Source: Crocinitomicaceae bacterium
Lineage (GTDB): Bacteria; Bacteroidota; Bacteroidia; Flavobacteriales_D; Crocinitomicaceae
Direction of reading: 5' to 3'
DNA: 64,000 nt
Assembly (NCBI GenBank): GCA_022447585.1
Contig: JAKVAR010000009.1
Location: forward strand, 555,133-619,132
A model generated the notes under the pieces. It saw nothing but the letters and a program-made list of their open reading frames with translations. It did no database searches and had not been told where the DNA came from. This document shows positions 1 through 64,000 of this stretch, in pieces (position 1 is the stretch's first letter; the number at the start of each line of letters is the position of its first letter). A program made the position numbers and the translations under genes.

Positions 1-357
1 CTGAACTTGGCCCGGGAAATTGTAAAAGATATGGAAGATGTTCAAGGGGATAAAAAACTTCACGCGAAAACGCTCCCCATTGTCTTGGGATATAAACAGT
101 CAAAAATCATTTCTGGAATAATTCTTTGTATGGCGATAATTGGAGCTTTTGTAACATTCTCATTCATTCAAGCAATTGATTTAAAAGTACTTTTCCCAAT
201 TGCTATTTCTGCATTATTCGTTATCGTATGTCTAATTCTATTACCAAAAGCTGACTCTCAATCTAAATACAAAATGATAAATGGATTCATTAAACTAGCA
301 ATGACTGCAGGGCTTATCAGCCCGGTTTATTGGAAACTGATTTTAATTTATGGATAA
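1..357 (+). CDS. UbiA-family prenyltransferase, C-terminal part (5' end outside window)
   Basis: The reading frame is open from the first base, so this is the 3' portion of a longer gene. The visible start carries the REIVKDMEDVQGD signature and a following TLPIVLG segment, which form the second Asp-rich region of UbiA integral-membrane prenyltransferases. Three hydrophobic segments follow. In Bacteroidota this type is often annotated geranylgeranylglycerol-phosphate geranylgeranyltransferase. The family transfers a polyprenyl group from its diphosphate to an acceptor in the inner membrane. The stop codon overlaps the start of maf by 8 bp, so the two genes are probably co-transcribed. The acceptor substrate cannot be told from this fragment. 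Confidence 0.8.
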   Translation: MNLAREIVKDMEDVQGDKKLHAKTLPIVLGYKQSKIISGIILCMAIIGAFVTFSFIQAIDLKVLFPIAISALFVIVCLILLPKADSQSKYKMINGFIKLAMTAGLISPVYWKLILIYG

Positions 358-925
358 CATCAAAATAATCCTCGCCTCTAAATCTCCTCGACGTCAAGAA
401 TTAATTAAAGAACTTGGTTTGCCTTATGAAATAAGAATCAAAGAAGTTGAAGAAATATATCCTTCAAGTCTTGCGGCATTACTTGTTCCGGAATATTTAG
501 CCAAATTGAAATCTGAACCAATCAGTTCAACCTTAAAGGAAAATGAAATATTATTAACTTCTGATACTATTGTTTTCGCTAATGGAAATATACTCGGCAA
601 ACCAAAAAATGAAGATGAAGCATTTGAAATGATCACTTCCTTATCAGGAGGCTCTCATAAAGTAATTACAGGAGTTCAGTTGATGAGTACAAATAAAACG
701 ATTTCATTTTCCTCAATAACAGATGTTTACTTTTCTGCATTAACAAAAGAGGAAATTAATTTTTATATCAATAAATACAAACCATTTGACAAAGCAGGAT
801 CATACGGTATACAAGAATGGATTGGCTATATTGGTGTATCTAAAATTGAAGGATGCTACTACAACGTTATGGGACTTCCAATTCATGATGTATATCAAAA
901 CATAAAACAAAACTTCCTAGCATAG
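350..925 (+). CDS. maf: Maf-family nucleoside triphosphate pyrophosphatase
   Basis: The 191-residue protein has the usual Maf length. It opens with the family signature ASKSPRR near residues 9-15. It also has the SDTIV acidic motif around residue 70, GKP shortly after, and a GGSHKVITGV segment. Maf proteins are cytoplasmic pyrophosphatases that hydrolyse non-canonical or canonical NTPs (dTTP, UTP or m7GTP depending on subgroup) to the monophosphate, and they are linked to septum arrest and housecleaning. The ATG overlaps the upstream UbiA gene by 8 bp, which suggests translational coupling. The substrate subgroup is not assigned here. Confidence 0.92.
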   Translation: MDNIKIILASKSPRRQELIKELGLPYEIRIKEVEEIYPSSLAALLVPEYLAKLKSEPISSTLKENEILLTSDTIVFANGNILGKPKNEDEAFEMITSLSGGSHKVITGVQLMSTNKTISFSSITDVYFSALTKEEINFYINKYKPFDKAGSYGIQEWIGYIGVSKIEGCYYNVMGLPIHDVYQNIKQNFLA

Positions 926-931
926 ATTAAG

Positions 932-960
932 TTGTAAAAATCATAAGTTTACTAACTTTG
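932..960 (+). promoter_or_regulatory. Bacteroidota-type promoter upstream of the flippase gene
   Basis: A TTG at 932-934 is followed after 18 bp by TAACTTTG at 953-960. This matches the TTG / TAnnTTTG promoter recognised by the primary sigma factor of Bacteroidota. It lies after the maf stop and about 90 bp before the flippase ATG, leaving a leader of roughly 85 nt. Confidence 0.6.
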
Positions 961-1051
961 CACGACTAAAACTTCAAACTGAATTCGCTCATATTACGTT
1001 TAATAAATGTAGCACTTAACAATTCCATCTGAGCCTATATATCAGAAACAT

Positions 1052-2512
1052 ATGCAAAAGAAATTTTTCACAAACCTTATTCTTGTATTGGTACTGAATG
1101 TATTGGTGAAACCTTTCTACATCCTTGGTATAGATGCGGAAATACTAAAACAAGTAGAATCGCATTCCCCTGGCGAATATGGGGAGTACTTCTCTATTCT
1201 TGGATTTACTTTTATTCTTAATATTTTTCTCGATTTAGGTATTACAAATTACAATACTCGAAATATCGCACGAAATAATGATTCTATTAAAAGTCATTTT
1301 TCTGGAATACTTACATTAAGAGGTCTTTTATCTATTGGATACATGGTTTTAATTCTAATTAGTGGATACTTCCTAGGATATAGTCAGCATCAATTTAAAT
1401 TACTGTCTTTCTTAGCATTCAATCAAATACTAGTTGCATTTATCTTGTACTTCCGATCAAATTTAACCGGGTTACTTCTTTTTAAACAAGATAGCTTAAT
1501 CTCTGTTCTTGACCGTTTCTTATTAATTATTATTTGTGCCGTTCTTCTTTGGGGAGGTATCACAGATCAACCTTTTGAAATTGAATGGTTAATCTGGGCA
1601 CAAACTGCAGCCTACGCCTTTACCGCAATCATAGCAGGCTATTTCGTCTTAAGAAAAACAGGCAAGATAAAATTGAGTTTCGATTGGTACTTCTCCAAAG
1701 AAGTCATCAGAAAAAGTATGCCATATGCCTTACTGATCTTATTGATGATGATATATTATCGTTCTGATAGTGTTATGCTAGAAAGAATGCTACCTAACGG
1801 TGACGAGGAGGCTGCGATTTATGCCAGAGGGTATCGTTTTTTCGAAGCAGTTAATATGGTTGGTTATTTATTTGCGGGACTACTGCTACCAATATTTTCT
1901 AAACTATTAAAGCAAAAAGATAGTATTCAGGAAATTCTTTATTTCTCATTCAAATTAATACTTAGTTACACAATTATACTTGGCTTAGCGGCATTCTTTT
2001 ATCGTGAAGAAATTATGATCTGGAGATTTGAAATGAGTGATTTAGAACTTGAAAAGGCTGCTCAAACATTTGGGTTGCTGATGCTTTGCTTTATTAGTGT
2101 TACCTCTACTTATATCTTTGGAACTTTACTAACTGCTAATGGCAGTCTCAAATCACTTAACATTATAGCCTCTTGTGGGGTTATTTTAAACCTCGGTTTG
2201 AATTATGTGTTAATTCCAACTCATGGTGCCGTTGGCGCAGCAATTGCAAGTCTTATAACCCAAATTATCACATGGATAGCACAAACTATTTTAACGTTCT
2301 CCATCATTGATGTAAAAATAAACTATAAGGAATTTTTAAGAATTATTTTATTCGTAGGAATTATCTTCGGGATTGGTTTTTATTCCCACTCCCTCAACCT
2401 CCATTGGGCAGTTCAATTTACTTTAATAATATTAATAGGAGCAATTGTTGCCCTGTTATCAGGGATGGTTAGCGTAAAAGGAATTATCCAGATACTCAAA
2501 ACTGACAAATAA
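1052..2512 (+). CDS. Polysaccharide biosynthesis flippase (Wzx/MurJ-like, MOP superfamily)
   Basis: The 486-residue protein is almost entirely hydrophobic, with about 12-14 predicted membrane segments. It has the look of the oligosaccharide flippase family: an N-terminal segment with LGITNYNTRNIARN, a central RSDSVMLERM stretch and a C-terminal ALIPTHGAVGAAIAS-like helix (here reading NYVLIPTHGAVGAAIAS). Such proteins move lipid-linked saccharides across the inner membrane during O-antigen, capsule or exopolysaccharide assembly. No glycosyltransferase genes lie next to it, so its substrate is unknown. It has its own promoter and ends 2 bp from the convergent DUF389 gene. Confidence 0.85.
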   Translation: MQKKFFTNLILVLVLNVLVKPFYILGIDAEILKQVESHSPGEYGEYFSILGFTFILNIFLDLGITNYNTRNIARNNDSIKSHFSGILTLRGLLSIGYMVLILISGYFLGYSQHQFKLLSFLAFNQILVAFILYFRSNLTGLLLFKQDSLISVLDRFLLIIICAVLLWGGITDQPFEIEWLIWAQTAAYAFTAIIAGYFVLRKTGKIKLSFDWYFSKEVIRKSMPYALLILLMMIYYRSDSVMLERMLPNGDEEAAIYARGYRFFEAVNMVGYLFAGLLLPIFSKLLKQKDSIQEILYFSFKLILSYTIILGLAAFFYREEIMIWRFEMSDLELEKAAQTFGLLMLCFISVTSTYIFGTLLTANGSLKSLNIIASCGVILNLGLNYVLIPTHGAVGAAIASLITQIITWIAQTILTFSIIDVKINYKEFLRIILFVGIIFGIGFYSHSLNLHWAVQFTLIILIGAIVALLSGMVSVKGIIQILKTDK

Positions 2513-2514
2513 AG

Positions 2515-3840
2515 CTAAAACTTTAAATAAACGGTATCAACATCTAAACGGTTCTTTAACCAATTATAGATTTTAGTTTCATCTTCAACTTCAAATGGCT
2601 CAGTAGAATTCAGATAGACGATAGAAACAGGAATTGATTTGTCTAAAGTATCAATGTATTGAGCCGTCGGCGCATAAATACAACTATTTATCGTTGGGTA
2701 AAGCGGTTTAATTTCTTTTAAAAGAGACTCTCCCATAACAGGCAATGATTTCAAGCTGTCAATGGACTTTTCTCTGTAGATGATTGTAGCCTTTAACTTA
2801 TTGATTTGTCGGTTCATTTTCGTGAACTCGTCACTGGATTGAAGTTCGTCTTGAAAGTCTTTAATTTTTAATCCTTGGTGCACTGTGATTATTGCAGACC
2901 CTAAATTAAGATCTTTTGCTTTATCCATTAAACGAGATTTCGTCTTTTCATCAAACTCATTACCTCCATATACAAGCTTAATTTCCCTAGTATCTGGATT
3001 CACACTCTGCTTAAGGAGGTAATTACCTTCCCATAGGCTAACTTGTTGAACAAAATGCTCTGCTTTTACCTTAAATTTCTCTTTACTTACAAGCGATAAA
3101 CCAAAGAAAAAACTTGGAACAATTGTCAATGCAATTGCCACTCCAACTGCAATATTTTTATTTTTAATTTCTTTAGAAAGCAAGTATGCCTTCTTCGGCA
3201 ATTTCAATAATTGTGAAACGGCCATTGCTGAAACGGCAATAAACACTGAGTTTATGGTAAATAAATATAACGCACCAAAGAAATAGCTAAAGTTACCAAT
3301 AGACAAGCCATATCCCGCTGTACACAATGGGGGCATTAATGCAGTAGCAATTGCAACACCTGGAATTACATTACCTTTATTCTTACTTGTAATGGCAACA
3401 ATTCCAGCTAACCCACCAAACAAAGCAATCATTACATCAAAAATAGTTGGACTGGTCCTTGCAAGTAACTCAGAGTGCTCGGTGTGAATTGGAGTTAGAA
3501 TAAAATATAAGGTGGAAGTAACTAAGGCTGCAATTGCAGAAAATGCAAAGTTTTTGAATGACTTTCGAAGTAAAGGGATATTGTATGTTGCTATGCTATA
3601 ACCAAGACCATTAATTGGCCCCATTAGGGGTGAGATAAGCATTGCACCAATAATTACAGCTGGAGAGTTCATATTTAAACCCACCGATGCAATCAATATG
3701 GCAAAAATTAAAATCCAAAGATTAGTTCCACGAAAAATTATAGCTTTCTCAATGGATTCATGAATAATTTCATTGTCCTCTTGTTCACGTGTTAAGCGCA
3801 AAAAACCTAATAGATCTGACAACCAATGCTTTTCTTCCAT
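2515..3840 (-). CDS. DUF389 (TIGR00341-type) membrane protein
   Basis: Starting at the ATG (MEEKHW), the protein has 441 residues. A longer in-frame start would overlap argS, whereas this ATG lies 1 bp after the argS stop. After a short cytoplasmic head come about six hydrophobic segments, including the DUF389 hallmark GAMLISPLMGPINGLGYSIA. A C-terminal soluble part of about 180 residues contains a coiled-coil-like stretch. The function of the family is not established. It is the third gene of an arginase-argS-DUF389 minus-strand run with almost no spacing, so it is probably expressed with them. Confidence 0.85.
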   Translation of the reverse strand: MEEKHWLSDLLGFLRLTREQEDNEIIHESIEKAIIFRGTNLWILIFAILIASVGLNMNSPAVIIGAMLISPLMGPINGLGYSIATYNIPLLRKSFKNFAFSAIAALVTSTLYFILTPIHTEHSELLARTSPTIFDVMIALFGGLAGIVAITSKNKGNVIPGVAIATALMPPLCTAGYGLSIGNFSYFFGALYLFTINSVFIAVSAMAVSQLLKLPKKAYLLSKEIKNKNIAVGVAIALTIVPSFFFGLSLVSKEKFKVKAEHFVQQVSLWEGNYLLKQSVNPDTREIKLVYGGNEFDEKTKSRLMDKAKDLNLGSAIITVHQGLKIKDFQDELQSSDEFTKMNRQINKLKATIIYREKSIDSLKSLPVMGESLLKEIKPLYPTINSCIYAPTAQYIDTLDKSIPVSIVYLNSTEPFEVEDETKIYNWLKNRLDVDTVYLKF

Positions 3841-3841
3841 C

Positions 3842-5749
3842 TTACATTCTTTCTGGCACTTTAACCCCAATTAAGCGCATCGCTAAGTCAATAACTTTCG
3901 CAACATTCTTACTTAAGATTAAACGCATATTTTTTAATTCTAGATTTTCTTCCTTTAAAATAAAAACTCCCTGATAAAAATGATTATACAATTTAACTAG
4001 TTCATAAGTATAGTTTGCAACTAAAGCCGGAGAATAATTATTTCCAGCATCCGAAACAACTAATGAGAACTCGACCAACTTCTTCATTATCTCTTTCTCT
4101 TCAGGCAAAATAGAAACTGATTTCAGTTCTCCAAAATCTCCTGCCTTTCGAAGCAAAGATTTAATTCGAGCATGTGTATATTGAATGAATGGACCTGTAT
4201 TTCCATTAAGCTCAATCGACTCTTCAGGGTTGAATACAATCCGTTTTCGAGGATCAACCTTTAAAAGGTAATATTTCAAACCGCCCATGCCGATAATATC
4301 GTACAACTCATCCTTTTCATCATCTAACATTTGATAAATGTGATCTCGCTCTTGTGATAATGTCATTTGTTTAGCGCTAAAAACAATATCTTCCATTAAA
4401 TCATCAGCGTCAACAACAGTTCCTTCACGCGACTTCATTTTGCCCATCCCCTTCGGCAACTCAACCATCCCATATGATAGATGGAAACAGTTTTTCGCCC
4501 AAGCATAACCAAGCCTATCTAAGATCAAGAATAAAACTTTGAAGTGATAATCTTGTTCATTTCCAACGGTATAAATAATTCCTTCTAAATCTGGATAATC
4601 TTTGTAACGATCTACAGCTGTACCAACATCTTGAGTCATGTATACTGCAGTTCCATCTGAACGGAGTACAAGTTTTTCATCCAGACCATCTTCAGATAAA
4701 TCAATCCAAACTGAGCCATCATCCTTCTTAAAGAATACACCTTTATCAAGTCCTTCAGCAACCAAATCTTTACCTAAAACATAGGTATCTGACTCGTAAT
4801 AAAGCTTATCAAAGTCAACCCCCATAGCTTTATAAGTAGATTCAAAACCTTGATAAACCCATCCATTCATCGTTGTCCACAATAAATAAACTTGAGGATC
4901 TCTTCCTTCCCACTTTATTAGCATTTGTTTAGCTTCAAGCAAAAGTGACGTTTGATTCTTTGCCAAATCTTTAATCTTAGCATCAATTCCAGCAATCGCT
5001 TTATCTCCTTTTCCTTCTTTAGAAGTATCCAAACGTTTGAATTCAGCTACGGTTGTATCATCGAAACCTTCAAAGTTTCCTGCTTCCCAAGAGTCAATAA
5101 TTCCCTTCGCCTCAGCGTTAAATTGCTTATCAAATTCTACATAGTACTTTCCTACAAGCTTATCCCCTTTCAATCCAGTATTCTCTGGAGTTTCACGTTC
5201 ACCTTTATCATTTAGCGGAGAAAACTTCTCCCAAGCCAACATACTTTTACAGATATGAATTCCGCGATCATTAATGATCTGAGTCTTGACAACCTTATGA
5301 CCATTAGCTTTTAGAATCTCTGCAATGGAGTAACCCAAGAAATTATTTCTCAAATGCCCTAAGTGCAATGGTTTATTCGTATTTGGTGATGAATACTCCA
5401 CCATAACTGTAGGTTTCGAATCTTTTTCAGCATAACCAAAAGTTGGGTTCTCATTAATTTCATACAAACAATTCACCCAGTATTCATCAGTAATAATGAA
5501 ATTTAAAAAACCACTAACCACATTGAACTCTTGAATAAAATCCAATTTTTCCTTTAAAAAATAACCTATCTTTTCTCCGGCATCAACAGGAGATGTCTTT
5601 AACATTTTAACGAAAGGAAAGATAACGAGAGTCAAATCACCCTCTACATCTTTTCTCGTTTTTTGAAATTGAATTAATTTTTGTTCGATCTGAAAACCAA
5701 ATAGAGCTTCAGAATTATTTATTAAGACTTCTTTTATTTCCTTTTCCAT
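3842..5749 (-). CDS. argS: Arginyl-tRNA synthetase
   Basis: The 635-residue class I synthetase charges tRNA-Arg with arginine in the cytoplasm. The N-terminal Add-1 domain is followed by SSPNTNKPLHLGHLRNN (residues 120-136), whose HLGH is the HIGH motif. The KMSKS loop is represented by MGKMKSREGTVV, and the C-terminal all-alpha anticodon-binding (DALR) domain ends with LAMRLIGVKVPERM. It is slightly longer than the E. coli enzyme because of an inserted charged segment around residues 220-285. It lies 4 bp downstream of arginase and 1 bp upstream of the DUF389 gene on the same strand. Confidence 0.97.
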   Translation of the reverse strand: MEKEIKEVLINNSEALFGFQIEQKLIQFQKTRKDVEGDLTLVIFPFVKMLKTSPVDAGEKIGYFLKEKLDFIQEFNVVSGFLNFIITDEYWVNCLYEINENPTFGYAEKDSKPTVMVEYSSPNTNKPLHLGHLRNNFLGYSIAEILKANGHKVVKTQIINDRGIHICKSMLAWEKFSPLNDKGERETPENTGLKGDKLVGKYYVEFDKQFNAEAKGIIDSWEAGNFEGFDDTTVAEFKRLDTSKEGKGDKAIAGIDAKIKDLAKNQTSLLLEAKQMLIKWEGRDPQVYLLWTTMNGWVYQGFESTYKAMGVDFDKLYYESDTYVLGKDLVAEGLDKGVFFKKDDGSVWIDLSEDGLDEKLVLRSDGTAVYMTQDVGTAVDRYKDYPDLEGIIYTVGNEQDYHFKVLFLILDRLGYAWAKNCFHLSYGMVELPKGMGKMKSREGTVVDADDLMEDIVFSAKQMTLSQERDHIYQMLDDEKDELYDIIGMGGLKYYLLKVDPRKRIVFNPEESIELNGNTGPFIQYTHARIKSLLRKAGDFGELKSVSILPEEKEIMKKLVEFSLVVSDAGNNYSPALVANYTYELVKLYNHFYQGVFILKEENLELKNMRLILSKNVAKVIDLAMRLIGVKVPERM

Positions 5750-5753
5750 TTTA

Positions 5754-6707
5754 CTATTTCTCTAGACTTCTTGTTGTTTTTTCAAGTAAGTCAAATGTAA
5801 CCTCGGCCATTTTATTTGTTTTCTCATCCAGACATGGGTTTACCTCAACAAATTCGATACAAACCGTTTTATCGTTCTTAGCAAGTTCACCCAAGAAATA
5901 CTCAGCCTCATGAGGTTTCAACCCATTATCCACTGGTGTACCTGTTCCATGAGAGGTAAAGGCTGGATCCATTGAATCAACATCAAATGAAACATAAATA
6001 ATATCACAATCCTTTAATTGCTCATTAACTTCAGCCATTATTGAATCCAATCCTTTTTCTCGCACTTCCGCTACAGTGTGATTCTTTATGTTTAGACGAC
6101 TAATTATTGCATCTTCTTGATCTTCGGTATCTCGAACTGCAATAAAAACAAGATCTTCGGCATTTATTTTTGCTCCTGCTACTCCAATCGACTTCAATTC
6201 TTCCCACATGGACACAACTTCATCGGAGAGTGAATTGATACCAACCTGCCTATTATCATCATTCAACGCAGTTGCCAATGGCATTCCATGCATATTTCCC
6301 GAGGGTGTTGTATACGGGGTATGTAAATCACCATGAGCATCAATCCAAACTACGCCTAAACGCTTTGTTGGATATGAAGCCTTTATACCAGCAATTGTGC
6401 CACCAGCAGAACCATGATCTGCAGCTATCACCAATGGGAATTTTCCTTCACCAATTACCTCCTGAATATTCTCAGAAACAGATTTGAAAACCTTAATTAA
6501 GCCTTCTATGCGTTTTGAAAATGGATGTTTCACAGCCTGATCCAACATACTATTGAATTCTTGAATAGTACGAATAGGATATTGCCCAAAGTAATTACTA
6601 TGAATATTTCGTGCAGCTGTCATTACCGCTTCAGGCCCCATGGATGCACCTCTAGTACCTGCTGTAATTTCCGATTTGTTTATCAGTAATGTTATATCTC
6701 GCTTCAT
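5754..6707 (-). CDS. rocF: Arginase
   Basis: Taking the ATG of MKRDITLL as start gives 317 residues, a normal arginase length. The longer frame adds an unlikely hydrophobic 25-residue lead. The binuclear manganese site is complete: the His in AADHGS (about 98), the DAHGD motif (123-127) and SFDVDSMDP (240-248). The ureohydrolase hydrolyses arginine to ornithine and urea in the cytoplasm. The NKSEITAGTRGASMGPEA head is typical of Bacteroidota arginases. It precedes argS by 4 bp, placing an arginine-consuming and an arginine-charging enzyme in one transcription unit. Confidence 0.93.
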   Translation of the reverse strand: MKRDITLLINKSEITAGTRGASMGPEAVMTAARNIHSNYFGQYPIRTIQEFNSMLDQAVKHPFSKRIEGLIKVFKSVSENIQEVIGEGKFPLVIAADHGSAGGTIAGIKASYPTKRLGVVWIDAHGDLHTPYTTPSGNMHGMPLATALNDDNRQVGINSLSDEVVSMWEELKSIGVAGAKINAEDLVFIAVRDTEDQEDAIISRLNIKNHTVAEVREKGLDSIMAEVNEQLKDCDIIYVSFDVDSMDPAFTSHGTGTPVDNGLKPHEAEYFLGELAKNDKTVCIEFVEVNPCLDEKTNKMAEVTFDLLEKTTRSLEK

Positions 6708-6838
6708 ATGATGATTTAAGTCTAGCAAAAATAGTATAATATGGAAAGATATGATTGCAGTGAAGTAGCCTATTTTCATCAATTTTCCATTAATTTCGCC
6801 TTACAGTAACTTTTTCTATAAAATTCGTTGAATAGGAT

Positions 6839-7534
6839 ATGATTGATTCTAAATACATAAGCTTAAAAACTACAATTGGACTTGTTACCATTTTATGGTT
6901 TATTATGAGTTGTGGAGTTCAAAAAGAACAAACCCCTTTTACAGGTGTACTTGAATACAAAATTACCCCTAGAGACTCTTCAAACACTGCTCTTGCAGCA
7001 AAAAATTCAATGTTCGTATACACTAATGACACGATCACAAGAACGGAAAACTTTACAGGTCAGCTAGGAAAACAAGTTTCGATTCGCCATATGGAAATGG
7101 ACAAATCATATCTTCTTCTTATCACTGATCTTGGAAAATTTGCAATTCAAACAGATCATGCAAAATCCGATTCAACAAAAAGAGAATCGCAATATAATTT
7201 CAAGAAGAAATCATTGAAGAAAACAATTGCTGGTCAAAAAGCGAATAAAATATCTGTATCGCATCCAAACTTCAAGGAGCCAATTGAATTTTTGTACCTC
7301 AAAGAATATGCTAATAAATACATCGCTATTTACCCTGAAATCCCAGGTTTGTTGGTTAAATACAGTATAGCCACAGAAGATGGAATACTTGATTATGAAT
7401 TGGTAAAAATCAATGAATACAGTCCAAATAGAGACTTATTTGGTATTCCTTCAGATTTTGAAAAAATTTCATTTGATGAATTCTTGGACAAGATGATTGC
7501 AGCGAAGAAAGAAGCCCAAAAACCCCCTCAATAG
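6839..7534 (+). CDS. Putative lipoprotein upstream of ftsK
   Basis: The 231-residue protein starts with a hydrophobic segment ending in FIMSCGVQ, a lipobox with the acceptor Cys at about residue 25, so it should be a lipoprotein. The rest is soluble, mostly beta-type sequence with TGVLEYKIT and a repeated pattern of charged strands, vaguely like DUF4412 or LolA/B-like ligand-binding sheets. I do not recognise a named family with certainty. Its position directly before ftsK recalls flavobacterial genomes where an outer-membrane-lipoprotein carrier gene sits there, but LolA identity is not supported by any motif. Confidence 0.6.
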   Translation: MIDSKYISLKTTIGLVTILWFIMSCGVQKEQTPFTGVLEYKITPRDSSNTALAAKNSMFVYTNDTITRTENFTGQLGKQVSIRHMEMDKSYLLLITDLGKFAIQTDHAKSDSTKRESQYNFKKKSLKKTIAGQKANKISVSHPNFKEPIEFLYLKEYANKYIAIYPEIPGLLVKYSIATEDGILDYELVKINEYSPNRDLFGIPSDFEKISFDEFLDKMIAAKKEAQKPPQ

Positions 7535-7564
7535 TTCTACTAACATTTAGGTGTTTAAAGTTAC

Positions 7565-7582
7565 AATTGAGCAGTCTCAATT
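7565..7582. repeat. Short inverted repeat upstream of ftsK
   Basis: AATTGAG-cagt-CTCAATT is a perfect 7-bp inverted repeat with a 4-base loop, lying between the lipoprotein stop and the ftsK start. It lacks a following T-run, so it is not a standard terminator. It could be an operator or a mild attenuator, or chance. Confidence 0.3.
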
Positions 7583-7625
7583 ATAGACTATTACTCTATA
7601 TCTTCGTTAGACACACTCAAATTGA

Positions 7626-10205
7626 ATGGCAGAGAACGAATTTATATCCAAAAGAGAAAAAGATAAGAAGTCTAAATCGACGAAAACGACAAAGAAAACG
7701 TCGTCTAAATCAGCAAAGAAAAAACTTTCCTCATCTCCAATTAGCTTTTTAAAAGACAGATTCAATAAGAAGAAAGTAAAATCCACGTTGGGAATTTCAT
7801 TTATTCTATTAGCATTTTACCTTACAGTAGCTTGTTTTTCATACCTATTTACTTGGGAAATTGATCAAAATCGTGTTTTAAATAAAGGTCTTTTTGAATT
7901 TCTTTTCGATGGGAGCAAAGAACCTGTAGCTAATTGGTTTGGGAAGTTTGGAGCATGGACATCTCACTTATTAATATACAGATGGTTCGGATTAGCTTCT
8001 TTTGCGATTCCATTTGTTTTATTCATTGTTGGATTCAAGGCTTTATTTAACATCACGATTATTCCTATTGCCAAAAGTATCTCTACCTCTGCACTTGCAT
8101 TAGTTTGGCTTAGTCTTTTCTTCGGCTTCTTTTCTAATTCAATTAGCTATTTGGGAGGAACATTCGGATATCAAACGAATGATTGGCTCGCACTAGCGCT
8201 CGGAAGGTTTGGAGCACTAATTTTAATCTTAGCTCTCGGATATTTATTCTCTTTACTAGTATTCAATGTTAACTTAAAGAAAATGCTCGCCATATTGGGA
8301 GTGCGTAAATTTAAAACAACCGAAGTTTCAGAAAACCTTGGTGAAGTTGAAAGTGAAGAAGATTTAGATGTCATCAACACCATCGATCCGGACAAAACAA
8401 CAGATGATTTAATTGCGAAGACGGTTACATTTTCAGATAAGGACAAATTGGAAGATGAAGGTATTACTTCAACGATTATTGAAGAGCACGAAAAAACTGA
8501 AGTAAAGGAATTGGAAGCTGAACGAATTATCGAGGAGGAAAACATTGAAGAACTTGATCTAACAAATTCTGCGAACACATCAGAATTTCTAAAGTCAGAC
8601 GATGAAGCGTTTTCGGTTGAAGTAGCTGAAGAATCTGAAGATGACAAATCACTAAGTGAAAAAGAAGTTGAAAGTAAACGTGAAGAATACGGCGAATATG
8701 ATCCAACATTAGACCTATCAAAATACTCACTACCTCCAATCGAATTATTGAAAGATTACGGGTCAAATGCCAATACAGCTGTTGATAAAAATGAACTTGA
8801 AGAAAATAAGAATCGAATTGTAACAACATTACAAAATTACAAAATTGAGATTTCTAAAATACGCGCAACCGTTGGACCAACAGTAACTTTATATGAAATT
8901 GTACCAGCACCTGGTGTTCGTATTTCGAAGATTAAGAATCTTGAGGATGATATTGCCTTAAGTTTAGCTGCACTGGGAATTAGAATCATTGCTCCGATTC
9001 CTGGGAAAGGAACTATTGGAATTGAAGTTCCGAACAGCAAACCTCAAATGGTTAGTATGCGCTCACTGATTGCTTCGAAAAAATTCCAAGAGTCTGATGC
9101 GGAACTACCTGTTGTAATGGGAAAAACGATTACAAACGAAACTTTCACTTTTGATCTAGCGAAACTACCTCATTTACTTGTTGCTGGTGCTACGGGACAG
9201 GGAAAGTCAGTTGGATTAAATGCCATTTTGATATCTCTTCTTTATAAAAAGCACCCTTCTCAAGTAAAGTTTGTGTTGGTTGATCCCAAAAAGGTTGAGT
9301 TAACGCTTTACAACAGAATTGAGCGCCATTTCTTAGCAAAGCTTCCAGACGAAGAAGATGCAATTATAACAGATACATCTAAAGTAGTTGCAACGCTAAA
9401 TTCATTATGTATTGAAATGGATGAACGTTATGAACTACTGAAAGCTGCACAATGTAGAAATATCATTGAGTACAACGCTAAGTTTGTTGCCAGAAAGCTA
9501 AACCCAGAAAACGGTCATCGTTTCTTACCATACATCGTTGTTCTTATTGATGAGTTCGCTGATTTGATTATGACTGCTGGTAAAGAAGTTGAGCAACCAA
9601 TCGCTCGTATAGCCCAATTAGCCAGAGCTATTGGAATTCATCTTATTGTTGCAACACAGAGACCTTCTGTAAATGTTATTACAGGTATGATTAAGGCCAA
9701 CTTCCCTGCTAGAATTGCATTTAGAGTACTTTCTAAAATTGATTCGAGAACAATACTTGATGGCTCAGGAGCCGATCAGTTAATTGGTCGAGGTGATATG
9801 TTAATTAGCACAGGACAGGATGTAATTAGACTTCAATGTGGATTTGTTGACACTCCAGAAGTTGATGACATTTGTGCATTTATTGGAGATCAAAGAGGAT
9901 ATCCAGAAGCATTATTATTACCTGAATATATCGGTGAGTCTGCTGAAGGCGGAGGCTCGATGGATGATGAAGACCTAGATGCTTTGTTTGCAGATGCTGC
10001 AAGAATTGTAGTTATACATCAACAAGGATCAGCAAGTTTACTTCAACGTAAATTGAAGCTTGGATACAACAGAGCTGGAAGAATTGTAGATCAGTTAGAA
10101 GGTCATGGAATTATTGGTGCATTCCGAGGAAGTAAAGCTAGAGAAGTGTTATACGCCGACGAAATAGGATTAGAGGAATATCTTGCGAGCAAAGGACTTG
10201 TATAA
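7626..10205 (+). CDS. ftsK: DNA translocase FtsK
   Basis: The 859-residue septal DNA pump moves chromosome ends toward dif during division. A Lys/Ser-rich cytoplasmic head (residues 1-55) is followed by four membrane helices within about residues 56-215. Next comes an acidic Glu/Asp-rich linker (about 235-360), then the RecA-like motor. The motor has Walker A GATGQGKSVGLN near 521 and Walker B VVLIDEFADLIM. The C-terminal winged-helix gamma domain, which in the family reads polarity sequences, begins at LFADAARIVV and contains QRKLKLGYNRAGRIVDQLE. The length is in the usual Bacteroidota range. Confidence 0.97.
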   Translation: MAENEFISKREKDKKSKSTKTTKKTSSKSAKKKLSSSPISFLKDRFNKKKVKSTLGISFILLAFYLTVACFSYLFTWEIDQNRVLNKGLFEFLFDGSKEPVANWFGKFGAWTSHLLIYRWFGLASFAIPFVLFIVGFKALFNITIIPIAKSISTSALALVWLSLFFGFFSNSISYLGGTFGYQTNDWLALALGRFGALILILALGYLFSLLVFNVNLKKMLAILGVRKFKTTEVSENLGEVESEEDLDVINTIDPDKTTDDLIAKTVTFSDKDKLEDEGITSTIIEEHEKTEVKELEAERIIEEENIEELDLTNSANTSEFLKSDDEAFSVEVAEESEDDKSLSEKEVESKREEYGEYDPTLDLSKYSLPPIELLKDYGSNANTAVDKNELEENKNRIVTTLQNYKIEISKIRATVGPTVTLYEIVPAPGVRISKIKNLEDDIALSLAALGIRIIAPIPGKGTIGIEVPNSKPQMVSMRSLIASKKFQESDAELPVVMGKTITNETFTFDLAKLPHLLVAGATGQGKSVGLNAILISLLYKKHPSQVKFVLVDPKKVELTLYNRIERHFLAKLPDEEDAIITDTSKVVATLNSLCIEMDERYELLKAAQCRNIIEYNAKFVARKLNPENGHRFLPYIVVLIDEFADLIMTAGKEVEQPIARIAQLARAIGIHLIVATQRPSVNVITGMIKANFPARIAFRVLSKIDSRTILDGSGADQLIGRGDMLISTGQDVIRLQCGFVDTPEVDDICAFIGDQRGYPEALLLPEYIGESAEGGGSMDDEDLDALFADAARIVVIHQQGSASLLQRKLKLGYNRAGRIVDQLEGHGIIGAFRGSKAREVLYADEIGLEEYLASKGLV

Positions 10206-10342
10206 AAGTTAATCAATGGGTATGTAAAAGAATAATGAAAAATAGCTGCATCATAAAGCATCAATTTCGAACCTTGACCTCACCTAAATCCAAAGAATAA
10301 ACCTAAACAAATAATAACATTCCTGTCGCTTTAACTGCTCTC

Positions 10343-11117
10343 CTAATAAACTATAAGCTTTTTAAAATGATTCCCTTTCGAATTCTCCAAGTATATCAAG
10401 TAAACTCCAGGTACAAATTGAGAAACATCAATTTGAGTTTCATTAAATTCGATTTGTTTATCTAACAACTTTTTATCAGCCAAGTCAAAAATAGAGAGCT
10501 GCCCCAGTTCATTATAGGACTGAGAAACATTGACAATATTATCCGCAGGATTTGGGTAAAGTAAAAATTGATCCACTGTTTTATTGATAATAAAACTTGA
10601 GTCTACATGAACGTTGCAACAGATCCAGTACTACTCCCTCCAACCAGTGTATATTTAGTATTTATATCATACTACTTCATTGAACTCATAAAAATATCGT
10701 AAATCAGAATGTAAATCCTGCACACCTCTATAAACTGCTTTTTCTGAAGACTCCCAAGACAAAGGGTTAAACCCTAAACGATATCCAATACTTGCCGTTA
10801 CATAAACTCTTCGAGCAAAGCTATCGCATAAAGCGACCATATAATCCGCACTTTTGTCTCCCAATAAAAAAACCACCTGGGCGTACCCACAACATTAATG
10901 GGCGTTTAATCTGAGATTCACCGATCGGTTCATAAATATCCATAAACAAATCAGTATTATTACAAGGAATATTCCAAACTGGAGCCTCACCACACTTCAC
11001 ATCGGCATGCTTGTATAGACTAGTAAAAATAGGAGTACTATACCTTAAACTATCACACTGGGCACTTGCAGTAAGATGGAATAACAAAAGAAAGAAGCTC
11101 AAAACTAATCTTTTCAT
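10343..11117 (-). pseudogene. Decayed secreted alpha/beta hydrolase with T9SS sorting domain
   Basis: Four pieces lie in order on the minus strand but in changing frames. First is a signal peptide (MKRLVLSFFLLLFHLTASAQ) with an esterase-like start including RPLMLWVRPGGFFIG. After a frameshift inside a 7-A run at about 10866-10872 comes GDKSADYMVALCDSFARR to DLRYFYEF. After a second shift near 10670 comes NTKYTLVGGSSTGSVATF, which carries the GxSxG nucleophile elbow (about 10620-10643). Last, in yet another frame, is a T9SS type A tail with LYPNPADNIVNV and PGVYLIYLEN. Roughly 150-250 residues expected between the elbow and the tail are missing, so this is a remnant and not a phase-variable gene. 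Confidence 0.8.
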
Positions 11118-11178
11118 AGTAGTTCATTAGAGTCATGCTAACTCACAAAGTTAACTGTGCACGCATACATTTAAAACA

Positions 11179-11212
11179 AAAAAAAGCGCATCAAGAGATG
11201 CGCTTTTTTTTT
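11179..11212. terminator. Rho-independent terminator after fabI (bidirectional)
   Basis: The perfect stem GCGCATC-aaga-GATGCGC (11186-11203) is flanked by an A-run on the left and nine T on the right. On the minus strand it follows the fabI stop by about 15 bp, giving a clear intrinsic terminator for fabI. It also separates fabI from the pseudogene. Confidence 0.85.
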
Positions 11213-11225
11213 GTAAAATGATTTA

Positions 11226-12038
11226 TTAATCTGAAAACTTAGAAATAACCTCTTGAGTTACACCAGTATTCGAGAACCCACCATCATGGAAGAGGTTCTG
11301 CATCGTAACATATTTTGTTAGGTCTGAAAACATAGATATACAGTAATCAGCGCAAGCTAAAGCGGAGGCATTACCCAATGGAGACATTGCCTCAGAGTAA
11401 TTGATAAATTCATTAAACCCTTTAACACCGCTCCCAGCAGTTGTCATTGTAGGAGATTGAGAAATCGTGTTAACACGAACATTCTTAGCAACACCATAAT
11501 GATAACCGAAGCTTCTAGCTATTGACTCTAAATAAGACTTATTATCGGCCATGTCGTTATAATCAGGGAATACACGTTGTGCAGCAATATAAGTAAGAGC
11601 TAAGACAGAACCCCATTCGTTCATCGCATCGTGCTTCATCGCAGATTGAAGAACTTTATGAAATGATAATGCAGAAACATCTAAGCCTTTCATTGTGAAG
11701 TCATAGTTTTCATCAGTATAATGTCTTCCTTTACGCACATTAATAGACATTCCAATCGAGTGTAAGATAAAATCAATTTTACCCCCTAAGATCTCCATTG
11801 ATTCGACTATAAGCTTATCAATATCCTCAACAGATGTTGCATCAGCAGGAATTACTTTACTTCCTGTAGACTCAGCTAATTTGTTGATTTCACCCATGCG
11901 CATAGCTATAGGCGCATTAGTTAAAACGAAAGTAGCTCCTTCTTCGTGAGCACGTTCTGCGACCTTCCAAGCAATAGATTGCTCATTTAAGGCTCCAAAG
12001 ATAATTCCTCGTTTTCCTTTAAGTATGTCGTTTCCCAT
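11226..12038 (-). CDS. fabI: Enoyl-[acyl-carrier-protein] reductase (NADH)
   Basis: From the ATG of MGNDILKGK the protein has 270 residues and reduces enoyl-ACP in the last step of each fatty-acid elongation cycle. It is a short-chain-dehydrogenase-fold FabI of the Bacteroidota type. The cofactor region is GIIFGALNEQSIAWKVAERA, HSIGMSINVRKGRHYTD follows, and the catalytic region reads YNDMADNKSYLESIARS with the conserved Lys. NTISQSPTMTTAGSG is the flexible substrate loop. Four residues of a longer reading frame upstream are ignored because the conserved family start is here. A -7 box lies 26 bp upstream and a strong terminator lies downstream. Confidence 0.94.
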   Translation of the reverse strand: MGNDILKGKRGIIFGALNEQSIAWKVAERAHEEGATFVLTNAPIAMRMGEINKLAESTGSKVIPADATSVEDIDKLIVESMEILGGKIDFILHSIGMSINVRKGRHYTDENYDFTMKGLDVSALSFHKVLQSAMKHDAMNEWGSVLALTYIAAQRVFPDYNDMADNKSYLESIARSFGYHYGVAKNVRVNTISQSPTMTTAGSGVKGFNEFINYSEAMSPLGNASALACADYCISMFSDLTKYVTMQNLFHDGGFSNTGVTQEVISKFSD

Positions 12039-12064
12039 AATTTTATTCAAATAACATTGAGGTA

Positions 12065-12072
12065 CAAATTTA
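12065..12072 (-). promoter_or_regulatory. -7 promoter box of fabI
   Basis: TAAATTTG on the minus strand matches TAnnTTTG, 26 bp upstream of the chosen fabI ATG and downstream of the preceding MBL gene. No TTG is found at the ideal distance, so only the -7 element is supported. Confidence 0.45.
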
Positions 12073-12098
12073 GAATAATCTAAAGAATAATGGCTAAA

Positions 12099-12872
12099 TC
12101 AATAGTCGATTTCTAGTGATAATCCATCATAGGCAGGAAAAACGTTTTTCGGCAATAATTTGCTTATTTCTTCATGTCTTCCAAAAAGGTGAGAGATATG
12201 AGTAATATAGGCCCTTTCAGGTGAAATATCCTCAATAAAGGCCAAGGCTTCTTCTAAATTAAAGTGCGAAATATGCTTCGATTTATGCAATGCATTTACA
12301 ACTAACACCTTTGTCCCTTTTAGCTTTAATCGCTCTTCCTCAGAAACAGTCTTAGCATCAGTAATATAAGCAAAGTCACCAACTCTAAAGCCTAGAACCG
12401 GAAGTCGATAATGCATCACTTCAATCGGAGTAACTTTCAATCCTTTTTCCAATTCAATTTCAGTATCCTTATTAATGCGATTTACATTAATAGAAGGAAT
12501 ACCAGGATAACGTTCTTTTGCGAACACATATGAATACTCTCTTCTCAAGGCTTCCTCGACTCTATTCGTACAAAATACTTGCATATCTCGTTTCTCTCTG
12601 AAATTAAACGCTCTTACATCGTCAAGTCCGGCAAGATGATCTTTATGCTCATGAGTAAACAATACTCCACTCAGTGTTTTCACCTGTTCCCTTAACATTT
12701 GTTGCCTAAAATCAGGGCCAGCATCTACGACATAATTTAATCCCTTATAAGAAATCATTATGGAGGAACGTAATCTATTGTCCTTTGGATCATTAGAAGT
12801 ACAAACATGACAATCGCATGCTATAACTGGAACACCTTGCGAAGTACCTGAACCTAAAATAGTAATTTTCAC
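12099..12872 (-). CDS. MBL-fold metallohydrolase (PhnP-like)
   Basis: The 257-residue metallo-beta-lactamase-fold protein has GSGTSQGVP at residues 7-15, a CDCHVC cysteine cluster (about 19-24) and the zinc motif THEHKDH (73-79). A second-site Asp occurs in AYITDAK and a late His in THISHLFGRHEE. The CDCHVC and EHKDHLAGLDDVR arrangement is that of the PhnP/carbon-phosphorus-lyase-associated phosphodiesterase group, so a cyclic phosphodiester hydrolase is likely. No phosphonate genes are nearby, so a phn role is not implied. The start codon is GTG, 6 bp after the DUF423 stop, at the end of a radC-deacetylase-DUF423-MBL run. Confidence 0.85.
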   Translation of the reverse strand: MKITILGSGTSQGVPVIACDCHVCTSNDPKDNRLRSSIMISYKGLNYVVDAGPDFRQQMLREQVKTLSGVLFTHEHKDHLAGLDDVRAFNFREKRDMQVFCTNRVEEALRREYSYVFAKERYPGIPSINVNRINKDTEIELEKGLKVTPIEVMHYRLPVLGFRVGDFAYITDAKTVSEEERLKLKGTKVLVVNALHKSKHISHFNLEEALAFIEDISPERAYITHISHLFGRHEEISKLLPKNVFPAYDGLSLEIDY

Positions 12873-12878
12873 AACCTT

Positions 12879-13259
12879 TTATTTTGAGCGAACAACTTTA
12901 AATATAAAGATAATCCAAGCTACAATCATTAACAATCCCCCCAAAGGAGTTATTGGTCCAAGAAACTTCATAGAAATTCCTATCGCATCCTGAGTTGCTA
13001 ATAAATAAATTGAACCACTAAAAATAAAAACACCAGCAAGAATTAAATACAATATTGTATGAATGCCTTTAAACTTATCAGCGTTGAAACCTAATATGAG
13101 AAGCGCCAACCCATGATATGTCTGGTACCTCACCCCTGTTTCAAAAGACTTCGATTGAGCCTCCGTAAGAACTTCTCTTAATCCGTGAGCGCCAAAAGCC
13201 CCAAGAATAATTGCTAAGGATATCAATATGACTCCTGCCAAAACAACTTTTTTATTCAT
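12879..13259 (-). CDS. DUF423 small membrane protein
   Basis: The 126-residue inner-membrane protein has four hydrophobic segments. The DUF423 signature begins at GAFGAHGLREVLTEAQ (about residues 21-36) and continues with FETGVRYQTYHGLALL, and GSIYLLAT and GPITPLGGLLMI occur in the second half. The family function is unknown. Its start overlaps the end of the deacetylase-like gene by 8 bp, so the two are translated as a unit. Confidence 0.9.
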   Translation of the reverse strand: MNKKVVLAGVILISLAIILGAFGAHGLREVLTEAQSKSFETGVRYQTYHGLALLILGFNADKFKGIHTILYLILAGVFIFSGSIYLLATQDAIGISMKFLGPITPLGGLLMIVAWIIFIFKVVRSK

Positions 13260-14526
13260 CTTTTAATTTTAATGTAAAATCTAATATTTCAGACCAGCCC
13301 TTCCATTTTCCGTAATCTCCTATTGTTTCGTTATGCCAAAGAAAAATAAAGTCGCCTCCAAACTCTTCAACTTCCTTATATAGAGAAGTAATACGTTTCT
13401 TACTTTGATCTAAAGATAAGTTCATGTATTCGTTCAAAGTTCCATCCATATAAACAAATGGGTGAATCATTAAATCTGTTTGTTTATTCGCCGTTAAATC
13501 GAACCAATTGTGTGCATGACTTGTACCTGATCTAAAACCAACATGTTCTGCAAACCCCATGGAATACTCGTTAGTGAAACCACTACTAACCAAAGCATTG
13601 AATGTATTTTTGACGTTAAATCGCAAGAAATGTTGTCTAGACCTAACAATTGGTCGACCTATCACCTCTGATAACGCTTTTTTCTCAGCTGAAATTAATG
13701 ATGATTTACTATTAGAAGCATAGCTAGGATGTAAATTCACCTCCACGTGCTGCTCCATGGCTTTAATAACGGCTTGATGCTGTTTATCTTCAATCGGTAT
13801 ATTTCGGTCTTTTTTTCCGCGCTTCCCAACCAACCAAAAAACCAATGTTTGAGGAAACTGAATCCCAATTTTTGAAATCAAGTCAAATGTATCGTAAGGA
13901 TCTTGAGCCCCATTCAATACTTCACTTCGTTCTTTAATTCTTGTCTTATTTCCCCAGAAGATGTCCTTGATCAAAGAAAGAATCATTCGTTTTCCTTTTT
14001 TCAATTTATAAGCAAATGTATTATCGATATCAAATGTCGGAATCATTAGAACATCCTTTGGAATTCTGACCCATTCCGAATCTATGAATTGCAGTATTGC
14101 ATGTGCCCATCGATCACAATTCGCTTTTTCTACCGCATCATTCTCAGCAAGAATACTTTTACTGTATGGAAACCTTCCATGCTCATCCAATTCTGAAGAA
14201 GGCAACAAATACTCTTCGTATCGCGTAAGGGTAAAAAATATAGAAGCTATTGGATCATGTTCTCCATTAAATGAAAGACAATTCCATTTATTATTACCCC
14301 CCCATTCTACATTGTGATTTTCAATTGTAGCATCGAAACATATAGAAGCTGGAGAAATTTGCTTTCCCGACAATGTTTGACCTGAATAATTCAATTTATG
14401 CCCTTGAAACGAAGAGAATTCATCCTCATCAACAGTTAATTTGTAGGCGATTTCTCGAACACCAAAAATAAAATCGAAAACATAGCTCAATCTAGGTGTA
14501 ACATTGGAAACAAATACTAAAATCAT
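13252..14526 (-). CDS. Polysaccharide-deacetylase-like protein with DUF7033-type N-terminus
   Basis: From the ATG (MILVFVSN) the protein has 424 residues. An upstream TTG would add eight residues but is less likely. It resembles a Bacteroidota group annotated polysaccharide deacetylase family. The N-terminal 130 residues include ACFDATIENH-like and SIFFTLTRYEEYL segments (the latter is characteristic). The NodB-like half contains PTFDIDNTFAY, NLHPSYAS, RSRQHFLRF and a late FLWHNETIGD. The canonical metal motif HSxxH is not complete, so catalytic activity is uncertain. Its place in a run with radC, DUF423 and an MBL hydrolase gives no functional clue. Confidence 0.7.
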   Translation of the reverse strand: MILVFVSNVTPRLSYVFDFIFGVREIAYKLTVDEDEFSSFQGHKLNYSGQTLSGKQISPASICFDATIENHNVEWGGNNKWNCLSFNGEHDPIASIFFTLTRYEEYLLPSSELDEHGRFPYSKSILAENDAVEKANCDRWAHAILQFIDSEWVRIPKDVLMIPTFDIDNTFAYKLKKGKRMILSLIKDIFWGNKTRIKERSEVLNGAQDPYDTFDLISKIGIQFPQTLVFWLVGKRGKKDRNIPIEDKQHQAVIKAMEQHVEVNLHPSYASNSKSSLISAEKKALSEVIGRPIVRSRQHFLRFNVKNTFNALVSSGFTNEYSMGFAEHVGFRSGTSHAHNWFDLTANKQTDLMIHPFVYMDGTLNEYMNLSLDQSKKRITSLYKEVEEFGGDFIFLWHNETIGDYGKWKGWSEILDFTLKLKDE

Positions 14527-14562
14527 TCTACTAAATTGACTTAAAAACAATTGAGATGAGGC

Positions 14563-15258
14563 TCATGAATTCAAAACTCCCTCATCTGCGAAGCTAAAGT
14601 AACCATTATCTGAAAATATAAGATGGTCTAGCACTTGCAAGTCTATCAATTGTCCAAATTCAATTAATGATTTTGTTAATCTCAAGTCAGTCTCACTTGG
14701 CTTCAAGTTTCCACTGGGATGATTATGAGCCAGGATAATTGCGCTACACTTTGTTTCCAATGCTTTTCGAAAAATAATTTTACCATCTGCAACAGTTCCA
14801 GACAATCCTCCCTTTGATATTTGTTCTGTTTTTAACACATGGTTAGCCCGATCCAAGAATACGACATAAAACTCTTCGTGAGTTAAATCAAGAAAATACT
14901 GCTTCAACAAACTATAAACGTGCTTAGAAGTTGAAATCTTTTCAGGCTTACTTTCCCTAAAAAGCTGTGTCCTTCGAGCCAACTCCATTGATGCCATTAC
15001 TCCTATAGCTTTAGCATCTCCTACTCCTTTAAATTTGGTCAATTGGGCTATTGACAGCTTTGATAATTTCGAAAGGTCGTTATCCACTGATCTTAAAATC
15101 AACTTTGCTAAATCGACTGCGGATAGTTGCCGATTACCCGATCCCAGCAAAATAGCTACAAGTTCCGCATCCGATAAAACAGACCTTCCTTTTTGTTTCA
15201 ATTTTTCTCTCGGACGATCATCCTCCGCCCATGACTTAATAGAATTGATTGGTTGCAT
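14563..15258 (-). CDS. radC: RadC-family JAB-domain protein
   Basis: The 231-residue protein starts with the UPF0758 helical head IKSWAEDDRPREKL and has a helix-hairpin-helix segment around KFKGVGDAKA (75-84). The JAB/MPN+ metal motif HNHPSGNLKPSETD (178-191) is complete. The family name came from a radiation-sensitivity allele that proved to lie in recG. Real RadC proteins have no proven DNA-repair role and are competence-induced in some bacteria. It is the first gene of a minus-strand run of four and lies 36 bp upstream of the deacetylase-like gene. Confidence 0.93.
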   Translation of the reverse strand: MQPINSIKSWAEDDRPREKLKQKGRSVLSDAELVAILLGSGNRQLSAVDLAKLILRSVDNDLSKLSKLSIAQLTKFKGVGDAKAIGVMASMELARRTQLFRESKPEKISTSKHVYSLLKQYFLDLTHEEFYVVFLDRANHVLKTEQISKGGLSGTVADGKIIFRKALETKCSAIILAHNHPSGNLKPSETDLRLTKSLIEFGQLIDLQVLDHLIFSDNGYFSFADEGVLNS

Positions 15259-15392
15259 TTAATTCATAATTTACGTTCAACTCCTATTTAATTTAGCAAA
15301 AAATATTCTTTGAACTTCCAGTGGTATGGTTATTGACATAGCGTTTGTGAACAAATCCAATTATTGACCGCGATAACAAGGCTTATGGTTAT

Positions 15393-15400
15393 TAACTTTG
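15393..15400 (+). promoter_or_regulatory. -7 promoter box of the GH3 gene
   Basis: TAACTTTG sits inside the small palindrome TTAACtttGTTAA, 24 bp upstream of the ATG at 15425. A longer in-frame start at 15398 would overlap this box, which supports the downstream start. Confidence 0.45.
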
Positions 15401-15424
15401 TTAATTATATTAATGATTTCCTCT

Positions 15425-16528
15425 ATGAAAATTATATATAGCTTAATTCTCTTCTCATTTATTACTTTCTTTTCTGAGGGGCAAGAATGGGAATCGACAA
15501 AATTCACGCTTGATTCATTCTTAACAGAAAATCCTAATTTAGACAAAAAAGTAGATAGCGTTTTTAATACTCTGAATAACAATTCTATTGTTGCACAGTT
15601 AATAATGCCTGCAGTAGGACGGTTAGGTCAAAAAGAAGATACAATCAAAGCTTTATTGAAAGATCAATTAATTGGGGGCGTTTTACTTTTGAATGGTACC
15701 AAAGTTCAATTTACAAATTGGATTGAAGAATTTGAATCTATGAATACTAACCATAACAACCTTCCTTTTTTATATTCTGCAGATGCAGAGCCCAGTTTAG
15801 TTAATAGAAAAATACTTGGTTCTACACCAGTTCCAAAGGCAAATGAAATAGAGAGTTTAATTGAAGTTTACAAAGTAGCTAGTGTAATCTCAAATGAATT
15901 AAATGACATTGGAATCAATTACAACTTTGCACCTGTGGTTGACATGGCAAAGAATAAAACTGTAGGATACAGAGGATTTGGTTCTACGCCAGAAAACATT
16001 ATCCCTTATAGCGATGCATTCATTCAACAAACCCAAGAACAAAACATCATAGCTACCGCAAAACATTTTCCCGGTCATGGTTTAATCTCCGGAGACACTC
16101 ATAAATCGCTTCAGATTATTGATGGTGAATTGAAAGAGTTAAAGAATTATCCCCCCTTAATTAAGAATGGCGTTTTATCTATCATGATTGCTCATATCGC
16201 GGTGAAAAATAATGAAAAGTTCTCCACCAATGGAGCACCGGCTACAACATCTCGGGTTATCGTAACTGATTTACTTAGAGATAGCTTAGGTTTTAATGGG
16301 CTTATTGTAACGGATGCAATGAATATGGGAGGAGTATCTCGCTACCCAAACGCATCAATAAAAGCAATTGATGCAGGATGTGACGTTCTATTAATGCCTA
16401 AAAATTCTAGAAAATCACACCGCGAAATACTTGCAGAATTTAATTCAAACGAAACGTTTAAATCACGAGTCTCGCTTGCAGCTAAACGCGTTATTCGAAT
16501 GAAAATTTGCCTTGGTTTAATTGATTAG
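15425..16528 (+). CDS. Exported glycoside hydrolase family 3 (beta-N-acetylhexosaminidase-like)
   Basis: From MKIIYSLILF the 367-residue protein has a signal peptide ending near SEGQ and then a single GH3 catalytic barrel. The NagZ-type loop KHFPGHGLISGDTH (213-226) with its His-Asp pair is present, and the nucleophile Asp lies in IVTDAMNMGG (Asp about 297). This points to an enzyme that cleaves N-acetylglucosaminides, probably peptidoglycan fragments, in the periplasm. Many Bacteroidota carry this domain fused to a C-terminal beta-lactamase-like serine hydrolase in a protein of about 950 residues. Here the GH3 domain stands alone. A -7 box supports the start. Confidence 0.88.
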   Translation: MKIIYSLILFSFITFFSEGQEWESTKFTLDSFLTENPNLDKKVDSVFNTLNNNSIVAQLIMPAVGRLGQKEDTIKALLKDQLIGGVLLLNGTKVQFTNWIEEFESMNTNHNNLPFLYSADAEPSLVNRKILGSTPVPKANEIESLIEVYKVASVISNELNDIGINYNFAPVVDMAKNKTVGYRGFGSTPENIIPYSDAFIQQTQEQNIIATAKHFPGHGLISGDTHKSLQIIDGELKELKNYPPLIKNGVLSIMIAHIAVKNNEKFSTNGAPATTSRVIVTDLLRDSLGFNGLIVTDAMNMGGVSRYPNASIKAIDAGCDVLLMPKNSRKSHREILAEFNSNETFKSRVSLAAKRVIRMKICLGLID

Positions 16529-16621
16529 AAAAACAAAATTGATTATTAGGTTTTAAATCTGTGACCATCTCAATTAGTCCAATTTGTTTGTGCTTAATCA
16601 AAACATTCTGTTAATTTTGGG

Positions 16622-17386
16622 ATGATGTCATCTAAACAATTTAATGCTGTTACTTCTTTATTTGATCCGATCGGATTAGATGAGATGGATAAAGTACAGT
16701 TGATGAATCGTGTAGATACTAAATTTGCATTTACTCAAGACCAATTATTAGAATTTCTTCCGATACTTGCTAAAGATTACAAAATTCTCAAGGTTGGTGA
16801 GAATCGAATATCTCGTTATGAAAGCTTGTATTACGATGATAACTTAGTCAATTATGATCATCATCATAGAGGGTTAGTGAATCGATATAAAATTAGATAC
16901 AGAAGTTATATCGACTCTAAGATTACATTTTTAGAAGTTAAACACAAATACAAAGGACGTACAGACAAACGAAGAATACCTGTTCATGAAATCCCTTGGG
17001 AACTCTCAGACGAGCACTATGATTTTATTAAAACAGTCAATCCAAATTCAAATCGATTGAAACCTTCACTAATGAATAGATTTAGTCGAATAACCTTAGT
17101 GAGTAAGAAATTTGACGAAAGACTCACAATAGATATTGACTTAAGCTTTGAGTGGAAAGGTGAAAAAAAACTAGTTGAACACATTATTATTGCAGAGCTA
17201 AAACAAAGTCGTCAAGACCGAACCTCGCCTTTTTTCAAACTAATGAAAGATAATTTCATTAGACCAATAAAAATCAGTAAATATTGTGTTGGTATCATTA
17301 ATATGTATGGGAAAGACAACGTTAAATATAATCGATTCAAAAAGAAATTAATCCAAATAAATAAATTACAAGCCAATGCTTCCTAA
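16622..17386 (+). CDS. VTC-domain polyphosphate polymerase-like protein
   Basis: The 254-residue cytoplasmic protein has the tunnel-fold VTC domain found in yeast vacuolar polyphosphate polymerase. RVDTKFAF (about 30-37), SLYYDD, NRYKIRYRSY, FLEVKHKYKGRTDKRRIP and a late IAELKQSR supply the basic and acidic residues that line the tunnel in the family. The expected activity is making polyphosphate from ATP, but bacterial members are mostly uncharacterised. An alternative ATG one codon downstream is equally good. The stop overlaps the DUF4956 gene by 11 bp, the common bacterial arrangement for this pair. Confidence 0.88.
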   Translation: MMSSKQFNAVTSLFDPIGLDEMDKVQLMNRVDTKFAFTQDQLLEFLPILAKDYKILKVGENRISRYESLYYDDNLVNYDHHHRGLVNRYKIRYRSYIDSKITFLEVKHKYKGRTDKRRIPVHEIPWELSDEHYDFIKTVNPNSNRLKPSLMNRFSRITLVSKKFDERLTIDIDLSFEWKGEKKLVEHIIIAELKQSRQDRTSPFFKLMKDNFIRPIKISKYCVGIINMYGKDNVKYNRFKKKLIQINKLQANAS

Positions 17387-18038
17387 CGTTATCGTTTTAG
17401 AATCTTTATCTGACTTATTGAATCTTAAATTGTTCAGTAACGACTTTTACACACTTCTGTTCAGGCTTAGTGTAAACTTGGTATTCATGACCATAATTAT
17501 ACGCTATTTGTACTATCCAATTACAAAACGAAAGGACTACCTGTTCACGTACTATTTGATTGGACTAATTACATTCTTTTTATGTTTTGGGCTTAAAAAA
17601 CTGGATATTGATACAGGTATGGGACTTGGTTTATTCGCAATATTCGGAATCATCCGATATAGAACTGATGCGATTGAAATTAAGGAGATGACATATCTCT
17701 TTCTAATTATTGGAATTAGTGTTGTAAATTCACTTGCCTCAAAGAAAATAAGTCTTGCGGAAATGGCTTTGATTAACATAACGGTTGTAGGAGTCACTTA
17801 TGGTCTTGAATATTTATGGCTTGTTAAACACCTTACTCGTAAAACGATTGTATACGAAAGAATAGATTTAATTGTTCCGGATAAATACGATGAAATGAAA
17901 GCAGACATTGAATCTCGTACAGGTTTAAGTATTAATCGAATCGATGTGGGAAAAATTAACTTTCTTGATGACACCGCTTCGGTGAAAATATACTATTATG
18001 CCGACGAACAGGCCTATTCAGATTATCATAACGACTAG
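17376..18038 (+). CDS. DUF4956 membrane protein (VTC partner)
   Basis: The 220-residue protein has four or five membrane helices within residues 25-150 and a soluble C-terminal domain of about 70 residues. FAIFGIIRYRTDAIEIKEMTYLF (about residues 88-110) is the DUF4956 hallmark. The gene overlaps the VTC gene by 11 bp. By analogy with the eukaryotic VTC complex, it could be the membrane component through which polyphosphate is passed or anchored. That role is inference only. It is followed 18 bp later by lpxK. Confidence 0.87.
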   Translation: MLPNVIVLESLSDLLNLKLFSNDFYTLLFRLSVNLVFMTIIIRYLYYPITKRKDYLFTYYLIGLITFFLCFGLKKLDIDTGMGLGLFAIFGIIRYRTDAIEIKEMTYLFLIIGISVVNSLASKKISLAEMALINITVVGVTYGLEYLWLVKHLTRKTIVYERIDLIVPDKYDEMKADIESRTGLSINRIDVGKINFLDDTASVKIYYYADEQAYSDYHND

Positions 18039-18056
18039 CTAGCAACTACCTAATAG

Positions 18057-19085
18057 ATGCAAAAACTACGAATTCTTTTACTTCCATTCAGTTGGATATA
18101 CGGAATTGTTGTCGCCATTCGAAATTGGCTTTTTAATATTGGCTTTTTTAAATCAATGGAAATTCCAGGTAAATCTATTTGCGTTGGAAATCTTTCTACA
18201 GGTGGTACTGGAAAAACACCCCATGTTGACTTGCTGGTTGACCACTTTGTAAAATCAGGAGTTAAAACTTCAACTCTAAGTAGAGGATACGGTCGCTCAA
18301 CAAAAGGGACCAGAGAAGTTTTTGTGACAGATTCTGCTGAATCTGTTGGAGATGAACCCTTACTGTACAAGTTAAAGTATAAAGAGAACATTACAGTTAT
18401 AGTTGCTGAAAAACGAATCGATGGTGTAAACTTAATCCATAAAAGTAACCCTTCAAATGAATTAATCATCTTAGACGATGCTTTTCAACATAGAGGAGTA
18501 AAAGCAGGCTTAAACATAATTATAACGGATTATAACAATCCGTACTATAAAGATTTCATTTTACCAGCAGGAAACTTAAGAGAAAGTAAAAAGGGAATTA
18601 AACGTGCTGACATTGTAATTGTAAGTAAATGCCCTAAACTATCCACTGAAGAGATGAATAGAATTAAAACAAAATTGAATTTTCCTGAGCAAAAAATATT
18701 CTTTTCAAGTATAAAATATGCTGAACTAATTCCATTTTATGACAGGCATGACGTAGGAATAAACAACATTCTTTTAGTAACCGGAATTGGTAATCCAACA
18801 CCACTTATAAACCACTTAAAGAAAGAATATTCTGTAACGCATTTAAACTACAAGGACCATCACCTTTTTAGCACAAATGACATCAAGGATATTCGTGAAA
18901 AATTTGATACTTTTGCCAGTAAAGATAAAATTGTGGTCACAACCGAAAAAGACTTCATGAGATTGAAAGATTTCGAAGCTTTTAAAGACAATAGTTGGTC
19001 TTGGTATTATCAACCAATTATAACAGAAATAAACGAACGACAAAAATTTAACCTTCTTATCGATAATTATGTTAGCGAAATTTAA
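18057..19085 (+). CDS. lpxK: Tetraacyldisaccharide 4'-kinase
   Basis: The 342-residue enzyme phosphorylates the 4' position of the lipid A disaccharide at the inner membrane. A hydrophobic N-terminal anchor (about 5-30) precedes ICVGNLSTGGTGKTPHV, whose P-loop is at residues 49-55. LSRGYGRSTKGT, a DDAFQHRGVKAG segment and VVTTEKDFMRLKD near the C-terminus are all typical of LpxK. It overlaps the purine nucleoside phosphorylase gene by 17 bp. Together with lpxH at the end of the same run it places two lipid A steps in this cluster. Confidence 0.95.
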   Translation: MQKLRILLLPFSWIYGIVVAIRNWLFNIGFFKSMEIPGKSICVGNLSTGGTGKTPHVDLLVDHFVKSGVKTSTLSRGYGRSTKGTREVFVTDSAESVGDEPLLYKLKYKENITVIVAEKRIDGVNLIHKSNPSNELIILDDAFQHRGVKAGLNIIITDYNNPYYKDFILPAGNLRESKKGIKRADIVIVSKCPKLSTEEMNRIKTKLNFPEQKIFFSSIKYAELIPFYDRHDVGINNILLVTGIGNPTPLINHLKKEYSVTHLNYKDHHLFSTNDIKDIREKFDTFASKDKIVVTTEKDFMRLKDFEAFKDNSWSWYYQPIITEINERQKFNLLIDNYVSEI

Positions 19086-19881
19086 AGAATCAACAGCTTA
19101 TATTCAATCAAAAACTGACGTTAAACCAAGTGTAGGGATTATTTTAGGAACTGGTTTAGGTGGTCTAGTAGAAGAAATAAATATTATTGACGAAATTCCT
19201 TACGAAGACATTCCAAACTTCCCCATATCAACAGTTCAAAGTCACTCTGGAAAATTAATATTTGGAGAACTTGGAGGAAAAAATGTTGTAGCAATGCAAG
19301 GTCGTTTTCACTTTTACGAAGGTTACACAATGAAAGAATGTACATTTCCTGTACGGGTAATGAAATTCTTAGGAATTGAGCGTTTATTCGTTAGTAATGC
19401 ATCAGGAGGCGTTAATCCAGACTTCGAAGTAGGGGAAATTATGATTATTGATGATCATATCAACCTTTTTCCCGCTCACCCTCTTATTGGGAAAAATTTA
19501 GATGATTTAGGACCTCGTTTCCCGGATATGATGCAAACGTATGACAAGAAAATGATTGACTTAGCAAAAACAATTGCACAGGAAAATAACATTCGAGTTG
19601 CAACTGGAACCTATGCAGGTTTAACTGGGCCTACTTTAGAAACTCCAGCAGAATATAAATATATACGTGCGATTGGAGCCGACACTGTAGGAATGTCAAC
19701 TGTTCCAGAAGTTATCGTTGCTCGCCACATGAATATTCCTTGTTTTGCAATTTCTATTATCACTGATTTAGGTGTACCAGGAAGAATTCAAGAAACTAGT
19801 GTCGAAGACGTTATCGCTGTTGCAAATAAGCAAGAGCCAAAGATGACGACTATTATGAAAGAACTTATATCAAGAGTATAA
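19069..19881 (+). CDS. punA: Purine nucleoside phosphorylase (class I, trimeric type)
   Basis: The 270-residue enzyme has the trimeric PNP pattern. The pattern consists of VGIILGTGLGG (phosphate loop), FPISTVQSHSGK, AMQGRFHFYEGY, SNASGGVNPDFEVGEIMII, and GTYAGLTGPTLETPAEY followed by GADTVGMSTVPEVIVARH. It splits inosine and guanosine with phosphate to the base and ribose-1-phosphate in the cytoplasm. The E in the AEYKYIR segment and the N of SNASGG are family base-contact positions. The start overlaps lpxK by 17 bp, and gatB begins 3 bp after the stop. Confidence 0.95.
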   Translation: MLAKFKESTAYIQSKTDVKPSVGIILGTGLGGLVEEINIIDEIPYEDIPNFPISTVQSHSGKLIFGELGGKNVVAMQGRFHFYEGYTMKECTFPVRVMKFLGIERLFVSNASGGVNPDFEVGEIMIIDDHINLFPAHPLIGKNLDDLGPRFPDMMQTYDKKMIDLAKTIAQENNIRVATGTYAGLTGPTLETPAEYKYIRAIGADTVGMSTVPEVIVARHMNIPCFAISIITDLGVPGRIQETSVEDVIAVANKQEPKMTTIMKELISRV

Positions 19882-19884
19882 TTT

Positions 19885-21345
19885 ATGTCTCCAGAAATTC
19901 GAGATAAATATCAAGCAGTAATTGGACTTGAGGTCCATGCGCAAATGTTAACTAAGAGTAAAGCATACTCGTCAGATGTTAATGAATTTGGATCAACACC
20001 AAATAGTAACGTTAGTGTTGTAACTTTAGGCCACCCGGGCACCTTACCCAAAATGAATAAACGAACAATTGAGTTTGCTATTCGTATGGGGTTGGCCTGT
20101 GAGTGTGATATCGCTGAAAATCAAAACTTCGCAAGAAAGAATTACTTCTATCCAGATTTACCAAAAGGGTATCAGATTACACAGGACCTCACTCCTATTT
20201 GCACAAATGGTCACATATTCATTAAGGACGATGAAGGAAACGAAAAAGCAATTCGTTTGACTCGTATTCATATGGAGGAAGACGCTGGTAAAAGTATTCA
20301 CGATGTAGATGTATTTGACACGCTTGTCGATTTAAATCGTGCAGGAGTTCCTTTGATTGAAATTGTGTCTGAACCAGACTTAAGATCCTCTCAGGAAGCA
20401 TACAACTACCTAACAGAGGTGAGAAAGCTAGTTAGATATCTTGAAATTTGTGATGGGAACATGGAAGAGAGCTCACTACGTTGTGATGCAAATATCTCTG
20501 TAATGTTAAAAGGTTCAAAAGAATTTGGGCGTCGGGTTGAGGTTAAAAACATGAACTCGATTCGCAATGTACAAAAGGCCATTGAATTCGAAATTGAAAG
20601 ACACATCGAAGCAATTGAAAAAGGCGAAGAAATAGCTCAAGAAACGAGATCATATGATGCATTAAGAAATGTAACTATTTCTATGCGATCTAAAGAGGCA
20701 GCAAATGATTACCGTTTCTTTCCAGAACCAGATTTGCAACCTTTAATTATTAGGCAAAGTCAAATTGATACTATTCAATCTGAAATGCCTGCTTTACCAA
20801 GAGACTTGTTCATTAAATACACGAAAGAGCTTAAACTTTCTGAATACGATGCATATAACTTAACTGATTCTAAAGAAATTGCTCTCTTTTATGAAGAGAT
20901 TATTTCCAATACAAAGAATTACAAGTCTGCTGCGAACTGGTTAATGGGGGAAATCAAATCTTATTTAAACCACAATGGTTTTGGAATAGCTCAATTCCCT
21001 ATAAAGGCAAAAACTATCGCCGAATTAATTACTATTATTGATGATGGTAAAATCTCTTCTACTACTGCATCTCAAAAAATATTTCCAGCACTACTAGAGA
21101 CCCCTGAAAAGTCTCCCTTAACTATTGCCGAAGAAATGAATCTAATCCAAGATTCAAATGAAGATGCATTGCTTTTAATGATAGAAGAAGTAATTAAAAA
21201 TAATAGTTCAGAAGCTGAACGTTATAAAAATGGTGAAAAGCAGTTAGCAGGATTCTTTATGGGCCAGTTAATGAAAGCCTCAAAAGGTAAAGCTGATCCA
21301 AAAGCAGCAAATGTATTAATGCGTCAAACATTAGATAAATTATGA
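19885..21345 (+). CDS. gatB: Asp/Glu-tRNA amidotransferase subunit B
   Basis: The 486-residue kinase/transferase subunit converts Glu-tRNA-Gln (and often Asp-tRNA-Asn) to the amide with GatA and GatC. The start VIGLEVHAQMLTKSKAYS is the family signature. QNFARKNYFYPDLPKGYQIT, LNRAGVPLIEIVSEPD, RCDANISV and VEVKNMNSIRNVQKAIE follow, and the C-terminal YqeY-like tail domain ends with DPKAANVLMRQTLDKL. The stop codon overlaps the next ATG (ATGA). GatA and GatC are not in this window. Confidence 0.97.
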   Translation: MSPEIRDKYQAVIGLEVHAQMLTKSKAYSSDVNEFGSTPNSNVSVVTLGHPGTLPKMNKRTIEFAIRMGLACECDIAENQNFARKNYFYPDLPKGYQITQDLTPICTNGHIFIKDDEGNEKAIRLTRIHMEEDAGKSIHDVDVFDTLVDLNRAGVPLIEIVSEPDLRSSQEAYNYLTEVRKLVRYLEICDGNMEESSLRCDANISVMLKGSKEFGRRVEVKNMNSIRNVQKAIEFEIERHIEAIEKGEEIAQETRSYDALRNVTISMRSKEAANDYRFFPEPDLQPLIIRQSQIDTIQSEMPALPRDLFIKYTKELKLSEYDAYNLTDSKEIALFYEEIISNTKNYKSAANWLMGEIKSYLNHNGFGIAQFPIKAKTIAELITIIDDGKISSTTASQKIFPALLETPEKSPLTIAEEMNLIQDSNEDALLLMIEEVIKNNSSEAERYKNGEKQLAGFFMGQLMKASKGKADPKAANVLMRQTLDKL

Positions 21346-22517
21346 TTAAATATATTGCAGGATTAATTACTTTACTGATTTTCTTAGCTTCTTGTGGAGA
21401 AGATGAAGCGCAATTGACTATTGATGAAAATGGAGTTCAGAATAATTTCATGATTTCAGGAAAAGTTGAAGGAGCAGATAATACAACATTTTACCTTGAA
21501 GCTCTGAGTCAACAAGGTAATATTTCTGTTGCTCAAGCAAAATCTGACGCTGACGGTAAATTCACGATGCAAGGTAATATACCTGGGTTTGGAATGTTTC
21601 AATTGAGAATGGGAGAAGCGACGGATAAAATTATTCCTCTAACTATAGTTCCAGATGATAAAGTAACTATTACATCAACTTTTGCTGATTATAATGTTAC
21701 TCCTATTGTTACAGGTACAAATTGGGCATCAGTAATGACAGATTACATGGCTAAATTTTCTCAATTTCATAACGATCAACAAGAGTTAATGAGTCTTAAA
21801 GGAAAAGTAACTGATGAAGAATTAACAGAGCGTTTTGTAGCTATGAAGAAAGTTGTAGACGACTTCTCATTGAATTCAATGGAAGAAGATCCTTCTAACC
21901 CGTTTAACATTATTCTTTCTTCTTCGGCAACTCCAGCTATGGGGTTCGCTCAATGGGATTCAGGAAATCTAAAAATCCTAAAGAAAGTTGCTGAAGCCTA
22001 TACCACAACCTACAAAAATTCTCCAATCGCTGAAACACTTTCGAACCAAGTATACCAAATTGAAGTTGCTTACAACAATCACATTGCTAACAACTCTGGA
22101 GATCGCATTGCACCAGAAATCGCTCTAAAAAAACCAGATGGCTCTGAGATAAGACTTTCTTCATTAAAAGGTAAATATGTACTCATTGATTTCTGGGCTT
22201 CTTGGTGCGGACCCTGTAGAAAAGAAAGTCCAAACATGGTCCGAATTTACAATCAATACAAAGATCAAGATTTTACAATCTTTTCTGTTTCTTTGGATAA
22301 GAACGCTGACGCTTGGAAAAACGCAATCGCTCAAGATGGTTTAATTTGGCCTCATCACGGAAGTGACCTGCTACAATGGGATACTCCTTTAATTTCGTTA
22401 TATAATTTCAATTCTATTCCTCACACCGTTTTAGTAGACAAAGCAGGAAAAATAGTTGCATCTGGTTTAAGAGGTGAAAAGTTGGAACAGAAATTGAAAG
22501 AGATTTTAAAAAAATAA
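21342..22517 (+). CDS. TlpA-family thiol-disulfide oxidoreductase lipoprotein (DUF4369 N-terminus)
   Basis: The 391-residue protein begins with a lipobox (FLASCGED, Cys about 18). A beta-rich DUF4369 domain covers about 30-130, a helical linker follows, and a C-terminal thioredoxin fold has DFWASWCGPCRKESP (CxxC at 289 and 292) and a cis-Pro in NSIPHTVLVD. Such proteins act as envelope thiol reductases in Bacteroidota. It starts inside the gatB stop and lies 4 bp before a closely similar gene, so the two look like a tandem duplication. Confidence 0.9.
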   Translation: MIKYIAGLITLLIFLASCGEDEAQLTIDENGVQNNFMISGKVEGADNTTFYLEALSQQGNISVAQAKSDADGKFTMQGNIPGFGMFQLRMGEATDKIIPLTIVPDDKVTITSTFADYNVTPIVTGTNWASVMTDYMAKFSQFHNDQQELMSLKGKVTDEELTERFVAMKKVVDDFSLNSMEEDPSNPFNIILSSSATPAMGFAQWDSGNLKILKKVAEAYTTTYKNSPIAETLSNQVYQIEVAYNNHIANNSGDRIAPEIALKKPDGSEIRLSSLKGKYVLIDFWASWCGPCRKESPNMVRIYNQYKDQDFTIFSVSLDKNADAWKNAIAQDGLIWPHHGSDLLQWDTPLISLYNFNSIPHTVLVDKAGKIVASGLRGEKLEQKLKEILKK

Positions 22518-22521
22518 TTAT

Positions 22522-23628
22522 ATGAAGACTTTATCTATATTTTTATCACTTGTTTTAAGCTTTTCTGCCTATAGCCAAATAGATTTTACTGTTTCAGGAA
22601 TGATATTTAACCCTGGAACGGACTCTGTATTCATCTCACAATTCTTTGGTACGCACTACAAAGATTTAATTGGCGCGACAATTACAAAAGATGGTAATTT
22701 TGAAATTAAAGGGAGTTTAGATAATCCGGATTATTACGTGCTTAGATTAAAGAATCAGCACATCAATCTTATTATAAGAGATAATTCAGCAATCAAAATT
22801 TATGGCGATGGTCAAAACCTATCTTCTTTTGTAAATATTGTGAACTCTGATGAATCGAACAATATGTACAAGTATGTCACTCAGTTAAATGATTGGAACG
22901 CGAAAAGTGACTCAGCCATGGCAGTTATTAAAGCGGACCCAGCTAAATCTGAAGAGATAAATAGAGCTATGGGGCAAGAATACCAAAAATTTCAAGGTAT
23001 TCACAAAGCGTTTATAGCTAGAAACCCAAACTCGCCTGCTCTATATGCAGCATTGGGTTCAATTGATTTGTCAAAGGACTTTGCAACATATGAGTCTATT
23101 GTTAAACAACTCAAAGCATCTTTTGGAGATTCACCAACAATCATTTCTTTGGATAAGAACTATCAAGTTTTAAAAGCTCAGCGATATGCTAATGATAATT
23201 TGGCTCCAGGTAAACCTGCTCCAGATTTTGAAGAATTAAGAACTGATGGCGAAACAACAATGAAACTGTCGGATCTTCGCGGACAAATTGTTTTGTTAGA
23301 TTTTTGGGCATCCTGGTGCGGACCTTGCAGAAGAGAAAACCCTACAGTAGTTAAACTATATGATAAGTATAAGGACGATGGTTTTACTGTTATGAGTGTT
23401 TCTTTGGATAAAGATCGTGCAAAATGGTTAGCAGCAATAGAAAGAGATAAACTTTCGTGGCCTAATCATGTAAGTGATTTGAAAGGATGGGCTTCTGCAG
23501 CGCCAAAAAAATATGGTGTTTCAGGTATTCCTTTCACAGTATTGATAGATCGTGATGGCAAAATCATTGCGACAAAATTACGTGGCATGGAATTAACCAA
23601 TGAGTTAGCTCGTATCTTCGAAAAGTAA
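22522..23628 (+). CDS. TlpA-family thiol-disulfide oxidoreductase, second copy
   Basis: The 368-residue protein has a signal peptide (to about SAYSQ) but no lipobox Cys. The same DUF4369-linker-thioredoxin layout as its upstream neighbour follows. The active site is LLDFWASWCGPCRREN with cysteines near 266 and 269, and the cis-Pro is in VSGIPFTVLID. A freely exported periplasmic form next to a lipid-anchored form suggests division of labour between soluble and membrane-tethered reductases. That is inference. The stop is 1 bp before the lpxH start. Confidence 0.9.
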   Translation: MKTLSIFLSLVLSFSAYSQIDFTVSGMIFNPGTDSVFISQFFGTHYKDLIGATITKDGNFEIKGSLDNPDYYVLRLKNQHINLIIRDNSAIKIYGDGQNLSSFVNIVNSDESNNMYKYVTQLNDWNAKSDSAMAVIKADPAKSEEINRAMGQEYQKFQGIHKAFIARNPNSPALYAALGSIDLSKDFATYESIVKQLKASFGDSPTIISLDKNYQVLKAQRYANDNLAPGKPAPDFEELRTDGETTMKLSDLRGQIVLLDFWASWCGPCRRENPTVVKLYDKYKDDGFTVMSVSLDKDRAKWLAAIERDKLSWPNHVSDLKGWASAAPKKYGVSGIPFTVLIDRDGKIIATKLRGMELTNELARIFEK

Positions 23629-23629
23629 G

Positions 23630-24385
23630 ATGTCTGAAGCTTCGAACAAAAAAATATACTTTGCTTCTGACTTTCATTTGGGAGCTCCTGATTACGATAC
23701 AAGTCTTATTCGTGAAAAGAAAATCGTTGAATGGTTAAATTTTATTGAACCGACCGCAAAAGAGATATTTTTAGTTGGAGACATCTTTGATTTTTGGTTT
23801 GAATATAAAAGAGCAATTCCTAGAGGCTTTGTCCGTATTCAAGGAAAAATTGCTGAATTGACGGACAAGGGAATTCCAGTTCATGTCTTTACAGGTAACC
23901 ACGATATGTGGATTTTCGACTATTTACCAAAAGAATTAGGGATTCATCTTTATCGTGAACCTATTGAACGTGAATTTTTCGGAAAGTCCTATTTAATAGG
24001 TCATGGAGATGGTTTAGGTCCAGGTGATCGTGGATACAAATTCTTAAAGAAAGTATTCGATAATAAATTTTGTCAATGGTGTTTTGCGCGTCTTCATCCT
24101 AACTTTGGAATTTGGTTGGCAGATACATCAAGCAAAACGAGTCGGGCTAAAACAGGTGCTTTGGATGAAAAATTCTTAGGCGAAGAAAATGAATGGCTTG
24201 TTCAATTTTGTAAAGAAGAATTAAAGAAGAAACATACAGACTTCTTCATCTTTGGTCACAGACATTTGCCTTTGGAAATTGATTTAAGCGACAAATCCAA
24301 GTATATCAATCTTGGGGAATGGATTAACTATTGTACTTATTTAGAAGTTGACTCAGGAAAAACTGAGTTAAAAACTTGGAAGTAA
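23630..24385 (+). CDS. lpxH: UDP-2,3-diacylglucosamine diphosphatase
   Basis: The 251-residue calcineurin-fold phosphoesterase has all five metal blocks: ASDFHLG (about 12-18), GDIFDFW, TGNHDMW, GHGDGLG and FGHRHLP. It cleaves UDP-2,3-diacylglucosamine to lipid X in lipid A synthesis at the membrane surface. It ends a plus-strand run from lpxK with gaps of a few bases or overlaps, after which a non-coding region begins. Confidence 0.93.
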   Translation: MSEASNKKIYFASDFHLGAPDYDTSLIREKKIVEWLNFIEPTAKEIFLVGDIFDFWFEYKRAIPRGFVRIQGKIAELTDKGIPVHVFTGNHDMWIFDYLPKELGIHLYREPIEREFFGKSYLIGHGDGLGPGDRGYKFLKKVFDNKFCQWCFARLHPNFGIWLADTSSKTSRAKTGALDEKFLGEENEWLVQFCKEELKKKHTDFFIFGHRHLPLEIDLSDKSKYINLGEWINYCTYLEVDSGKTELKTWK

Positions 24386-24985
24386 CTCCATAGGACTAAA
24401 AACAAATCAACCGATATCTTATGATATCCAAATGAATATCATGTGTCTCTATAAATCAATTTATTTTAACACGTGAAAATAAGATTATATTGGACTCAGG
24501 AACAATTTAAAACATTTCTATCTTCTCGGCACCAAATCAAATTTAGCATACTATCGGCAGAAAAGATGTGGCCATTCGCTGATTTTTTTTCACGTTTTAG
24601 ATCCTTTGATTTAAATTTAGAATAAGTATATGGATAATTTAGCTCCCCATTGAACGAAACCCGAGTTCAAGTCGTGTTTGCAGTATTATTGCGCTCAGTT
24701 AAATTTCTTCGAACGTAAAGAAGAACGCGAAATGAGGCTAAGAAATTAGTTTCAAAAGAACAATATTGGAGAGTTTACAAAGATATAGCCACGAATAATG
24801 ATTATCGAATTATCCAAAGGATCTTGTACCACTAAGATAAGTTTCATTTTAGTCGAGTTGAATGGAAGCTTTGAATCGAAGATGTATGAGACCTTTTTAC
24901 GGCTGATTGCTCGGTCGATTTAATTGAATCAAATAGAATGCATGGGTTGAAACGTTTGATTCATTAACTCTACAAACTTTCAGTT
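24386..24985. other. Gene-free stretch with probable dead reading frames
   Basis: About 600 bp holds no intact gene. A 50-codon frame with a GTG start occurs at 24473-24625. A single plus-strand frame from 24719 to 24967 reads as protein-like sequence (NEAKKLVSKEQYWRVYKDIA, later DLFTADCSVDLIESNRMHGL) interrupted by three stops at 24833, 24872 and 24887. This looks like a decayed gene whose family I cannot name. No tRNA, transposase motif or terminal inverted repeat was seen. Confidence 0.4.
24719..24967 (+). pseudogene. Possible decayed coding remnant
   Basis: One frame of 83 codons carries plausible protein sequence with three internal stop codons. The segments around the stops (IIQRILYH, DKFHFSRVEWKL, DLFTADCSVDLIE) keep the residue mix of real proteins rather than of random AT-rich DNA. 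There is no start, signal or known motif, and the product is unknown. It could also be chance. Confidence 0.25.
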
Positions 24986-25026
24986 AAAAAAAAAATGACT
25001 TTCTATTAAAATAGAAAGTCATTTTT
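24986..25026. terminator. Intrinsic terminator after ffh (bidirectional)
   Basis: The stem TGACTTTCTAT / ATAGAAAGTCA (24996-25021) has a 4-base loop, an A-run on the left and a short T-run on the right. Read on the minus strand it follows the ffh stop by about 20 bp and ends in a long U-tract. It therefore terminates ffh. Confidence 0.85.
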
Positions 25027-25045
25027 CAATATACTAATATCTGAA

Positions 25046-26395
25046 TTACATTCCTGGCATTCCTCCCCCCATTCCTTTCATCTGCTTCATCATCTGACGC
25101 ATGTTTGCTGGGTTACTCATCATTTTCATCATTTTCTTAGTATCACCAAACTGTTTCATCAATTTATTCACTTCTTGAATATTTGTTCCACTCCCTTTGG
25201 CAATTCTATTTTTACGTGGACCGTTGATAATCTCTGGGCGCTCTCTTTCTTCCGGAGTCATTGAATAAATAATAGCTTCAATATGCTTGAAAGCATCATC
25301 TTTAATATCAACATCTTTCAATGCTTTCCCCATTCCAGGAAGCATGCCCATTAAATCCTTTACATTCCCCATCTTCTTCACTTGTTGAAGTTGACCTAGG
25401 AAATCGTTAAAATCAAACTGATTTTTCTTAATACGTTTTTGAAGCTTCCTTGCTTCTTCTTCGTCAAATTGTTCTTGGGCCTTCTCAACTAAAGAAACAA
25501 TATCACCTTTTCCTAAAATTCTATCAGCCATACGAGATGGATAGAATACATCCAATGCATCCATCTTCTCACCTGTACCTACAAATTTAATTGGCTTATT
25601 AACAATTGATTTGATTGATAACGCAGCACCACCTCGCGTATCACCATCTAACTTAGTTAATACAACGCCATCGAAATTAATTCTTTCATTAAAGGCTTTC
25701 GCAGTATTTACTGCATCTTGTCCCGTCATGGAATCAACTACAAACAATGTTTCTGTTGGTTGGATTGCATTTTTAACATCTGCGATCTCGTTCATCATCT
25801 GCTCATCGACAGCTAAACGACCAGCCGTATCGACAATTACAACATTAAATCCATTACTCTTCGCATGTTGAATTGCTGCTTGAGCAATCTTAACTGGATT
25901 CTTTTCCTCTTTATTAGAATAGACTTCAATTCCTAATTGATCTCCAAGTACGTGAATTTGATCAATGGCTGCTGGACGGTAAACATCACATGCAACTAAC
26001 AAAGGATTCTTGCCTTTTTTATTCTTCAAGTAGTTACCTAACTTCCCAGAGAAAGTAGTCTTACCAGAACCTTGAAGACCTGACATTAAAATAATTCCAG
26101 GATTTCCTTTGACATTAATGTCAACTTCATTCCCTCCCATTAATTCCACCAACTCTTCGTGGCAGATCTTAATCATCAATTGTCCAGGAGAGATTGCAGT
26201 CAATACATTAGCGCCAATTGCCTTTTCCTTAACTGTGTTTGTAAATTCTTTGGCCGTCTTAAAGTTCACATCGGCATCTAACAATGCGCGTCTCACCTCT
26301 TTTAATGTCTCTGCAACATTAATTTCTGAAATTTGACCTTGTCCTTTTAATACCTTAAAGGCTCTCTCAAACTTATCCGTTAAATTTTCAAACAT
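25046..26395 (-). CDS. ffh: Signal recognition particle protein Ffh
   Basis: From MFENLTDKFERAF the 449-residue GTPase has the usual NG-M layout. An N-domain four-helix bundle is followed by the G domain, with SGLQGSGKTTFSGKL (about 100-114), DVYRPAAIDQ, DTAGRLAVDEQ and TKLDGDTRGGAALS. The methionine-rich M domain begins after KRIKKNQFDF and ends in MKQMKGMGGGMPGM. With 4.5S RNA it targets nascent membrane proteins to the translocon. An upstream in-frame start would overlap the -7 box, so the shorter start was chosen. Confidence 0.97.
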   Translation of the reverse strand: MFENLTDKFERAFKVLKGQGQISEINVAETLKEVRRALLDADVNFKTAKEFTNTVKEKAIGANVLTAISPGQLMIKICHEELVELMGGNEVDINVKGNPGIILMSGLQGSGKTTFSGKLGNYLKNKKGKNPLLVACDVYRPAAIDQIHVLGDQLGIEVYSNKEEKNPVKIAQAAIQHAKSNGFNVVIVDTAGRLAVDEQMMNEIADVKNAIQPTETLFVVDSMTGQDAVNTAKAFNERINFDGVVLTKLDGDTRGGAALSIKSIVNKPIKFVGTGEKMDALDVFYPSRMADRILGKGDIVSLVEKAQEQFDEEEARKLQKRIKKNQFDFNDFLGQLQQVKKMGNVKDLMGMLPGMGKALKDVDIKDDAFKHIEAIIYSMTPEERERPEIINGPRKNRIAKGSGTNIQEVNKLMKQFGDTKKMMKMMSNPANMRQMMKQMKGMGGGMPGM

Positions 26396-26416
26396 AGTAT
26401 TCCTGATTTCGGACGA

Positions 26417-26424
26417 CAAAAATA
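26417..26424 (-). promoter_or_regulatory. -7 promoter box of ffh
   Basis: TATTTTTG on the minus strand matches TAnnTTTG and lies 21 bp upstream of the chosen ffh ATG. It overlaps the alternative start, so it decides the start. No good -33 TTG is visible. Confidence 0.45.
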
Positions 26425-26484
26425 AGAAAAAGTCCTGATATAACTGATGTTAACTCATATTCAATTTATCAAAAATTCTAAAGC

Positions 26485-27927
26485 TTATTTTGACTTAATC
26501 TTCGCGATTTTCACATTCAAATAACCAAATGTAATTGTCATCAAAGGACTAATTAAGTTGAAAAAACAATACATCCAGTATTCTCCAGTAGCAACATGCA
26601 ATATTGATGACTGGGCAGCACCGCATGTATTCCATGGGAACAACACTGATGTAACAGTTCCTGAATCTTCCAATGTTCTACTTAAATTTTGAGGGGCTAA
26701 ATCTCTTTCTTCATAAGTATCGGCAAACATTCTACCCGGAACAACAATTGCTAAATATTGATCAGAAGCCGTTGCATTAAAGAAAACACAAGTTCCTGCC
26801 GTTGTAGCAATTAAAGAACCAGTTGACTTAGCTAATTTAACAACGGACCTAGTGATTTTTTGAAGTAAACCGCACGCCTCCATAACGCCTCCAAAAGCCA
26901 TTGCACAAATGATTAGCCAAATCGTATTCATCATTCCTTCCATTCCTCCTGTAGATAATAATCGTTCCATTGAATGCCCTTCTTCCAATATTGAAATACC
27001 GCCAAACATCGCTTGAACACTTGTTGTATAAGCTGCAAGTGCATAAGAACTTGATTCCCCAGCAATTCTAGTGATAATATCAGGTTGAAAAAGCACTGCA
27101 GCAATTGCCCCCAAGAGACTCCCTATCAACAAGGCAGGAACAGCACTTACTTTCTTAACAATCAATGCAATTACAATTATCGGAACAAGCATTAAAATTG
27201 GAGAAATATAAAAATTACCTTCGATTGTGTCTACAATGGTATTAACGCTCGCAGAATTTGTAGATGTCTCCACGGTAAAACCAAGAATCAAAAATATTAT
27301 AAGTGTCAGTATGATAGAAGGTATTGTTGTTAATGCCATATATCGAATGTGGGTAAACAAATCTGTTCCGGCCATTGCTGGAGCTAAATTTGTTGTATCT
27401 GATAGTGGGCTCATTTTATCGCCAAAATAGGCTCCTGATATAATCGCCCCCGCAACCATTGGTAAATGAAAGCCCAGAGCTTCACCAATTCCGATTAAAG
27501 CCAAGCCTACAGTTGCAATCGTGCTCCAAGAACTTCCAGTTGCCATAGCTACAATTGCACTTACGATACAAGCAGCCACCAAGAATATTGAGGGATGTAT
27601 AATTTCCAATCCATAATAAATCATTGTTGGAACAATGCCCGAGATCATCCATGTTCCGGCCAATGCTCCAATCATTAATAAAATTAAAATTGCTGGTAAT
27701 GCGGTTTTTATACTCTTTACGATTCCTTTCTCTAATTTTTTCCAAGTAAAACTCAATCTAATTCCAATTACAGCTGCAACACCTGTACCAACAATTAAGG
27801 CAATTTGATTGGGACCGTAGGTAGCGTTATCTCCAAAAATCATAACATTTACCGCCAACAAGCCAACAAGAATGAGTATTGGAATTAGAGCAATAAAAAA
27901 AGATGGAGATTTAGTTTTATTCGACAT
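26485..27927 (-). CDS. NhaC-family Na+/H+ antiporter
   Basis: The 480-residue protein has about 11-12 membrane helices. NhaC-type motifs include TGSSWSTIATVGLALIGIG, ISGAYFGDKMSPLSDTTNLA, ATASDQYLAIVVPGRMF and FPWNTCGAAQSSIL, the last two being the conserved second-repeat elements. It should exchange sodium for protons (or malate/lactate in relatives) at the inner membrane, fitting a marine or saline habitat. It stands between ffh and the RND exporter as a separate minus-strand gene. Confidence 0.9.
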   Translation of the reverse strand: MSNKTKSPSFFIALIPILILVGLLAVNVMIFGDNATYGPNQIALIVGTGVAAVIGIRLSFTWKKLEKGIVKSIKTALPAILILLMIGALAGTWMISGIVPTMIYYGLEIIHPSIFLVAACIVSAIVAMATGSSWSTIATVGLALIGIGEALGFHLPMVAGAIISGAYFGDKMSPLSDTTNLAPAMAGTDLFTHIRYMALTTIPSIILTLIIFLILGFTVETSTNSASVNTIVDTIEGNFYISPILMLVPIIVIALIVKKVSAVPALLIGSLLGAIAAVLFQPDIITRIAGESSSYALAAYTTSVQAMFGGISILEEGHSMERLLSTGGMEGMMNTIWLIICAMAFGGVMEACGLLQKITRSVVKLAKSTGSLIATTAGTCVFFNATASDQYLAIVVPGRMFADTYEERDLAPQNLSRTLEDSGTVTSVLFPWNTCGAAQSSILHVATGEYWMYCFFNLISPLMTITFGYLNVKIAKIKSK

Positions 27928-27972
27928 ATGTGTAATTCGATATTGTTTATTTAGATTGCTAAAAATATAAAT

Positions 27973-30258
27973 TTAATTCGTCGTTTGAGTCTTACCTTTT
28001 GGCTTATAAAACACCATGAGCATAACAGGCAGAATTGTTAGATCCGAAATAAGTGCTACAAAGAGCGTAATACATAATAAAAGTCCCATGTAGAAAGTCC
28101 CTAAAAAAGAAGATAAAATGAGCAACATAAAACCAGAACACAAAATTAGTGTTGTTAAAATCATTGCTTTTCCTGTAGTTAGGTAGCTTCGTTTTAGTGC
28201 AAACATCTTTCCTTTTCCCTTGGATAATTCATATTTGAACTTACCTAAAAAGTGAATGGTATCATCAACCGCAATACCAAACGCAATCGTAAAGATTATT
28301 GACGTACTAGTTTTCAATTCCACCCCTAAGAATCCCATAACCCCTGCGATAAAAACAAGTGGAATTAAATTCGTTACAATACTAATAACTAAGATGGATC
28401 CAGAGCGATAAATCAAACCAACAATCAAGGCTACAATCAAGATAGATACCCCCAACCCTTGAATTAAGCTTTGCGATAAATACTTTAAGTTCTTGTCAAC
28501 GAGATGTGCTGTACCAGTAATATCAAATTCGATGAATTCATTTAAATTTTCATCATTTATGAACTTTAAGAATGATTCATTCTTTGCAGAAATCGCTTTA
28601 TTTCCTAAATCAGGAATTGATCCAGTTATTCTTGTTAGTTGCTCGGTTGAATCAACAATTGACTTTATAAACTTGCCCTGTCCAACAATGCGCATTGCCC
28701 TTCTATACTTTCTAACCTTTCGAGTAGACTTAGGTAAAGAATAATATTTCTTATTCCCTAAATTTGCTGAACGATTTACCACTTTTAATGCAGTTACTAA
28801 TGAATTTTTAATCACCACTCCATAATTGGAAACAAGGTATTTTTCAACAGTATCTATTTTCTCAAGAACATCTTTGTCCCAAACAGTTTTTGAACTGTCC
28901 TTGACGGTAACAGCTAGTTCAAAGGGTCTAATTCCACCATAATGTTCATCTAAAAAGTCAAAATCAACTTTTAATGGCTCATTAGGCTTCAAATCATCCA
29001 TCAAAAAATTATTAGTTTCTATTCGCAACAATCCAACAATACTGATCAACATAATTAACCCCGTCGTAATGAAAATTGTCTTCTTTCTTCGAATAATCTT
29101 TAGAAAAGCACGCTCCAAATATTTTCTCCAGAAATGATCTTTCTTTTTTTCTCTAATATGTTTTGGTCCAGGAAATATGTAGAACATTATAGGCAAAGTG
29201 AGGAAGGTCAGTACAAAAGCAATTAGTACTCCGAATCCCATAATAATACCAAATGCCCTAATAGGCTGAACATTAACAAAATACAATGAAAAGAATCCAA
29301 TTGAAGTAGTTACTGAAGTCAAAAACGTAGCCATTCCTACTTCTTTCACAGCTATTGTTATTGCTTTGAAAACAGAATCTTCCTCCCTTAAAGCGTCTAG
29401 ATACCTCGATACTAAATGAATAACATCAGACATTGATACCACGAACATTATGGAAGGAAGTATAGATAAAATAATATTGATGGGTTGGTTAAAAACTCCC
29501 ATTCCTCCTACCACCCAAACCATAGAGGAGAAAATCACAATTTGTGGAATTAAAATACCCCAACCAGACCTAAAAGCAATAAACAAGAAGAATACAATTA
29601 AGAATGCACTTGATCCGACGAAAAGGGCCATTTCAAAAGTCATTTTATCGATGTAATATTTCTGACCAATTGTCCTTCCTGCAATTCGAACCTTTTTAAA
29701 CTTATGGTTTTCAATTAACTGGTTAAGGTCAAAAATAAGCGCATCACTTTTCTTTTTGGAAATATAATCTTCATGACGAACAAACAAGCAAATAGATTTG
29801 GCATCTTTCGCTACCATAGTGTTTATAAGTTCGTTGTTCTTGAAAATTCTTGCAGAATCTCTTTGAGCATCAAAATCATTAAAATCTATGTATGGCTTAG
29901 AATCTGTTGCCCCACCGGCAAACATGAAAAACTCTTCTTGATTAGTTATAGAATTAACAAAATTAACTGACTCCATTCCCTCTACTGAAGAAGTAAAATC
30001 AGCTACTTCTTTGAGAAAAGTTGGATTAAATATAGACCCGTTTGATTCAATTGAGATCAATAAAAAATCATTATCGGAGCTGAATTTATCGCGATAATTG
30101 ATAAAGAAAGTCGTCTCCTCATCATTCGCTGGAAAGAACTTTTCAAAATCATAATCGAATCGAACCTTTGTAACCTCGTATCCTAGAGTAGCTGTCGCCA
30201 GAATAAACAAGCCTAAAACAACCCAGATATACTTTTTAAATTTTGCTTCTCCAACCAT
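27973..30258 (-). CDS. RND-superfamily exporter with two MMPL/SSD modules
   Basis: The 761-residue protein has the twofold RND layout. Helix 1 is at the N-terminus, and a periplasmic loop of about 170 residues is followed by helices 2-6. GMGVFNQPINIILSILPSIMFVVSMSDVIHL lies here and contains the SSD-type acidic motif. A second loop and set of helices carries TIAFGIAVDDTIHF. It is shorter than AcrB-type pumps and resembles the hydrophobe-exporter (HAE3/MMPL) group that works without an OMF partner. Substrates may be lipids or hydrophobic compounds, which is inference. A -7 box precedes the start. Confidence 0.87.
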   Translation of the reverse strand: MVGEAKFKKYIWVVLGLFILATATLGYEVTKVRFDYDFEKFFPANDEETTFFINYRDKFSSDNDFLLISIESNGSIFNPTFLKEVADFTSSVEGMESVNFVNSITNQEEFFMFAGGATDSKPYIDFNDFDAQRDSARIFKNNELINTMVAKDAKSICLFVRHEDYISKKKSDALIFDLNQLIENHKFKKVRIAGRTIGQKYYIDKMTFEMALFVGSSAFLIVFFLFIAFRSGWGILIPQIVIFSSMVWVVGGMGVFNQPINIILSILPSIMFVVSMSDVIHLVSRYLDALREEDSVFKAITIAVKEVGMATFLTSVTTSIGFFSLYFVNVQPIRAFGIIMGFGVLIAFVLTFLTLPIMFYIFPGPKHIREKKKDHFWRKYLERAFLKIIRRKKTIFITTGLIMLISIVGLLRIETNNFLMDDLKPNEPLKVDFDFLDEHYGGIRPFELAVTVKDSSKTVWDKDVLEKIDTVEKYLVSNYGVVIKNSLVTALKVVNRSANLGNKKYYSLPKSTRKVRKYRRAMRIVGQGKFIKSIVDSTEQLTRITGSIPDLGNKAISAKNESFLKFINDENLNEFIEFDITGTAHLVDKNLKYLSQSLIQGLGVSILIVALIVGLIYRSGSILVISIVTNLIPLVFIAGVMGFLGVELKTSTSIIFTIAFGIAVDDTIHFLGKFKYELSKGKGKMFALKRSYLTTGKAMILTTLILCSGFMLLILSSFLGTFYMGLLLCITLFVALISDLTILPVMLMVFYKPKGKTQTTN

Positions 30259-30286
30259 TTGATCTTGAACTGCGTTTATTGGGTAT

Positions 30287-30294
30287 CAAAGATA
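30287..30294 (-). promoter_or_regulatory. -7 promoter box of the RND exporter gene
   Basis: TATCTTTG on the minus strand matches TAnnTTTG, 28 bp upstream of the RND start. It shares a 120-bp divergent intergenic region with the promoter of the T9SS protein on the plus strand. Confidence 0.45.
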
Positions 30295-30331
30295 ATGGCT
30301 TTGATGTAAAAAACAGGAATACACTCTTCTT

Positions 30332-30362
30332 TTGAAGATGAAAGCCAATTTTATTAAATTTG
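30332..30362 (+). promoter_or_regulatory. Bacteroidota-type promoter of the T9SS protein gene
   Basis: TTG at 30332-30334 and TAAATTTG at 30355-30362 are separated by 20 bp. The box precedes the ATG at 30378 by 15 bp and overlaps the alternative start at 30360, so the downstream ATG is favoured. Confidence 0.55.
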
Positions 30363-30377
30363 ATGAAAATTATAATT

Positions 30378-31412
30378 ATGAAAAAAACCTTACTATTCGC
30401 AGCTTTGTCAATGGCTTTCGCTGGGAACTCACAAAGTCTAACTCAAGCAAACGAAGCTGCAATTGGATCAAATGTAACAATGTATGTTTGCGATTCAATC
30501 GATGCTTATTCTGGAACTCAAGGAATGGGTGTAACGTGGGATTACTCTAATGTAATTGGCTTAACGGGACAAACAAGAGTTATTGGAGTAGACAACCCTG
30601 CTTCGACAACAAACGCTTCTTCTTTTACTTCTTCGACTTTTGCGATTAGTGCAGGATCTTTATTAACTTCCTATTATACTTCCACCTCTTCGGAAAGAAT
30701 ATCTCAAGGATTTGTATTCAACGAACCTACCTTGGGTGATGTTATTGCTCAATTTGATATAGATGAAGCAAAAACAATGGATTACCCATTTTCCAATGGA
30801 GACTCTTTTACAGATAATTTTTCAGGACAAATTGATTATGTTTTTCAGGGCTTCCCTCAGAACTCACCTATTACGGGCACAGTTCATGCTTCAATTGATG
30901 GACAAGGAACATTATTACTTCCAAATTCAACTTCTTTAACTGATGTGATTCGTTACAAAACCATAGATACAACTTATGCTACGATTGCACTAGTTGGTGA
31001 TATTGAAATTATTAGGTCTCAATATGAGTACTACGATATCCTCAACACAAGTTTACCCGTTTTTACACACTCAACTATCATAGCTCAGAGTGTAGGTTCT
31101 ACAAATCCTCTATCTGCTCAAACAATGGTTTTGTCTTCTGTTGAAGCTGACAACTTTCTATCTATAAATGATATAGATGGTGCTTTTGAATTCAGTATTT
31201 ATCCAAATCCATCGCAAGATGTAGTTACACTTTCTGGTGAATTTTCTTCAAATGCAGTAGCTACAATTCTTGACTACTCAGGAAGAGTTATTTTATCTGA
31301 AACTGTTTATAATGGAAAGCATTTAAACATAACCTCTTTAGATAGCGGTATGTATGTAGTCAGAGTTAATGATAATAACTCTACTGTTTCTAAAAAGCTC
31401 ATTAAAAAATAA
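30378..31412 (+). CDS. Secreted protein with T9SS type A sorting domain
   Basis: From MKKTLLFAALSMAFAGNSQS the 344-residue protein has a signal peptide and a Ser/Thr-rich body of about 240 residues with no motif I recognise. The type IX secretion C-terminal domain of about 75 residues contains FSIYPNPSQDVVTL, VATILDYSGRVIL, LDSGMYVVRVND and a basic end KKLIKK. It should pass the outer membrane by the T9SS and be released or attached to the cell surface. The body is beta-strand rich, perhaps an adhesin or structural protein, but its role is unknown. A terminator follows. Confidence 0.85.
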   Translation: MKKTLLFAALSMAFAGNSQSLTQANEAAIGSNVTMYVCDSIDAYSGTQGMGVTWDYSNVIGLTGQTRVIGVDNPASTTNASSFTSSTFAISAGSLLTSYYTSTSSERISQGFVFNEPTLGDVIAQFDIDEAKTMDYPFSNGDSFTDNFSGQIDYVFQGFPQNSPITGTVHASIDGQGTLLLPNSTSLTDVIRYKTIDTTYATIALVGDIEIIRSQYEYYDILNTSLPVFTHSTIIAQSVGSTNPLSAQTMVLSSVEADNFLSINDIDGAFEFSIYPNPSQDVVTLSGEFSSNAVATILDYSGRVILSETVYNGKHLNITSLDSGMYVVRVNDNNSTVSKKLIKK

Positions 31413-31449
31413 TACTCAGCTTCTAGAAGAAGCAATCAAACATAGAAAG

Positions 31450-31475
31450 GCCTTTCATTTAATGAAGGGCTTTTT
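31450..31475 (+). terminator. Intrinsic terminator after the T9SS protein gene
   Basis: GCCTTTCATT / AATGAAGGGC with one G-T pair and a minimal loop is followed by five T. It lies 38 bp after the stop, in the expected place. Confidence 0.75.
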
Positions 31476-31556
31476 GTTTATAAGTCATTTATAGATTTTA
31501 TAAGAACTGTTACCTTTCGACGCTATTCTTGTTATATTCGAGCAACGATTGATCTT

Positions 31557-33839
31557 ATGAAACACATATATTTGATTTTTACTTTTCTGATTGCAACAAC
31601 TTGTTTTAGTCAGGTAAATGAAGATTTAACCCCTGAAGAAAGAGCTTACCTCTATCATGTAGTAAAAAAAAGCCCGATTCTAAATAATAACTTTGGTCGA
31701 TATTTCGATTATCAAGGTCCCGTAATAAAGTTTCCGAATCAAAAGATTAATTACGACTCGGTTGAATTGTTAATCATTAATAATCCTGAGCTTCTTGTAA
31801 TTAGAAAACATGAAATTTCTAAATCCGCTAAAGGACTTATTGCAGAGGCATCCAATAAAATGGCCCTGTGGGAACTAAACAAAGTATTGTTAGCAAAACG
31901 AGAAAATCCAAATGATCTTAAACAATATAAAAATGAATACAACAGGTTTGAATCAATTTTAATCAAAAAACTACCTCCAAATGCAACAAAGCCTAAAAAC
32001 GGTGAGATCATTCCTCAGCCTAAGTTGCAAAACTTAATGAACCCTAGTCTTTCCTTAGATGATAAACTAATGCATATTAAATCTATGCGTTTTTTAACTC
32101 AAAATGACCAGCTAGTCACGTTAAAAGCAATAAATGAAAGTATCAATGAATATGTTCAAGCTAGAGCATTTGAAATCTTCAATTCCTTGGGAGGTAAAGC
32201 TGATATGTTCGAAAATGTACTAGTAGCTGCAGGAGACGGTAGTAGTACAACAGGTATTTTAGAAGAACGAGAAAAAGATGAGCAAGGTAGATGGAACAAA
32301 GGACTTCCCAAAGCAGTCGGACTTTTCCCTTATCAGTTGCACTTGCAAAAAACGATAGTTAAGAAAAAAGAGATCTCGGATATTGAACCAATGCGATATA
32401 CCGAAAATAATTTCAAAACCTTTGGAAACAATCGAATTACAAATATACATACAGATGTTTGGGGCTATAATTCTGAAAAACAAACAACTGTTGTCTTCGA
32501 AAAGAACGGACTTAACTATCATCTATTTGGATCCACAGACACTCGTTTTCTCTCGCCGGACTCATCTTTTGGAGGAAGTACCACCTTCCAATCAATTATC
32601 AACGATTTAGAATTCAATAAAATTGCCAAATTGAAGGAGATGATTTATGGTAAGAAAGGATTCGATCATTGGATTGAATACAACCAAAAGAAAAAAGACG
32701 CTACTGAAATGAAGATTGAAAAGAGAGAGAAAGACTATTCCGATATGGGGTACTCTCCTATTTCTACATCAAGTAAACCATCTAGAAAAGTCAAGAAATC
32801 AAAGAGAAAAGCCATCAAGAATGGATCCGGATCATTTGATGCTGCCCCAACAACTTCTTCAAATAAAAAAGATAGGAAAAAGCTTCAAAATACGATTGTT
32901 GGTCTTTATAAACTATTCGATGCCTATAAAATAAAAATAGCGGAATTAGAAGCTGACAAAGCTAAAGCGGTTGATTTGATGGCTCAATACAACCTAAAAC
33001 TTGACCGTTACAAACAAATTATGGGATTACGTTGGGCAACATATACTGAGAAGGATGGACTATATACATTCCAAGACTCAAGTACCTTCGACATTTTAAC
33101 TCAAGAGTTTAAATTTGCACCAAAGGCAGAAGTTGAGGATTTCGAAGTTCGATTGATAGCTATTCCAGAATCTTCTTTATCCAAGAATGCTGATGAAGTT
33201 ATGCTTCACATAAACATCATGGATGCCGAGCCAAATTATGATGCTCGAATCAACTTAGAATTGAAAGATGTTTTTGCTTCTGACAAATGGGAACTCCCTA
33301 CTCCCCTATTTAATGATGACGATAGTGTTGCTTTATGTGTGTTTTTTGAAAGTTTACTTAATAAGAAAACTTCGTTTAATATGGTTTGCCGCGGTCAAGG
33401 GATAGGAAAATGGGATGGCGTTCAAACTGTAAAAAACTGTAGCCCAAATGAATTAAACAAATACCCAGGAAATTCTGCCGAAAGCAAATTTGATTCAACG
33501 TTTGTACGTTTAAGAAAGTCTGAATTAATGATTCATATTGATCGTTCCATCTACCTACAAATAAATTCTTTTACTGATCCCGTAAAGTCTAACTTAAATA
33601 TAACTAATGACAATATTAGGGCAAGCATGTTGAAATATAAGTTATCGAAAAATGATATACTAAGCGCATACAGAACAGCAGAAATATTACGACGATTAAA
33701 ATCTGAAATTAACGTTATAGCAGGAAAGTATCTAAGTCGTGACCAAGCTAAAATTGTAATTGATAGATTCAATAAAAAGTGGGCCAAAACTAGAATTAGC
33801 GTTGGAGCAACATCCTTTAAACAAGGTGATTTGAATTAA
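31557..33839 (+). CDS. Large exported protein of unknown function
   Basis: I do not recognise this 760-residue protein. A signal peptide (MKHIYLIFTFLIATTCFSQ) is clear. The mature part has EDLTPEERAYLYHVVKKSPILNN near the start and a helical region to about 190. A central segment with GDGSSTTGILEEREKDEQGRW is followed by a strongly basic low-complexity stretch (SKPSRKVKKSKRKAIK, about 405-420). A coiled-coil-like helix (about 440-480) leads into a beta-rich C-terminal half. No T9SS domain, lipobox or membrane helix is present, so it should be periplasmic. The stop overlaps the convergent helicase stop by 4 bp. Confidence 0.7.
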   Translation: MKHIYLIFTFLIATTCFSQVNEDLTPEERAYLYHVVKKSPILNNNFGRYFDYQGPVIKFPNQKINYDSVELLIINNPELLVIRKHEISKSAKGLIAEASNKMALWELNKVLLAKRENPNDLKQYKNEYNRFESILIKKLPPNATKPKNGEIIPQPKLQNLMNPSLSLDDKLMHIKSMRFLTQNDQLVTLKAINESINEYVQARAFEIFNSLGGKADMFENVLVAAGDGSSTTGILEEREKDEQGRWNKGLPKAVGLFPYQLHLQKTIVKKKEISDIEPMRYTENNFKTFGNNRITNIHTDVWGYNSEKQTTVVFEKNGLNYHLFGSTDTRFLSPDSSFGGSTTFQSIINDLEFNKIAKLKEMIYGKKGFDHWIEYNQKKKDATEMKIEKREKDYSDMGYSPISTSSKPSRKVKKSKRKAIKNGSGSFDAAPTTSSNKKDRKKLQNTIVGLYKLFDAYKIKIAELEADKAKAVDLMAQYNLKLDRYKQIMGLRWATYTEKDGLYTFQDSSTFDILTQEFKFAPKAEVEDFEVRLIAIPESSLSKNADEVMLHINIMDAEPNYDARINLELKDVFASDKWELPTPLFNDDDSVALCVFFESLLNKKTSFNMVCRGQGIGKWDGVQTVKNCSPNELNKYPGNSAESKFDSTFVRLRKSELMIHIDRSIYLQINSFTDPVKSNLNITNDNIRASMLKYKLSKNDILSAYRTAEILRRLKSEINVIAGKYLSRDQAKIVIDRFNKKWAKTRISVGATSFKQGDLN

Positions 33840-35269
33840 TTATCACATAGTTCTTCAAAAAAATCATCTGCAAAATTGACTAAATAAACTTGTCCAGTAG
33901 CTCTCGTTAGTGAGGTGTATAACCATCGGTAATAGTCACTTCCCATCATTTCTTCTGAAATAAATCCTTGATCAATGTATACGTCTGACCATTGTCCGCC
34001 TTGACTTTTATGACATGTGATGGCGTAGGCATATTTAACTTGTAACGCATTGAAATATGGATCAGCTAATATCGCTTCGTAACGCTTCTTCTTCACTCGA
34101 ATGTGAGCATAATCCTGTTCAACAGAGAAAAACAATTCTTTCAAACGTTCTCGCGTAAGAGATGGTCCTTCAACCATTAATGATTCTAAGTGAATTATCA
34201 TTTCAACATCTCCCAAGCTTTCATAATCCACAAAATTCACGATAACATAAGCAAATTCGAATCCATGCATTTCTTCTGTTTTAATTACACGCCTCACTCT
34301 TATTAATTCCCCATTTGCTATAAATCCAATCTTTGTATCATCACCTAGCCAGAAGTAATTATTTTTCACAACCATCAAGCATTCTCCCGAACAAAGTGTT
34401 TCTTCATACCAAAGAATCCTTCCTCGAATTTGTTGATTGTAGCCATTAGCCTGTTTATTCGAACGTGTAATTACAATGGTACCTTCCATTCCATAATTTC
34501 CATAACTCGTCTCTAAATAGTCTTGTAAATCCATTCCTGAAATACGCTTCATATCAGAATCAGGAACTAACTCTAGCTTTGGATAATCGAGCCATTTGGT
34601 ATTTCTTAGTAATGTTGCATTTCTTAAAATTTCAGAATCATTGGCTTGTCGAACAACTTCATTCAATTGAACCTCTTCAACATTAACAGAAAAGAAATTA
34701 CGATCCAAATAATCCTTATTTAATGCAGGTGAAAAATCACTACCTACAGGAGGTAGCTGACCATCATCACCAATTAAGATCAGTTTGCAACCCATTCCTG
34801 AGAATACATACTCAAAAAGATCTTCTAATAAGTTTCTGGCGTTTATACTGCCATCTCTACTCATGGTAAAGTCTCCAATCATTGATGCTTCATCGACTAG
34901 AAACACTGTGTTTTTCAAAAGATTAGGTGATAGACTCATTCCGGAATTAATTTCAACCTTTGATTTCCTTCGATAAATCTGTTTGTGAATGGTCAATGCG
35001 TCTGCACCCGCTTTATGACTAAATACTTTTGCAGCTCTTCCTGTGGGAGCCAACAACTTAGTTTTTACTTTATAATGATTTAAAGTTTTTACAAATGCCG
35101 CTAAAGATGATGTCTTGCCCGTTCCTGCATAACCTCGAATAATTAAAACTTCTTTTCCACCTCTCTTCCTTAAAAATTGTTCCAATGCAATAAACAAAGT
35201 ATTCTGACTGGCAGTTGGCTTCATTTCGAATAAGGAAATCAAAGTGTTATTAAAAGAGTCTTTGGACAT
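33836..35269 (-). CDS. RecD/Dda-like superfamily 1 DNA helicase
   Basis: From MSKDSFNNTL the 477-residue protein has Walker A RGYAGTGKTSSL (45-56), then LLAPTGRAAKV (motif Ia) and VFLVDEASMIGD (Walker B). GDDGQLPPVGSDFS is motif III, and near the end come AYAITCHKSQGGQW (motif V) and YRWLYTSLTRAT (motif VI, UvrD-C). This is the small single-chain SF1B type close to Dda and the RecD2 core, a 5'-3' helicase probably acting on replication or recombination intermediates. It lacks the N-terminal RecD2 domains. The longer frame starting 45 bp upstream is unlikely. Confidence 0.88.
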   Translation of the reverse strand: MSKDSFNNTLISLFEMKPTASQNTLFIALEQFLRKRGGKEVLIIRGYAGTGKTSSLAAFVKTLNHYKVKTKLLAPTGRAAKVFSHKAGADALTIHKQIYRRKSKVEINSGMSLSPNLLKNTVFLVDEASMIGDFTMSRDGSINARNLLEDLFEYVFSGMGCKLILIGDDGQLPPVGSDFSPALNKDYLDRNFFSVNVEEVQLNEVVRQANDSEILRNATLLRNTKWLDYPKLELVPDSDMKRISGMDLQDYLETSYGNYGMEGTIVITRSNKQANGYNQQIRGRILWYEETLCSGECLMVVKNNYFWLGDDTKIGFIANGELIRVRRVIKTEEMHGFEFAYVIVNFVDYESLGDVEMIIHLESLMVEGPSLTRERLKELFFSVEQDYAHIRVKKKRYEAILADPYFNALQVKYAYAITCHKSQGGQWSDVYIDQGFISEEMMGSDYYRWLYTSLTRATGQVYLVNFADDFFEELCDN

Positions 35270-35374
35270 GAAATAAAATCTGTAGCGAAAGTAATGAACA
35301 TTCACATATTTCACTCATTGATTAAAAGGTTTAAAAAAACTAGTCTATGACTGCATCTAAAATCGAAAAAATTG

Positions 35375-35382
35375 TAGCTTTG
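35375..35382 (+). promoter_or_regulatory. -7 promoter box upstream of the DUF3822-coaD run
   Basis: TAGCTTTG matches TAnnTTTG and lies 30 bp before the ATG at 35412. No TTG at the usual distance is seen. Confidence 0.4.
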
Positions 35383-35411
35383 TCTATCGCAAATTGTAAA
35401 ACATTAAGATT

Positions 35412-36320
35412 ATGACTAATAACCTTTCAATACTTTTGAAGAAATACTCAGTTCCAACTTTATTTTTTATTGTTGGTTTAGTTTTGTTATTCATTGGTAT
35501 AACTAAGGAACAAGACGGTATGTTCATGATGGCATCTGTTCTTTTATTTATCGCAGGTGGATTAAGTGTAGTATTCAGTTCTGGAACTTTTAAACCTGGA
35601 ATTCTATATGTTTTTGGAATTGCAGCTGGTATTGCTGGAATTTACACAATTATAATGTCTTATAAAAGTGTTGATGACACTTCTACCTATAACGATAACT
35701 ACAAGTTTTGTAAAAGCCTTTCTAAACAAAATCTAGAAGATGTGCGTTACATTCAAAAAGCATACGCTGAGCAAAATGGAAAATTCATGTCTACATGGGC
35801 TGAGCTTGTTGATTTCACAAAAAACGGCACTGTACCATATGTAAAAACACAAGGTGTTGTTCCAAACAGAAAGATTACTGCAGAAGAGAACAAGTATCTT
35901 TATACTGGAAACCCTGCGATTGATAACAACATGACAGAAGATGAAGCATACCGCTTATCTAAATGGACGGAAGGACCTAACTTCTCTACTGATTTTGCCT
36001 CTTTTAGAAGGGATACAGTTCAAGTAAGTATAATGGATTACAAATTTAACGGAAAGTCATACAAAGAAAGTCGTAAAAAAGCTGGTTTCGGCTCATTCAA
36101 TGCTGATTCTCTTCAATATATTCCTTTTACTGGAGGTAAAGAATCTTGGACAATTGAAGTGGTTGACTCTGTTAAAATGGGAGAAACAACTTTTCCTGCA
36201 ATTAAAGTTTCAGGTAATATTCCTTTCGCTAGTATCAAAGGTAAAAATGGAGATAAAGAAGAAATGTACTTCGGCTCTCTTACTACAAATGATACTGACG
36301 GTTCTTGGGAGGCTGAGTAA
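35412..36320 (+). CDS. Membrane protein with soluble C-terminal domain, unknown function
   Basis: The 302-residue protein has three or four hydrophobic segments in the first 90 residues: TLFFIVGLVLLFIGI, MFMMASVLLFIAGGLSVVF and LYVFGIAAGIAGIYTIIM. A soluble domain of about 200 residues with CKSLSKQNLEDVRYIQKAYAEQNGKF follows. That part resembles the pilin-like tails seen near DUF3822 genes in flavobacteria, but I cannot name a family. It lies 3 bp upstream of DUF3822 and should be co-expressed with the rsmD-coaD run. Confidence 0.7.
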   Translation: MTNNLSILLKKYSVPTLFFIVGLVLLFIGITKEQDGMFMMASVLLFIAGGLSVVFSSGTFKPGILYVFGIAAGIAGIYTIIMSYKSVDDTSTYNDNYKFCKSLSKQNLEDVRYIQKAYAEQNGKFMSTWAELVDFTKNGTVPYVKTQGVVPNRKITAEENKYLYTGNPAIDNNMTEDEAYRLSKWTEGPNFSTDFASFRRDTVQVSIMDYKFNGKSYKESRKKAGFGSFNADSLQYIPFTGGKESWTIEVVDSVKMGETTFPAIKVSGNIPFASIKGKNGDKEEMYFGSLTTNDTDGSWEAE

Positions 36321-36323
36321 TTT

Positions 36324-37088
36324 ATGAAAGGTACTCACCTTGCTATTCAATTAGCTGACAACGCAATTCAATTTGTAGTAATTCAGAACGATTTCGTTAG
36401 TCACACTTCTCAAATTAAATTTGAAGATTCAATTGGTTCTAATCAAAAGGAACCAATTGAAAATCACATCAAAAATACTTCACAACTTAACCATGAGTTC
36501 GATGAAGTTACATTGTCATGGTCATTTAAGCGATCCACTTTAGTTCCAAATTCAATTTTTGCCGACTCTAATGCTAAGGACATTTATGAATTATGTTATG
36601 GTAAAGATTCTTTAGAACATGACATTGATTACAATCGAATCTCGGAATTAAGTGTAATCAACATTTATGAAATTCCTGTTTGGATTAAGCGATTCTTTGT
36701 TATTAAATATCCTAGAATCGTTATTCAACATGAAGGGTCTCATGTAATTAGGATGAGCCTTAATACTGAAGCGTTTAAACTAAAATCTACAGCTATTCTT
36801 TACAAAGGATATTTCCTATTCTCAATTGTAAAGCACAATAATTTAGAATTTTATTCTTTCTTCGATTATCAAAATCATGAAGACATTATTTACCATATGC
36901 TGTTTACTTTCCACCAAAAAGAAATGACCAACGAAAATGGTACTATGGAATTTATTCTTGGTCCTGGAATTAACAGTGATGTTCTAACTAATTTAAAAAC
37001 TGATCTGGAAAGAATTTCAGATTTGAAAAAGCTTAAAATTGTTACTCCAAAACACTACATCGCTAAATCTCAACTACTTTGCGTATAA
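36324..37088 (+). CDS. DUF3822 family protein
   Basis: The 254-residue cytoplasmic protein belongs to a Bacteroidota-only family that nearly always precedes rsmD and coaD, as it does here. The sequence contains MKGTHLAIQLADNAIQFVVI at the N-terminus and LGPGINSDVLTNLKTDL near the C-terminus. It has an actin-like, ATPase-fold look with two beta-rich halves, but no catalytic motif is obvious. The function is unknown. The rsmD start lies inside its last codons. Confidence 0.85.
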   Translation: MKGTHLAIQLADNAIQFVVIQNDFVSHTSQIKFEDSIGSNQKEPIENHIKNTSQLNHEFDEVTLSWSFKRSTLVPNSIFADSNAKDIYELCYGKDSLEHDIDYNRISELSVINIYEIPVWIKRFFVIKYPRIVIQHEGSHVIRMSLNTEAFKLKSTAILYKGYFLFSIVKHNNLEFYSFFDYQNHEDIIYHMLFTFHQKEMTNENGTMEFILGPGINSDVLTNLKTDLERISDLKKLKIVTPKHYIAKSQLLCV

Positions 37089-37612
37089 TTAGAGGTAAAT
37101 ACAAAACACGTTTTTATAAATTCCCTAAAGGATTTCCTTCACGACCAACGACTGATTATGCCAAAGAGGGATTGTTTAACATCTTGGAACATCAATATCC
37201 AAACACCGATTTAAAAATACTTGATCTTTGTGCCGGAACGGGAAATATTTCAATTGAATTTTTATCTCGGGAAGCAGGTACTGTATTAGCGGTAGATAAA
37301 AACTATACGGCAATAAGGCACATGAAAAAAGTAGTCCATGAGTTAGGTTGTGAAAATGAAATGACAGTCTATAAAGCTGACATAATCAAGTTCTTGGAAA
37401 GTACGGACATGAAATTTGATTTAATTTTTGCAGACCCTCCCTACCTATTTGAATCTCATAAAAAGATTGTTGAATTAGTCTTTAACCGAAAAATTCTAAA
37501 TGAAGATGGTGTTCTCATCATTGAGCATGGCAGAGATACAAACCTTGACGATATAACCCATTTCGAATTTTCTCGTATATATGGAAACGTTCACTTCAGT
37601 TTCTTTGAATAA
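37079..37612 (+). CDS. rsmD: 16S rRNA (guanine966-N2)-methyltransferase
   Basis: The 177-residue SAM-dependent methyltransferase acts on the small-subunit rRNA. MRIIRGKYKTR at the N-terminus, the SAM loop LDLCAGTGNISIEFLSR (about 49-65) and the catalytic FADPPYLF motif match the family. The start codon is TTG, overlapping the DUF3822 gene by 10 bp. The TTG is required because no ATG exists before the conserved RIIRGKYK. It is followed 23 bp later by coaD, the usual neighbour. Confidence 0.93.
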   Translation: MRIIRGKYKTRFYKFPKGFPSRPTTDYAKEGLFNILEHQYPNTDLKILDLCAGTGNISIEFLSREAGTVLAVDKNYTAIRHMKKVVHELGCENEMTVYKADIIKFLESTDMKFDLIFADPPYLFESHKKIVELVFNRKILNEDGVLIIEHGRDTNLDDITHFEFSRIYGNVHFSFFE

Positions 37613-37635
37613 TTGAATTCGTAAAATGTAATAAA

Positions 37636-38094
37636 ATGAAAAAAGTTGGTTTATTTCCTGGTTCATTCGACCCATTTACTAAAGGTCATGAAATTGTGGT
37701 GAAAAAGAGTCTTCATATATTTGATGAAGTAATTATAGGTGTTGGGGTAAATAGCTCAAAAAAATATATGTTTGAATTACATAAAAGAATTGCGCATATC
37801 AACTCACTCTTTGTTACTGAACCTAATGTTAATGTAGCCGAGTTTCAAACCTTGACTGTTAACTTTTGCAAAGAAATTGGAGCAAGTCACATCATTCGAG
37901 GTTTAAGAGATTCGAAAGATTTTCAGTATGAAAAATCAATTGCTCATATGAATTTCGATATTTCTGGAATTGATACTGTTTTCTTTTTGACAGAACAACG
38001 TTATTCTGCTATCAACTCTTCAATTATTCGAGAAATAAATAAAAATGGTGGTCCTATTGATAGTTTCGTAACAAATCCGCATAAACTCGTTTAA
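37636..38094 (+). CDS. coaD: Phosphopantetheine adenylyltransferase
   Basis: The 152-residue enzyme makes dephospho-CoA from 4'-phosphopantetheine and ATP in coenzyme A synthesis. GLFPGSFDPFTKGHEIVV (4-22) contains the TKGH nucleotide-binding motif, IIRGLRDSKDFQYE follows in the middle, and the C-terminal YSAINSSIIREI is the ISSxxR-type loop. It is the end of the DUF3822-rsmD-coaD run. Confidence 0.96.
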   Translation: MKKVGLFPGSFDPFTKGHEIVVKKSLHIFDEVIIGVGVNSSKKYMFELHKRIAHINSLFVTEPNVNVAEFQTLTVNFCKEIGASHIIRGLRDSKDFQYEKSIAHMNFDISGIDTVFFLTEQRYSAINSSIIREINKNGGPIDSFVTNPHKLV

Positions 38095-38151
38095 TTTAAA
38101 ATGGTATAATAAATGTACTATTCAGGTTGTTATTGAATTAAACTAAAGCAC

Positions 38152-39573
38152 ATGCGTCTACTTTTCTCCTTAATTTCTTTCATGTTGACAAATACATTGT
38201 CATTTGCACAAACCGTTACAATTAGCGGAGTTGCTCCAACTTATGTTGGAAGTTCAATTGAAATATACAGAATTGCAGATTACTTTAGTCATATGGAGAC
38301 TTTGGTAACTTCATCAACTGTAAAAGAAGATAGTACTTTCTCTGTATCATTTAGCATTCCTGCAACGGAAAAAATAATCGTTAAATCAAAAAACAACAAA
38401 GGATTTCTATTTGTTCAAAAAGGAGGGAAATACAATATTTTTTTTCCTGAAAAGAACAAATTTGAACCATTTAAGCCAACGGGAAATAATGTTGAGGTAG
38501 GTTTCTATGACCTTGACAGTACTGACATTAATTACAAAATTCTTGGATTTCAAAGGTGGGTTGATCATTTTGTAGGGAGTAATTATTATAGAAAAAATAC
38601 TGACCCAAAAGCATTTTCTGAAAGCTTAGACCGTTTTAAGTCTAACGTAGAAAAGGCTTACAGCAAGGATACTAGTTCTTATTTTAAGACTCACGTTAGG
38701 TTTTCAATTGCCGGTTTAGATAATATTCAAACTTCAGGTGAGCGAAATAGATACGAAAAACATGATTTCTATATCAAGCATACTCCTGTGCAATACAATA
38801 ATGAGGTTTACATGTCTTACATCTCTGATTTTTATGAGAGAATGATTCCTCGTTTATCAAATCAAGCCAATCAAGAAGTATATGAAGGTGTCTTAAAAAG
38901 TAGTCCTACAGCAATTATGACTGCTTTAGGAAGTGAATACACTTTAATAAACCTGAGAATCAGAGAGTTAATCATGATTAAATCTTTGGCCGAAGTTTAT
39001 AATTCACCTGACTTTCCACAAACCAATATTGCCACGATTTTGGATAGCTTATCGAATAATTGTCTATTTGAAGCAAACCAAGAAATAGCTAAAAATTTGA
39101 TTCACAGAATAACCTCACTTGTCCCTGGAGTCAAGGCTCCTGATATCGTTTTCATGGAAGAAGGCAAAGAAACTAAAACACTTTTCTCTTATAGAAAGAA
39201 GCATTTATATATTCATTTCTTTAATCCTGAAAGCGAAAGCAGTAAGAAAGAAATCCCTTTACTCATAGAAGAGCATAATAAGTATAAGGATTTTGTTACT
39301 TTCATCTCTGTTTACAAAAAGAACCATGAGATTTCAGCATCTGCTCAACAATTAATTAATTCTATGGAATGGGAAGTATACGGGGTTTCAGAGACAAATT
39401 CCGTATGGAAGAAATATGAAATTGAAGCGTACCCTCAATATACCTTAATTGATGCAGCTGGTTATATCGTTTCAAGCCCTTCTCTTGGTCCATTACCTAA
39501 TGGGCAATATGAGACTATAGATAAAACCTTCTTTCACTTAAAGAAAGCTATAGAAAATCAAAAAGAAAGGTAG
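38152..39573 (+). CDS. TlpA-like exported protein lacking the CxxC motif
   Basis: The 473-residue protein has a signal peptide (ending near LSFAQ), a DUF4369-like beta domain and a long helical linker. The C-terminal region of about 140 residues has the thioredoxin pattern, including VPGVKAPDIVF and the cis-Pro strand EAYPQYTLID. At the active-site helix it reads HFFNPESESSKKEIP, with serines and glutamates where CGPC-like cysteines should be. It therefore cannot act as a normal thiol oxidoreductase and may be a binding or structural relative of TlpA. It stands alone between coaD and a convergent small gene. Confidence 0.8.
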   Translation: MRLLFSLISFMLTNTLSFAQTVTISGVAPTYVGSSIEIYRIADYFSHMETLVTSSTVKEDSTFSVSFSIPATEKIIVKSKNNKGFLFVQKGGKYNIFFPEKNKFEPFKPTGNNVEVGFYDLDSTDINYKILGFQRWVDHFVGSNYYRKNTDPKAFSESLDRFKSNVEKAYSKDTSSYFKTHVRFSIAGLDNIQTSGERNRYEKHDFYIKHTPVQYNNEVYMSYISDFYERMIPRLSNQANQEVYEGVLKSSPTAIMTALGSEYTLINLRIRELIMIKSLAEVYNSPDFPQTNIATILDSLSNNCLFEANQEIAKNLIHRITSLVPGVKAPDIVFMEEGKETKTLFSYRKKHLYIHFFNPESESSKKEIPLLIEEHNKYKDFVTFISVYKKNHEISASAQQLINSMEWEVYGVSETNSVWKKYEIEAYPQYTLIDAAGYIVSSPSLGPLPNGQYETIDKTFFHLKKAIENQKER

Positions 39574-39575
39574 TT

Positions 39576-39971
39576 CTATGTTTGGCTTCTTGTTGACTCT
39601 ATCCATTTTTTTGCCTCAGGAAAGGATGAAACGACCTTTATCGGATATGAATGCTTTTTCAATCTAACAAAAAAATTAGCCAAAATTCTACCAGGTAAAG
39701 AATCTACAATTACAACGGAACCTCTTAACAGGTTATACTTTATAACAAATGAGGCTTCATTTGACAAATATTTTAAGGCTTCATTAGAAATATGACTAAA
39801 TTTCTTTTCCATATCAATAATTGAAAAAACTCTTTGATTATCAGCCAATTCAATATAGGCATTATTCATCTCAATAACATCGTCAAGCTCCACTTCGTAA
39901 CGATCTTTGAAATTCGTTAAGATAACATCAGGAGCGATTTTATAAATCTCAGCGCATGAAAGTTTATGCAT
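39576..39971 (-). CDS. Small STAS/SpoIIAA-like protein
   Basis: The 131-residue cytoplasmic protein has an alternating beta-alpha pattern: VELDDVIEMNNAYIELADNQ, RVFSIIDMEKKFSHIS, a helix ALKYLSNEAS and RGSVVIVDSLPGRILANFF, then a C-terminal SSFPEAKKWIES helix. This is the layout of flavobacterial STAS-like proteins that accompany signalling genes. No phosphorylated Ser motif was identified. It lies tail-to-tail with the cysteine-less TlpA gene, with a 2-bp gap. The function is unknown. Confidence 0.6.
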   Translation of the reverse strand: MHKLSCAEIYKIAPDVILTNFKDRYEVELDDVIEMNNAYIELADNQRVFSIIDMEKKFSHISNEALKYLSNEASFVIKYNLLRGSVVIVDSLPGRILANFFVRLKKHSYPIKVVSSFPEAKKWIESTRSQT

Positions 39972-40097
39972 AGTACCGTAAAAAAAAAAGAAAATTATCT
40001 TAAAACTAAAAAGTGCTATTTATTTTATTTGAGAATTTATAAAAAATAAATCCAGGAGGTATCAAGTCAAGTTTTTCTTAATTTTACAAAAAAAAAC

Positions 40098-40685
40098 ATG
40101 CGCTTCAATTTATCAGAAATCAACGAACTCATTCGAGAACGTAGAACAATCTATCCAGAGCAATTCAGTAATCGCAAAGTACACCGAGAACAAGTTGAAG
40201 TGATCCTAAAGAATGCACAATGGGCTCCTACTCATGGAAACACACAACCATGGAGATTTAAAGTATTCATGGAGGAATCGAGAGAAAGTTTATCTGATTT
40301 TCTTGCTCAGACTTACCTTAAATTAACTCCAGAAAATCAACAGAACGATCAAAAGTTAGCCAAACTCCTGAATCGTCCTAAAATGGCCTCTGTAGTTATT
40401 GCTGTTTGCATGGAACGTCAGCAAGAAGAGAAAATCTTAGAACTTGAAGAAGTTGAGGCTGTTGCGTGCGCAATTCAAAACATGCATCTCACATGCACGG
40501 CATATGGTTTAGGCGGTTTTTGGTCAACTCCAAAGCTTATTTATACCGAAGAAATGAATGCTTTTTTAGGCTTGGGTGAAAAAGATAAATGCCTCGGACT
40601 TTTCTACACTGGATACCCTGCAATTGAATGGCCAAAAGCACATCGCAAACCATTAGAATATACTACAGAATGGAAAACCCAGTAG
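40098..40685 (+). CDS. Nitroreductase-family flavoprotein
   Basis: The 195-residue protein starts with the family pattern INELIRERRTIYPEQF. It contains ILKNAQWAPTHGNTQPWRFKV (FMN-binding loop, about 45-65) and a central AVACAIQNMHLTCTAYGLGGFW segment. Such enzymes are homodimeric FMN proteins that use NAD(P)H to reduce nitro compounds, quinones or related substrates. The physiological substrate is unknown. A small membrane-protein gene begins inside its last codons. Confidence 0.92.
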   Translation: MRFNLSEINELIRERRTIYPEQFSNRKVHREQVEVILKNAQWAPTHGNTQPWRFKVFMEESRESLSDFLAQTYLKLTPENQQNDQKLAKLLNRPKMASVVIAVCMERQQEEKILELEEVEAVACAIQNMHLTCTAYGLGGFWSTPKLIYTEEMNAFLGLGEKDKCLGLFYTGYPAIEWPKAHRKPLEYTTEWKTQ

Positions 40686-41080
40686 ACCATAGTATTGACT
40701 TGGGATTTGTGAATTACGTTCAGCACCCATCAAATCCTAACTATATCGTTTATCGTTTCCCAGATAAAAATCGCGCGGATTCTTTTGAAGAAGAATTGAA
40801 TAAGCAAGATATTTGGTTCGAGAAGAGCGAAGATGAAAAACGTGGTAATTTGTACACGCTTTATGGAGTCCATAAAAAAGACTACAAAAAGACTGAAAAA
40901 ATAAACTATAAAGTAGAGGCTAAACACAAAAAACCTTTTATTCCATTCAAGATACTGCGTTACCTTGTTTTAGTTGTTGGTTTAGGAATGTTGACATTAG
41001 CCATAATAGGTTACTGTGAGAGTCGAAAAAAGCTCGCTTCATACAATAATGAGCCTGTTTCAATCAATAGCGAAAATTAA
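40670..41080 (+). CDS. Small membrane-anchored protein of unknown function
   Basis: Starting at the ATG of MENPVDHSIDLG, inside the nitroreductase tail (16-bp overlap), the protein has 136 residues. The first 80 are soluble and look like a ferredoxin-like or ACT-like small fold (YIVYRFPDKNRADSFEEELN). One membrane helix follows (ILRYLVLVVGLGMLTLAIIGY), then a short tail. No family was recognised. The longer frame with MAKSTSQ is a shadow start. Confidence 0.65.
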   Translation: MENPVDHSIDLGFVNYVQHPSNPNYIVYRFPDKNRADSFEEELNKQDIWFEKSEDEKRGNLYTLYGVHKKDYKKTEKINYKVEAKHKKPFIPFKILRYLVLVVGLGMLTLAIIGYCESRKKLASYNNEPVSINSEN

Positions 41081-41111
41081 TTAGAATAAATTACGTTACT
41101 TAGCGTTCAGT

Positions 41112-41885
41112 ATGAAGATGAAACCCATAATTACACTGCTTCTAGTTCTTTTTTGCTCATCCGCTATTGGGCAACTAAAGCCTGATCGTGTCCCTTCATA
41201 TTTCGGAATTCAAATTAGGCCTTTATTCCCTGCTAAATATGTTGGAGATAAAGAACATACTTTTTCTACTACTGAAGCTGATTCTATACAATATAGTTCT
41301 ACAATAACCCAAAGGTTAGGATATTCATTTGGAGTTACCGTTCGTGCTGGTCTAACAAAACTTATAGCCTTAGAAACTGGTATTAACTTCTCTCAAAGAA
41401 ATTTTGATTTATCAATAGACCTCGCAGATTCTAACATTCATGCTAAAAACGACATGAGTTTTATCAATTACGATATTCCTGTAAATGTTCTTTTCTACAT
41501 TCCACTATCTGAAAATTTCTACATGAATGCTTCACTAGGTGGATCTTTAACTTTCAAACCAACAGAAATTGGTGTGGTTACAAAACCCGCGGGGAATAAT
41601 GAATTCAGTAGCACAAGTATTACCAATAATAAATTTGGGGTTGCATTAAATGCTAATGTTGGTTTTGAATATAGAACTAAAAAAAGTGGTTTCTTTTATT
41701 TAGGAGGTTCTGTTCAAGTTCCAATGGCACCAATCTTTAATCTTCAAACAACATACGCTCATGAAGGATATAGAAATTCAATTTATGGCGATGTTAGTGG
41801 ATCCTACTTCGCAATTGATATCAAATATTTCTTCCCAAACATTCGAAATAAAGGAATTCAATTTAAACCTGGACCTATTGAGTAG
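41112..41885 (+). CDS. Outer-membrane beta-barrel protein (PorT/OmpA-like barrel)
   Basis: The 257-residue protein has a signal peptide (to about SSAIGQ) and then repeated amphipathic strands with aromatic ends, such as LGYSFGVTVRAGLTKLIALETGINFSQ and KSGFFYLGGSVQVPM. It fits the outer membrane protein beta-barrel domain common in Bacteroidota. No partner domain or plug is present. Its function is unknown. Candidates are gliding/T9SS PorT-like roles or a general envelope role, and neither is shown. An alternative ATG lies two codons downstream. Confidence 0.7.
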   Translation: MKMKPIITLLLVLFCSSAIGQLKPDRVPSYFGIQIRPLFPAKYVGDKEHTFSTTEADSIQYSSTITQRLGYSFGVTVRAGLTKLIALETGINFSQRNFDLSIDLADSNIHAKNDMSFINYDIPVNVLFYIPLSENFYMNASLGGSLTFKPTEIGVVTKPAGNNEFSSTSITNNKFGVALNANVGFEYRTKKSGFFYLGGSVQVPMAPIFNLQTTYAHEGYRNSIYGDVSGSYFAIDIKYFFPNIRNKGIQFKPGPIE

Positions 41886-41895
41886 ATATTTCTAT

Positions 41896-41926
41896 CTGTT
41901 TTATCAGCTGTAAAAAAACAGTTTTT
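41896..41926 (+). terminator. Weak intrinsic terminator candidate
   Basis: CTGTTTT / AAAACAG with a 12-base loop is followed by five T, just after the barrel-protein stop. The stem is short, so confidence is modest. Confidence 0.4.
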
Positions 41927-41979
41927 CTATCTTTAGTTTTTGCTTTAATGTAAATCAATTAACGAAAGAAAAATTATTT

Positions 41980-43920
41980 ATGACTATACCTTTTTTTAGA
42001 GCCTCCGCTCTATTCGCTTTTCTGCTTTTATCATTCAATTCAATAGCTCAGGAGGGACTTATTGACTCCAATATATTAACACCTAAAATGTTGATTGAAT
42101 TGAACCGCGTTTCTGCCATCGGAATTTCTGATGATCGACAAAATGTAATTTATCGAATATCTCAAGTAGATGTCGACGCAAACTCAAGAGATTCTAAATT
42201 ATTCGTTCAACCAATTGAAGGTGGAGAACCTAGAGAAATTAGGGATTACAACGATTTTATTGTATCTGATGCCCATACATCACCTGACGGAAGGTTTGTT
42301 TTAACGAGTGAAGAAGTAGCCATCCAAAAAGTAAAAGGAACGGACCTATATCCTGAGTTGACAGAATCAAACATGATGATTTATAACGATCTGAATTATC
42401 GTCATTGGGATGTGTGGGAAGATGGTAAATACAGCCATGTTCTTATTGAAGAAAAAGAAACGGGAATTAGAACTGATATTATGGGTGATGAACCTTTTGA
42501 CTGTCCTCAGAAACCATTTGGTGGAGGCGAAGATTATATCTGGGCTCCAGACGGAAAATCAGTTTTATATGTCACAAAGAAGTTGTTTGGGACCAAATAT
42601 GCGGTGAGCACAAACACAGATATTTATGAATACAATCTTGAAACTGAAGAAACAAAGAATCTAACAGAATCAAATGTAGGGTATGATACGCAACCCGCCT
42701 TTTCAAGGGAAGGTTCCTTAGCTTATCTTCAAATGAAACGCGATGGCTATGAATCTGATAAGAACGATATTATCCTTTTTGAAGATGACGCAAAATGGAA
42801 TTTAACTGAATCTTGGGATGGAACAGTAAATGGTTTTACTTGGGGCGAGAACTCAGATAGAATTTACTTTACCGCACCTATTGGAGGAACGGTTCATTTA
42901 TTTGAGGTTGTTATACCGAAAACATTAGAAAAACTGAAAGCACCGCGTCAAATTACGAGCGGCCAGTATGATGTTAGAGGAATTGTTGGACAATCAGGGA
43001 AAACGATGGTTGTTACTCGGGGGGATATGAATCATGCTACAGAGCTATACACTGTCACTTTAAAAACAGGTGAAATGAAACAGCTCTCGCATGCTAATGA
43101 TGATTTATACAAGAGTATTAAGCTAAGTAAAGTTGAAAAAAGAATAACCAAGGCCTCAGATGGTCAGGATCTATTATCTTGGGTTATTTATCCTCCAGAT
43201 TTTGATTCAACCAAAACATACCCTACACTTTTATATTGTCAAGGTGGTCCTCAAGGAGCATTGAGTCAGTTTTATTCTTATCGTTGGAATTTCCAATTAA
43301 TGGCTGCTCATGGTTATATCATTATTGCTCCAAACCGCAGAGGAATGCCTGGTTATGGTGTAGAATGGAATGAACAAATAAGCAAAGATTATGGTGGTCA
43401 GAACATGCAAGACTATTTAGCTGCAATTGACGACATAGCAACTGAATCTTATGTAAACAAAGATCAATTAGGTTGTGTGGGTGCAAGTTACGGTGGATAT
43501 TCTGCATTTTACCTTGCTGCAATTCATGAAGGAAGGTTTAAAACATTCATCGCGCATGATGGAATCTTTAACTGGAAAAGTATGTACGGCACAACGGAAG
43601 AATTATTTTTCGTTAACTGGGATTTAGGAGGTGCATATTGGGACAAAGATAATGAAGAGGCACAACGCTCTCATAATGCATTCAATCCATCTGAGCGTGT
43701 CGAAGATTGGACAACACCAATTATGGTAATCCAAGGGGGGAAAGACTATAGAGTCCCTATTGGACAAGGTTTAGAGGCATATCAGGCCGCACAATTGCAA
43801 GGGATTAAAAGTAGATTACTATTCTTCCCTGAAGAAAATCATTGGGTGTTAGACTATCAAAATAGTTTAATTTGGCATACTGAGTTTTACAAGTGGTTGG
43901 AAGAAACAATTTATCAGTAA
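41980..43920 (+). CDS. S9-family prolyl oligopeptidase-like serine peptidase
   Basis: The 646-residue exported protein has a signal peptide, an N-terminal beta-propeller of WD-like strands (about 30-400) and a C-terminal alpha/beta hydrolase. GASYGGYSA places the nucleophile Ser at about 503. Asp 589 in GGKDYRVP and His 621 in EENHWVL complete the triad. The S9 peptidases cut short peptides, often after proline (dipeptidyl peptidase or acylaminoacyl peptidase types), here in the periplasm. Its role in peptide feeding is an inference from the signal peptide. Confidence 0.92.
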   Translation: MTIPFFRASALFAFLLLSFNSIAQEGLIDSNILTPKMLIELNRVSAIGISDDRQNVIYRISQVDVDANSRDSKLFVQPIEGGEPREIRDYNDFIVSDAHTSPDGRFVLTSEEVAIQKVKGTDLYPELTESNMMIYNDLNYRHWDVWEDGKYSHVLIEEKETGIRTDIMGDEPFDCPQKPFGGGEDYIWAPDGKSVLYVTKKLFGTKYAVSTNTDIYEYNLETEETKNLTESNVGYDTQPAFSREGSLAYLQMKRDGYESDKNDIILFEDDAKWNLTESWDGTVNGFTWGENSDRIYFTAPIGGTVHLFEVVIPKTLEKLKAPRQITSGQYDVRGIVGQSGKTMVVTRGDMNHATELYTVTLKTGEMKQLSHANDDLYKSIKLSKVEKRITKASDGQDLLSWVIYPPDFDSTKTYPTLLYCQGGPQGALSQFYSYRWNFQLMAAHGYIIIAPNRRGMPGYGVEWNEQISKDYGGQNMQDYLAAIDDIATESYVNKDQLGCVGASYGGYSAFYLAAIHEGRFKTFIAHDGIFNWKSMYGTTEELFFVNWDLGGAYWDKDNEEAQRSHNAFNPSERVEDWTTPIMVIQGGKDYRVPIGQGLEAYQAAQLQGIKSRLLFFPEENHWVLDYQNSLIWHTEFYKWLEETIYQ

Positions 43921-43923
43921 TTC

Positions 43924-44679
43924 ATGGATTGGTTCACAATTTTTGTCTGGGTATGGATTGTCATAGCAGTCATTACGTTAGTTTCACTGGTATTTCTTAA
44001 AATACGTGCCCCTTATGGACGTCATGCGAATGACAAATGGGGTAAAATGATGGATAATCGTTGGGGATGGTTTTTAATGGAGTTCCCTGCCCTAGTTGTA
44101 TTTCCTGTTATAGTAATTCTAGGTCCTGCAGAGAAGAATTGGCTATCCTGGTTATTGGTTGGATTGTGGACTCTCCATTACTTCAATCGTACCGTTATTT
44201 TTCCATTTCGACTAAAAACAACAGGAAAGAAGATTCCCTTAACCATTGTTTTCAGCGCACTAATTTTCAATGGAACGAATGGTTTTGTAAATGGGTATTT
44301 CTTAGGATACATTAATATTCCAGATGAGACGCTATTGTATTATGCACCAAATGTTATCATAGGACTTCTACTATATTTTATTGGGATGTACATGAATCAT
44401 TCTGCTGATACGCGTTTAATAAACCTAAGAGCGGAGAATAAGGGATATCAAATTCCAACAGGATGGTTATTCAAATATGTTTCTTGTCCAAATCACTTTG
44501 GTGAAATTGTTGAATGGTTTGGATTTGCTATTATTGGATGGAGTTTACCCGCATTTAGCTTCGCAATTTGGACCTTCTGCAATTTAATACCAAGAACATT
44601 AAATCATCATGAATGGTATCATGAGAATTTTGAGAACTATCCAAAGAATAGAAAGGCAGTCATTCCTTATATCTGGTAA
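43924..44679 (+). CDS. Steroid 5-alpha-reductase-like membrane enzyme (DUF1295/ICMT fold)
   Basis: The 251-residue protein has six or seven membrane helices. It carries RAPYGRH at about 28, GFVNGYFLGY in the middle and the C-terminal block SCPNHFGEIVEWFGFAI to NLIPRTLNHHEWYHENFENYPKNRKAVIPYIW. That block is characteristic of the 3-oxo-5-alpha-steroid 4-dehydrogenase family. The family reduces double bonds in lipids with NADPH. The bacterial substrate is unknown. It starts 3 bp after the peptidase stop, so the two are co-transcribed. Confidence 0.88.
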   Translation: MDWFTIFVWVWIVIAVITLVSLVFLKIRAPYGRHANDKWGKMMDNRWGWFLMEFPALVVFPVIVILGPAEKNWLSWLLVGLWTLHYFNRTVIFPFRLKTTGKKIPLTIVFSALIFNGTNGFVNGYFLGYINIPDETLLYYAPNVIIGLLLYFIGMYMNHSADTRLINLRAENKGYQIPTGWLFKYVSCPNHFGEIVEWFGFAIIGWSLPAFSFAIWTFCNLIPRTLNHHEWYHENFENYPKNRKAVIPYIW

Positions 44680-44723
44680 TGTCAATTCTTAAATATTAAT
44701 TTTGAACTCAGAAAAAACCGACA

Positions 44724-46067
44724 CTAATTGACCACAACTCTTTTCTGGATAGTTTCGTTCCCGGAAGATATTTGAATGAAATAAATACCACTTTCCAATT
44801 CGGATAAATCCAACTTTATTGATGTACCGTTTTGATTTGAGTAATTTTTAACTAGGCTCCCTTGAATATCCATCACCAATATTGAATTGATCATTTTAGT
44901 CGATTTTATATTAATTACGCCATTACTTGGATTTGGATAGAGGTTGATGTTAAATAATTTAGGTTGAATGATTTCTGCAAAATTGTCCACCATAATAGAT
45001 GCTTTAGGGTCTCCTATTACAACTGAATGCCATGACAAGCTCTTTTCAGCCATATAAAAGCTTTCCGCTAAATTGAATGTGCCAGAATTACCGAAATATC
45101 TTTCTACAAAAAGTTCGGAGTTCCAAATTTGCGAAAAATAGAAAACATCTGTATAACCAATAATTCCAGTACACCCGTCAGCAATCAAATTAGCTACTAA
45201 GCAGTGATCATCACTGTTTTCATCTTGATCGAAAGTATACGCCGAACTACACATGATCATTGCTCCAACAGCACCTTCAGTCCAATTGTTATCATAAACT
45301 GTGGTTGGTTGAGGGCCATGGCCTATACTCAAGTAGGAGAATACATTATCTTGCTGAATATATGGATCTGAATGCAGGTCAATCTCAGAATTCCATTGAT
45401 TAGCGCCAAAAAAATCGTAAGCAGGCATAAATTGAGAAGCAAAAAAAGCTGAATCACTTGCCGTTGCATTATTTAAATCAACAATCCCCTTTGCACTTAA
45501 TTTATTCAAACCTTTCATGGGTCCGCTCCTATCAATTAAAGCAAATACATCTGCTTTAGAATACCCATCTAATCGTGTTACAAGAAAGATCCCACTTGAG
45601 TCCCTATCAAAATTCATCGAATCTCCATAATATGGATTATTTAATGCTCCATTTTGACCGATGGAACTACTCAATGGGCCAAGAATTAGAGATAACTCTG
45701 AATCAAAAGATGCATTCTTGATACTATAGACTCCGTTATCCATATAACTACTATCAACCTTTAAAGGAAGCCCTTTTGTGGTAACCAAATAATTGATTGA
45801 GCCTACATTTGGCATATTTAATAAATGACTCTCAATTTGAGATCGAATTTGAACAAACTCTATACTATCAATAATCTCAGTACTTGGAGCCAAAACATGA
45901 ATCATATTTTCAGATGGAATATTTCGTTCTGATTGAAAATAATTGGCAATATCCATGGAGACTTGACTGTTGTCATTGACTATGACTGCTACATCACTAT
46001 AAGAAACGGATTGACTCAATGAGTTCAACACCATAATTAATGCTAGGGATAAAAGAATAGTTTTCAT
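44724..46067 (-). CDS. TIGR03790-like secreted protein with T9SS sorting domain
   Basis: The 447-residue protein has a signal peptide (to about LNSLSQ). The body matches the TIGR03790 pattern: VAVIVNDNSQVSMDIANYFQSERNIPSENMI at the start, VGSINYLVTTKGLPLKV, SSAYTFDQDENSD and SWHSVVIGDPKASI. The C-terminal T9SS type A domain has INLYPNPSNGVINI, VMDIQGSLVKNY and SGIYFIQISSGNETIQKRVVVN. The family has no known activity, but its caspase/gingipain-like conserved blocks suggest a protease-like fold, which is inference. It should be secreted through the outer membrane. Confidence 0.8.
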   Translation of the reverse strand: MKTILLSLALIMVLNSLSQSVSYSDVAVIVNDNSQVSMDIANYFQSERNIPSENMIHVLAPSTEIIDSIEFVQIRSQIESHLLNMPNVGSINYLVTTKGLPLKVDSSYMDNGVYSIKNASFDSELSLILGPLSSSIGQNGALNNPYYGDSMNFDRDSSGIFLVTRLDGYSKADVFALIDRSGPMKGLNKLSAKGIVDLNNATASDSAFFASQFMPAYDFFGANQWNSEIDLHSDPYIQQDNVFSYLSIGHGPQPTTVYDNNWTEGAVGAMIMCSSAYTFDQDENSDDHCLVANLIADGCTGIIGYTDVFYFSQIWNSELFVERYFGNSGTFNLAESFYMAEKSLSWHSVVIGDPKASIMVDNFAEIIQPKLFNINLYPNPSNGVINIKSTKMINSILVMDIQGSLVKNYSNQNGTSIKLDLSELESGIYFIQISSGNETIQKRVVVN

Positions 46068-46188
46068 GACTAAAGAATCTGTGATTTGTGAAATTAACGG
46101 GGATCAATCTAACATATTTCAAATGATTTTATTTTAACATTTTCTATTCAACGTCAATCTTCCCTGCTTTACGCGCATAAAACTCCGG

Positions 46189-46216
46189 TTCAATTAATAT
46201 TCAACTTTGAATTGAA
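46189..46216. repeat. Inverted repeat upstream of the CPBP gene
   Basis: TTCAATT (46189-46195) and AATTGAA (46210-46216) form a 7-bp inverted repeat, and ATTCAA-ct-TTGAAT is nested inside it. It lies 38 bp before the CPBP start in a divergent intergenic region and could be an operator. AT-rich DNA yields such repeats by chance, so confidence is low. Confidence 0.25.
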
Positions 46217-46253
46217 TTAGAACTTTTATCATTGTCACTAAAACAAAAGTGTT

Positions 46254-47135
46254 ATGCTAAAGAAATTCAGAACCTTGTACACAGACAAACTATACGTAAA
46301 AGTTATTACTGTAATACTTGTGGTTCTAACAGCTATGGGAGTTATGCTACCAATGGTTTTACTAGCTAGCCTACTTGGAGTTGACCTCAAAAAAAACGGT
46401 GGAATTAACCTTAATGTAGATTCAGCAAACATATTTCTGTTCTTCTTATTTGTTACATGTTCCTCGTCAATTATATGGCTTGCTCAAAAATACATTCATC
46501 AAAAAAGTTTTTTGGATCTTGGTTTCAAAACAAAAATCTTCAAATTTCTCCTCATCGGTTTTTTAGTTGGTGTACTTAAAAGTGCTGCAGGATTCGGATT
46601 AATGATCTACAACGCTGAATTTGTTGAATACATTGAAACAATTCCACCCGATGTTTCCTTCTGGAGTTATCTACTCTATTACATTTATTTCATTTTTGGT
46701 TTCCTTATTTGTAATTCATTTGTTGAAGAGTTAGTTACAAGGGCTTATCCAATTGAAAAACTCAGTAAACACATCAATCCACATATCATATTCATAGCAA
46801 TGGGGGCGATTTTCACCATTGGACATTTTATTACTAGAGAATTTGATTTTGGCTATTGCCTTAGTTTATTTGTATTCTCGTATACGTTTTCACTACTTTA
46901 TTATTATTCAAGATCCATTTGGTTAGTTATTGGAATGCATACAGGTATTAATTGGGTTGGATTTTCATTTTTTGGCTCGAATTGGAAATTAGGAGCTCTT
47001 GTTCATATCCAAATGAGTAACGTTCCAGAATGGATAGTATCTTATTCTCAAGCTTTCTTTGGACTAATAGTCCTGCTAATCGTAGTTTTAATGAATAAAA
47101 AAGGATACTTTAAAACGATTAACCATATTGAATAG
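46254..47135 (+). CDS. CPBP/Abi-family intramembrane metalloprotease
   Basis: The 293-residue protein has eight or so membrane helices. The CPBP core has SFVEELVTRAYP with Glu 158, Glu 159 and Arg 163. A second motif is ITIGHF-like (TIGHFITREF), and the third is YYSRSIWLVIGMHTGINW with the conserved His. In the Rce1/CPBP family these residues form the membrane-embedded active site. Roles range from prenylated-protein processing to bacteriocin self-immunity. It is 12 bp upstream of a histidine kinase gene, suggesting it processes or responds to a signal for that kinase. That link is inference. Confidence 0.88.
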   Translation: MLKKFRTLYTDKLYVKVITVILVVLTAMGVMLPMVLLASLLGVDLKKNGGINLNVDSANIFLFFLFVTCSSSIIWLAQKYIHQKSFLDLGFKTKIFKFLLIGFLVGVLKSAAGFGLMIYNAEFVEYIETIPPDVSFWSYLLYYIYFIFGFLICNSFVEELVTRAYPIEKLSKHINPHIIFIAMGAIFTIGHFITREFDFGYCLSLFVFSYTFSLLYYYSRSIWLVIGMHTGINWVGFSFFGSNWKLGALVHIQMSNVPEWIVSYSQAFFGLIVLLIVVLMNKKGYFKTINHIE

Positions 47136-47147
47136 ATGAATTAAATC

Positions 47148-48152
47148 ATGTTTAAACTTTACCCCTTAGTTTTTATACCTGTTTTGTCGATAATTTACTA
47201 TACGACATTTCATATGATGAGTCAAACAACGGATGCCGAATATGGCTATAAATGGTCTATTATAATACTAATTGCGGTGCAGTTTGCAATACTTTGGGCA
47301 CTTGCTCAGTTTTGGATCCATAAAATGCTTAAACGTAGAAAACAATTGAACCTTAAATTGTTTATCGTTGGTGTCCTTGGCATTGTAATCGCTAACAATC
47401 TCATCTATTTTTTAGTAAAGGGAATTGCAATCAAATTTTTCGACCCCCGATTTGAAATCATTAATGGCTTCGTACTCTTGCTTAGCACCGTTGAAGGTTT
47501 TTTAAAAGGCATACTTATTATTAGTATGTTGTTTAGTCTGCATTTTTTTAAGCGATGGAGAACCGAAAACGAAGAAAACCAAAGACTCAAACAGAACGAA
47601 CTTGAACTTGAGAATAGAGCATTGAAAAGTCAATTGAACCCTCACTTTCTATTTAACAACCTCAACACACTTTCAGTATTAATTACTCAGGATCAGTATA
47701 TAGCAAATGAATTCCTGAAGGAAATGTCTGATATGTATAGGTATATTCTAAAAACAACGGATGTAGAAATAGTTCCACTAGAAGATGAATTGAAGTTTGC
47801 ACAAAACTATGGTAATTTGCTTAAAAAACGATTTGGAAAAGACTTCAACTTTAATGTTGAGATAAATAATTTGAATTTTGTTTTACCTCCAATTTCGCTT
47901 CATTTATTGTTAGAGAACGTTGTGAAACACAACAGAATTGACGCTGATTACCCAATGAATCTTTTAATTAAACAAAGCGGAAACACCCTTATCTGTAAAA
48001 ATACTGTTAACCTAAAAAACATGGTAGACTCTACAGAGAAAGGCTTGAAGATCCTTGCGGATCAATATAGATACCTGAGTAATAAAGAAATTAATGTCCA
48101 AAACGAAAATGGACTGTTCATAGTTACACTTCCATTACTAACTGTCAAATGA
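47148..48152 (+). CDS. LytS/YehU-type sensor histidine kinase
   Basis: The 334-residue protein has four membrane helices within the first 135 residues with very short loops, so it senses the membrane or a small ligand and not a large periplasmic domain. A coiled-coil linker (ENQRLKQNELELENRALK) follows. The His_kinase (PF06580) motif is LKSQLNPHFLFNNLNTLS, with phospho-acceptor His about 166. The ATPase part has LLENVVKHN and a short degenerate end. Its stop overlaps the response-regulator ATG, so it forms a standard two-component pair. Confidence 0.92.
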   Translation: MFKLYPLVFIPVLSIIYYTTFHMMSQTTDAEYGYKWSIIILIAVQFAILWALAQFWIHKMLKRRKQLNLKLFIVGVLGIVIANNLIYFLVKGIAIKFFDPRFEIINGFVLLLSTVEGFLKGILIISMLFSLHFFKRWRTENEENQRLKQNELELENRALKSQLNPHFLFNNLNTLSVLITQDQYIANEFLKEMSDMYRYILKTTDVEIVPLEDELKFAQNYGNLLKKRFGKDFNFNVEINNLNFVLPPISLHLLLENVVKHNRIDADYPMNLLIKQSGNTLICKNTVNLKNMVDSTEKGLKILADQYRYLSNKEINVQNENGLFIVTLPLLTVK

Positions 48153-48904
48153 TAAACGTACTAATCATAGAGGATGAAACACTGGCATCAAACAACCTGA
48201 ACAAAATACTATCTGAAATCAACGAGGATATACAGGTTCTAGCTAGATTACAAAGTGTTGAACAATCGATTCACTGGTTGCAACGGAATGATGCTCCTGA
48301 TCTTATATTTCTTGATATTCATTTAAGTGATGATCTGAGTTTTAAAATATTTGATGTTGTTGATGTCTCTTGCCCAATTGTATTTACAACTGCTTACGAT
48401 CAATACGCCATTAAGGCATTCGAGTTAAATAGTATCGATTACATTCTTAAACCAATTACCCCAAAGAATATTGAAAATTCAATTTCTAAATACCATTCAA
48501 GAACACCGCAGCTAAAAAAGGATTACACGCAACTGTTAAGGGATTTAAAGTCTTGTTCAACCACTGAATATAAAGAGCGCTTTATAATAAACAAAGCAGA
48601 CGAATTGATTATCGTTCCCGTGTCTGATATATCTTACTTTTACAAAAACGATGTTACCTATGTAGTTTTAAAGAATGGCCAAAAATACATCATCAACAAT
48701 ACACTAGATCATTTGGAGGAAACTTTAAATCCAACTGATTTCTATCGCATCAATCGTCAATTTGTAGTGTGTATCGATTCCATTTCAAAAATAACAATGT
48801 GGTTCAAGGGTAAAATGAAATTACAATTAACGCCAAAATATGAAGAGAATATCTTTGTTAGCCGCGATAAATCGACAAATTTTAAAGCCTGGATGGATAA
48901 ATGA
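48149..48904 (+). CDS. LytTR-family response regulator
   Basis: The 251-residue transcription factor has a receiver domain, with acidic pair Glu 8/Asp 9, phospho-acceptor Asp about 56 in DLIFLDIHLSD, FTTAYDQYAIKAFE and the Lys in YILKP. The C-terminal LytTR DNA-binding domain (about 150-251) has ISYFYKNDVTYVVLKNGQKYII and FYRINRQFVVCIDSI. Together with the overlapping kinase it controls genes that cannot be read from the sequence, since no clear LytTR operator pairs were found. A 43-codon frame follows after 6 bp. Confidence 0.93.
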   Translation: MINVLIIEDETLASNNLNKILSEINEDIQVLARLQSVEQSIHWLQRNDAPDLIFLDIHLSDDLSFKIFDVVDVSCPIVFTTAYDQYAIKAFELNSIDYILKPITPKNIENSISKYHSRTPQLKKDYTQLLRDLKSCSTTEYKERFIINKADELIIVPVSDISYFYKNDVTYVVLKNGQKYIINNTLDHLEETLNPTDFYRINRQFVVCIDSISKITMWFKGKMKLQLTPKYEENIFVSRDKSTNFKAWMDK

Positions 48905-48910
48905 TCAATT

Positions 48911-49042
48911 ATGCCCGTAATTCTAGATTCAACTTCAAACCAATACCCAATTGAGGAAAATGTGACACTTAAGGCTGAGTCTATAATGCTAGGTGAAGAA
49001 TCCGAAATTAAAATTGAAGGTAAACGAAAAATTAAAGACTAA
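48911..49042 (+). CDS. Possible small protein of 43 residues behind the two-component genes
   Basis: An ATG frame begins 6 bp after the regulator stop and ends 9 bp before the next gene, filling the gap exactly. The sequence begins MPVILDSTSNQYPIEENVTL and ends EIKIEGKRKIKD. It is hydrophilic, has no signal peptide or Cys, and uses codons like its neighbours. It could be a real small protein, perhaps a modulator, or spacer DNA that happens to be open. No family was recognised. Confidence 0.45.
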   Translation: MPVILDSTSNQYPIEENVTLKAESIMLGEESEIKIEGKRKIKD

Positions 49043-49051
49043 CTTTGCCCC

Positions 49052-49483
49052 ATGGAAGTTTGGAGCGGAGAATTTATGTATGATGAAGAACATTATGGGC
49101 GTAACGACTCCGAAACGTTTGAACTTCATATAAACTTTAATAATGGCGCTATTCTAGGCACCAGTTTAGATTCCGGTTTTCTGAAGATTTCTGATACTCC
49201 GATTCATGTTGAAGGATTCATTGATGGGGATCACATACAATTCACGAAATCCTACCCTTTTCAATTTGAAGCAAATGAAGATGGCAGCATGTTCATTAAC
49301 AAGAATGAAAAGGGACATCAAGTAATTTACGATGGATATTTTGACCCCATAATTGAAAAATGGACTGGTGATTGGGAAGTTGAAACGAACTCTATAACTG
49401 ACACTTCCGGAACTTACAATCAAATTTACATTGGAGGAACGTGGGAACTAAATTTACCCTTCGACAGTTTTAAAGTGATTTAA
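49052..49483 (+). CDS. Small cytoplasmic beta-sheet protein, unknown function
   Basis: The 143-residue protein has no signal peptide or membrane segment. It is rich in short beta strands separated by Gly/Asp turns, such as EVWSGEFMYDEEHYGRNDS, GFIDGDHIQFTKSYPFQFEA and GYFDPIIEKWTGDWEV, and resembles a lipocalin-like or DUF-type sheet of bacterial small proteins. I do not recognise a family. It sits between the two-component genes and the BatD-like gene in the same direction. Confidence 0.65.
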   Translation: MEVWSGEFMYDEEHYGRNDSETFELHINFNNGAILGTSLDSGFLKISDTPIHVEGFIDGDHIQFTKSYPFQFEANEDGSMFINKNEKGHQVIYDGYFDPIIEKWTGDWEVETNSITDTSGTYNQIYIGGTWELNLPFDSFKVI

Positions 49484-49502
49484 TTCTAATTATCTTTAGC
49501 TC

Positions 49503-49925
49503 ATGATTTTGAAATACCCCACAGCTATACTCTATTTATTCATTTTTTCCTTTTCACATGCCCAAGAGGTAAAAACTATTGTGGACAAATACAGCTTCAA
49601 AATGGATGAAGTTTTAGAAGTGCGTTTTCATATTAACGCGCAAATTGATTCAATGCATGTGAATGAATTTAAGGGATTCACCGTTTTATATGGTCCAAAC
49701 ACAAGCAACAGTATGTCTTTTGTGAACGGCATTCAGAAATCTAACTTTATGCTTTCCTATGGCCTCAGAGCCAATAAAAATGGTAAAATTAAAATCAAGT
49801 CTCCTACCTTTTTTGTCGAAGGTAAAGGCTTGAAAGGAAATGTGATCAAAGTAAAAATTTCAAAAGCTACAAAGCAGGGAAAAAAGCCGGAAAAGAAAGT
49901 AGTCAAAGGAACTCATTACAGTTAA
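49503..49925 (+). CDS. BatD-N-terminal-domain-like exported protein
   Basis: The 140-residue protein has a signal peptide (to about SFSHAQ) followed by a single beta-sandwich. It matches the first domain of BatD: VDKYSFKMDEVLEVRFHINAQ, FTVLYGPNTSNSMSFVNG and YGLRANKNGKIKIKSPTFFVEGK. Full BatD proteins are about 550 residues with several such domains and a membrane anchor and belong to the Bat aerotolerance operon. Here only one domain and a basic tail are present, with no other bat genes, so it is a stand-alone relative of unknown role. Confidence 0.75.
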   Translation: MILKYPTAILYLFIFSFSHAQEVKTIVDKYSFKMDEVLEVRFHINAQIDSMHVNEFKGFTVLYGPNTSNSMSFVNGIQKSNFMLSYGLRANKNGKIKIKSPTFFVEGKGLKGNVIKVKISKATKQGKKPEKKVVKGTHYS

Positions 49926-49937
49926 CTAAAAAATAAT

Positions 49938-50282
49938 ATGTCGCAAAACAATCACATTGATTACATAGAGTTTTATGCAAAAGACCTTGACTTAATAAAG
50001 ACATTCTACAGCGCTTGTTTCAATTGGAAGTTTACCGATTATGGTGCTAACTACACTTCTTTTGATTCTAGTGGAATAAAAGGAGGTTTTGAGAAAACGG
50101 AAGCCGACATTGTAAATGGAGCCTTAATTGTTTTATATCATGAAGATATAGACAGTTGTCTTGAAAAGATAAAAAAAGCGGGAGCCACAATATCAAAAGA
50201 ACTATTTTCTTTCCCGGGAGGGCGTAGATTTCAGTTTTTAGATCCTTCTGGCAACGAGCTATCAGTTTGGACGCATAAATAA
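49938..50282 (+). CDS. VOC-family (glyoxalase-like) protein
   Basis: The 114-residue single-module protein has the VOC pattern DYIEFYAKDLDLIKTFYSACFNW at the N-terminus, GGFEKTE in the middle, and a C-terminal FPGGRRFQFLDPSGNELSVW strand. The family members bind a metal and act on small vicinal-oxygen compounds, or bind antibiotics such as bleomycin. The function here is not known. Its stop shares one base with the start of the alkB-like gene (TAATG), so the two are translationally coupled. Confidence 0.9.
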   Translation: MSQNNHIDYIEFYAKDLDLIKTFYSACFNWKFTDYGANYTSFDSSGIKGGFEKTEADIVNGALIVLYHEDIDSCLEKIKKAGATISKELFSFPGGRRFQFLDPSGNELSVWTHK

Positions 50283-50884
50283 TGGACTTATTCAATCAAG
50301 ACACTGCACATAACATACTTCCCAAAGATGGAGAAGCTATTTACTATGGTCAAATTTTAAACGCTAAACAGAATTCGAGTTATTACGATGAATTGTTAAA
50401 CAGCATTGAATGGGTAAATGATGAGGCCAATATCTTTGGAAAGCTCATAATAACAAAGCGAAAAGTAGCTTGGTATGCAGACCATCCTTTTGAATACACC
50501 TATTCTAATCGTACTAAAGTTGCTTTGCCTTGGACAAAAGCATTGCTAGAATTAAAAGCTATTGTAGAGGAGTCCAGCGGTGAAACTTATAACTCGTGTC
50601 TTTTAAACCTATATCACAGTGGAGATGAAGGCATGGCCTGGCACAGCGATGGAGAAAGTAATCTTAAGCGAAATGGTGCAATTGGCTCTTTAAGCTTTGG
50701 GGCTGAACGTAAGTTTGCCTTTAAACATAAAGCATCAAAACAAACGGTTTCAATAGTCTTGGAAAAAGGAAGCTTACTTGTTATGAAAGGAGAAACGCAA
50801 ACACATTGGTTGCATCGCCTTCCTCCTACTACTAAGGTTAAGTCGCCCAGAATCAATTTGACGTTTCGCACAATCGTCAAATAA
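50282..50884 (+). CDS. AlkB-like Fe(II)/2-oxoglutarate DNA dealkylase
   Basis: The 200-residue dioxygenase has the double-stranded beta-helix core. The core includes LYHSGDEGMAWHSDGE (iron ligands His and Asp in WHSDGE), LSFGAERKFAFKH and SLLVMKGETQTHWLHRLP (third ligand His). PRINLTFRTI holds the 2-oxoglutarate-binding Arg. It should remove alkyl lesions from DNA or RNA bases. The gene is coupled to a VOC protein and ends next to a convergent XRE regulator. Confidence 0.9.
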   Translation: MDLFNQDTAHNILPKDGEAIYYGQILNAKQNSSYYDELLNSIEWVNDEANIFGKLIITKRKVAWYADHPFEYTYSNRTKVALPWTKALLELKAIVEESSGETYNSCLLNLYHSGDEGMAWHSDGESNLKRNGAIGSLSFGAERKFAFKHKASKQTVSIVLEKGSLLVMKGETQTHWLHRLPPTTKVKSPRINLTFRTIVK

Positions 50885-51079
50885 TTATTCTTCGTCTTCG
50901 AAAATTTCCTCAATCGGTAATTCGAATAGTTTAGCAATTCTAAATGCGAGCGGTAAACTGGGATCAAACTTCCACTTCTCCAATGCATTCACAGTTTGCC
51001 TTGATACAGCTAACAATTCTGCTAAATCGGCCTGAGCATAGTTCTTCTCGGCACGTAGTACTTTTAAACGATTTTTCAT
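50885..51079 (-). CDS. Small XRE-family HTH regulator
   Basis: The 64-residue protein is a single helix-turn-helix domain: MKNRLKVLRAEKNYAQADLA, then ELLAVSRQTVNALEKWKFDP and LAFRIAKLFELPIEEIFEDEE. It has the YgzD-like form that usually pairs with a small membrane protein. Its ATG overlaps the stop of that partner (ATGA), which is frameshifted here. It probably represses its own operon. Confidence 0.92.
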   Translation of the reverse strand: MKNRLKVLRAEKNYAQADLAELLAVSRQTVNALEKWKFDPSLPLAFRIAKLFELPIEEIFEDEE

Positions 51080-51377
51080 TTGAATCTTTTTCGACCAATT
51101 AATAACGTGATCATATAAGTTGCACCGATTATCATAATCAAGAATGAAATATCGGCGTCATTTTGAATCAAACCCTTTTGATCAAGTATCGCATAACTCA
51201 AGCCTGCTACTGCGGCAATTCCTAAAGCTAGCCCATGGCTTCTAACTGAATTCTCTTTTGAAGCTCATCCAATCCATTCATATGACGAATATTTGCCAAA
51301 ATCATACCTATCCCAAGGAGAAAGTTCAAAATTACAAACACCCAGGTAATTGTTCTGCTTTTATTCCATACAAACAT
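51076..51377 (-). pseudogene. Frameshifted small membrane protein, partner of the XRE regulator
   Basis: Reading from the ATG gives MFVWNKSRTITWVFVILNFL to RIQLEAMG and then stops. A single missing base in the run near 51231-51233 restores LALGIAAVAGLSYAILDQKG to LLIGRKRFK, whose stop overlaps the regulator ATG. The repaired product has about 100 residues and three membrane helices. It matches the common membrane protein/XRE regulator pair of bacteria. A one-base deletion in a C-run or a sequencing error explains it. Confidence 0.7.
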
Positions 51378-51413
51378 ATATCATTAAATTATTATCGTTT
51401 ATCGTTAATTAAC

Positions 51414-51421
51414 TACTTTTG
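51414..51421 (+). promoter_or_regulatory. -7 promoter box upstream of the membrane protein/HTH/MutS-like set
   Basis: TACTTTTG matches TAnnTTTG, 14 bp before the ATG at 51436. No TTG is seen at the usual distance. The leader would be very short. Confidence 0.35.
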
Positions 51422-51435
51422 TTTCAAACGAAATT

Positions 51436-51939
51436 ATGAGAACAATACCATTTATATTAAGTATTTCAATTCTGATAGGGTACAAATTACTCCAACATTT
51501 TCTGGGAAATTCATACCTCCCTCTTCTGATATTTGCACCTGTTTTTATACTTATCATTATCAACCTAGTTTTAAGGAAAAAACTCAAGCACAAAGACTGG
51601 TTTACAAAACAATTGAATTTCCTGAATGAAAAAGTAGTCTCTAAATTTGAAACGGACATTCCCCCTTCATTGATCTTTGACAAAATAATTGAACAAGTAA
51701 CAGATTCAAATTCGAAACTATACGATATGGATCGATCTAACAATCAGATTCTAGCCGGAAATTCAATTGGTTTAAGGACTTGGGGCGAAAATTTATACAT
51801 AGATATTGAAAGTATTGATGGGGAAAAATCAATGATTACTTTAACGAGTGTTACCGTGTTTGGTTTGGTTTCATGGAATAAGAACAAGGAGAACATTGAG
51901 CATTTCCACACTTCCTTTAAAGAATCTCTAACAATTTAA
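51436..51939 (+). CDS. Small membrane protein with soluble tail, unknown function
   Basis: The 167-residue protein has two hydrophobic segments in the first 50 residues (PFILSISILIGYKLL and LPLLIFAPVFILIIINLVL) and a soluble domain of about 100 residues. The soluble domain contains QILAGNSIGLRTWGENLYID and ITLTSVTVFGLVSWNKN. I do not recognise a family. It lies 3 bp upstream of a small HTH gene and then a MutS-like ATPase gene, all on the plus strand with minimal gaps, so it is probably part of that operon. Confidence 0.65.
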   Translation: MRTIPFILSISILIGYKLLQHFLGNSYLPLLIFAPVFILIIINLVLRKKLKHKDWFTKQLNFLNEKVVSKFETDIPPSLIFDKIIEQVTDSNSKLYDMDRSNNQILAGNSIGLRTWGENLYIDIESIDGEKSMITLTSVTVFGLVSWNKNKENIEHFHTSFKESLTI

Positions 51940-51942
51940 GTC

Positions 51943-52167
51943 ATGGGAATTATTGTAAACTTAGACGTTATGTTGGCGAAACGTAAAATGAAATTAAAAG
52001 AGCTTTCTGCCGAAATTGGTATTTCCGTTGTGAACTTATCTATTCTTAAACAAAGTAAAGCCAAGGCAATACGATTCTCTACCCTAGAGGCTATATGCGA
52101 AGTTCTTGATTGTCAACCTGGCGACATTTTAGAGTTTGTCCCTAAAAATATTGATTCCCATGTTTAA
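51943..52167 (+). CDS. Small Cro/C1-type HTH regulator
   Basis: The 74-residue protein has a Cro/C1 helix-turn-helix: VMLAKRKMKLKELSAEIGIS, VVNLSILKQSKAKAIRFST, then EAICEVLDCQPGDILEF. This is the YozG-like group of small regulators, which often control the membrane protein next to them. It follows the membrane-protein gene by 3 bp and its last 8 bp overlap the MutS-like gene start. It therefore probably regulates this small operon. Confidence 0.9.
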   Translation: MGIIVNLDVMLAKRKMKLKELSAEIGISVVNLSILKQSKAKAIRFSTLEAICEVLDCQPGDILEFVPKNIDSHV

Positions 52168-53725
52168 CAAAAAGAAACACAGACGACAGCAACTCGAAGA
52201 TACGTTTGGTGATATCAAGACAGAAAACCTAAATCTAAATGTTGTAAAACGCTATTTTGAGCGTAAAAGTGATCCAAATGCGCTGCAAATTGTTAGCGAA
52301 CAGACATGCGATGATTTAGACTTTGATTTGTTCTTTAGTTATATTGATCGGACCCAATCTAGGATTGGGCAACAAGCTTTATATGCGCAATTACGAACAA
52401 TTAAGGACAGGAAATTACAATTTCAAGAACAGGAAGCTTTGATAGATCTCTTTAATGAAAATCGAAGTAAGCGAAATAAAACCCAATACGAGTTGTCGCG
52501 ATTAAACTCAAGAAAAGCCTATTACATTTCAGATCTATTTCAATCCCCCCCCTTCAAAAAACCGAGCTGGAGCTTTATAATACCAATTCTAAGCATATTA
52601 ATCACTGTTTCAATTCCATTAGCCTTTTTCTCTACTTGGTTTGCTCTTATTTTAATGCTATTGCTGCCGATACATGTATTGATTCATTTTGCTTTAAAAC
52701 GAAGTGTAAGTGTGTTCATTGACTCAATTCCGCAATTGTTAACCATGAGCTCTGTAGCAAACAAATTAGTCAAGTTAAACCTCACAGAAACAAGTAATAA
52801 CATCATATTTTCCTTGAAAACGGTAACATCCATAAAACGGAGAATGTCTTTTTTCAAGCTTGAACAAAAAGTAGACAGCGACATGGAAGCAGCTTATTGG
52901 TTTTTAATTGAAATGATTAAGATTACCTTCCTATTAGAACCTCTTCTAATGTTCAGTGCAGCCAAAAAGCTCGATCACAAACAAAGAGACATCGAAACTG
53001 TATTTGACTACATTGCACAGATTGATTTGGCCCTTTCCATAAATGCCTTAAGAAATAATGTCGAGCAATATTGTATTCCAAATATTATTGAAAATGGAAC
53101 CTTAAAAGCGACAGGAATACATCATCCTTTAATCGTCAACTGTGTTTCTAATTCTATTGAATTGACCAATAAATCATTTTTATTAACGGGTTCAAACATG
53201 TCGGGAAAAACAACGTTAATGAGAACCATTGGACTGAACCATCTTAGCTCATTAAGTTTAAACACCGCCTTTGCTGAAGAGATAAAACTTCCATGCTGTA
53301 AAATCTACTCCATGATTCGAGTATCTGACGATTTAATGGAATCTACGAGCTATTTCATGAAAGAACTAGAATTGGTAAAAGCATTTATTGACGATACCAC
53401 TAAAGGAAAGAAGCTTATTTTGTTGGACGAATTATTTAAAGGAACCAATACCTCTGAAAGAATTGCATCTGCCAGTGCCGTTCTTTCACATTTGCAACAT
53501 ACAGGTAATTTTGTTTTTGTTGCTTCCCATGATTTAGAATTAAGTGAACAGCTTAAAAACGAATACGACACTTTTCATTTAGGTGAAACAGTTCTGGAAA
53601 ATGAAATTAACTTCAATTACACTCTATCTCGAGGAAATCCTGAAAAAGGTAACGCGATTGAGTTAATGCGGATCAGTGATTTTCCTATATCAATAATAAA
53701 TCGTGCTAAAGAACTCGTGAGTTAG
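52160..53725 (+). CDS. MutS-family ATPase with membrane anchor
   Basis: From MFNKKKHRRQQ the 521-residue protein has an N-terminal helical region and two membrane helices at about 137-182 (SFIIPILSILITVSIPLAFF and LILMLLLPIHVLIHF). A clamp-like helical part follows, and then the MutS ATPase domain: TGSNMSGKTTLMRTIGLN (P-loop about 342-349), LILLDELFKGTN (Walker B) and the FVFVASHDLELSE His switch. It lacks the mismatch-binding domain I and the MutS2 Smr domain. It is therefore a Bacteroidota-type MutS-related protein rather than mismatch repair MutS. Its role is unknown. Confidence 0.88.
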   Translation: MFNKKKHRRQQLEDTFGDIKTENLNLNVVKRYFERKSDPNALQIVSEQTCDDLDFDLFFSYIDRTQSRIGQQALYAQLRTIKDRKLQFQEQEALIDLFNENRSKRNKTQYELSRLNSRKAYYISDLFQSPPFKKPSWSFIIPILSILITVSIPLAFFSTWFALILMLLLPIHVLIHFALKRSVSVFIDSIPQLLTMSSVANKLVKLNLTETSNNIIFSLKTVTSIKRRMSFFKLEQKVDSDMEAAYWFLIEMIKITFLLEPLLMFSAAKKLDHKQRDIETVFDYIAQIDLALSINALRNNVEQYCIPNIIENGTLKATGIHHPLIVNCVSNSIELTNKSFLLTGSNMSGKTTLMRTIGLNHLSSLSLNTAFAEEIKLPCCKIYSMIRVSDDLMESTSYFMKELELVKAFIDDTTKGKKLILLDELFKGTNTSERIASASAVLSHLQHTGNFVFVASHDLELSEQLKNEYDTFHLGETVLENEINFNYTLSRGNPEKGNAIELMRISDFPISIINRAKELVS

Positions 53726-53844
53726 TTTAATCAGTATCAAATCACCTGAGTAAAATTAGCATGAATAAGGTTTTATTTCTTTCAATTATTCTTTGAAGGA
53801 TCCAATTATTAATCGCTAAATCAGATAATTTTAGCTCGTTTCAC

Positions 53845-53852
53845 TACTTTTG
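53845..53852 (+). promoter_or_regulatory. -7 promoter box of the acyltransferase gene
   Basis: TACTTTTG matches TAnnTTTG, 16 bp before the ATG at 53869. No -33 TTG is seen. The gap to the previous gene is 143 bp, so a separate promoter is expected here. Confidence 0.45.
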
Positions 53853-53868
53853 TACTCTAATTTCGAAA

Positions 53869-55128
53869 ATGTTAAAAAAGAAAGACCATAAGATTGAGCT
53901 GCAAGGCGCCGACAAGTTCATTCTTGCATTGGAGAAACACGACAAACACAAAAGCTCAACTGGAAATACCTGCCAATACATTCTAGAAGTTGATTCGGAA
54001 TTCAACCTTAAAAGCTTCATTAAAGCCGTGGAATCGAATGAAATTGTCCATTGGTTATCTGGTTTTCAATTAGCCGTAGGATTGAAAAACTCAAACCATT
54101 GGAAAACTAACAACCAACCCAAAAAATCAGTAAAAGTAACCGTCTATAAACAACTTTATAACAGCAGTGTACACCGTCAAAAAATAAACCCTATAAAAGA
54201 TGGCTTGTTTAATTTTGAAGTCTTCAATTCTGAAGGTAAAATTAGAACAATAGTATTCACTTGGCATCATCTATTAATGGATGGATATGGTGCCGGGCTG
54301 TTAATACAAAATTTAATCACTCCATTCAATATAGAACCTAGCCTTAGGGAAAAATCTAAGATTAACTGGGAAACTCTTAAGCAAGCAGTGCAGGCAAGAA
54401 GATTTGTTAGCTCAAGTTCGAAAGGGAATATTGGAATACTTCCCTCAAAGAGTTCAACTGAAATAAAACAGACCATTCGCATGATTTCATTTTCTGAAAA
54501 GGAAACAAAATTGATTGAAACTAACGCAAGGTCTCACGGAGCCATTTTTGGCCCAAGTAGTTACTTTTTGGCCGCAACAAGTATTGCGGTTCAAGAATTA
54601 CGGAAAAATAAAGGTTTAGATGAAAACGACTTATGGATTCCAGTGCCACAAAGCAGCAGAAAAAAGGGCGAAAAATGGCCTTTAATTGGAAATCACCTCT
54701 CTTTTCTTTTTTACCGTTTAGAACACAAATTATTTGAGGACAAAACGCTTTTAACCAAAGATATTACTCGTCAGATGATGGAACAAATAAAATCTAAAAA
54801 TGGTATTCGTTACAACCACCTAATGAACTACTTAAGACCAATTCCCTCTAGTGTATATTCAAGAATGATCAAAGGTCCAAATGGTGATTCTCTATCTAGC
54901 TTCCTTTTCACAGTAGCGTCAGATAATAATGCATCAATGAAAAGCTTTTTCGGAGGAAAAATAATCAATCAATTAAGCATCCCTCCAAATACATTCCCAC
55001 CCGGATTAACTTTCGCTTTTAATTATTTTGATGGAAGGCTAACAGTCATTGTACAAAGTTATGAGCACATCTTAAATCTAAAAGAATCCAATACTTTAGA
55101 AAACAGCTTAAGGCAACTTCTAAATTGA
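53869..55128 (+). CDS. Condensation-domain/CoA-acyltransferase-superfamily enzyme
   Basis: The 419-residue protein has the chloramphenicol-acetyltransferase-like fold with the active motif HHLLMDGYGAGLL (His 133, His 134, Asp 138, Gly 139), two-lobed with a second half containing SLSSFLFTVASDN (about 345-355). No signal peptide or membrane helix is present. Such enzymes esterify or amidate an alcohol or amine with an acyl-CoA or carrier-bound acyl group (WS/DGAT, PapA or NRPS condensation types). No NRPS genes are nearby. Its stop overlaps that of the convergent sulfotransferase gene by 9 bp. Confidence 0.75.
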   Translation: MLKKKDHKIELQGADKFILALEKHDKHKSSTGNTCQYILEVDSEFNLKSFIKAVESNEIVHWLSGFQLAVGLKNSNHWKTNNQPKKSVKVTVYKQLYNSSVHRQKINPIKDGLFNFEVFNSEGKIRTIVFTWHHLLMDGYGAGLLIQNLITPFNIEPSLREKSKINWETLKQAVQARRFVSSSSKGNIGILPSKSSTEIKQTIRMISFSEKETKLIETNARSHGAIFGPSSYFLAATSIAVQELRKNKGLDENDLWIPVPQSSRKKGEKWPLIGNHLSFLFYRLEHKLFEDKTLLTKDITRQMMEQIKSKNGIRYNHLMNYLRPIPSSVYSRMIKGPNGDSLSSFLFTVASDNNASMKSFFGGKIINQLSIPPNTFPPGLTFAFNYFDGRLTVIVQSYEHILNLKESNTLENSLRQLLN

Positions 55129-56301
55129 ATACCCAAGTTTAGCAGCCACTTCTCCCCACTCATTTTTCAGACGATTTATCTTATTCTCATCAATTTCCGA
55201 ATAAGAGTTCTTTTTGTAATCCGAAGAATCCTTAACCTCCCTTTGAATAGCTTCTAACGCATTATCGAAACCTTTCAGCCCGAGAGATTCATAGGCATCA
55301 CGTAAGCATGCGACCGGATCTTTTTCTAAGGATTTAAATTCAATTGAACTTAATTGAGTTTTTGGTAAATCAGCAGTATCTTTCAAATATTTCTCATACA
55401 TTAACCTGTAACAATTTATAATGTAATCGTGCATTTCCTTTTTATTGGCAGCTTGAAATGATGTCAATGGGATGATCTTCTCATACAATCGAACAGTTGA
55501 ACGATAAACCTCTAAAGGATCACGATGAATATGTATAAACTTAGCATCCGGATACAACTCTAAAATCTCCTTTACCCTCCCTGTATTAGCAGGGCTTTTG
55601 AGTAATAGTCGTTTGTTACCATATTTCAAAGAAAGCTTTTTTAAAAAGTAATCGAAGTGTTTCTTCCAATGCTCAGCATCGCTCTTTTTATTACTGAACA
55701 ATACGCTTTCCTCAAACTGTTTTCTCGATTTCCTCGGAAAATAAAAACCAAACATAAAAGAAGTCCTACTCATGCTGGCTAAAGCAAATTCCTCTTCCTT
55801 TGGAGAATCTATAGTTATCTTAACTTCATCCTGAGGTCGAGTTGAAGGCAATGAAGAAGCAATCATACCCTTGACCACCTTCCCTCCTGATAAAAAGACA
55901 TGTGGAAGAATAGCGTCATACACAGAGCAATAAGCGAATTGATCATCTTTACTCATTAAGTAATGCAGATAAGTAGTACCACTCCTTGGATGACCTAAAA
56001 TAAAGACAGGAGCAACAACTTTTTGTCGTTTAACCTTTCCATTATACTTTAGATATTCAAACAATTGAAAGGGCAAATTAAAAATAGTATTTCCTGTAAT
56101 AAAGAGCACTTTAGGCAACATAAACAGGTGAATTCTAAAATTATTCCTTGTTAAAACACGCATCCAATTATAGAATGTTATTCCCATTAAAGGATGTTTA
56201 AACACGTTAATAAAACTCGACGTTTTAATTTTTAAATCCATAAGGTATTCGCTTAATTCAAAATTATTGAAATACTTTGTATTACAAATGATACCGCTCA
56301 T
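55120..56301 (-). CDS. Sulfotransferase-family protein
   Basis: From the ATG of MSGIICNTKY the 393-residue protein has the PAPS-binding loop PVFILGHPRSGTTYLH (PRSGTT about 105-110) and the 3'-phosphate motif FIHIHRDPLEVYRST. It belongs to the bacterial Sulfotransfer_3-type family, which moves a sulfate group from PAPS to sugars or lipids. A TTG-initiated longer frame upstream is less likely. It lies tail-to-tail with the acyltransferase, so the two genes may serve a common lipid, though they are transcribed in opposite directions. Confidence 0.88.
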   Translation of the reverse strand: MSGIICNTKYFNNFELSEYLMDLKIKTSSFINVFKHPLMGITFYNWMRVLTRNNFRIHLFMLPKVLFITGNTIFNLPFQLFEYLKYNGKVKRQKVVAPVFILGHPRSGTTYLHYLMSKDDQFAYCSVYDAILPHVFLSGGKVVKGMIASSLPSTRPQDEVKITIDSPKEEEFALASMSRTSFMFGFYFPRKSRKQFEESVLFSNKKSDAEHWKKHFDYFLKKLSLKYGNKRLLLKSPANTGRVKEILELYPDAKFIHIHRDPLEVYRSTVRLYEKIIPLTSFQAANKKEMHDYIINCYRLMYEKYLKDTADLPKTQLSSIEFKSLEKDPVACLRDAYESLGLKGFDNALEAIQREVKDSSDYKKNSYSEIDENKINRLKNEWGEVAAKLGYSI

Positions 56302-56354
56302 TTTTTTATCAAATTTTGAATCTGAATTGAACAATTAGAAAGTAAACTATTCCT

Positions 56355-56362
56355 TATGTTTG
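56355..56362 (+). promoter_or_regulatory. -7 promoter box of the DUF5686 gene
   Basis: TATGTTTG matches TAnnTTTG and ends 7 bp before the ATG at 56370, so the transcript would be almost leaderless. A TTG lies 25 bp upstream, longer than usual. Confidence 0.35.
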
Positions 56363-56369
56363 TATAAAC

Positions 56370-58862
56370 ATGCAAATTAAGCACACACATAAATTTCTAC
56401 TCTTCTTATCCTTGTTCTTTTCTGGATTAGTTCAAGGACAAGAAACTTCTGTTAGTGGCCAAATAAAGGAGGATACAACTGTTTATAATGTAATGTATGC
56501 TAAGGTCTATTTTATGGGCACCCAGGTAGGTACAACAAGTGATTCCTTAGGTAGATTTAGTTTAACCATACCAACAGACCAACTCAAGTACGATACATTG
56601 ATAGTATCTTACCTAGGTTTTAAAAGTCAAAAAATAGTTATTAAACCGAATGTTCATCAAGAAGTCAATATTCAACTTTCCTCTGGCCTTTTCCAAGTAA
56701 TGGATGAAATCAAGGTTATAGCAGGCGAAAATCCTGCTTGGCCATTTATGCGTAAACTGATTGAAAACAAAGAGAAAAATAACCCAAATACCCTTGATAG
56801 CTACTCAAGTACAGAATACTCCAAGATTCGATTTGACCTGAATAATTTTACTGATAAGATTAAAAAGAACCTACTACTTCGTCCCTTCGACTACATTTGG
56901 GACAATACAAAAACAACAGAAGATGGAGTGAAATACTTACCCATCCTAATGACAGAACAAATAACACAACATTATTATCAAAACTCACCAAGAGACCAAA
57001 AAGACCTTATTACTGGAGAAAATACAACTGGACTAGCTGGTCCTAAACTAAAGCAATTCACCAACGATCTTTACCTAACACCAAACATATACGATAACTA
57101 CATTACTATTCTCGGTAAATCCTTCCCTAGTCCTTTAAATGATAACTACAAGAGCAATTACAAGTTTTACTTGATGGATAGTACAAAAAATGCAAGCGGT
57201 AAAAATTACAACATTCGATTTAGGCCAAAATATCAACGTGAACTGGGTTTTACAGGTGAAATGTCTATTGACTCAGCGACTTTTGCTATTACAGAAATAA
57301 AGCTTCGTTTTGACGTACAAGCTAATGTCAACTTTGTTCGAAGTTATTACATCAATCAATTTTATCGCAAAATTGAAGGGCATTGGATGATCAAAGAATC
57401 TCAAGTCATAGGTGATTTCACAGTTGTAGAAAATGTCTCAGATCTAACTGGATTCTTTGGTCGAAAAAAAGCACTATTTGATCAAACCGAAATAAATAAG
57501 CCTATTAAAAAAGAAATTCTTAAAGGTGTTGGAATAATAGAATATGCGGACAATGCTGAAAACCAAGATTCTGTTTTTTGGAAAAAATACCGACAGGAAG
57601 AATTATCGGAAGAAGAAGAGATCTTAATCGACATGACTCAACGTGTAGAGAATGACCCTGCTTTCAAATTACGAAAAAATCTAATTCTCACCTTCGGAAC
57701 GGGATATATCCCTTTAAAAAGAATGCAAATAGGTAATATCTATACTTTCTATAGTAATAACAATATTGAAAACCATCGTTTTAAGTTTGGATTAAGAACA
57801 AATCCGGAGAACAAGTTTCCATTACACTTTTCTACTTATATAGCATACGGCACAAAAGACAAACAATGGAAATACCGACTAAGCAGCAAAGCAAAATTAA
57901 GAACAGAAGGAGTCACGAGGATTGGTGGAAGTTATAAATATGACATTGAACAAATTGGTAGAAGTTTCAATCAAATTGCCTTAGACCATATCATTAGCTC
58001 TTTAGTTCAATTAGGAAATACAACATCTCGCAATTATGTCCGAAAATTTGAAGCATATTTTGAGCAAGGATTGGGAACTGGATTTATTGCGCGAATCGGA
58101 TACTTCAACAAAATCGTAAGCCCAACAAACGACAGTGTTTTCTCTAGAATTAACAGTAATGGAATTATCGAACAAGTTGATCAATATTTTACTGCTGGAA
58201 TGAGCTTCACGTTAAAATTTAGCTACTTGTACAAAGACATTACAGGAAACTTTTACGATAAAAAAGACCTTTACAAGGAATATCGAAAGTATCCAGATTT
58301 AGCATTAAACTATAAGTACGTCGATCAAGATATCTTTGCCTCAGATTATAGTTATCAGAAAGTAACTATTTCGGCTAGACAAAAAGTAAACGCAAAAAAA
58401 ATGGGGTATTTCACATACAACATTGAAAGCGGTAAAACATTCGGAACAGTTCCACATATAGATTTGAATGTTCCATTTGGAAACCAATTGATCCTCACAG
58501 ATGACTATTCATTCAACTTGATGAATTTCATGGAACTCGCATCTGACCAGTACATTGCTGTTCATGCTTCTCATCATTTTAACGGACTAATTCTTGACCG
58601 TATTCCGTTAATCAACAAATTAAAATGGCGATCCTTTATATTTGGTAAAGCATTTTTTGGAGATTTATCTGATGCTAATGACGAAAGCACATATATCTTC
58701 CCTACTGGTTTATCAGCAAACAATGAACCATACTGCGAAGTAGGTTTTGGTATTGAGAATATTTTCAAATTCGCAAAGATGGATTTTACATGGAGACTAA
58801 CTCCTGGACAAGGGGAATACTACAGATTTTTAGTTAAACCTTCGTTTAAGTTCAGCTTTTAA
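56370..58862 (+). CDS. DUF5686 outer-membrane protein with carboxypeptidase-like regulatory domain
   Basis: The 830-residue protein has a signal peptide (to about LVQGQ) and a CarboxypepD_reg-like beta domain at about 25-110 (VSGQIKEDTTVYNVMYAKVY, DTLIVSYLGFKSQKIVI). The DUF5686 region extends to the end, with IKLRFDVQANVNFVRSYYIN-like strands in the middle and a final PGQGEYYRFLVKPSFKFSF. The second half is a run of amphipathic strands ending in Phe, as in outer-membrane barrels. Family members are TonB-dependent-receptor relatives without a plug. The function is unknown. Confidence 0.85.
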   Translation: MQIKHTHKFLLFLSLFFSGLVQGQETSVSGQIKEDTTVYNVMYAKVYFMGTQVGTTSDSLGRFSLTIPTDQLKYDTLIVSYLGFKSQKIVIKPNVHQEVNIQLSSGLFQVMDEIKVIAGENPAWPFMRKLIENKEKNNPNTLDSYSSTEYSKIRFDLNNFTDKIKKNLLLRPFDYIWDNTKTTEDGVKYLPILMTEQITQHYYQNSPRDQKDLITGENTTGLAGPKLKQFTNDLYLTPNIYDNYITILGKSFPSPLNDNYKSNYKFYLMDSTKNASGKNYNIRFRPKYQRELGFTGEMSIDSATFAITEIKLRFDVQANVNFVRSYYINQFYRKIEGHWMIKESQVIGDFTVVENVSDLTGFFGRKKALFDQTEINKPIKKEILKGVGIIEYADNAENQDSVFWKKYRQEELSEEEEILIDMTQRVENDPAFKLRKNLILTFGTGYIPLKRMQIGNIYTFYSNNNIENHRFKFGLRTNPENKFPLHFSTYIAYGTKDKQWKYRLSSKAKLRTEGVTRIGGSYKYDIEQIGRSFNQIALDHIISSLVQLGNTTSRNYVRKFEAYFEQGLGTGFIARIGYFNKIVSPTNDSVFSRINSNGIIEQVDQYFTAGMSFTLKFSYLYKDITGNFYDKKDLYKEYRKYPDLALNYKYVDQDIFASDYSYQKVTISARQKVNAKKMGYFTYNIESGKTFGTVPHIDLNVPFGNQLILTDDYSFNLMNFMELASDQYIAVHASHHFNGLILDRIPLINKLKWRSFIFGKAFFGDLSDANDESTYIFPTGLSANNEPYCEVGFGIENIFKFAKMDFTWRLTPGQGEYYRFLVKPSFKFSF

Positions 58863-58953
58863 GTTTCGGCGATTTTAACGAAAAGCACTCAATTCACCAG
58901 TAATGAATTAAAGTTAGCATCAGGAAAAACAAACATACCCTTGTAAAAATTCA

Positions 58954-59195
58954 TTACCATCTAATTCTATATACCACAAAACCAACTGCCTCATAATTCC
59001 ACTGTCCAAGAAGCTTTGAATTATATTTAGGGTCTACTCGCATGACTCACAAAACATTCTTTTCACCTCAGTATTTCTCTTCACTTGAAAATCGGCATCC
59101 ACCCAAGCGCACCATCTTTCAGTATTACTATCTACTGCATCTTTCTGCACATCAATATAAATACCAGATAAATCTTTGTAATTTGTAAAATTCAT
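58954..59195 (-). pseudogene. Frameshifted small protein, unknown
   Basis: MNFTNYKDLSGIYIDVQKDA to RMFCESCE runs into a stop at 59034. One missing base near 59037-59039 would continue it as VDPKYNSKLLGQWNYEAVGF and end VVYRIRW. The repaired product of about 80 residues has balanced composition, so a small gene broken by a single-base deletion, or a sequencing error, is the best reading. No family was recognised. Confidence 0.5.
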
Positions 59196-59286
59196 TGTTT
59201 TTGCAAGTAAAAACAATCCATCCTCGTTAAGTTGATTTTTCTTGAATTAATGCTTGCTGGTAAATTACTAAAGATTAACAATTCCC

Positions 59287-60228
59287 TCAATCTTCCCAAT
59301 AGGGCTCAGTAATACCTTTGTAGTACTTCGCGTCTTCTTTAAGCTTCAAGTTACTCGATGTCCAATAAAGCAGCAGATACAGTTCGAATCTATATAATTC
59401 GTCAGAATCAAACTGGACAGTTTTCATACTAGTTATGAACTCTTTAATCTGGTCTTCTTCGCCCTTGTGATTTTCGAAGAATACCAAATCCATATAGTAC
59501 TGCGCTTGAATCAAGTAATTAATAAAATCAGATCGATGTTTTAGTGTTGCTGTATAGGCATTCATCTCTTCGTGTGTCCCTCCCCATTTTGGCGAAACAC
59601 ATGCAAAATACTGGAAATTTAAATCTGCATCATTTGGATTTACTTTCTGAGCATCGTTAAAGGTTTTATGAATTTTTTCTCTTTCAACTTCAATCGACTT
59701 GTAAACCTTCAGTAAAGCCGATGCCACATTAGCTTGATACTTACCATCATTTGCATTAACCGCCAATAGTTCATCTTCAGCTAAGTGTAATTCCTTTTTG
59801 AAAGCTTTTTGATCCATCTCAGTTACCGTGTCAATTGTACCTCTCCCTCTAATCTCCCAAGCTTTATGAATCAGTTGATAAGCTTTAATAATTTTGGGCG
59901 TTGCATTACCCGGTGCATTGTCCTCCCAATCTTCAGCCACATCGATATGACCAAATTGCCCTAAACTTTTAAATGCAAAAGCCCGGTAACTAGCATTCAT
60001 TGCACCTAAATATGACTCAACATTAGTATAATGCTTTTGATTAAAATCTTCGATTAATTGCTTTAGTTTTGGATCATTCAAGTGACTGATCATCTTGAAT
60101 TTATAGCTGGTTGCTTTATTGATTAACTTATCAATTGGACTAAACCCAACATATTTTTCTAGCAAGTATAAAACTCCTGCCCCAATAAATACCCATTTAA
60201 CCCAAGGGTACTCATTAATAAATTCCAT
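59287..60228 (-). CDS. Membrane-anchored DUF4034-like protein
   Basis: The 313-residue protein has one N-terminal membrane helix (VKWVFIGAGVLYLLEKYVGF) and then an all-helical soluble part of TPR-like repeats. The segment LNFQYFACVSPKWGGTHEEM (about residues 205-225) resembles the DUF4034 block with PKWGG, and an upstream AWEIRGRGTID fits the same family. The function is unknown. It stands alone between a broken small gene and a lipoprotein hydrolase gene on the same strand. Confidence 0.6.
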   Translation of the reverse strand: MEFINEYPWVKWVFIGAGVLYLLEKYVGFSPIDKLINKATSYKFKMISHLNDPKLKQLIEDFNQKHYTNVESYLGAMNASYRAFAFKSLGQFGHIDVAEDWEDNAPGNATPKIIKAYQLIHKAWEIRGRGTIDTVTEMDQKAFKKELHLAEDELLAVNANDGKYQANVASALLKVYKSIEVEREKIHKTFNDAQKVNPNDADLNFQYFACVSPKWGGTHEEMNAYTATLKHRSDFINYLIQAQYYMDLVFFENHKGEEDQIKEFITSMKTVQFDSDELYRFELYLLLYWTSSNLKLKEDAKYYKGITEPYWED

Positions 60229-60314
60229 TATAACTATGTATATTAGTGATTGTTCACAGCGATTAGATTCACTTAGAGTAATAATAGTAAATATTGATGA
60301 TTATAAAGCGGGGT

Positions 60315-61241
60315 TTATCTAGAAAGCATCCAATCGATCAAATTTTTCTCTTCAATAATTCCCCAACTATGTGGATGACGATCACCATTTGCTCTATACC
60401 CTCGATTCTCAGTTTTTATGTATTTCACATATTTTTCACCATATAACTTGATCAAATCGAATGACATTTGCTCAATGTAATACGCATTCATATCTTCATA
60501 ATCGGCCTGTCGATTAACTTTCCACCACGTTGTGTCTGGTTCTGAGTATAATCGAATTTGAACATCATTTAAGTTTGCAAGATTAGCAGTATTATGCGTT
60601 TTTGAAAGATAAAGGGACTTATCTTCATAATGAACCAATGAAGAATCGCCCACACCAAACTCACGATTGAATAAATCAACAATCCAATTAGCTTCTTGAA
60701 CTGCAACTTCTGAAAAATTCTTTTCGATATTCTTCTGAGCATTATCATATAAGCCCATCAAATCGACTGGTGAATCAGCAATAAACACACCTTTAGGTTG
60801 AATGGATGAATTTGAAGCCTTTAAATAATCTGTAAGCAACATAGAAACTGTCCCTCCACTCGAAAACCCTCCAATGACTGTATTTGAGCTGTTAAGGCTA
60901 TATTTTCTTATTGCAGAAATAAGAATTGATTCTAAGTATTTTTTCTCCTCTTGAGTCAACCATAAATGTTGGTTAAAGTTCATCATAAGGACAGAAATAT
61001 GGTTCTCTAACGCGACTTCTAAAATTTTAAATTCAGACTCCGTATTGTCAACATCACATGGATAACAGGGAAATAGTATCAAAAGTCCTTCTGGATCATC
61101 TGGGCTAACCAATTTATAATCTTCTGTTCTATGCGTTGAAAAATCGGGTATTGATTTAACCTCAGAGGTCGTTTCTTTTTTGACAGAACAAGTGTAAAAT
61201 AAAAAACATATGACTATTGTGATAATTTTTTTCAGATTCAT
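60315..61241 (-). CDS. Lipoprotein with alpha/beta-hydrolase fold
   Basis: The 308-residue protein has a lipobox (FLFYTCSV, Cys about 18). The hydrolase pattern includes LLILFPCYPCDVDN (oxyanion region), the nucleophile elbow VIGGFSSGGTVS (Ser about 127), GVFIADSPVDLMG and a late HPHSWGIIEEKNLIDWM with the catalytic His. It probably is an exported esterase or peptidase of unknown substrate. The triad is complete on reading, but the family cannot be named. Confidence 0.7.
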   Translation of the reverse strand: MNLKKIITIVICFLFYTCSVKKETTSEVKSIPDFSTHRTEDYKLVSPDDPEGLLILFPCYPCDVDNTESEFKILEVALENHISVLMMNFNQHLWLTQEEKKYLESILISAIRKYSLNSSNTVIGGFSSGGTVSMLLTDYLKASNSSIQPKGVFIADSPVDLMGLYDNAQKNIEKNFSEVAVQEANWIVDLFNREFGVGDSSLVHYEDKSLYLSKTHNTANLANLNDVQIRLYSEPDTTWWKVNRQADYEDMNAYYIEQMSFDLIKLYGEKYVKYIKTENRGYRANGDRHPHSWGIIEEKNLIDWMLSR

Positions 61242-61291
61242 TTAGACTGTTTTTTTTAGTAATACTCAACCAATTATGATTGGTTCAATTA

Positions 61292-62569
61292 TTACTCATC
61301 TTCTTTCTTCAGGTCATCAAACTTTGCCTTCATCGTTGGATTACCTCGTGTTAACTTCTTAATGGTTAAGTCATCTGCTTTATTATTCGCTAATCTTAAA
61401 TTATTCTCTGAAGACAACAATGCCTCCTTCGTTTTTTGAAGATGTGTTATCGTCTTATCAATTTCTGTAATAGCAGTTGTAAACTTACGACTCGCTAATT
61501 CATAGTTACGGGCAAATCCTTCTTTGAACGTATTGATTTTCTCTTCGAAGTTGGTAATATCTACACTTTGATTTCTCATAAGTGCTAATTCCGCTTTGTA
61601 TTTCAATGAATTCATCGCAGCATTACGCAGTAGTGTTATGATTGGAATGAAAAACTGAGGACGAACCACGTACATTTTTTCGTATTTATGGGATACGTCA
61701 ACAATTCCAGAGTTGTACAATTCACTTTCTGCTTCCAATAACGTTACTAATACCGCATATTCACACTTCTTCTCATTTCTATCTTTATCTAGCTCTTTAA
61801 AGAAATCTTCATTGCGCTTCTTAGTTGCTGTTTCATCACCTTCATTTTTCATTTCGAACATGATAGAAATAACTTCATTTCCGGCATCATCCGTTTCTCT
61901 GTAAATAAAATCACCTTTACTTCCTGATCTAGAATCGTTGTCTTTTTCGAAATATGCATTTTGAAACCCTGTAGCCCTTAACTTATTGAACTCTGCTTCA
62001 CAATGTTGCTCTAAAGTTTCACCAATCATTTTAGTTGAAAGCTTCAACTTCATATCCTTACGTAAAATAATTTCTTCATCCTTCAGCTTAATGATATCAT
62101 CTTTTGTTTTGAGTTCAGCCATAAACTTTTCATTTAATGACTTCTCTAACAGCTGTTTTTCGGTTTCTTTATTTCGTAGATTGTTTGCCAAATCATCACG
62201 TTCCTTTTCGATTGCTTTAACCGCTTCAGTAACTGTAAGTTTCTGCTCCAATTCAGCTTTTTCAACTTTAGCTTTCATTGCGGCTATTTCTGCTTCCTTT
62301 TGGGCCAGTTTAGTTGCTAAATTGCGCTCACTTGCTGCCTTAAGCTCAACAATTTCTTTATCTTTCCTTGCTATATTCGCGTTCAACTCATTCTTCAGAT
62401 TTGCCTTGGCTAATTCTACAGCAGCCGCCTTTTCTTTATCAGCTATATTCAAACGATTCTGCAGTTCTTCTTCAAATTGCTGATCACGAACTTGTTTAAG
62501 AATATCTGCAAATCCTGCTTCATCAACTTTAAAAGCTTTATTACAATTAGGACAAATAATTTCGTTCAT
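61292..62569 (-). CDS. DUF2130 (COG4487) coiled-coil protein with nuclease-like C-terminus
   Basis: From [20 protein letters not shown] the 425-residue protein starts with a two-Cys zinc-finger-like motif (CPNC). A coiled coil of Ala/Lys/Glu follows (about 25-185), and then the DUF2130 domain with [40 protein letters not shown] and [22 protein letters not shown]. The GDF...E.K pattern is that of a PD-(D/E)xK nuclease fold, so DNA processing has been suggested for the family. The function is unproven. The longer frame start is ignored because the CPNC motif is the conserved N-terminus. Confidence 0.85.
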
Positions 62570-62808
62570 GAGAATGGTATTTTGAATGATTTTGATGGAG
62601 ATTAAAGATAGAATTCTTGGCCATTTAAACCTATTTTTAACAACCTGAATTGATATTAGCATCCTCAACAAGTCAAAAAACATCATTCGAATTTATAAAG
62701 GAATAGAGATGTTTAAGAATCGCTATAATTTAAAGACATAAAAAAAGTAACTATTACACTAACAAGGTCCATTTAACATTCCTCAATTATTTACACCTAT
62801 GATATAAA

Positions 62809-64000
62809 CTAATGTCTCTGAATTTTCCCCGTCTTTGTCATGGGCAAACTATCTACCACCAATAATTTCTGCGGGATTTTAAACGTAGATAAACGCTCCC
62901 GGCAAAAAGACAATACCGTTTCAACATCTAACATTTCCAGTTCGTTAACTACAACCTCAGCCTGGATAATTTGTCCCATTAAAGGGTGTGGAACGCCACT
63001 AACACGTGCCATTTCAATATATGGAAGTTCTTCCAAGACATGCTCTACTTCTTCTGCGAATACTTTATTACCTGCGATGTTGATCATTGACTTTTTTCGG
63101 CCTTCTATTTTAATCATTCCTTCATTCGATATTGTTGCAAAATCGGCTGTATAGAAGTAGCCATCAATCAACAAATCATTTCGCATTACAGGTGGATCTA
63201 AATAAGCATCAAACATCCCTGGTCCTTTAATACCCAGCACACCTGTTTCGCCCGATGGAAGGACTTTATTGTTTTTATCAAACACTTGAACATCAAAATC
63301 CGGTAATGCATAACCCACAGCATCTAAATATTCCTCCGAAATATCCGTATTGACAATTGGCAAACCAATTTCAATAATCCCGAAAGCCTGATGTACAATT
63401 TGATTATATCTTTTCTGAAAAGCTTGAGAAATATCCGCACTAATGCCAGCAGAGGTAGAAATTACTTTAGTTAAACTTGGCATCATTGCTTCACTCCTAT
63501 CCGCGGCCAATAGTCTAATTTGCATTGGCGAAGCATATAACATTGTTCCATTATACTGATTTGTAATTTCAAGAACACTTTGTGCCATAAATGACTTAAC
63601 GATTGAAATTGAAGATCCAAAACGAATGTATAAAACAATGGAAACGACAAAATGATACGCCATTGGCAACACCCAGACAACGTTACTCTGCTCATTCAAT
63701 TGCAAGCTTTTATTCGCTGCAGCTGTTCGTTCTAAAACGGATTGATTAGAAATCACAACTCCTTTTGAAACACCTGTTGTTCCGCTTGTATACCTTATAA
63801 AAGCCGGAGCATTTACATGACTCGCAAAAACATGACTACTGTCTATATTAGTATAAGCAAAACGCATTCTACCAATATTTAACGGGATCTCTTTGGATAT
63901 TATTTCTAGCGGTTTAATTCCACTATAATCGTCGAGAATAGCGTGTAATTTTGTTTTATCCAAAATCTCATCAATTTCAGTTTGTTTAAGCTGATGTGAA
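62809..64000 (-). CDS. AMP-forming acyl-CoA synthetase/ligase (5' end outside window)
   Basis: The reading frame is open to the window edge, so about 397 residues of the C-terminal part are seen. Adenylate-forming (ANL) motifs are AFIRYTSGTTGVSKGVVISN (P-loop), FGIIEIGLPIVNT (where the Y/F-G-x-T-E motif usually lies), YFYTADFATIS and the hinge IKIEGRKKSMINIAGNKVF. The C-terminal catalytic Lys is in MTKTGKIQRH. It activates an acyl or aryl acid as AMP ester. The substrate is unknown. A FabD/ACP or ketosynthase partner could lie beyond the window edge. Confidence 0.88.
   Translation of the reverse strand, partial: SHQLKQTEIDEILDKTKLHAILDDYSGIKPLEIISKEIPLNIGRMRFAYTNIDSSHVFASHVNAPAFIRYTSGTTGVSKGVVISNQSVLERTAAANKSLQLNEQSNVVWVLPMAYHFVVSIVLYIRFGSSISIVKSFMAQSVLEITNQYNGTMLYASPMQIRLLAADRSEAMMPSLTKVISTSAGISADISQAFQKRYNQIVHQAFGIIEIGLPIVNTDISEEYLDAVGYALPDFDVQVFDKNNKVLPSGETGVLGIKGPGMFDAYLDPPVMRNDLLIDGYFYTADFATISNEGMIKIEGRKKSMINIAGNKVFAEEVEHVLEELPYIEMARVSGVPHPLMGQIIQAEVVVNELEMLDVETVLSFCRERLSTFKIPQKLLVVDSLPMTKTGKIQRH

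Follow-up and report, generated by a model that had tools for sequence, protein, structure and literature searches.

A cassette of a membrane protein, an HTH_26 regulator and a membrane-embedded MutS-type ATPase in Crocinitomicaceae and their relatives

Introduction

Gene pairs formed by an HTH_26 regulator and a membrane protein have already been described, and as a kind they are known, if little studied. The usual membrane partner in these pairs is DUF2975, which we take to be the family of YoaS. The passage of Makarova et al. 2009 that deals with such pairs records 32 occurrences of Xre genes with 'YoaS-like' membrane proteins, which were set aside there (PMC2701414). Another comparison is offered by the LytTR Regulatory Systems (HdrRM, BrsRM), which combine a membrane inhibitor with an autoregulated transcription factor binding at the operon promoter, according to the part of PMC6193735 that outlines them. 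As to MutS-type ATPases, the nearest described groups are MutS and MutS2 (PF00488) and KamC, the lysine 5,6-aminomutase reactivase ATPase (NF052383), which is of interest as a MutS-type ATPase whose name refers to a task away from DNA; no literature on KamC-like reactivases was found. Some major MutS subfamilies are wholly uncharacterised, as stated in a section of PMC12292046.

Here we analyse a three-gene locus in a stretch of 64,000 nucleotides, below called the window, from a Crocinitomicaceae bacterium (assembly of 4.48 Mb in 201 contigs). No studies of its ATPase, of the C-terminal tail or of the operator described below were found in the literature on membrane MutS, MutS subfamilies and DUF2975, the matches to the names YozG and YoaS having been sampled slightly.

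Results

Organisation of the locus

Three touching open reading frames lie on the plus strand. The first, P0001 (51436..51939), encodes 167 aa; the second (51943..52167) encodes a Cro/C1-type regulator of 74 aa; the third (52160..53725) encodes a MutS-like ATPase of 521 aa with predicted membrane helices. The gap between P0001 and the HTH gene is 3 bp, and the ATPase gene, read from the ATG at 52160 rather than from the TTG at 52136 given in the mechanical list of frames, overlaps the end of the HTH gene, its stop codon included, by 8 bp (52160-52167). This is the layout given by an earlier, sequence-only reading of the locus, and the coordinates agree with it. Judging by this spacing, the three genes look like a single operon. 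The arrangement is not a chance one, since other genomes have these three genes in this order too.

The regulator matches HTH_26 (PF13443, residues 6-68) with 85 bits at a Pfam cut-off of 22. The locus resembles the HTH_26-DUF2975 pairs in the type of the HTH, in the membrane gene directly upstream, and in the tail and the form of the operator: it agrees with the rules for such pairs derived here, an x-x-x-L-T-[IV] tail and a TTAWYG-N5-CRWTAA operator. However, the upstream partner is P0001 instead of DUF2975, with no detectable kinship to the latter and with a putative helix-grip-like domain, and an ATPase gene occupies the third place. With the LytTR Regulatory Systems the locus shares the combination of a membrane protein with a transcription factor and the candidate sites at the operon promoter. 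Those systems have a LytTR regulator and direct repeats, whereas the cassette has an HTH_26 regulator, a palindrome and the reversed gene order.

P0001 and the other membrane partners of the regulator

P0001 scores below every Pfam cut-off. The DUF2975 model (PF11188) gives no match to it at E 0.1, and it was not among the PF11188 matches in a search of its own genome. In the structure model (pLDDT 83.5, pTM 0.72) the protein starts with two helices predicted to lie in the membrane (3-23 and 28-46); hydropathy marks only 22-50, and the helix 3-23 rests on the model. These are followed by a strand-helix-strand domain, its last helix being long. Residues 61-167 match ARO/CYC, PR-10 and PYR/PYL proteins in VIA with Z up to 10.3, and the helix-grip (START/Bet v 1) comparison in Foldseek yields E 2e-5 and TM about 0.5. 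A helix-grip-like fold with a ligand pocket is thus a lead for the modelled domain, and only a lead, because other folds score nearly equally (the KA1 domain has Z 9.7). The basic residues RKKLKHK directly past the second helix suggest, by the positive-inside rule, that the domain is cytosolic.

P0001 and DUF2975 are two membrane families, each preceding the same type of HTH. The set of partners comprises 53 proteins, of which 16 are of the P0001 type and 35 of the remaining 37 match DUF2975. The HTH of such pairs occurs in 44 of the 198 genomes sampled from the phylum, and in the Bacteroidota set a single regulator (L181) has no partner. Judged from these gene neighbourhoods, the constant companion of the HTH is a membrane protein, and the two form one unit. 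The HTH also occurs in viral contigs (three loci, every partner ending in LT[IV]) and in 176 plasmid records. Among the twelve plasmid loci that we read, chosen from 30 of these records, one HTH follows a TolC gene, and others have no partner or a doubtful open-frame call. A fusion of the HTH with a membrane protein, which would prove contact, was sought in three loci with long frames, and none of them is a fusion.

The C-terminal tail

The relatives of P0001 end in E-x-S-L-T-[IV], and DUF2975 proteins in E-[NQ]-[DEK]-L-T-[IV]. The copy in the window ends in K-E-S-L-T-I (residues 162-167, codons and stop at 51919..51939, plus strand), with lysine and not an acidic residue at position -5. Among the 53 partners the last residue is isoleucine or valine in all 53, leucine stands at -2 in 52, threonine at -1 in 47 and an acidic residue at -5 in 50; as for the operator below, the rule and the counts were drawn from largely the same sequences. 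The codons of the tail vary freely, so conservation acts at the level of protein, and hence a cause at the nucleotide level, such as an operator or a translation signal, was rejected.

The tail follows the presence of the regulator. Among the matches listed, 30 DUF2975 loci were compared: LT[IV] ends the protein in 20 of 20 cases with an HTH in the operon, and in none of the 10 cases having no HTH of the A3 type (A3 being our HTH alignment) in the 3.3-kb stretch. In the former group the HTH gene is adjoining in 13 cases, lies at most 750 bp downstream in six, and is beyond the fetched stretch in one (L231); 12 of these 20 operons overlap the set of 53 partners. In the latter group, L219 ends in LIV and adjoins a transposase-like gene, L238 ends in HTV, and in L222 the DUF2975 gene is followed by a broken HTH-like frame. 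The same contrast is seen by eye within one subgroup of look-alike DUF2975 proteins, L220 having the HTH and L221 and L227 having none. Three weak relatives of the P0001 type (L140, L141, L155) have neither an HTH in their loci nor the tail. In the control, 8 of 805 non-partner frames of at least 100 aa end in LT[IV], and seven of these eight are genes of the DUF2975 type in tandem operons (five assigned by position, two in L084). The gene upstream of the HTH in L202 ends in NNLTI. At the twelve plasmid loci the tail is weaker: LT[IV] ends the partner at one, and valine or isoleucine at eight.

By these counts, the E-x-x-L-T-[IV] tail tracks the HTH gene within Bacteroidota, with a weaker LT[IV] elsewhere. 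The Pfam model of DUF2975 extends to the C-terminus, and therefore implicitly contains the tail as far as DUF2975 is concerned. What is new is that P0001 and DUF2975 have the tail in common, and this sharing is not implicit there. The two families give a probability of 0.2% in hhalign, so the tail is common to proteins without detectable kinship. Most simply read, the tail would serve to dock the HTH.

The operator-like palindrome

An exact TTAWYG-N5-CRWTAA palindrome, TTATCGTTTATCGTTAA, is situated at 51392..51408 (plus strand), 27 bp upstream of the P0001 start codon. It is followed by a possible -7 promoter element, TACTTTTG at 51414..51421 (plus strand), read directly from the sequence; it fits TAnnTTTG, which we take to be the consensus of Bacteroidota promoters. 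With this promoter the putative operator would cover the -33 region.

The exact pattern is present in 34 of 48 regions upstream of pairs (the window included, the masked L038 omitted), with 0.035 expected from dinucleotide shuffles. Several of the 14 regions without it lie behind another DUF2975 gene in a tandem operon, and one belongs to a broken gene. Among 42 pairs with an exact site, the half-site ends in TTAA in all 14 of the P0001 type and in ATAA in all 28 of the DUF2975 type. At that, the residues preceding the conserved N of N-L-S-[IV]-L-K in the HTH are S-x-V-N in 14 of 14 regulators of the P0001 type, versus mostly T-x-[AS]-N in the DUF2975 type. The cassette promoter thus carries a 17-bp candidate operator whose half-site changes with the subtype of the HTH, as would be expected if this HTH bound this site. 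The subtypes may each be one clade, and therefore the 14 and 28 pairs are not 42 independent events.

The genome of the window has two exact matches to the operator, one of them at the cassette. Since matches with at most two mismatches number 131, fewer than the 155 found for the reversed-pattern control, no regulon is claimed and this possibility was rejected. No operator precedes any of 79 solo ATPase genes. When 82 ATPase genes without a cassette in front were scanned, L084 and L104 included, both of which stand behind an HTH, one had the operator, namely L110, where the pair is divergent.

The MutS-type ATPase

The 521-aa protein is a member of the MutS superfamily: MutS_V (PF00488) is recognised with 94.8 bits at a Pfam cut-off of 30.2, and the structure model (mean pLDDT 91.4, pTM 0.90) matches Taq MutS (1nne_B) with Z 29.8 over 416 aligned residues at 4.4 A, and also MutS2 with Z about 25. 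Domain V and a part of core domain III are common to this protein and MutS/MutS2. The ATPase domain spans about 320-521 and contains GSNMSGKTT at 344-352, to which we apply the name Walker A. The ATP-site residues G344, G349, K350, D423, E424 and H457 are invariant in the 76 rows of the ATPase alignment A5, which includes the window protein and omits four of the 79 locus proteins that passed the filter (L089, L092, L096, L098), all four being present in the 83-row tree below.

The remaining parts differ from MutS. The profile of the 76 rows aligns with Taq MutS in two pieces, 270-332 (weakly) and 499-763, and skips 333-498. In bacterial MutS the clamp and the levers sit in the middle of the core domain, by the domain limits given in one section of PMC12292046; on an approximate mapping across species, the skipped stretch seems to be the kind of place that holds them. 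Between 83 and 307 the model is free of strands with three or more residues; it features a hairpin of helices 136-154 and 159-178. By hydropathy, 135-181 is the single long hydrophobic stretch, and 247-266 is weakly so. The hairpin keeps its hydrophobic character in all 76 rows, and 39 rows have an extra hydrophobic stretch at the N-terminus. The two membrane helices placed at 137-182 by the sequence-only reading are therefore borne out, and the soluble character that would have told against them is not seen. Its description of the helices as lying before a clamp was mistaken, there being no clamp domain in the protein.

Neither the profile alignment nor the model revealed mismatch domain I, connector domain II or clamp domain IV. 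Lacking these domains, the protein is not a normal mismatch-repair protein, and here the earlier reading, which had already noted the lack of the mismatch-reading domain, was right. The scores against named families fall far below the cut-offs: 94.3 bits for NCBIfam mutS1 (641.7), 81.9 for the mutS2 equivalog (400) and, over residues 268-469, 80.9 for KamC (300). The product of the third gene is confidently modelled as a MutS core with the ATPase domain, in which the hairpin replaces the levers and the clamp. The invariant ATP site, the hairpin and the missing clamp region point to a MutS-type ATPase that looks active, is bound to the membrane and is devoid of the known parts for reading mismatches and clasping DNA.

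Three further MutS_V proteins are encoded in the same genome, their open frames being 896, 712 and 610 aa long. The last one (589 aa from its ATG) also has membrane-like stretches, as judged by eye.

Conservation and spread of the cassette

In the family search, covering 200 genomes with that of the window included, ATPases with more than 300 bits are found at nine places in eight genomes (a further G177 fragment at a contig edge was left out). Five of the nine places are cassettes with the genes in order (the window, G056 contig 78, G015, G177 and G080), and four are outside cassettes (G159, G023, G056 contig 67 and G005). The HTH-ATPase spacing in the five cassettes ranges from -11 to +6 bp, and the flanking genes vary between genomes, as expected of a set that moves. 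The sequence-only reading had made the neighbourhood in relatives a possible refutation; the three genes do adjoin in several other genomes.

In the order, 399 genomes were searched with the P0001 profile, which detects 18 genes in 17 of them. The HTH gene is directly behind 16 of them, and the two others (G327, G038) are weak matches. The ATPase is third behind eight of the 16 pairs (G000, G015, G056 contig 78, G080, G177, G230, G265 and G209), being intact in seven and truncated in G209, where the last 233 aa remain; in G265 the P0001 frame is broken. Behind the other eight pairs the ATPase is absent, and the gene in third position in G130 is an unrelated one, DUF4265. In a sample of 150 genomes of the order, all six ATPases with more than 350 bits stand behind the pair (G015, G080, G265, G230, G000, G209). 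Phylum-wide the P0001 family is nearly absent, with matches in two of 296 genomes, that of the window and one with a weak partial match.

The ATPase has a wider distribution. Named genomes contain at least 580 relatives, the best 80 of which belong mainly to Bacteroidota, and also to Bacillota, Spirochaetota, Planctomycetota and others. An A3-type HTH is present in the flanks, some of them short, of four of these 80 loci, and 76 have none. L045 (Brumimicrobium mesophilum) shares its contig with G056, and the contig of L104 is that of G209. L084 (Bacteroides ndongoniae) has two DUF2975 genes, a third DUF2975 match below the cut-off, the HTH and the ATPase, and in L110 (Pedobacter sp. ASV12) a DUF2975-HTH pair is divergent to the ATPase. 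In L116 from Bacillota, the genes in front of the ATPase are those of an HTH_3 regulator and of a small membrane protein of a different kind. The suggestion of a MutS machine with its own regulator holds in part: the set recurs in relatives, but the ATPase usually occurs apart from P0001 and the HTH.

A quick 83-row tree unites the six intact main-type cassette ATPases in a single clade (SH-aLRT 100). Since the G230 protein groups with the solo ATPase of G023 (support 99), apart from this clade, and the L084 protein groups with other Bacteroidaceae, the ATPase seems to have joined the regulator pair more than once. It looks like a third gene recruited repeatedly by the HTH and its constant companion. 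The three-gene cassette is real and conserved, and apparently mobile.

Two further settings were considered and rejected. Carriage of the ATPase by phages was dismissed on finding no relatives among 124 candidate stretches of viral contigs. As for a defence island, a PADLOC scan of ten neighbours gave two matches, both read as ordinary genes: PDC-M60B is a LytTR-type response regulator (48149-48901) and CARF_2OG is a 2OG-oxygenase (50282-50881). In the same library, which shows no cut-offs, the HTH has 21.4 bits (HTH_VI), the ATPase has weak partial matches (20.8, mad8; 18.9, PtuA), and P0001 matches no model.

Discussion

Besides the shared tail and the palindrome, which are new, the set adds an uncharacterised branch of membrane MutS proteins as the third member to the HTH_26-membrane partner kind. 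It has the look of a membrane device under its own control, not that of a repair system. Our preferred reading, held tentatively and at somewhat less than even confidence, is an autoregulated cassette in which the P0001 tail serves the regulator as a docking point at the membrane and the co-expressed MutS-type ATPase acts as a membrane effector; it is the docking and the job of the ATPase that we infer. The HTH would bind the palindrome and set the level of its own operon. P0001 would be an inner-membrane protein whose helix-grip-like domain faces the cytosol, and its tail would dock the HTH, holding or releasing it in response to a signal from the membrane or from a hydrophobic ligand. Produced in proportion, the ATPase would act as a membrane-bound dimer that applies the ATP cycle of MutS proteins to a membrane or to a protein, not to DNA, and would be the output of the cassette. 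The logic would be similar in kind to that of the LytTR Regulatory Systems, with an ATPase added. Most of the ATPases occur without the pair, and the solo copies have no operator; therefore the ATPase need not act on P0001 or the HTH.

One could dispense with a shared mechanism altogether, leaving a plain autoregulated HTH-P0001 pair with the ATPase as an independent passenger that profits from the promoter. The many ATPase loci without the pair, the half of the pairs without the ATPase and the DUF4265 gene of G130 are what such a passenger would predict, and we consider this account unlikely but deserving of serious attention. It fits less well with the position of all six short-type ATPases behind the pair in the 150 genomes of the order, although in the family sample this holds for five of nine, and with the separate joining of at least two ATPase lineages and of a DUF2975 version. 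Conversely, the ATPase might be involved more intimately, as a signal transducer whose ATP-driven opening and closing loads the HTH onto the P0001 tail or frees it, with E-x-x-L-T-[IV] as a general docking handle for such small regulators, reused by unrelated membrane sensors. If true, a DNA-repair fold would have been turned into a transmembrane signalling motor; we give this rather little credence. The tail could also have nothing to do with docking and instead mark the membrane protein for degradation or sorting, given that proteases commonly recognise a free hydrophobic C-terminus. Its presence in DUF2975 genes with an HTH in the operon and its absence from those without, together with its occurrence in two unrelated-looking families, argue against that, and make it improbable.

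A toxin-antitoxin-like module, in which P0001 or the ATPase would be a membrane toxin and the HTH would restrain it via the tail, is about as improbable. A small HTH next to a membrane protein and sporadic, plasmid-borne relatives are in keeping with such a module, and in the answer to a reviewer printed with their paper Makarova et al. 2009 allow that pairs with a membrane protein as the putative toxin could be novel systems (PMC2701414). However, the pair was dropped in the relevant part of the same paper, with no type II system having a membrane component detected (PMC2701414), and P0001 has no counterpart among the PADLOC models. The MutS fold with its complete ATP site could, finally, serve a membrane-anchored protein of DNA transactions, for example at incoming or segregating DNA, but with domains I and II and the clamp absent we regard this as very improbable.

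The six-residue tail, missing where the regulator is absent, and the defined operator make direct binding tests possible. The cassette is thereby a testable handle on the workings of the HTH_26-membrane protein pairs and on the jobs of uncharacterised MutS subfamilies.

Other partners of the ATPase and of the regulator pair

At the Bacillota locus L116:311-2694, the gene for a relative of the ATPase directly follows two others, one encoding an HTH_3 regulator and one a small membrane protein; these two make up a further kind of regulator pair linked with a membrane MutS. In Bacteroides ndongoniae (L084:3768-7494), three membrane genes in tandem are followed by an HTH gene and a MutS-like ATPase gene. 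All three membrane proteins end in DLTI, and two of them score above the cut-off for DUF2975, the usual upstream membrane partner of this HTH type. The window's own genome carries a longer MutS-like paralogue of 589 aa (contig 158, L002:1459-3228), and matches as long as this one are seen repeatedly in many genomes of the family. Additional membrane-like stretches were noted by eye in the paralogue.

The P0001–HTH pair occurs with a different third gene in genome G130 (L196:1223-2388). There is no ATPase there; the third place is taken by a DUF4265 protein (81 bits), whose gene starts 3 bp past the HTH gene.

Pairs on plasmids, apparently decayed pairs and tails

The HTH type is found in 176 plasmid records (64 from Klebsiella, 30 from Streptomyces, 18 from Priestia), with a DUF2975 gene annotated immediately upstream in seven of the twelve records read.

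Divergent to the cassette, on the reverse strand (window positions 50885-51382), a 64-aa HTH_3 regulator is encoded behind a small membrane-protein gene. The frame of the latter is broken; this is another HTH–membrane protein pair, which has apparently decayed.

Three weak relatives of the P0001 domain (L140:481-894, L141:1504-1806, L155:1354-1764) have neither an HTH gene in their loci nor the C-terminal LT[IV] tail. Two DUF2975 genes lack an intact HTH gene: one, with the tail LIV, adjoins transposase-like genes (L219), and the other sits upstream of a broken HTH-like frame (L222). Both look to have parted from their HTH recently, and the DUF2975 tail may decay once the regulator is lost.
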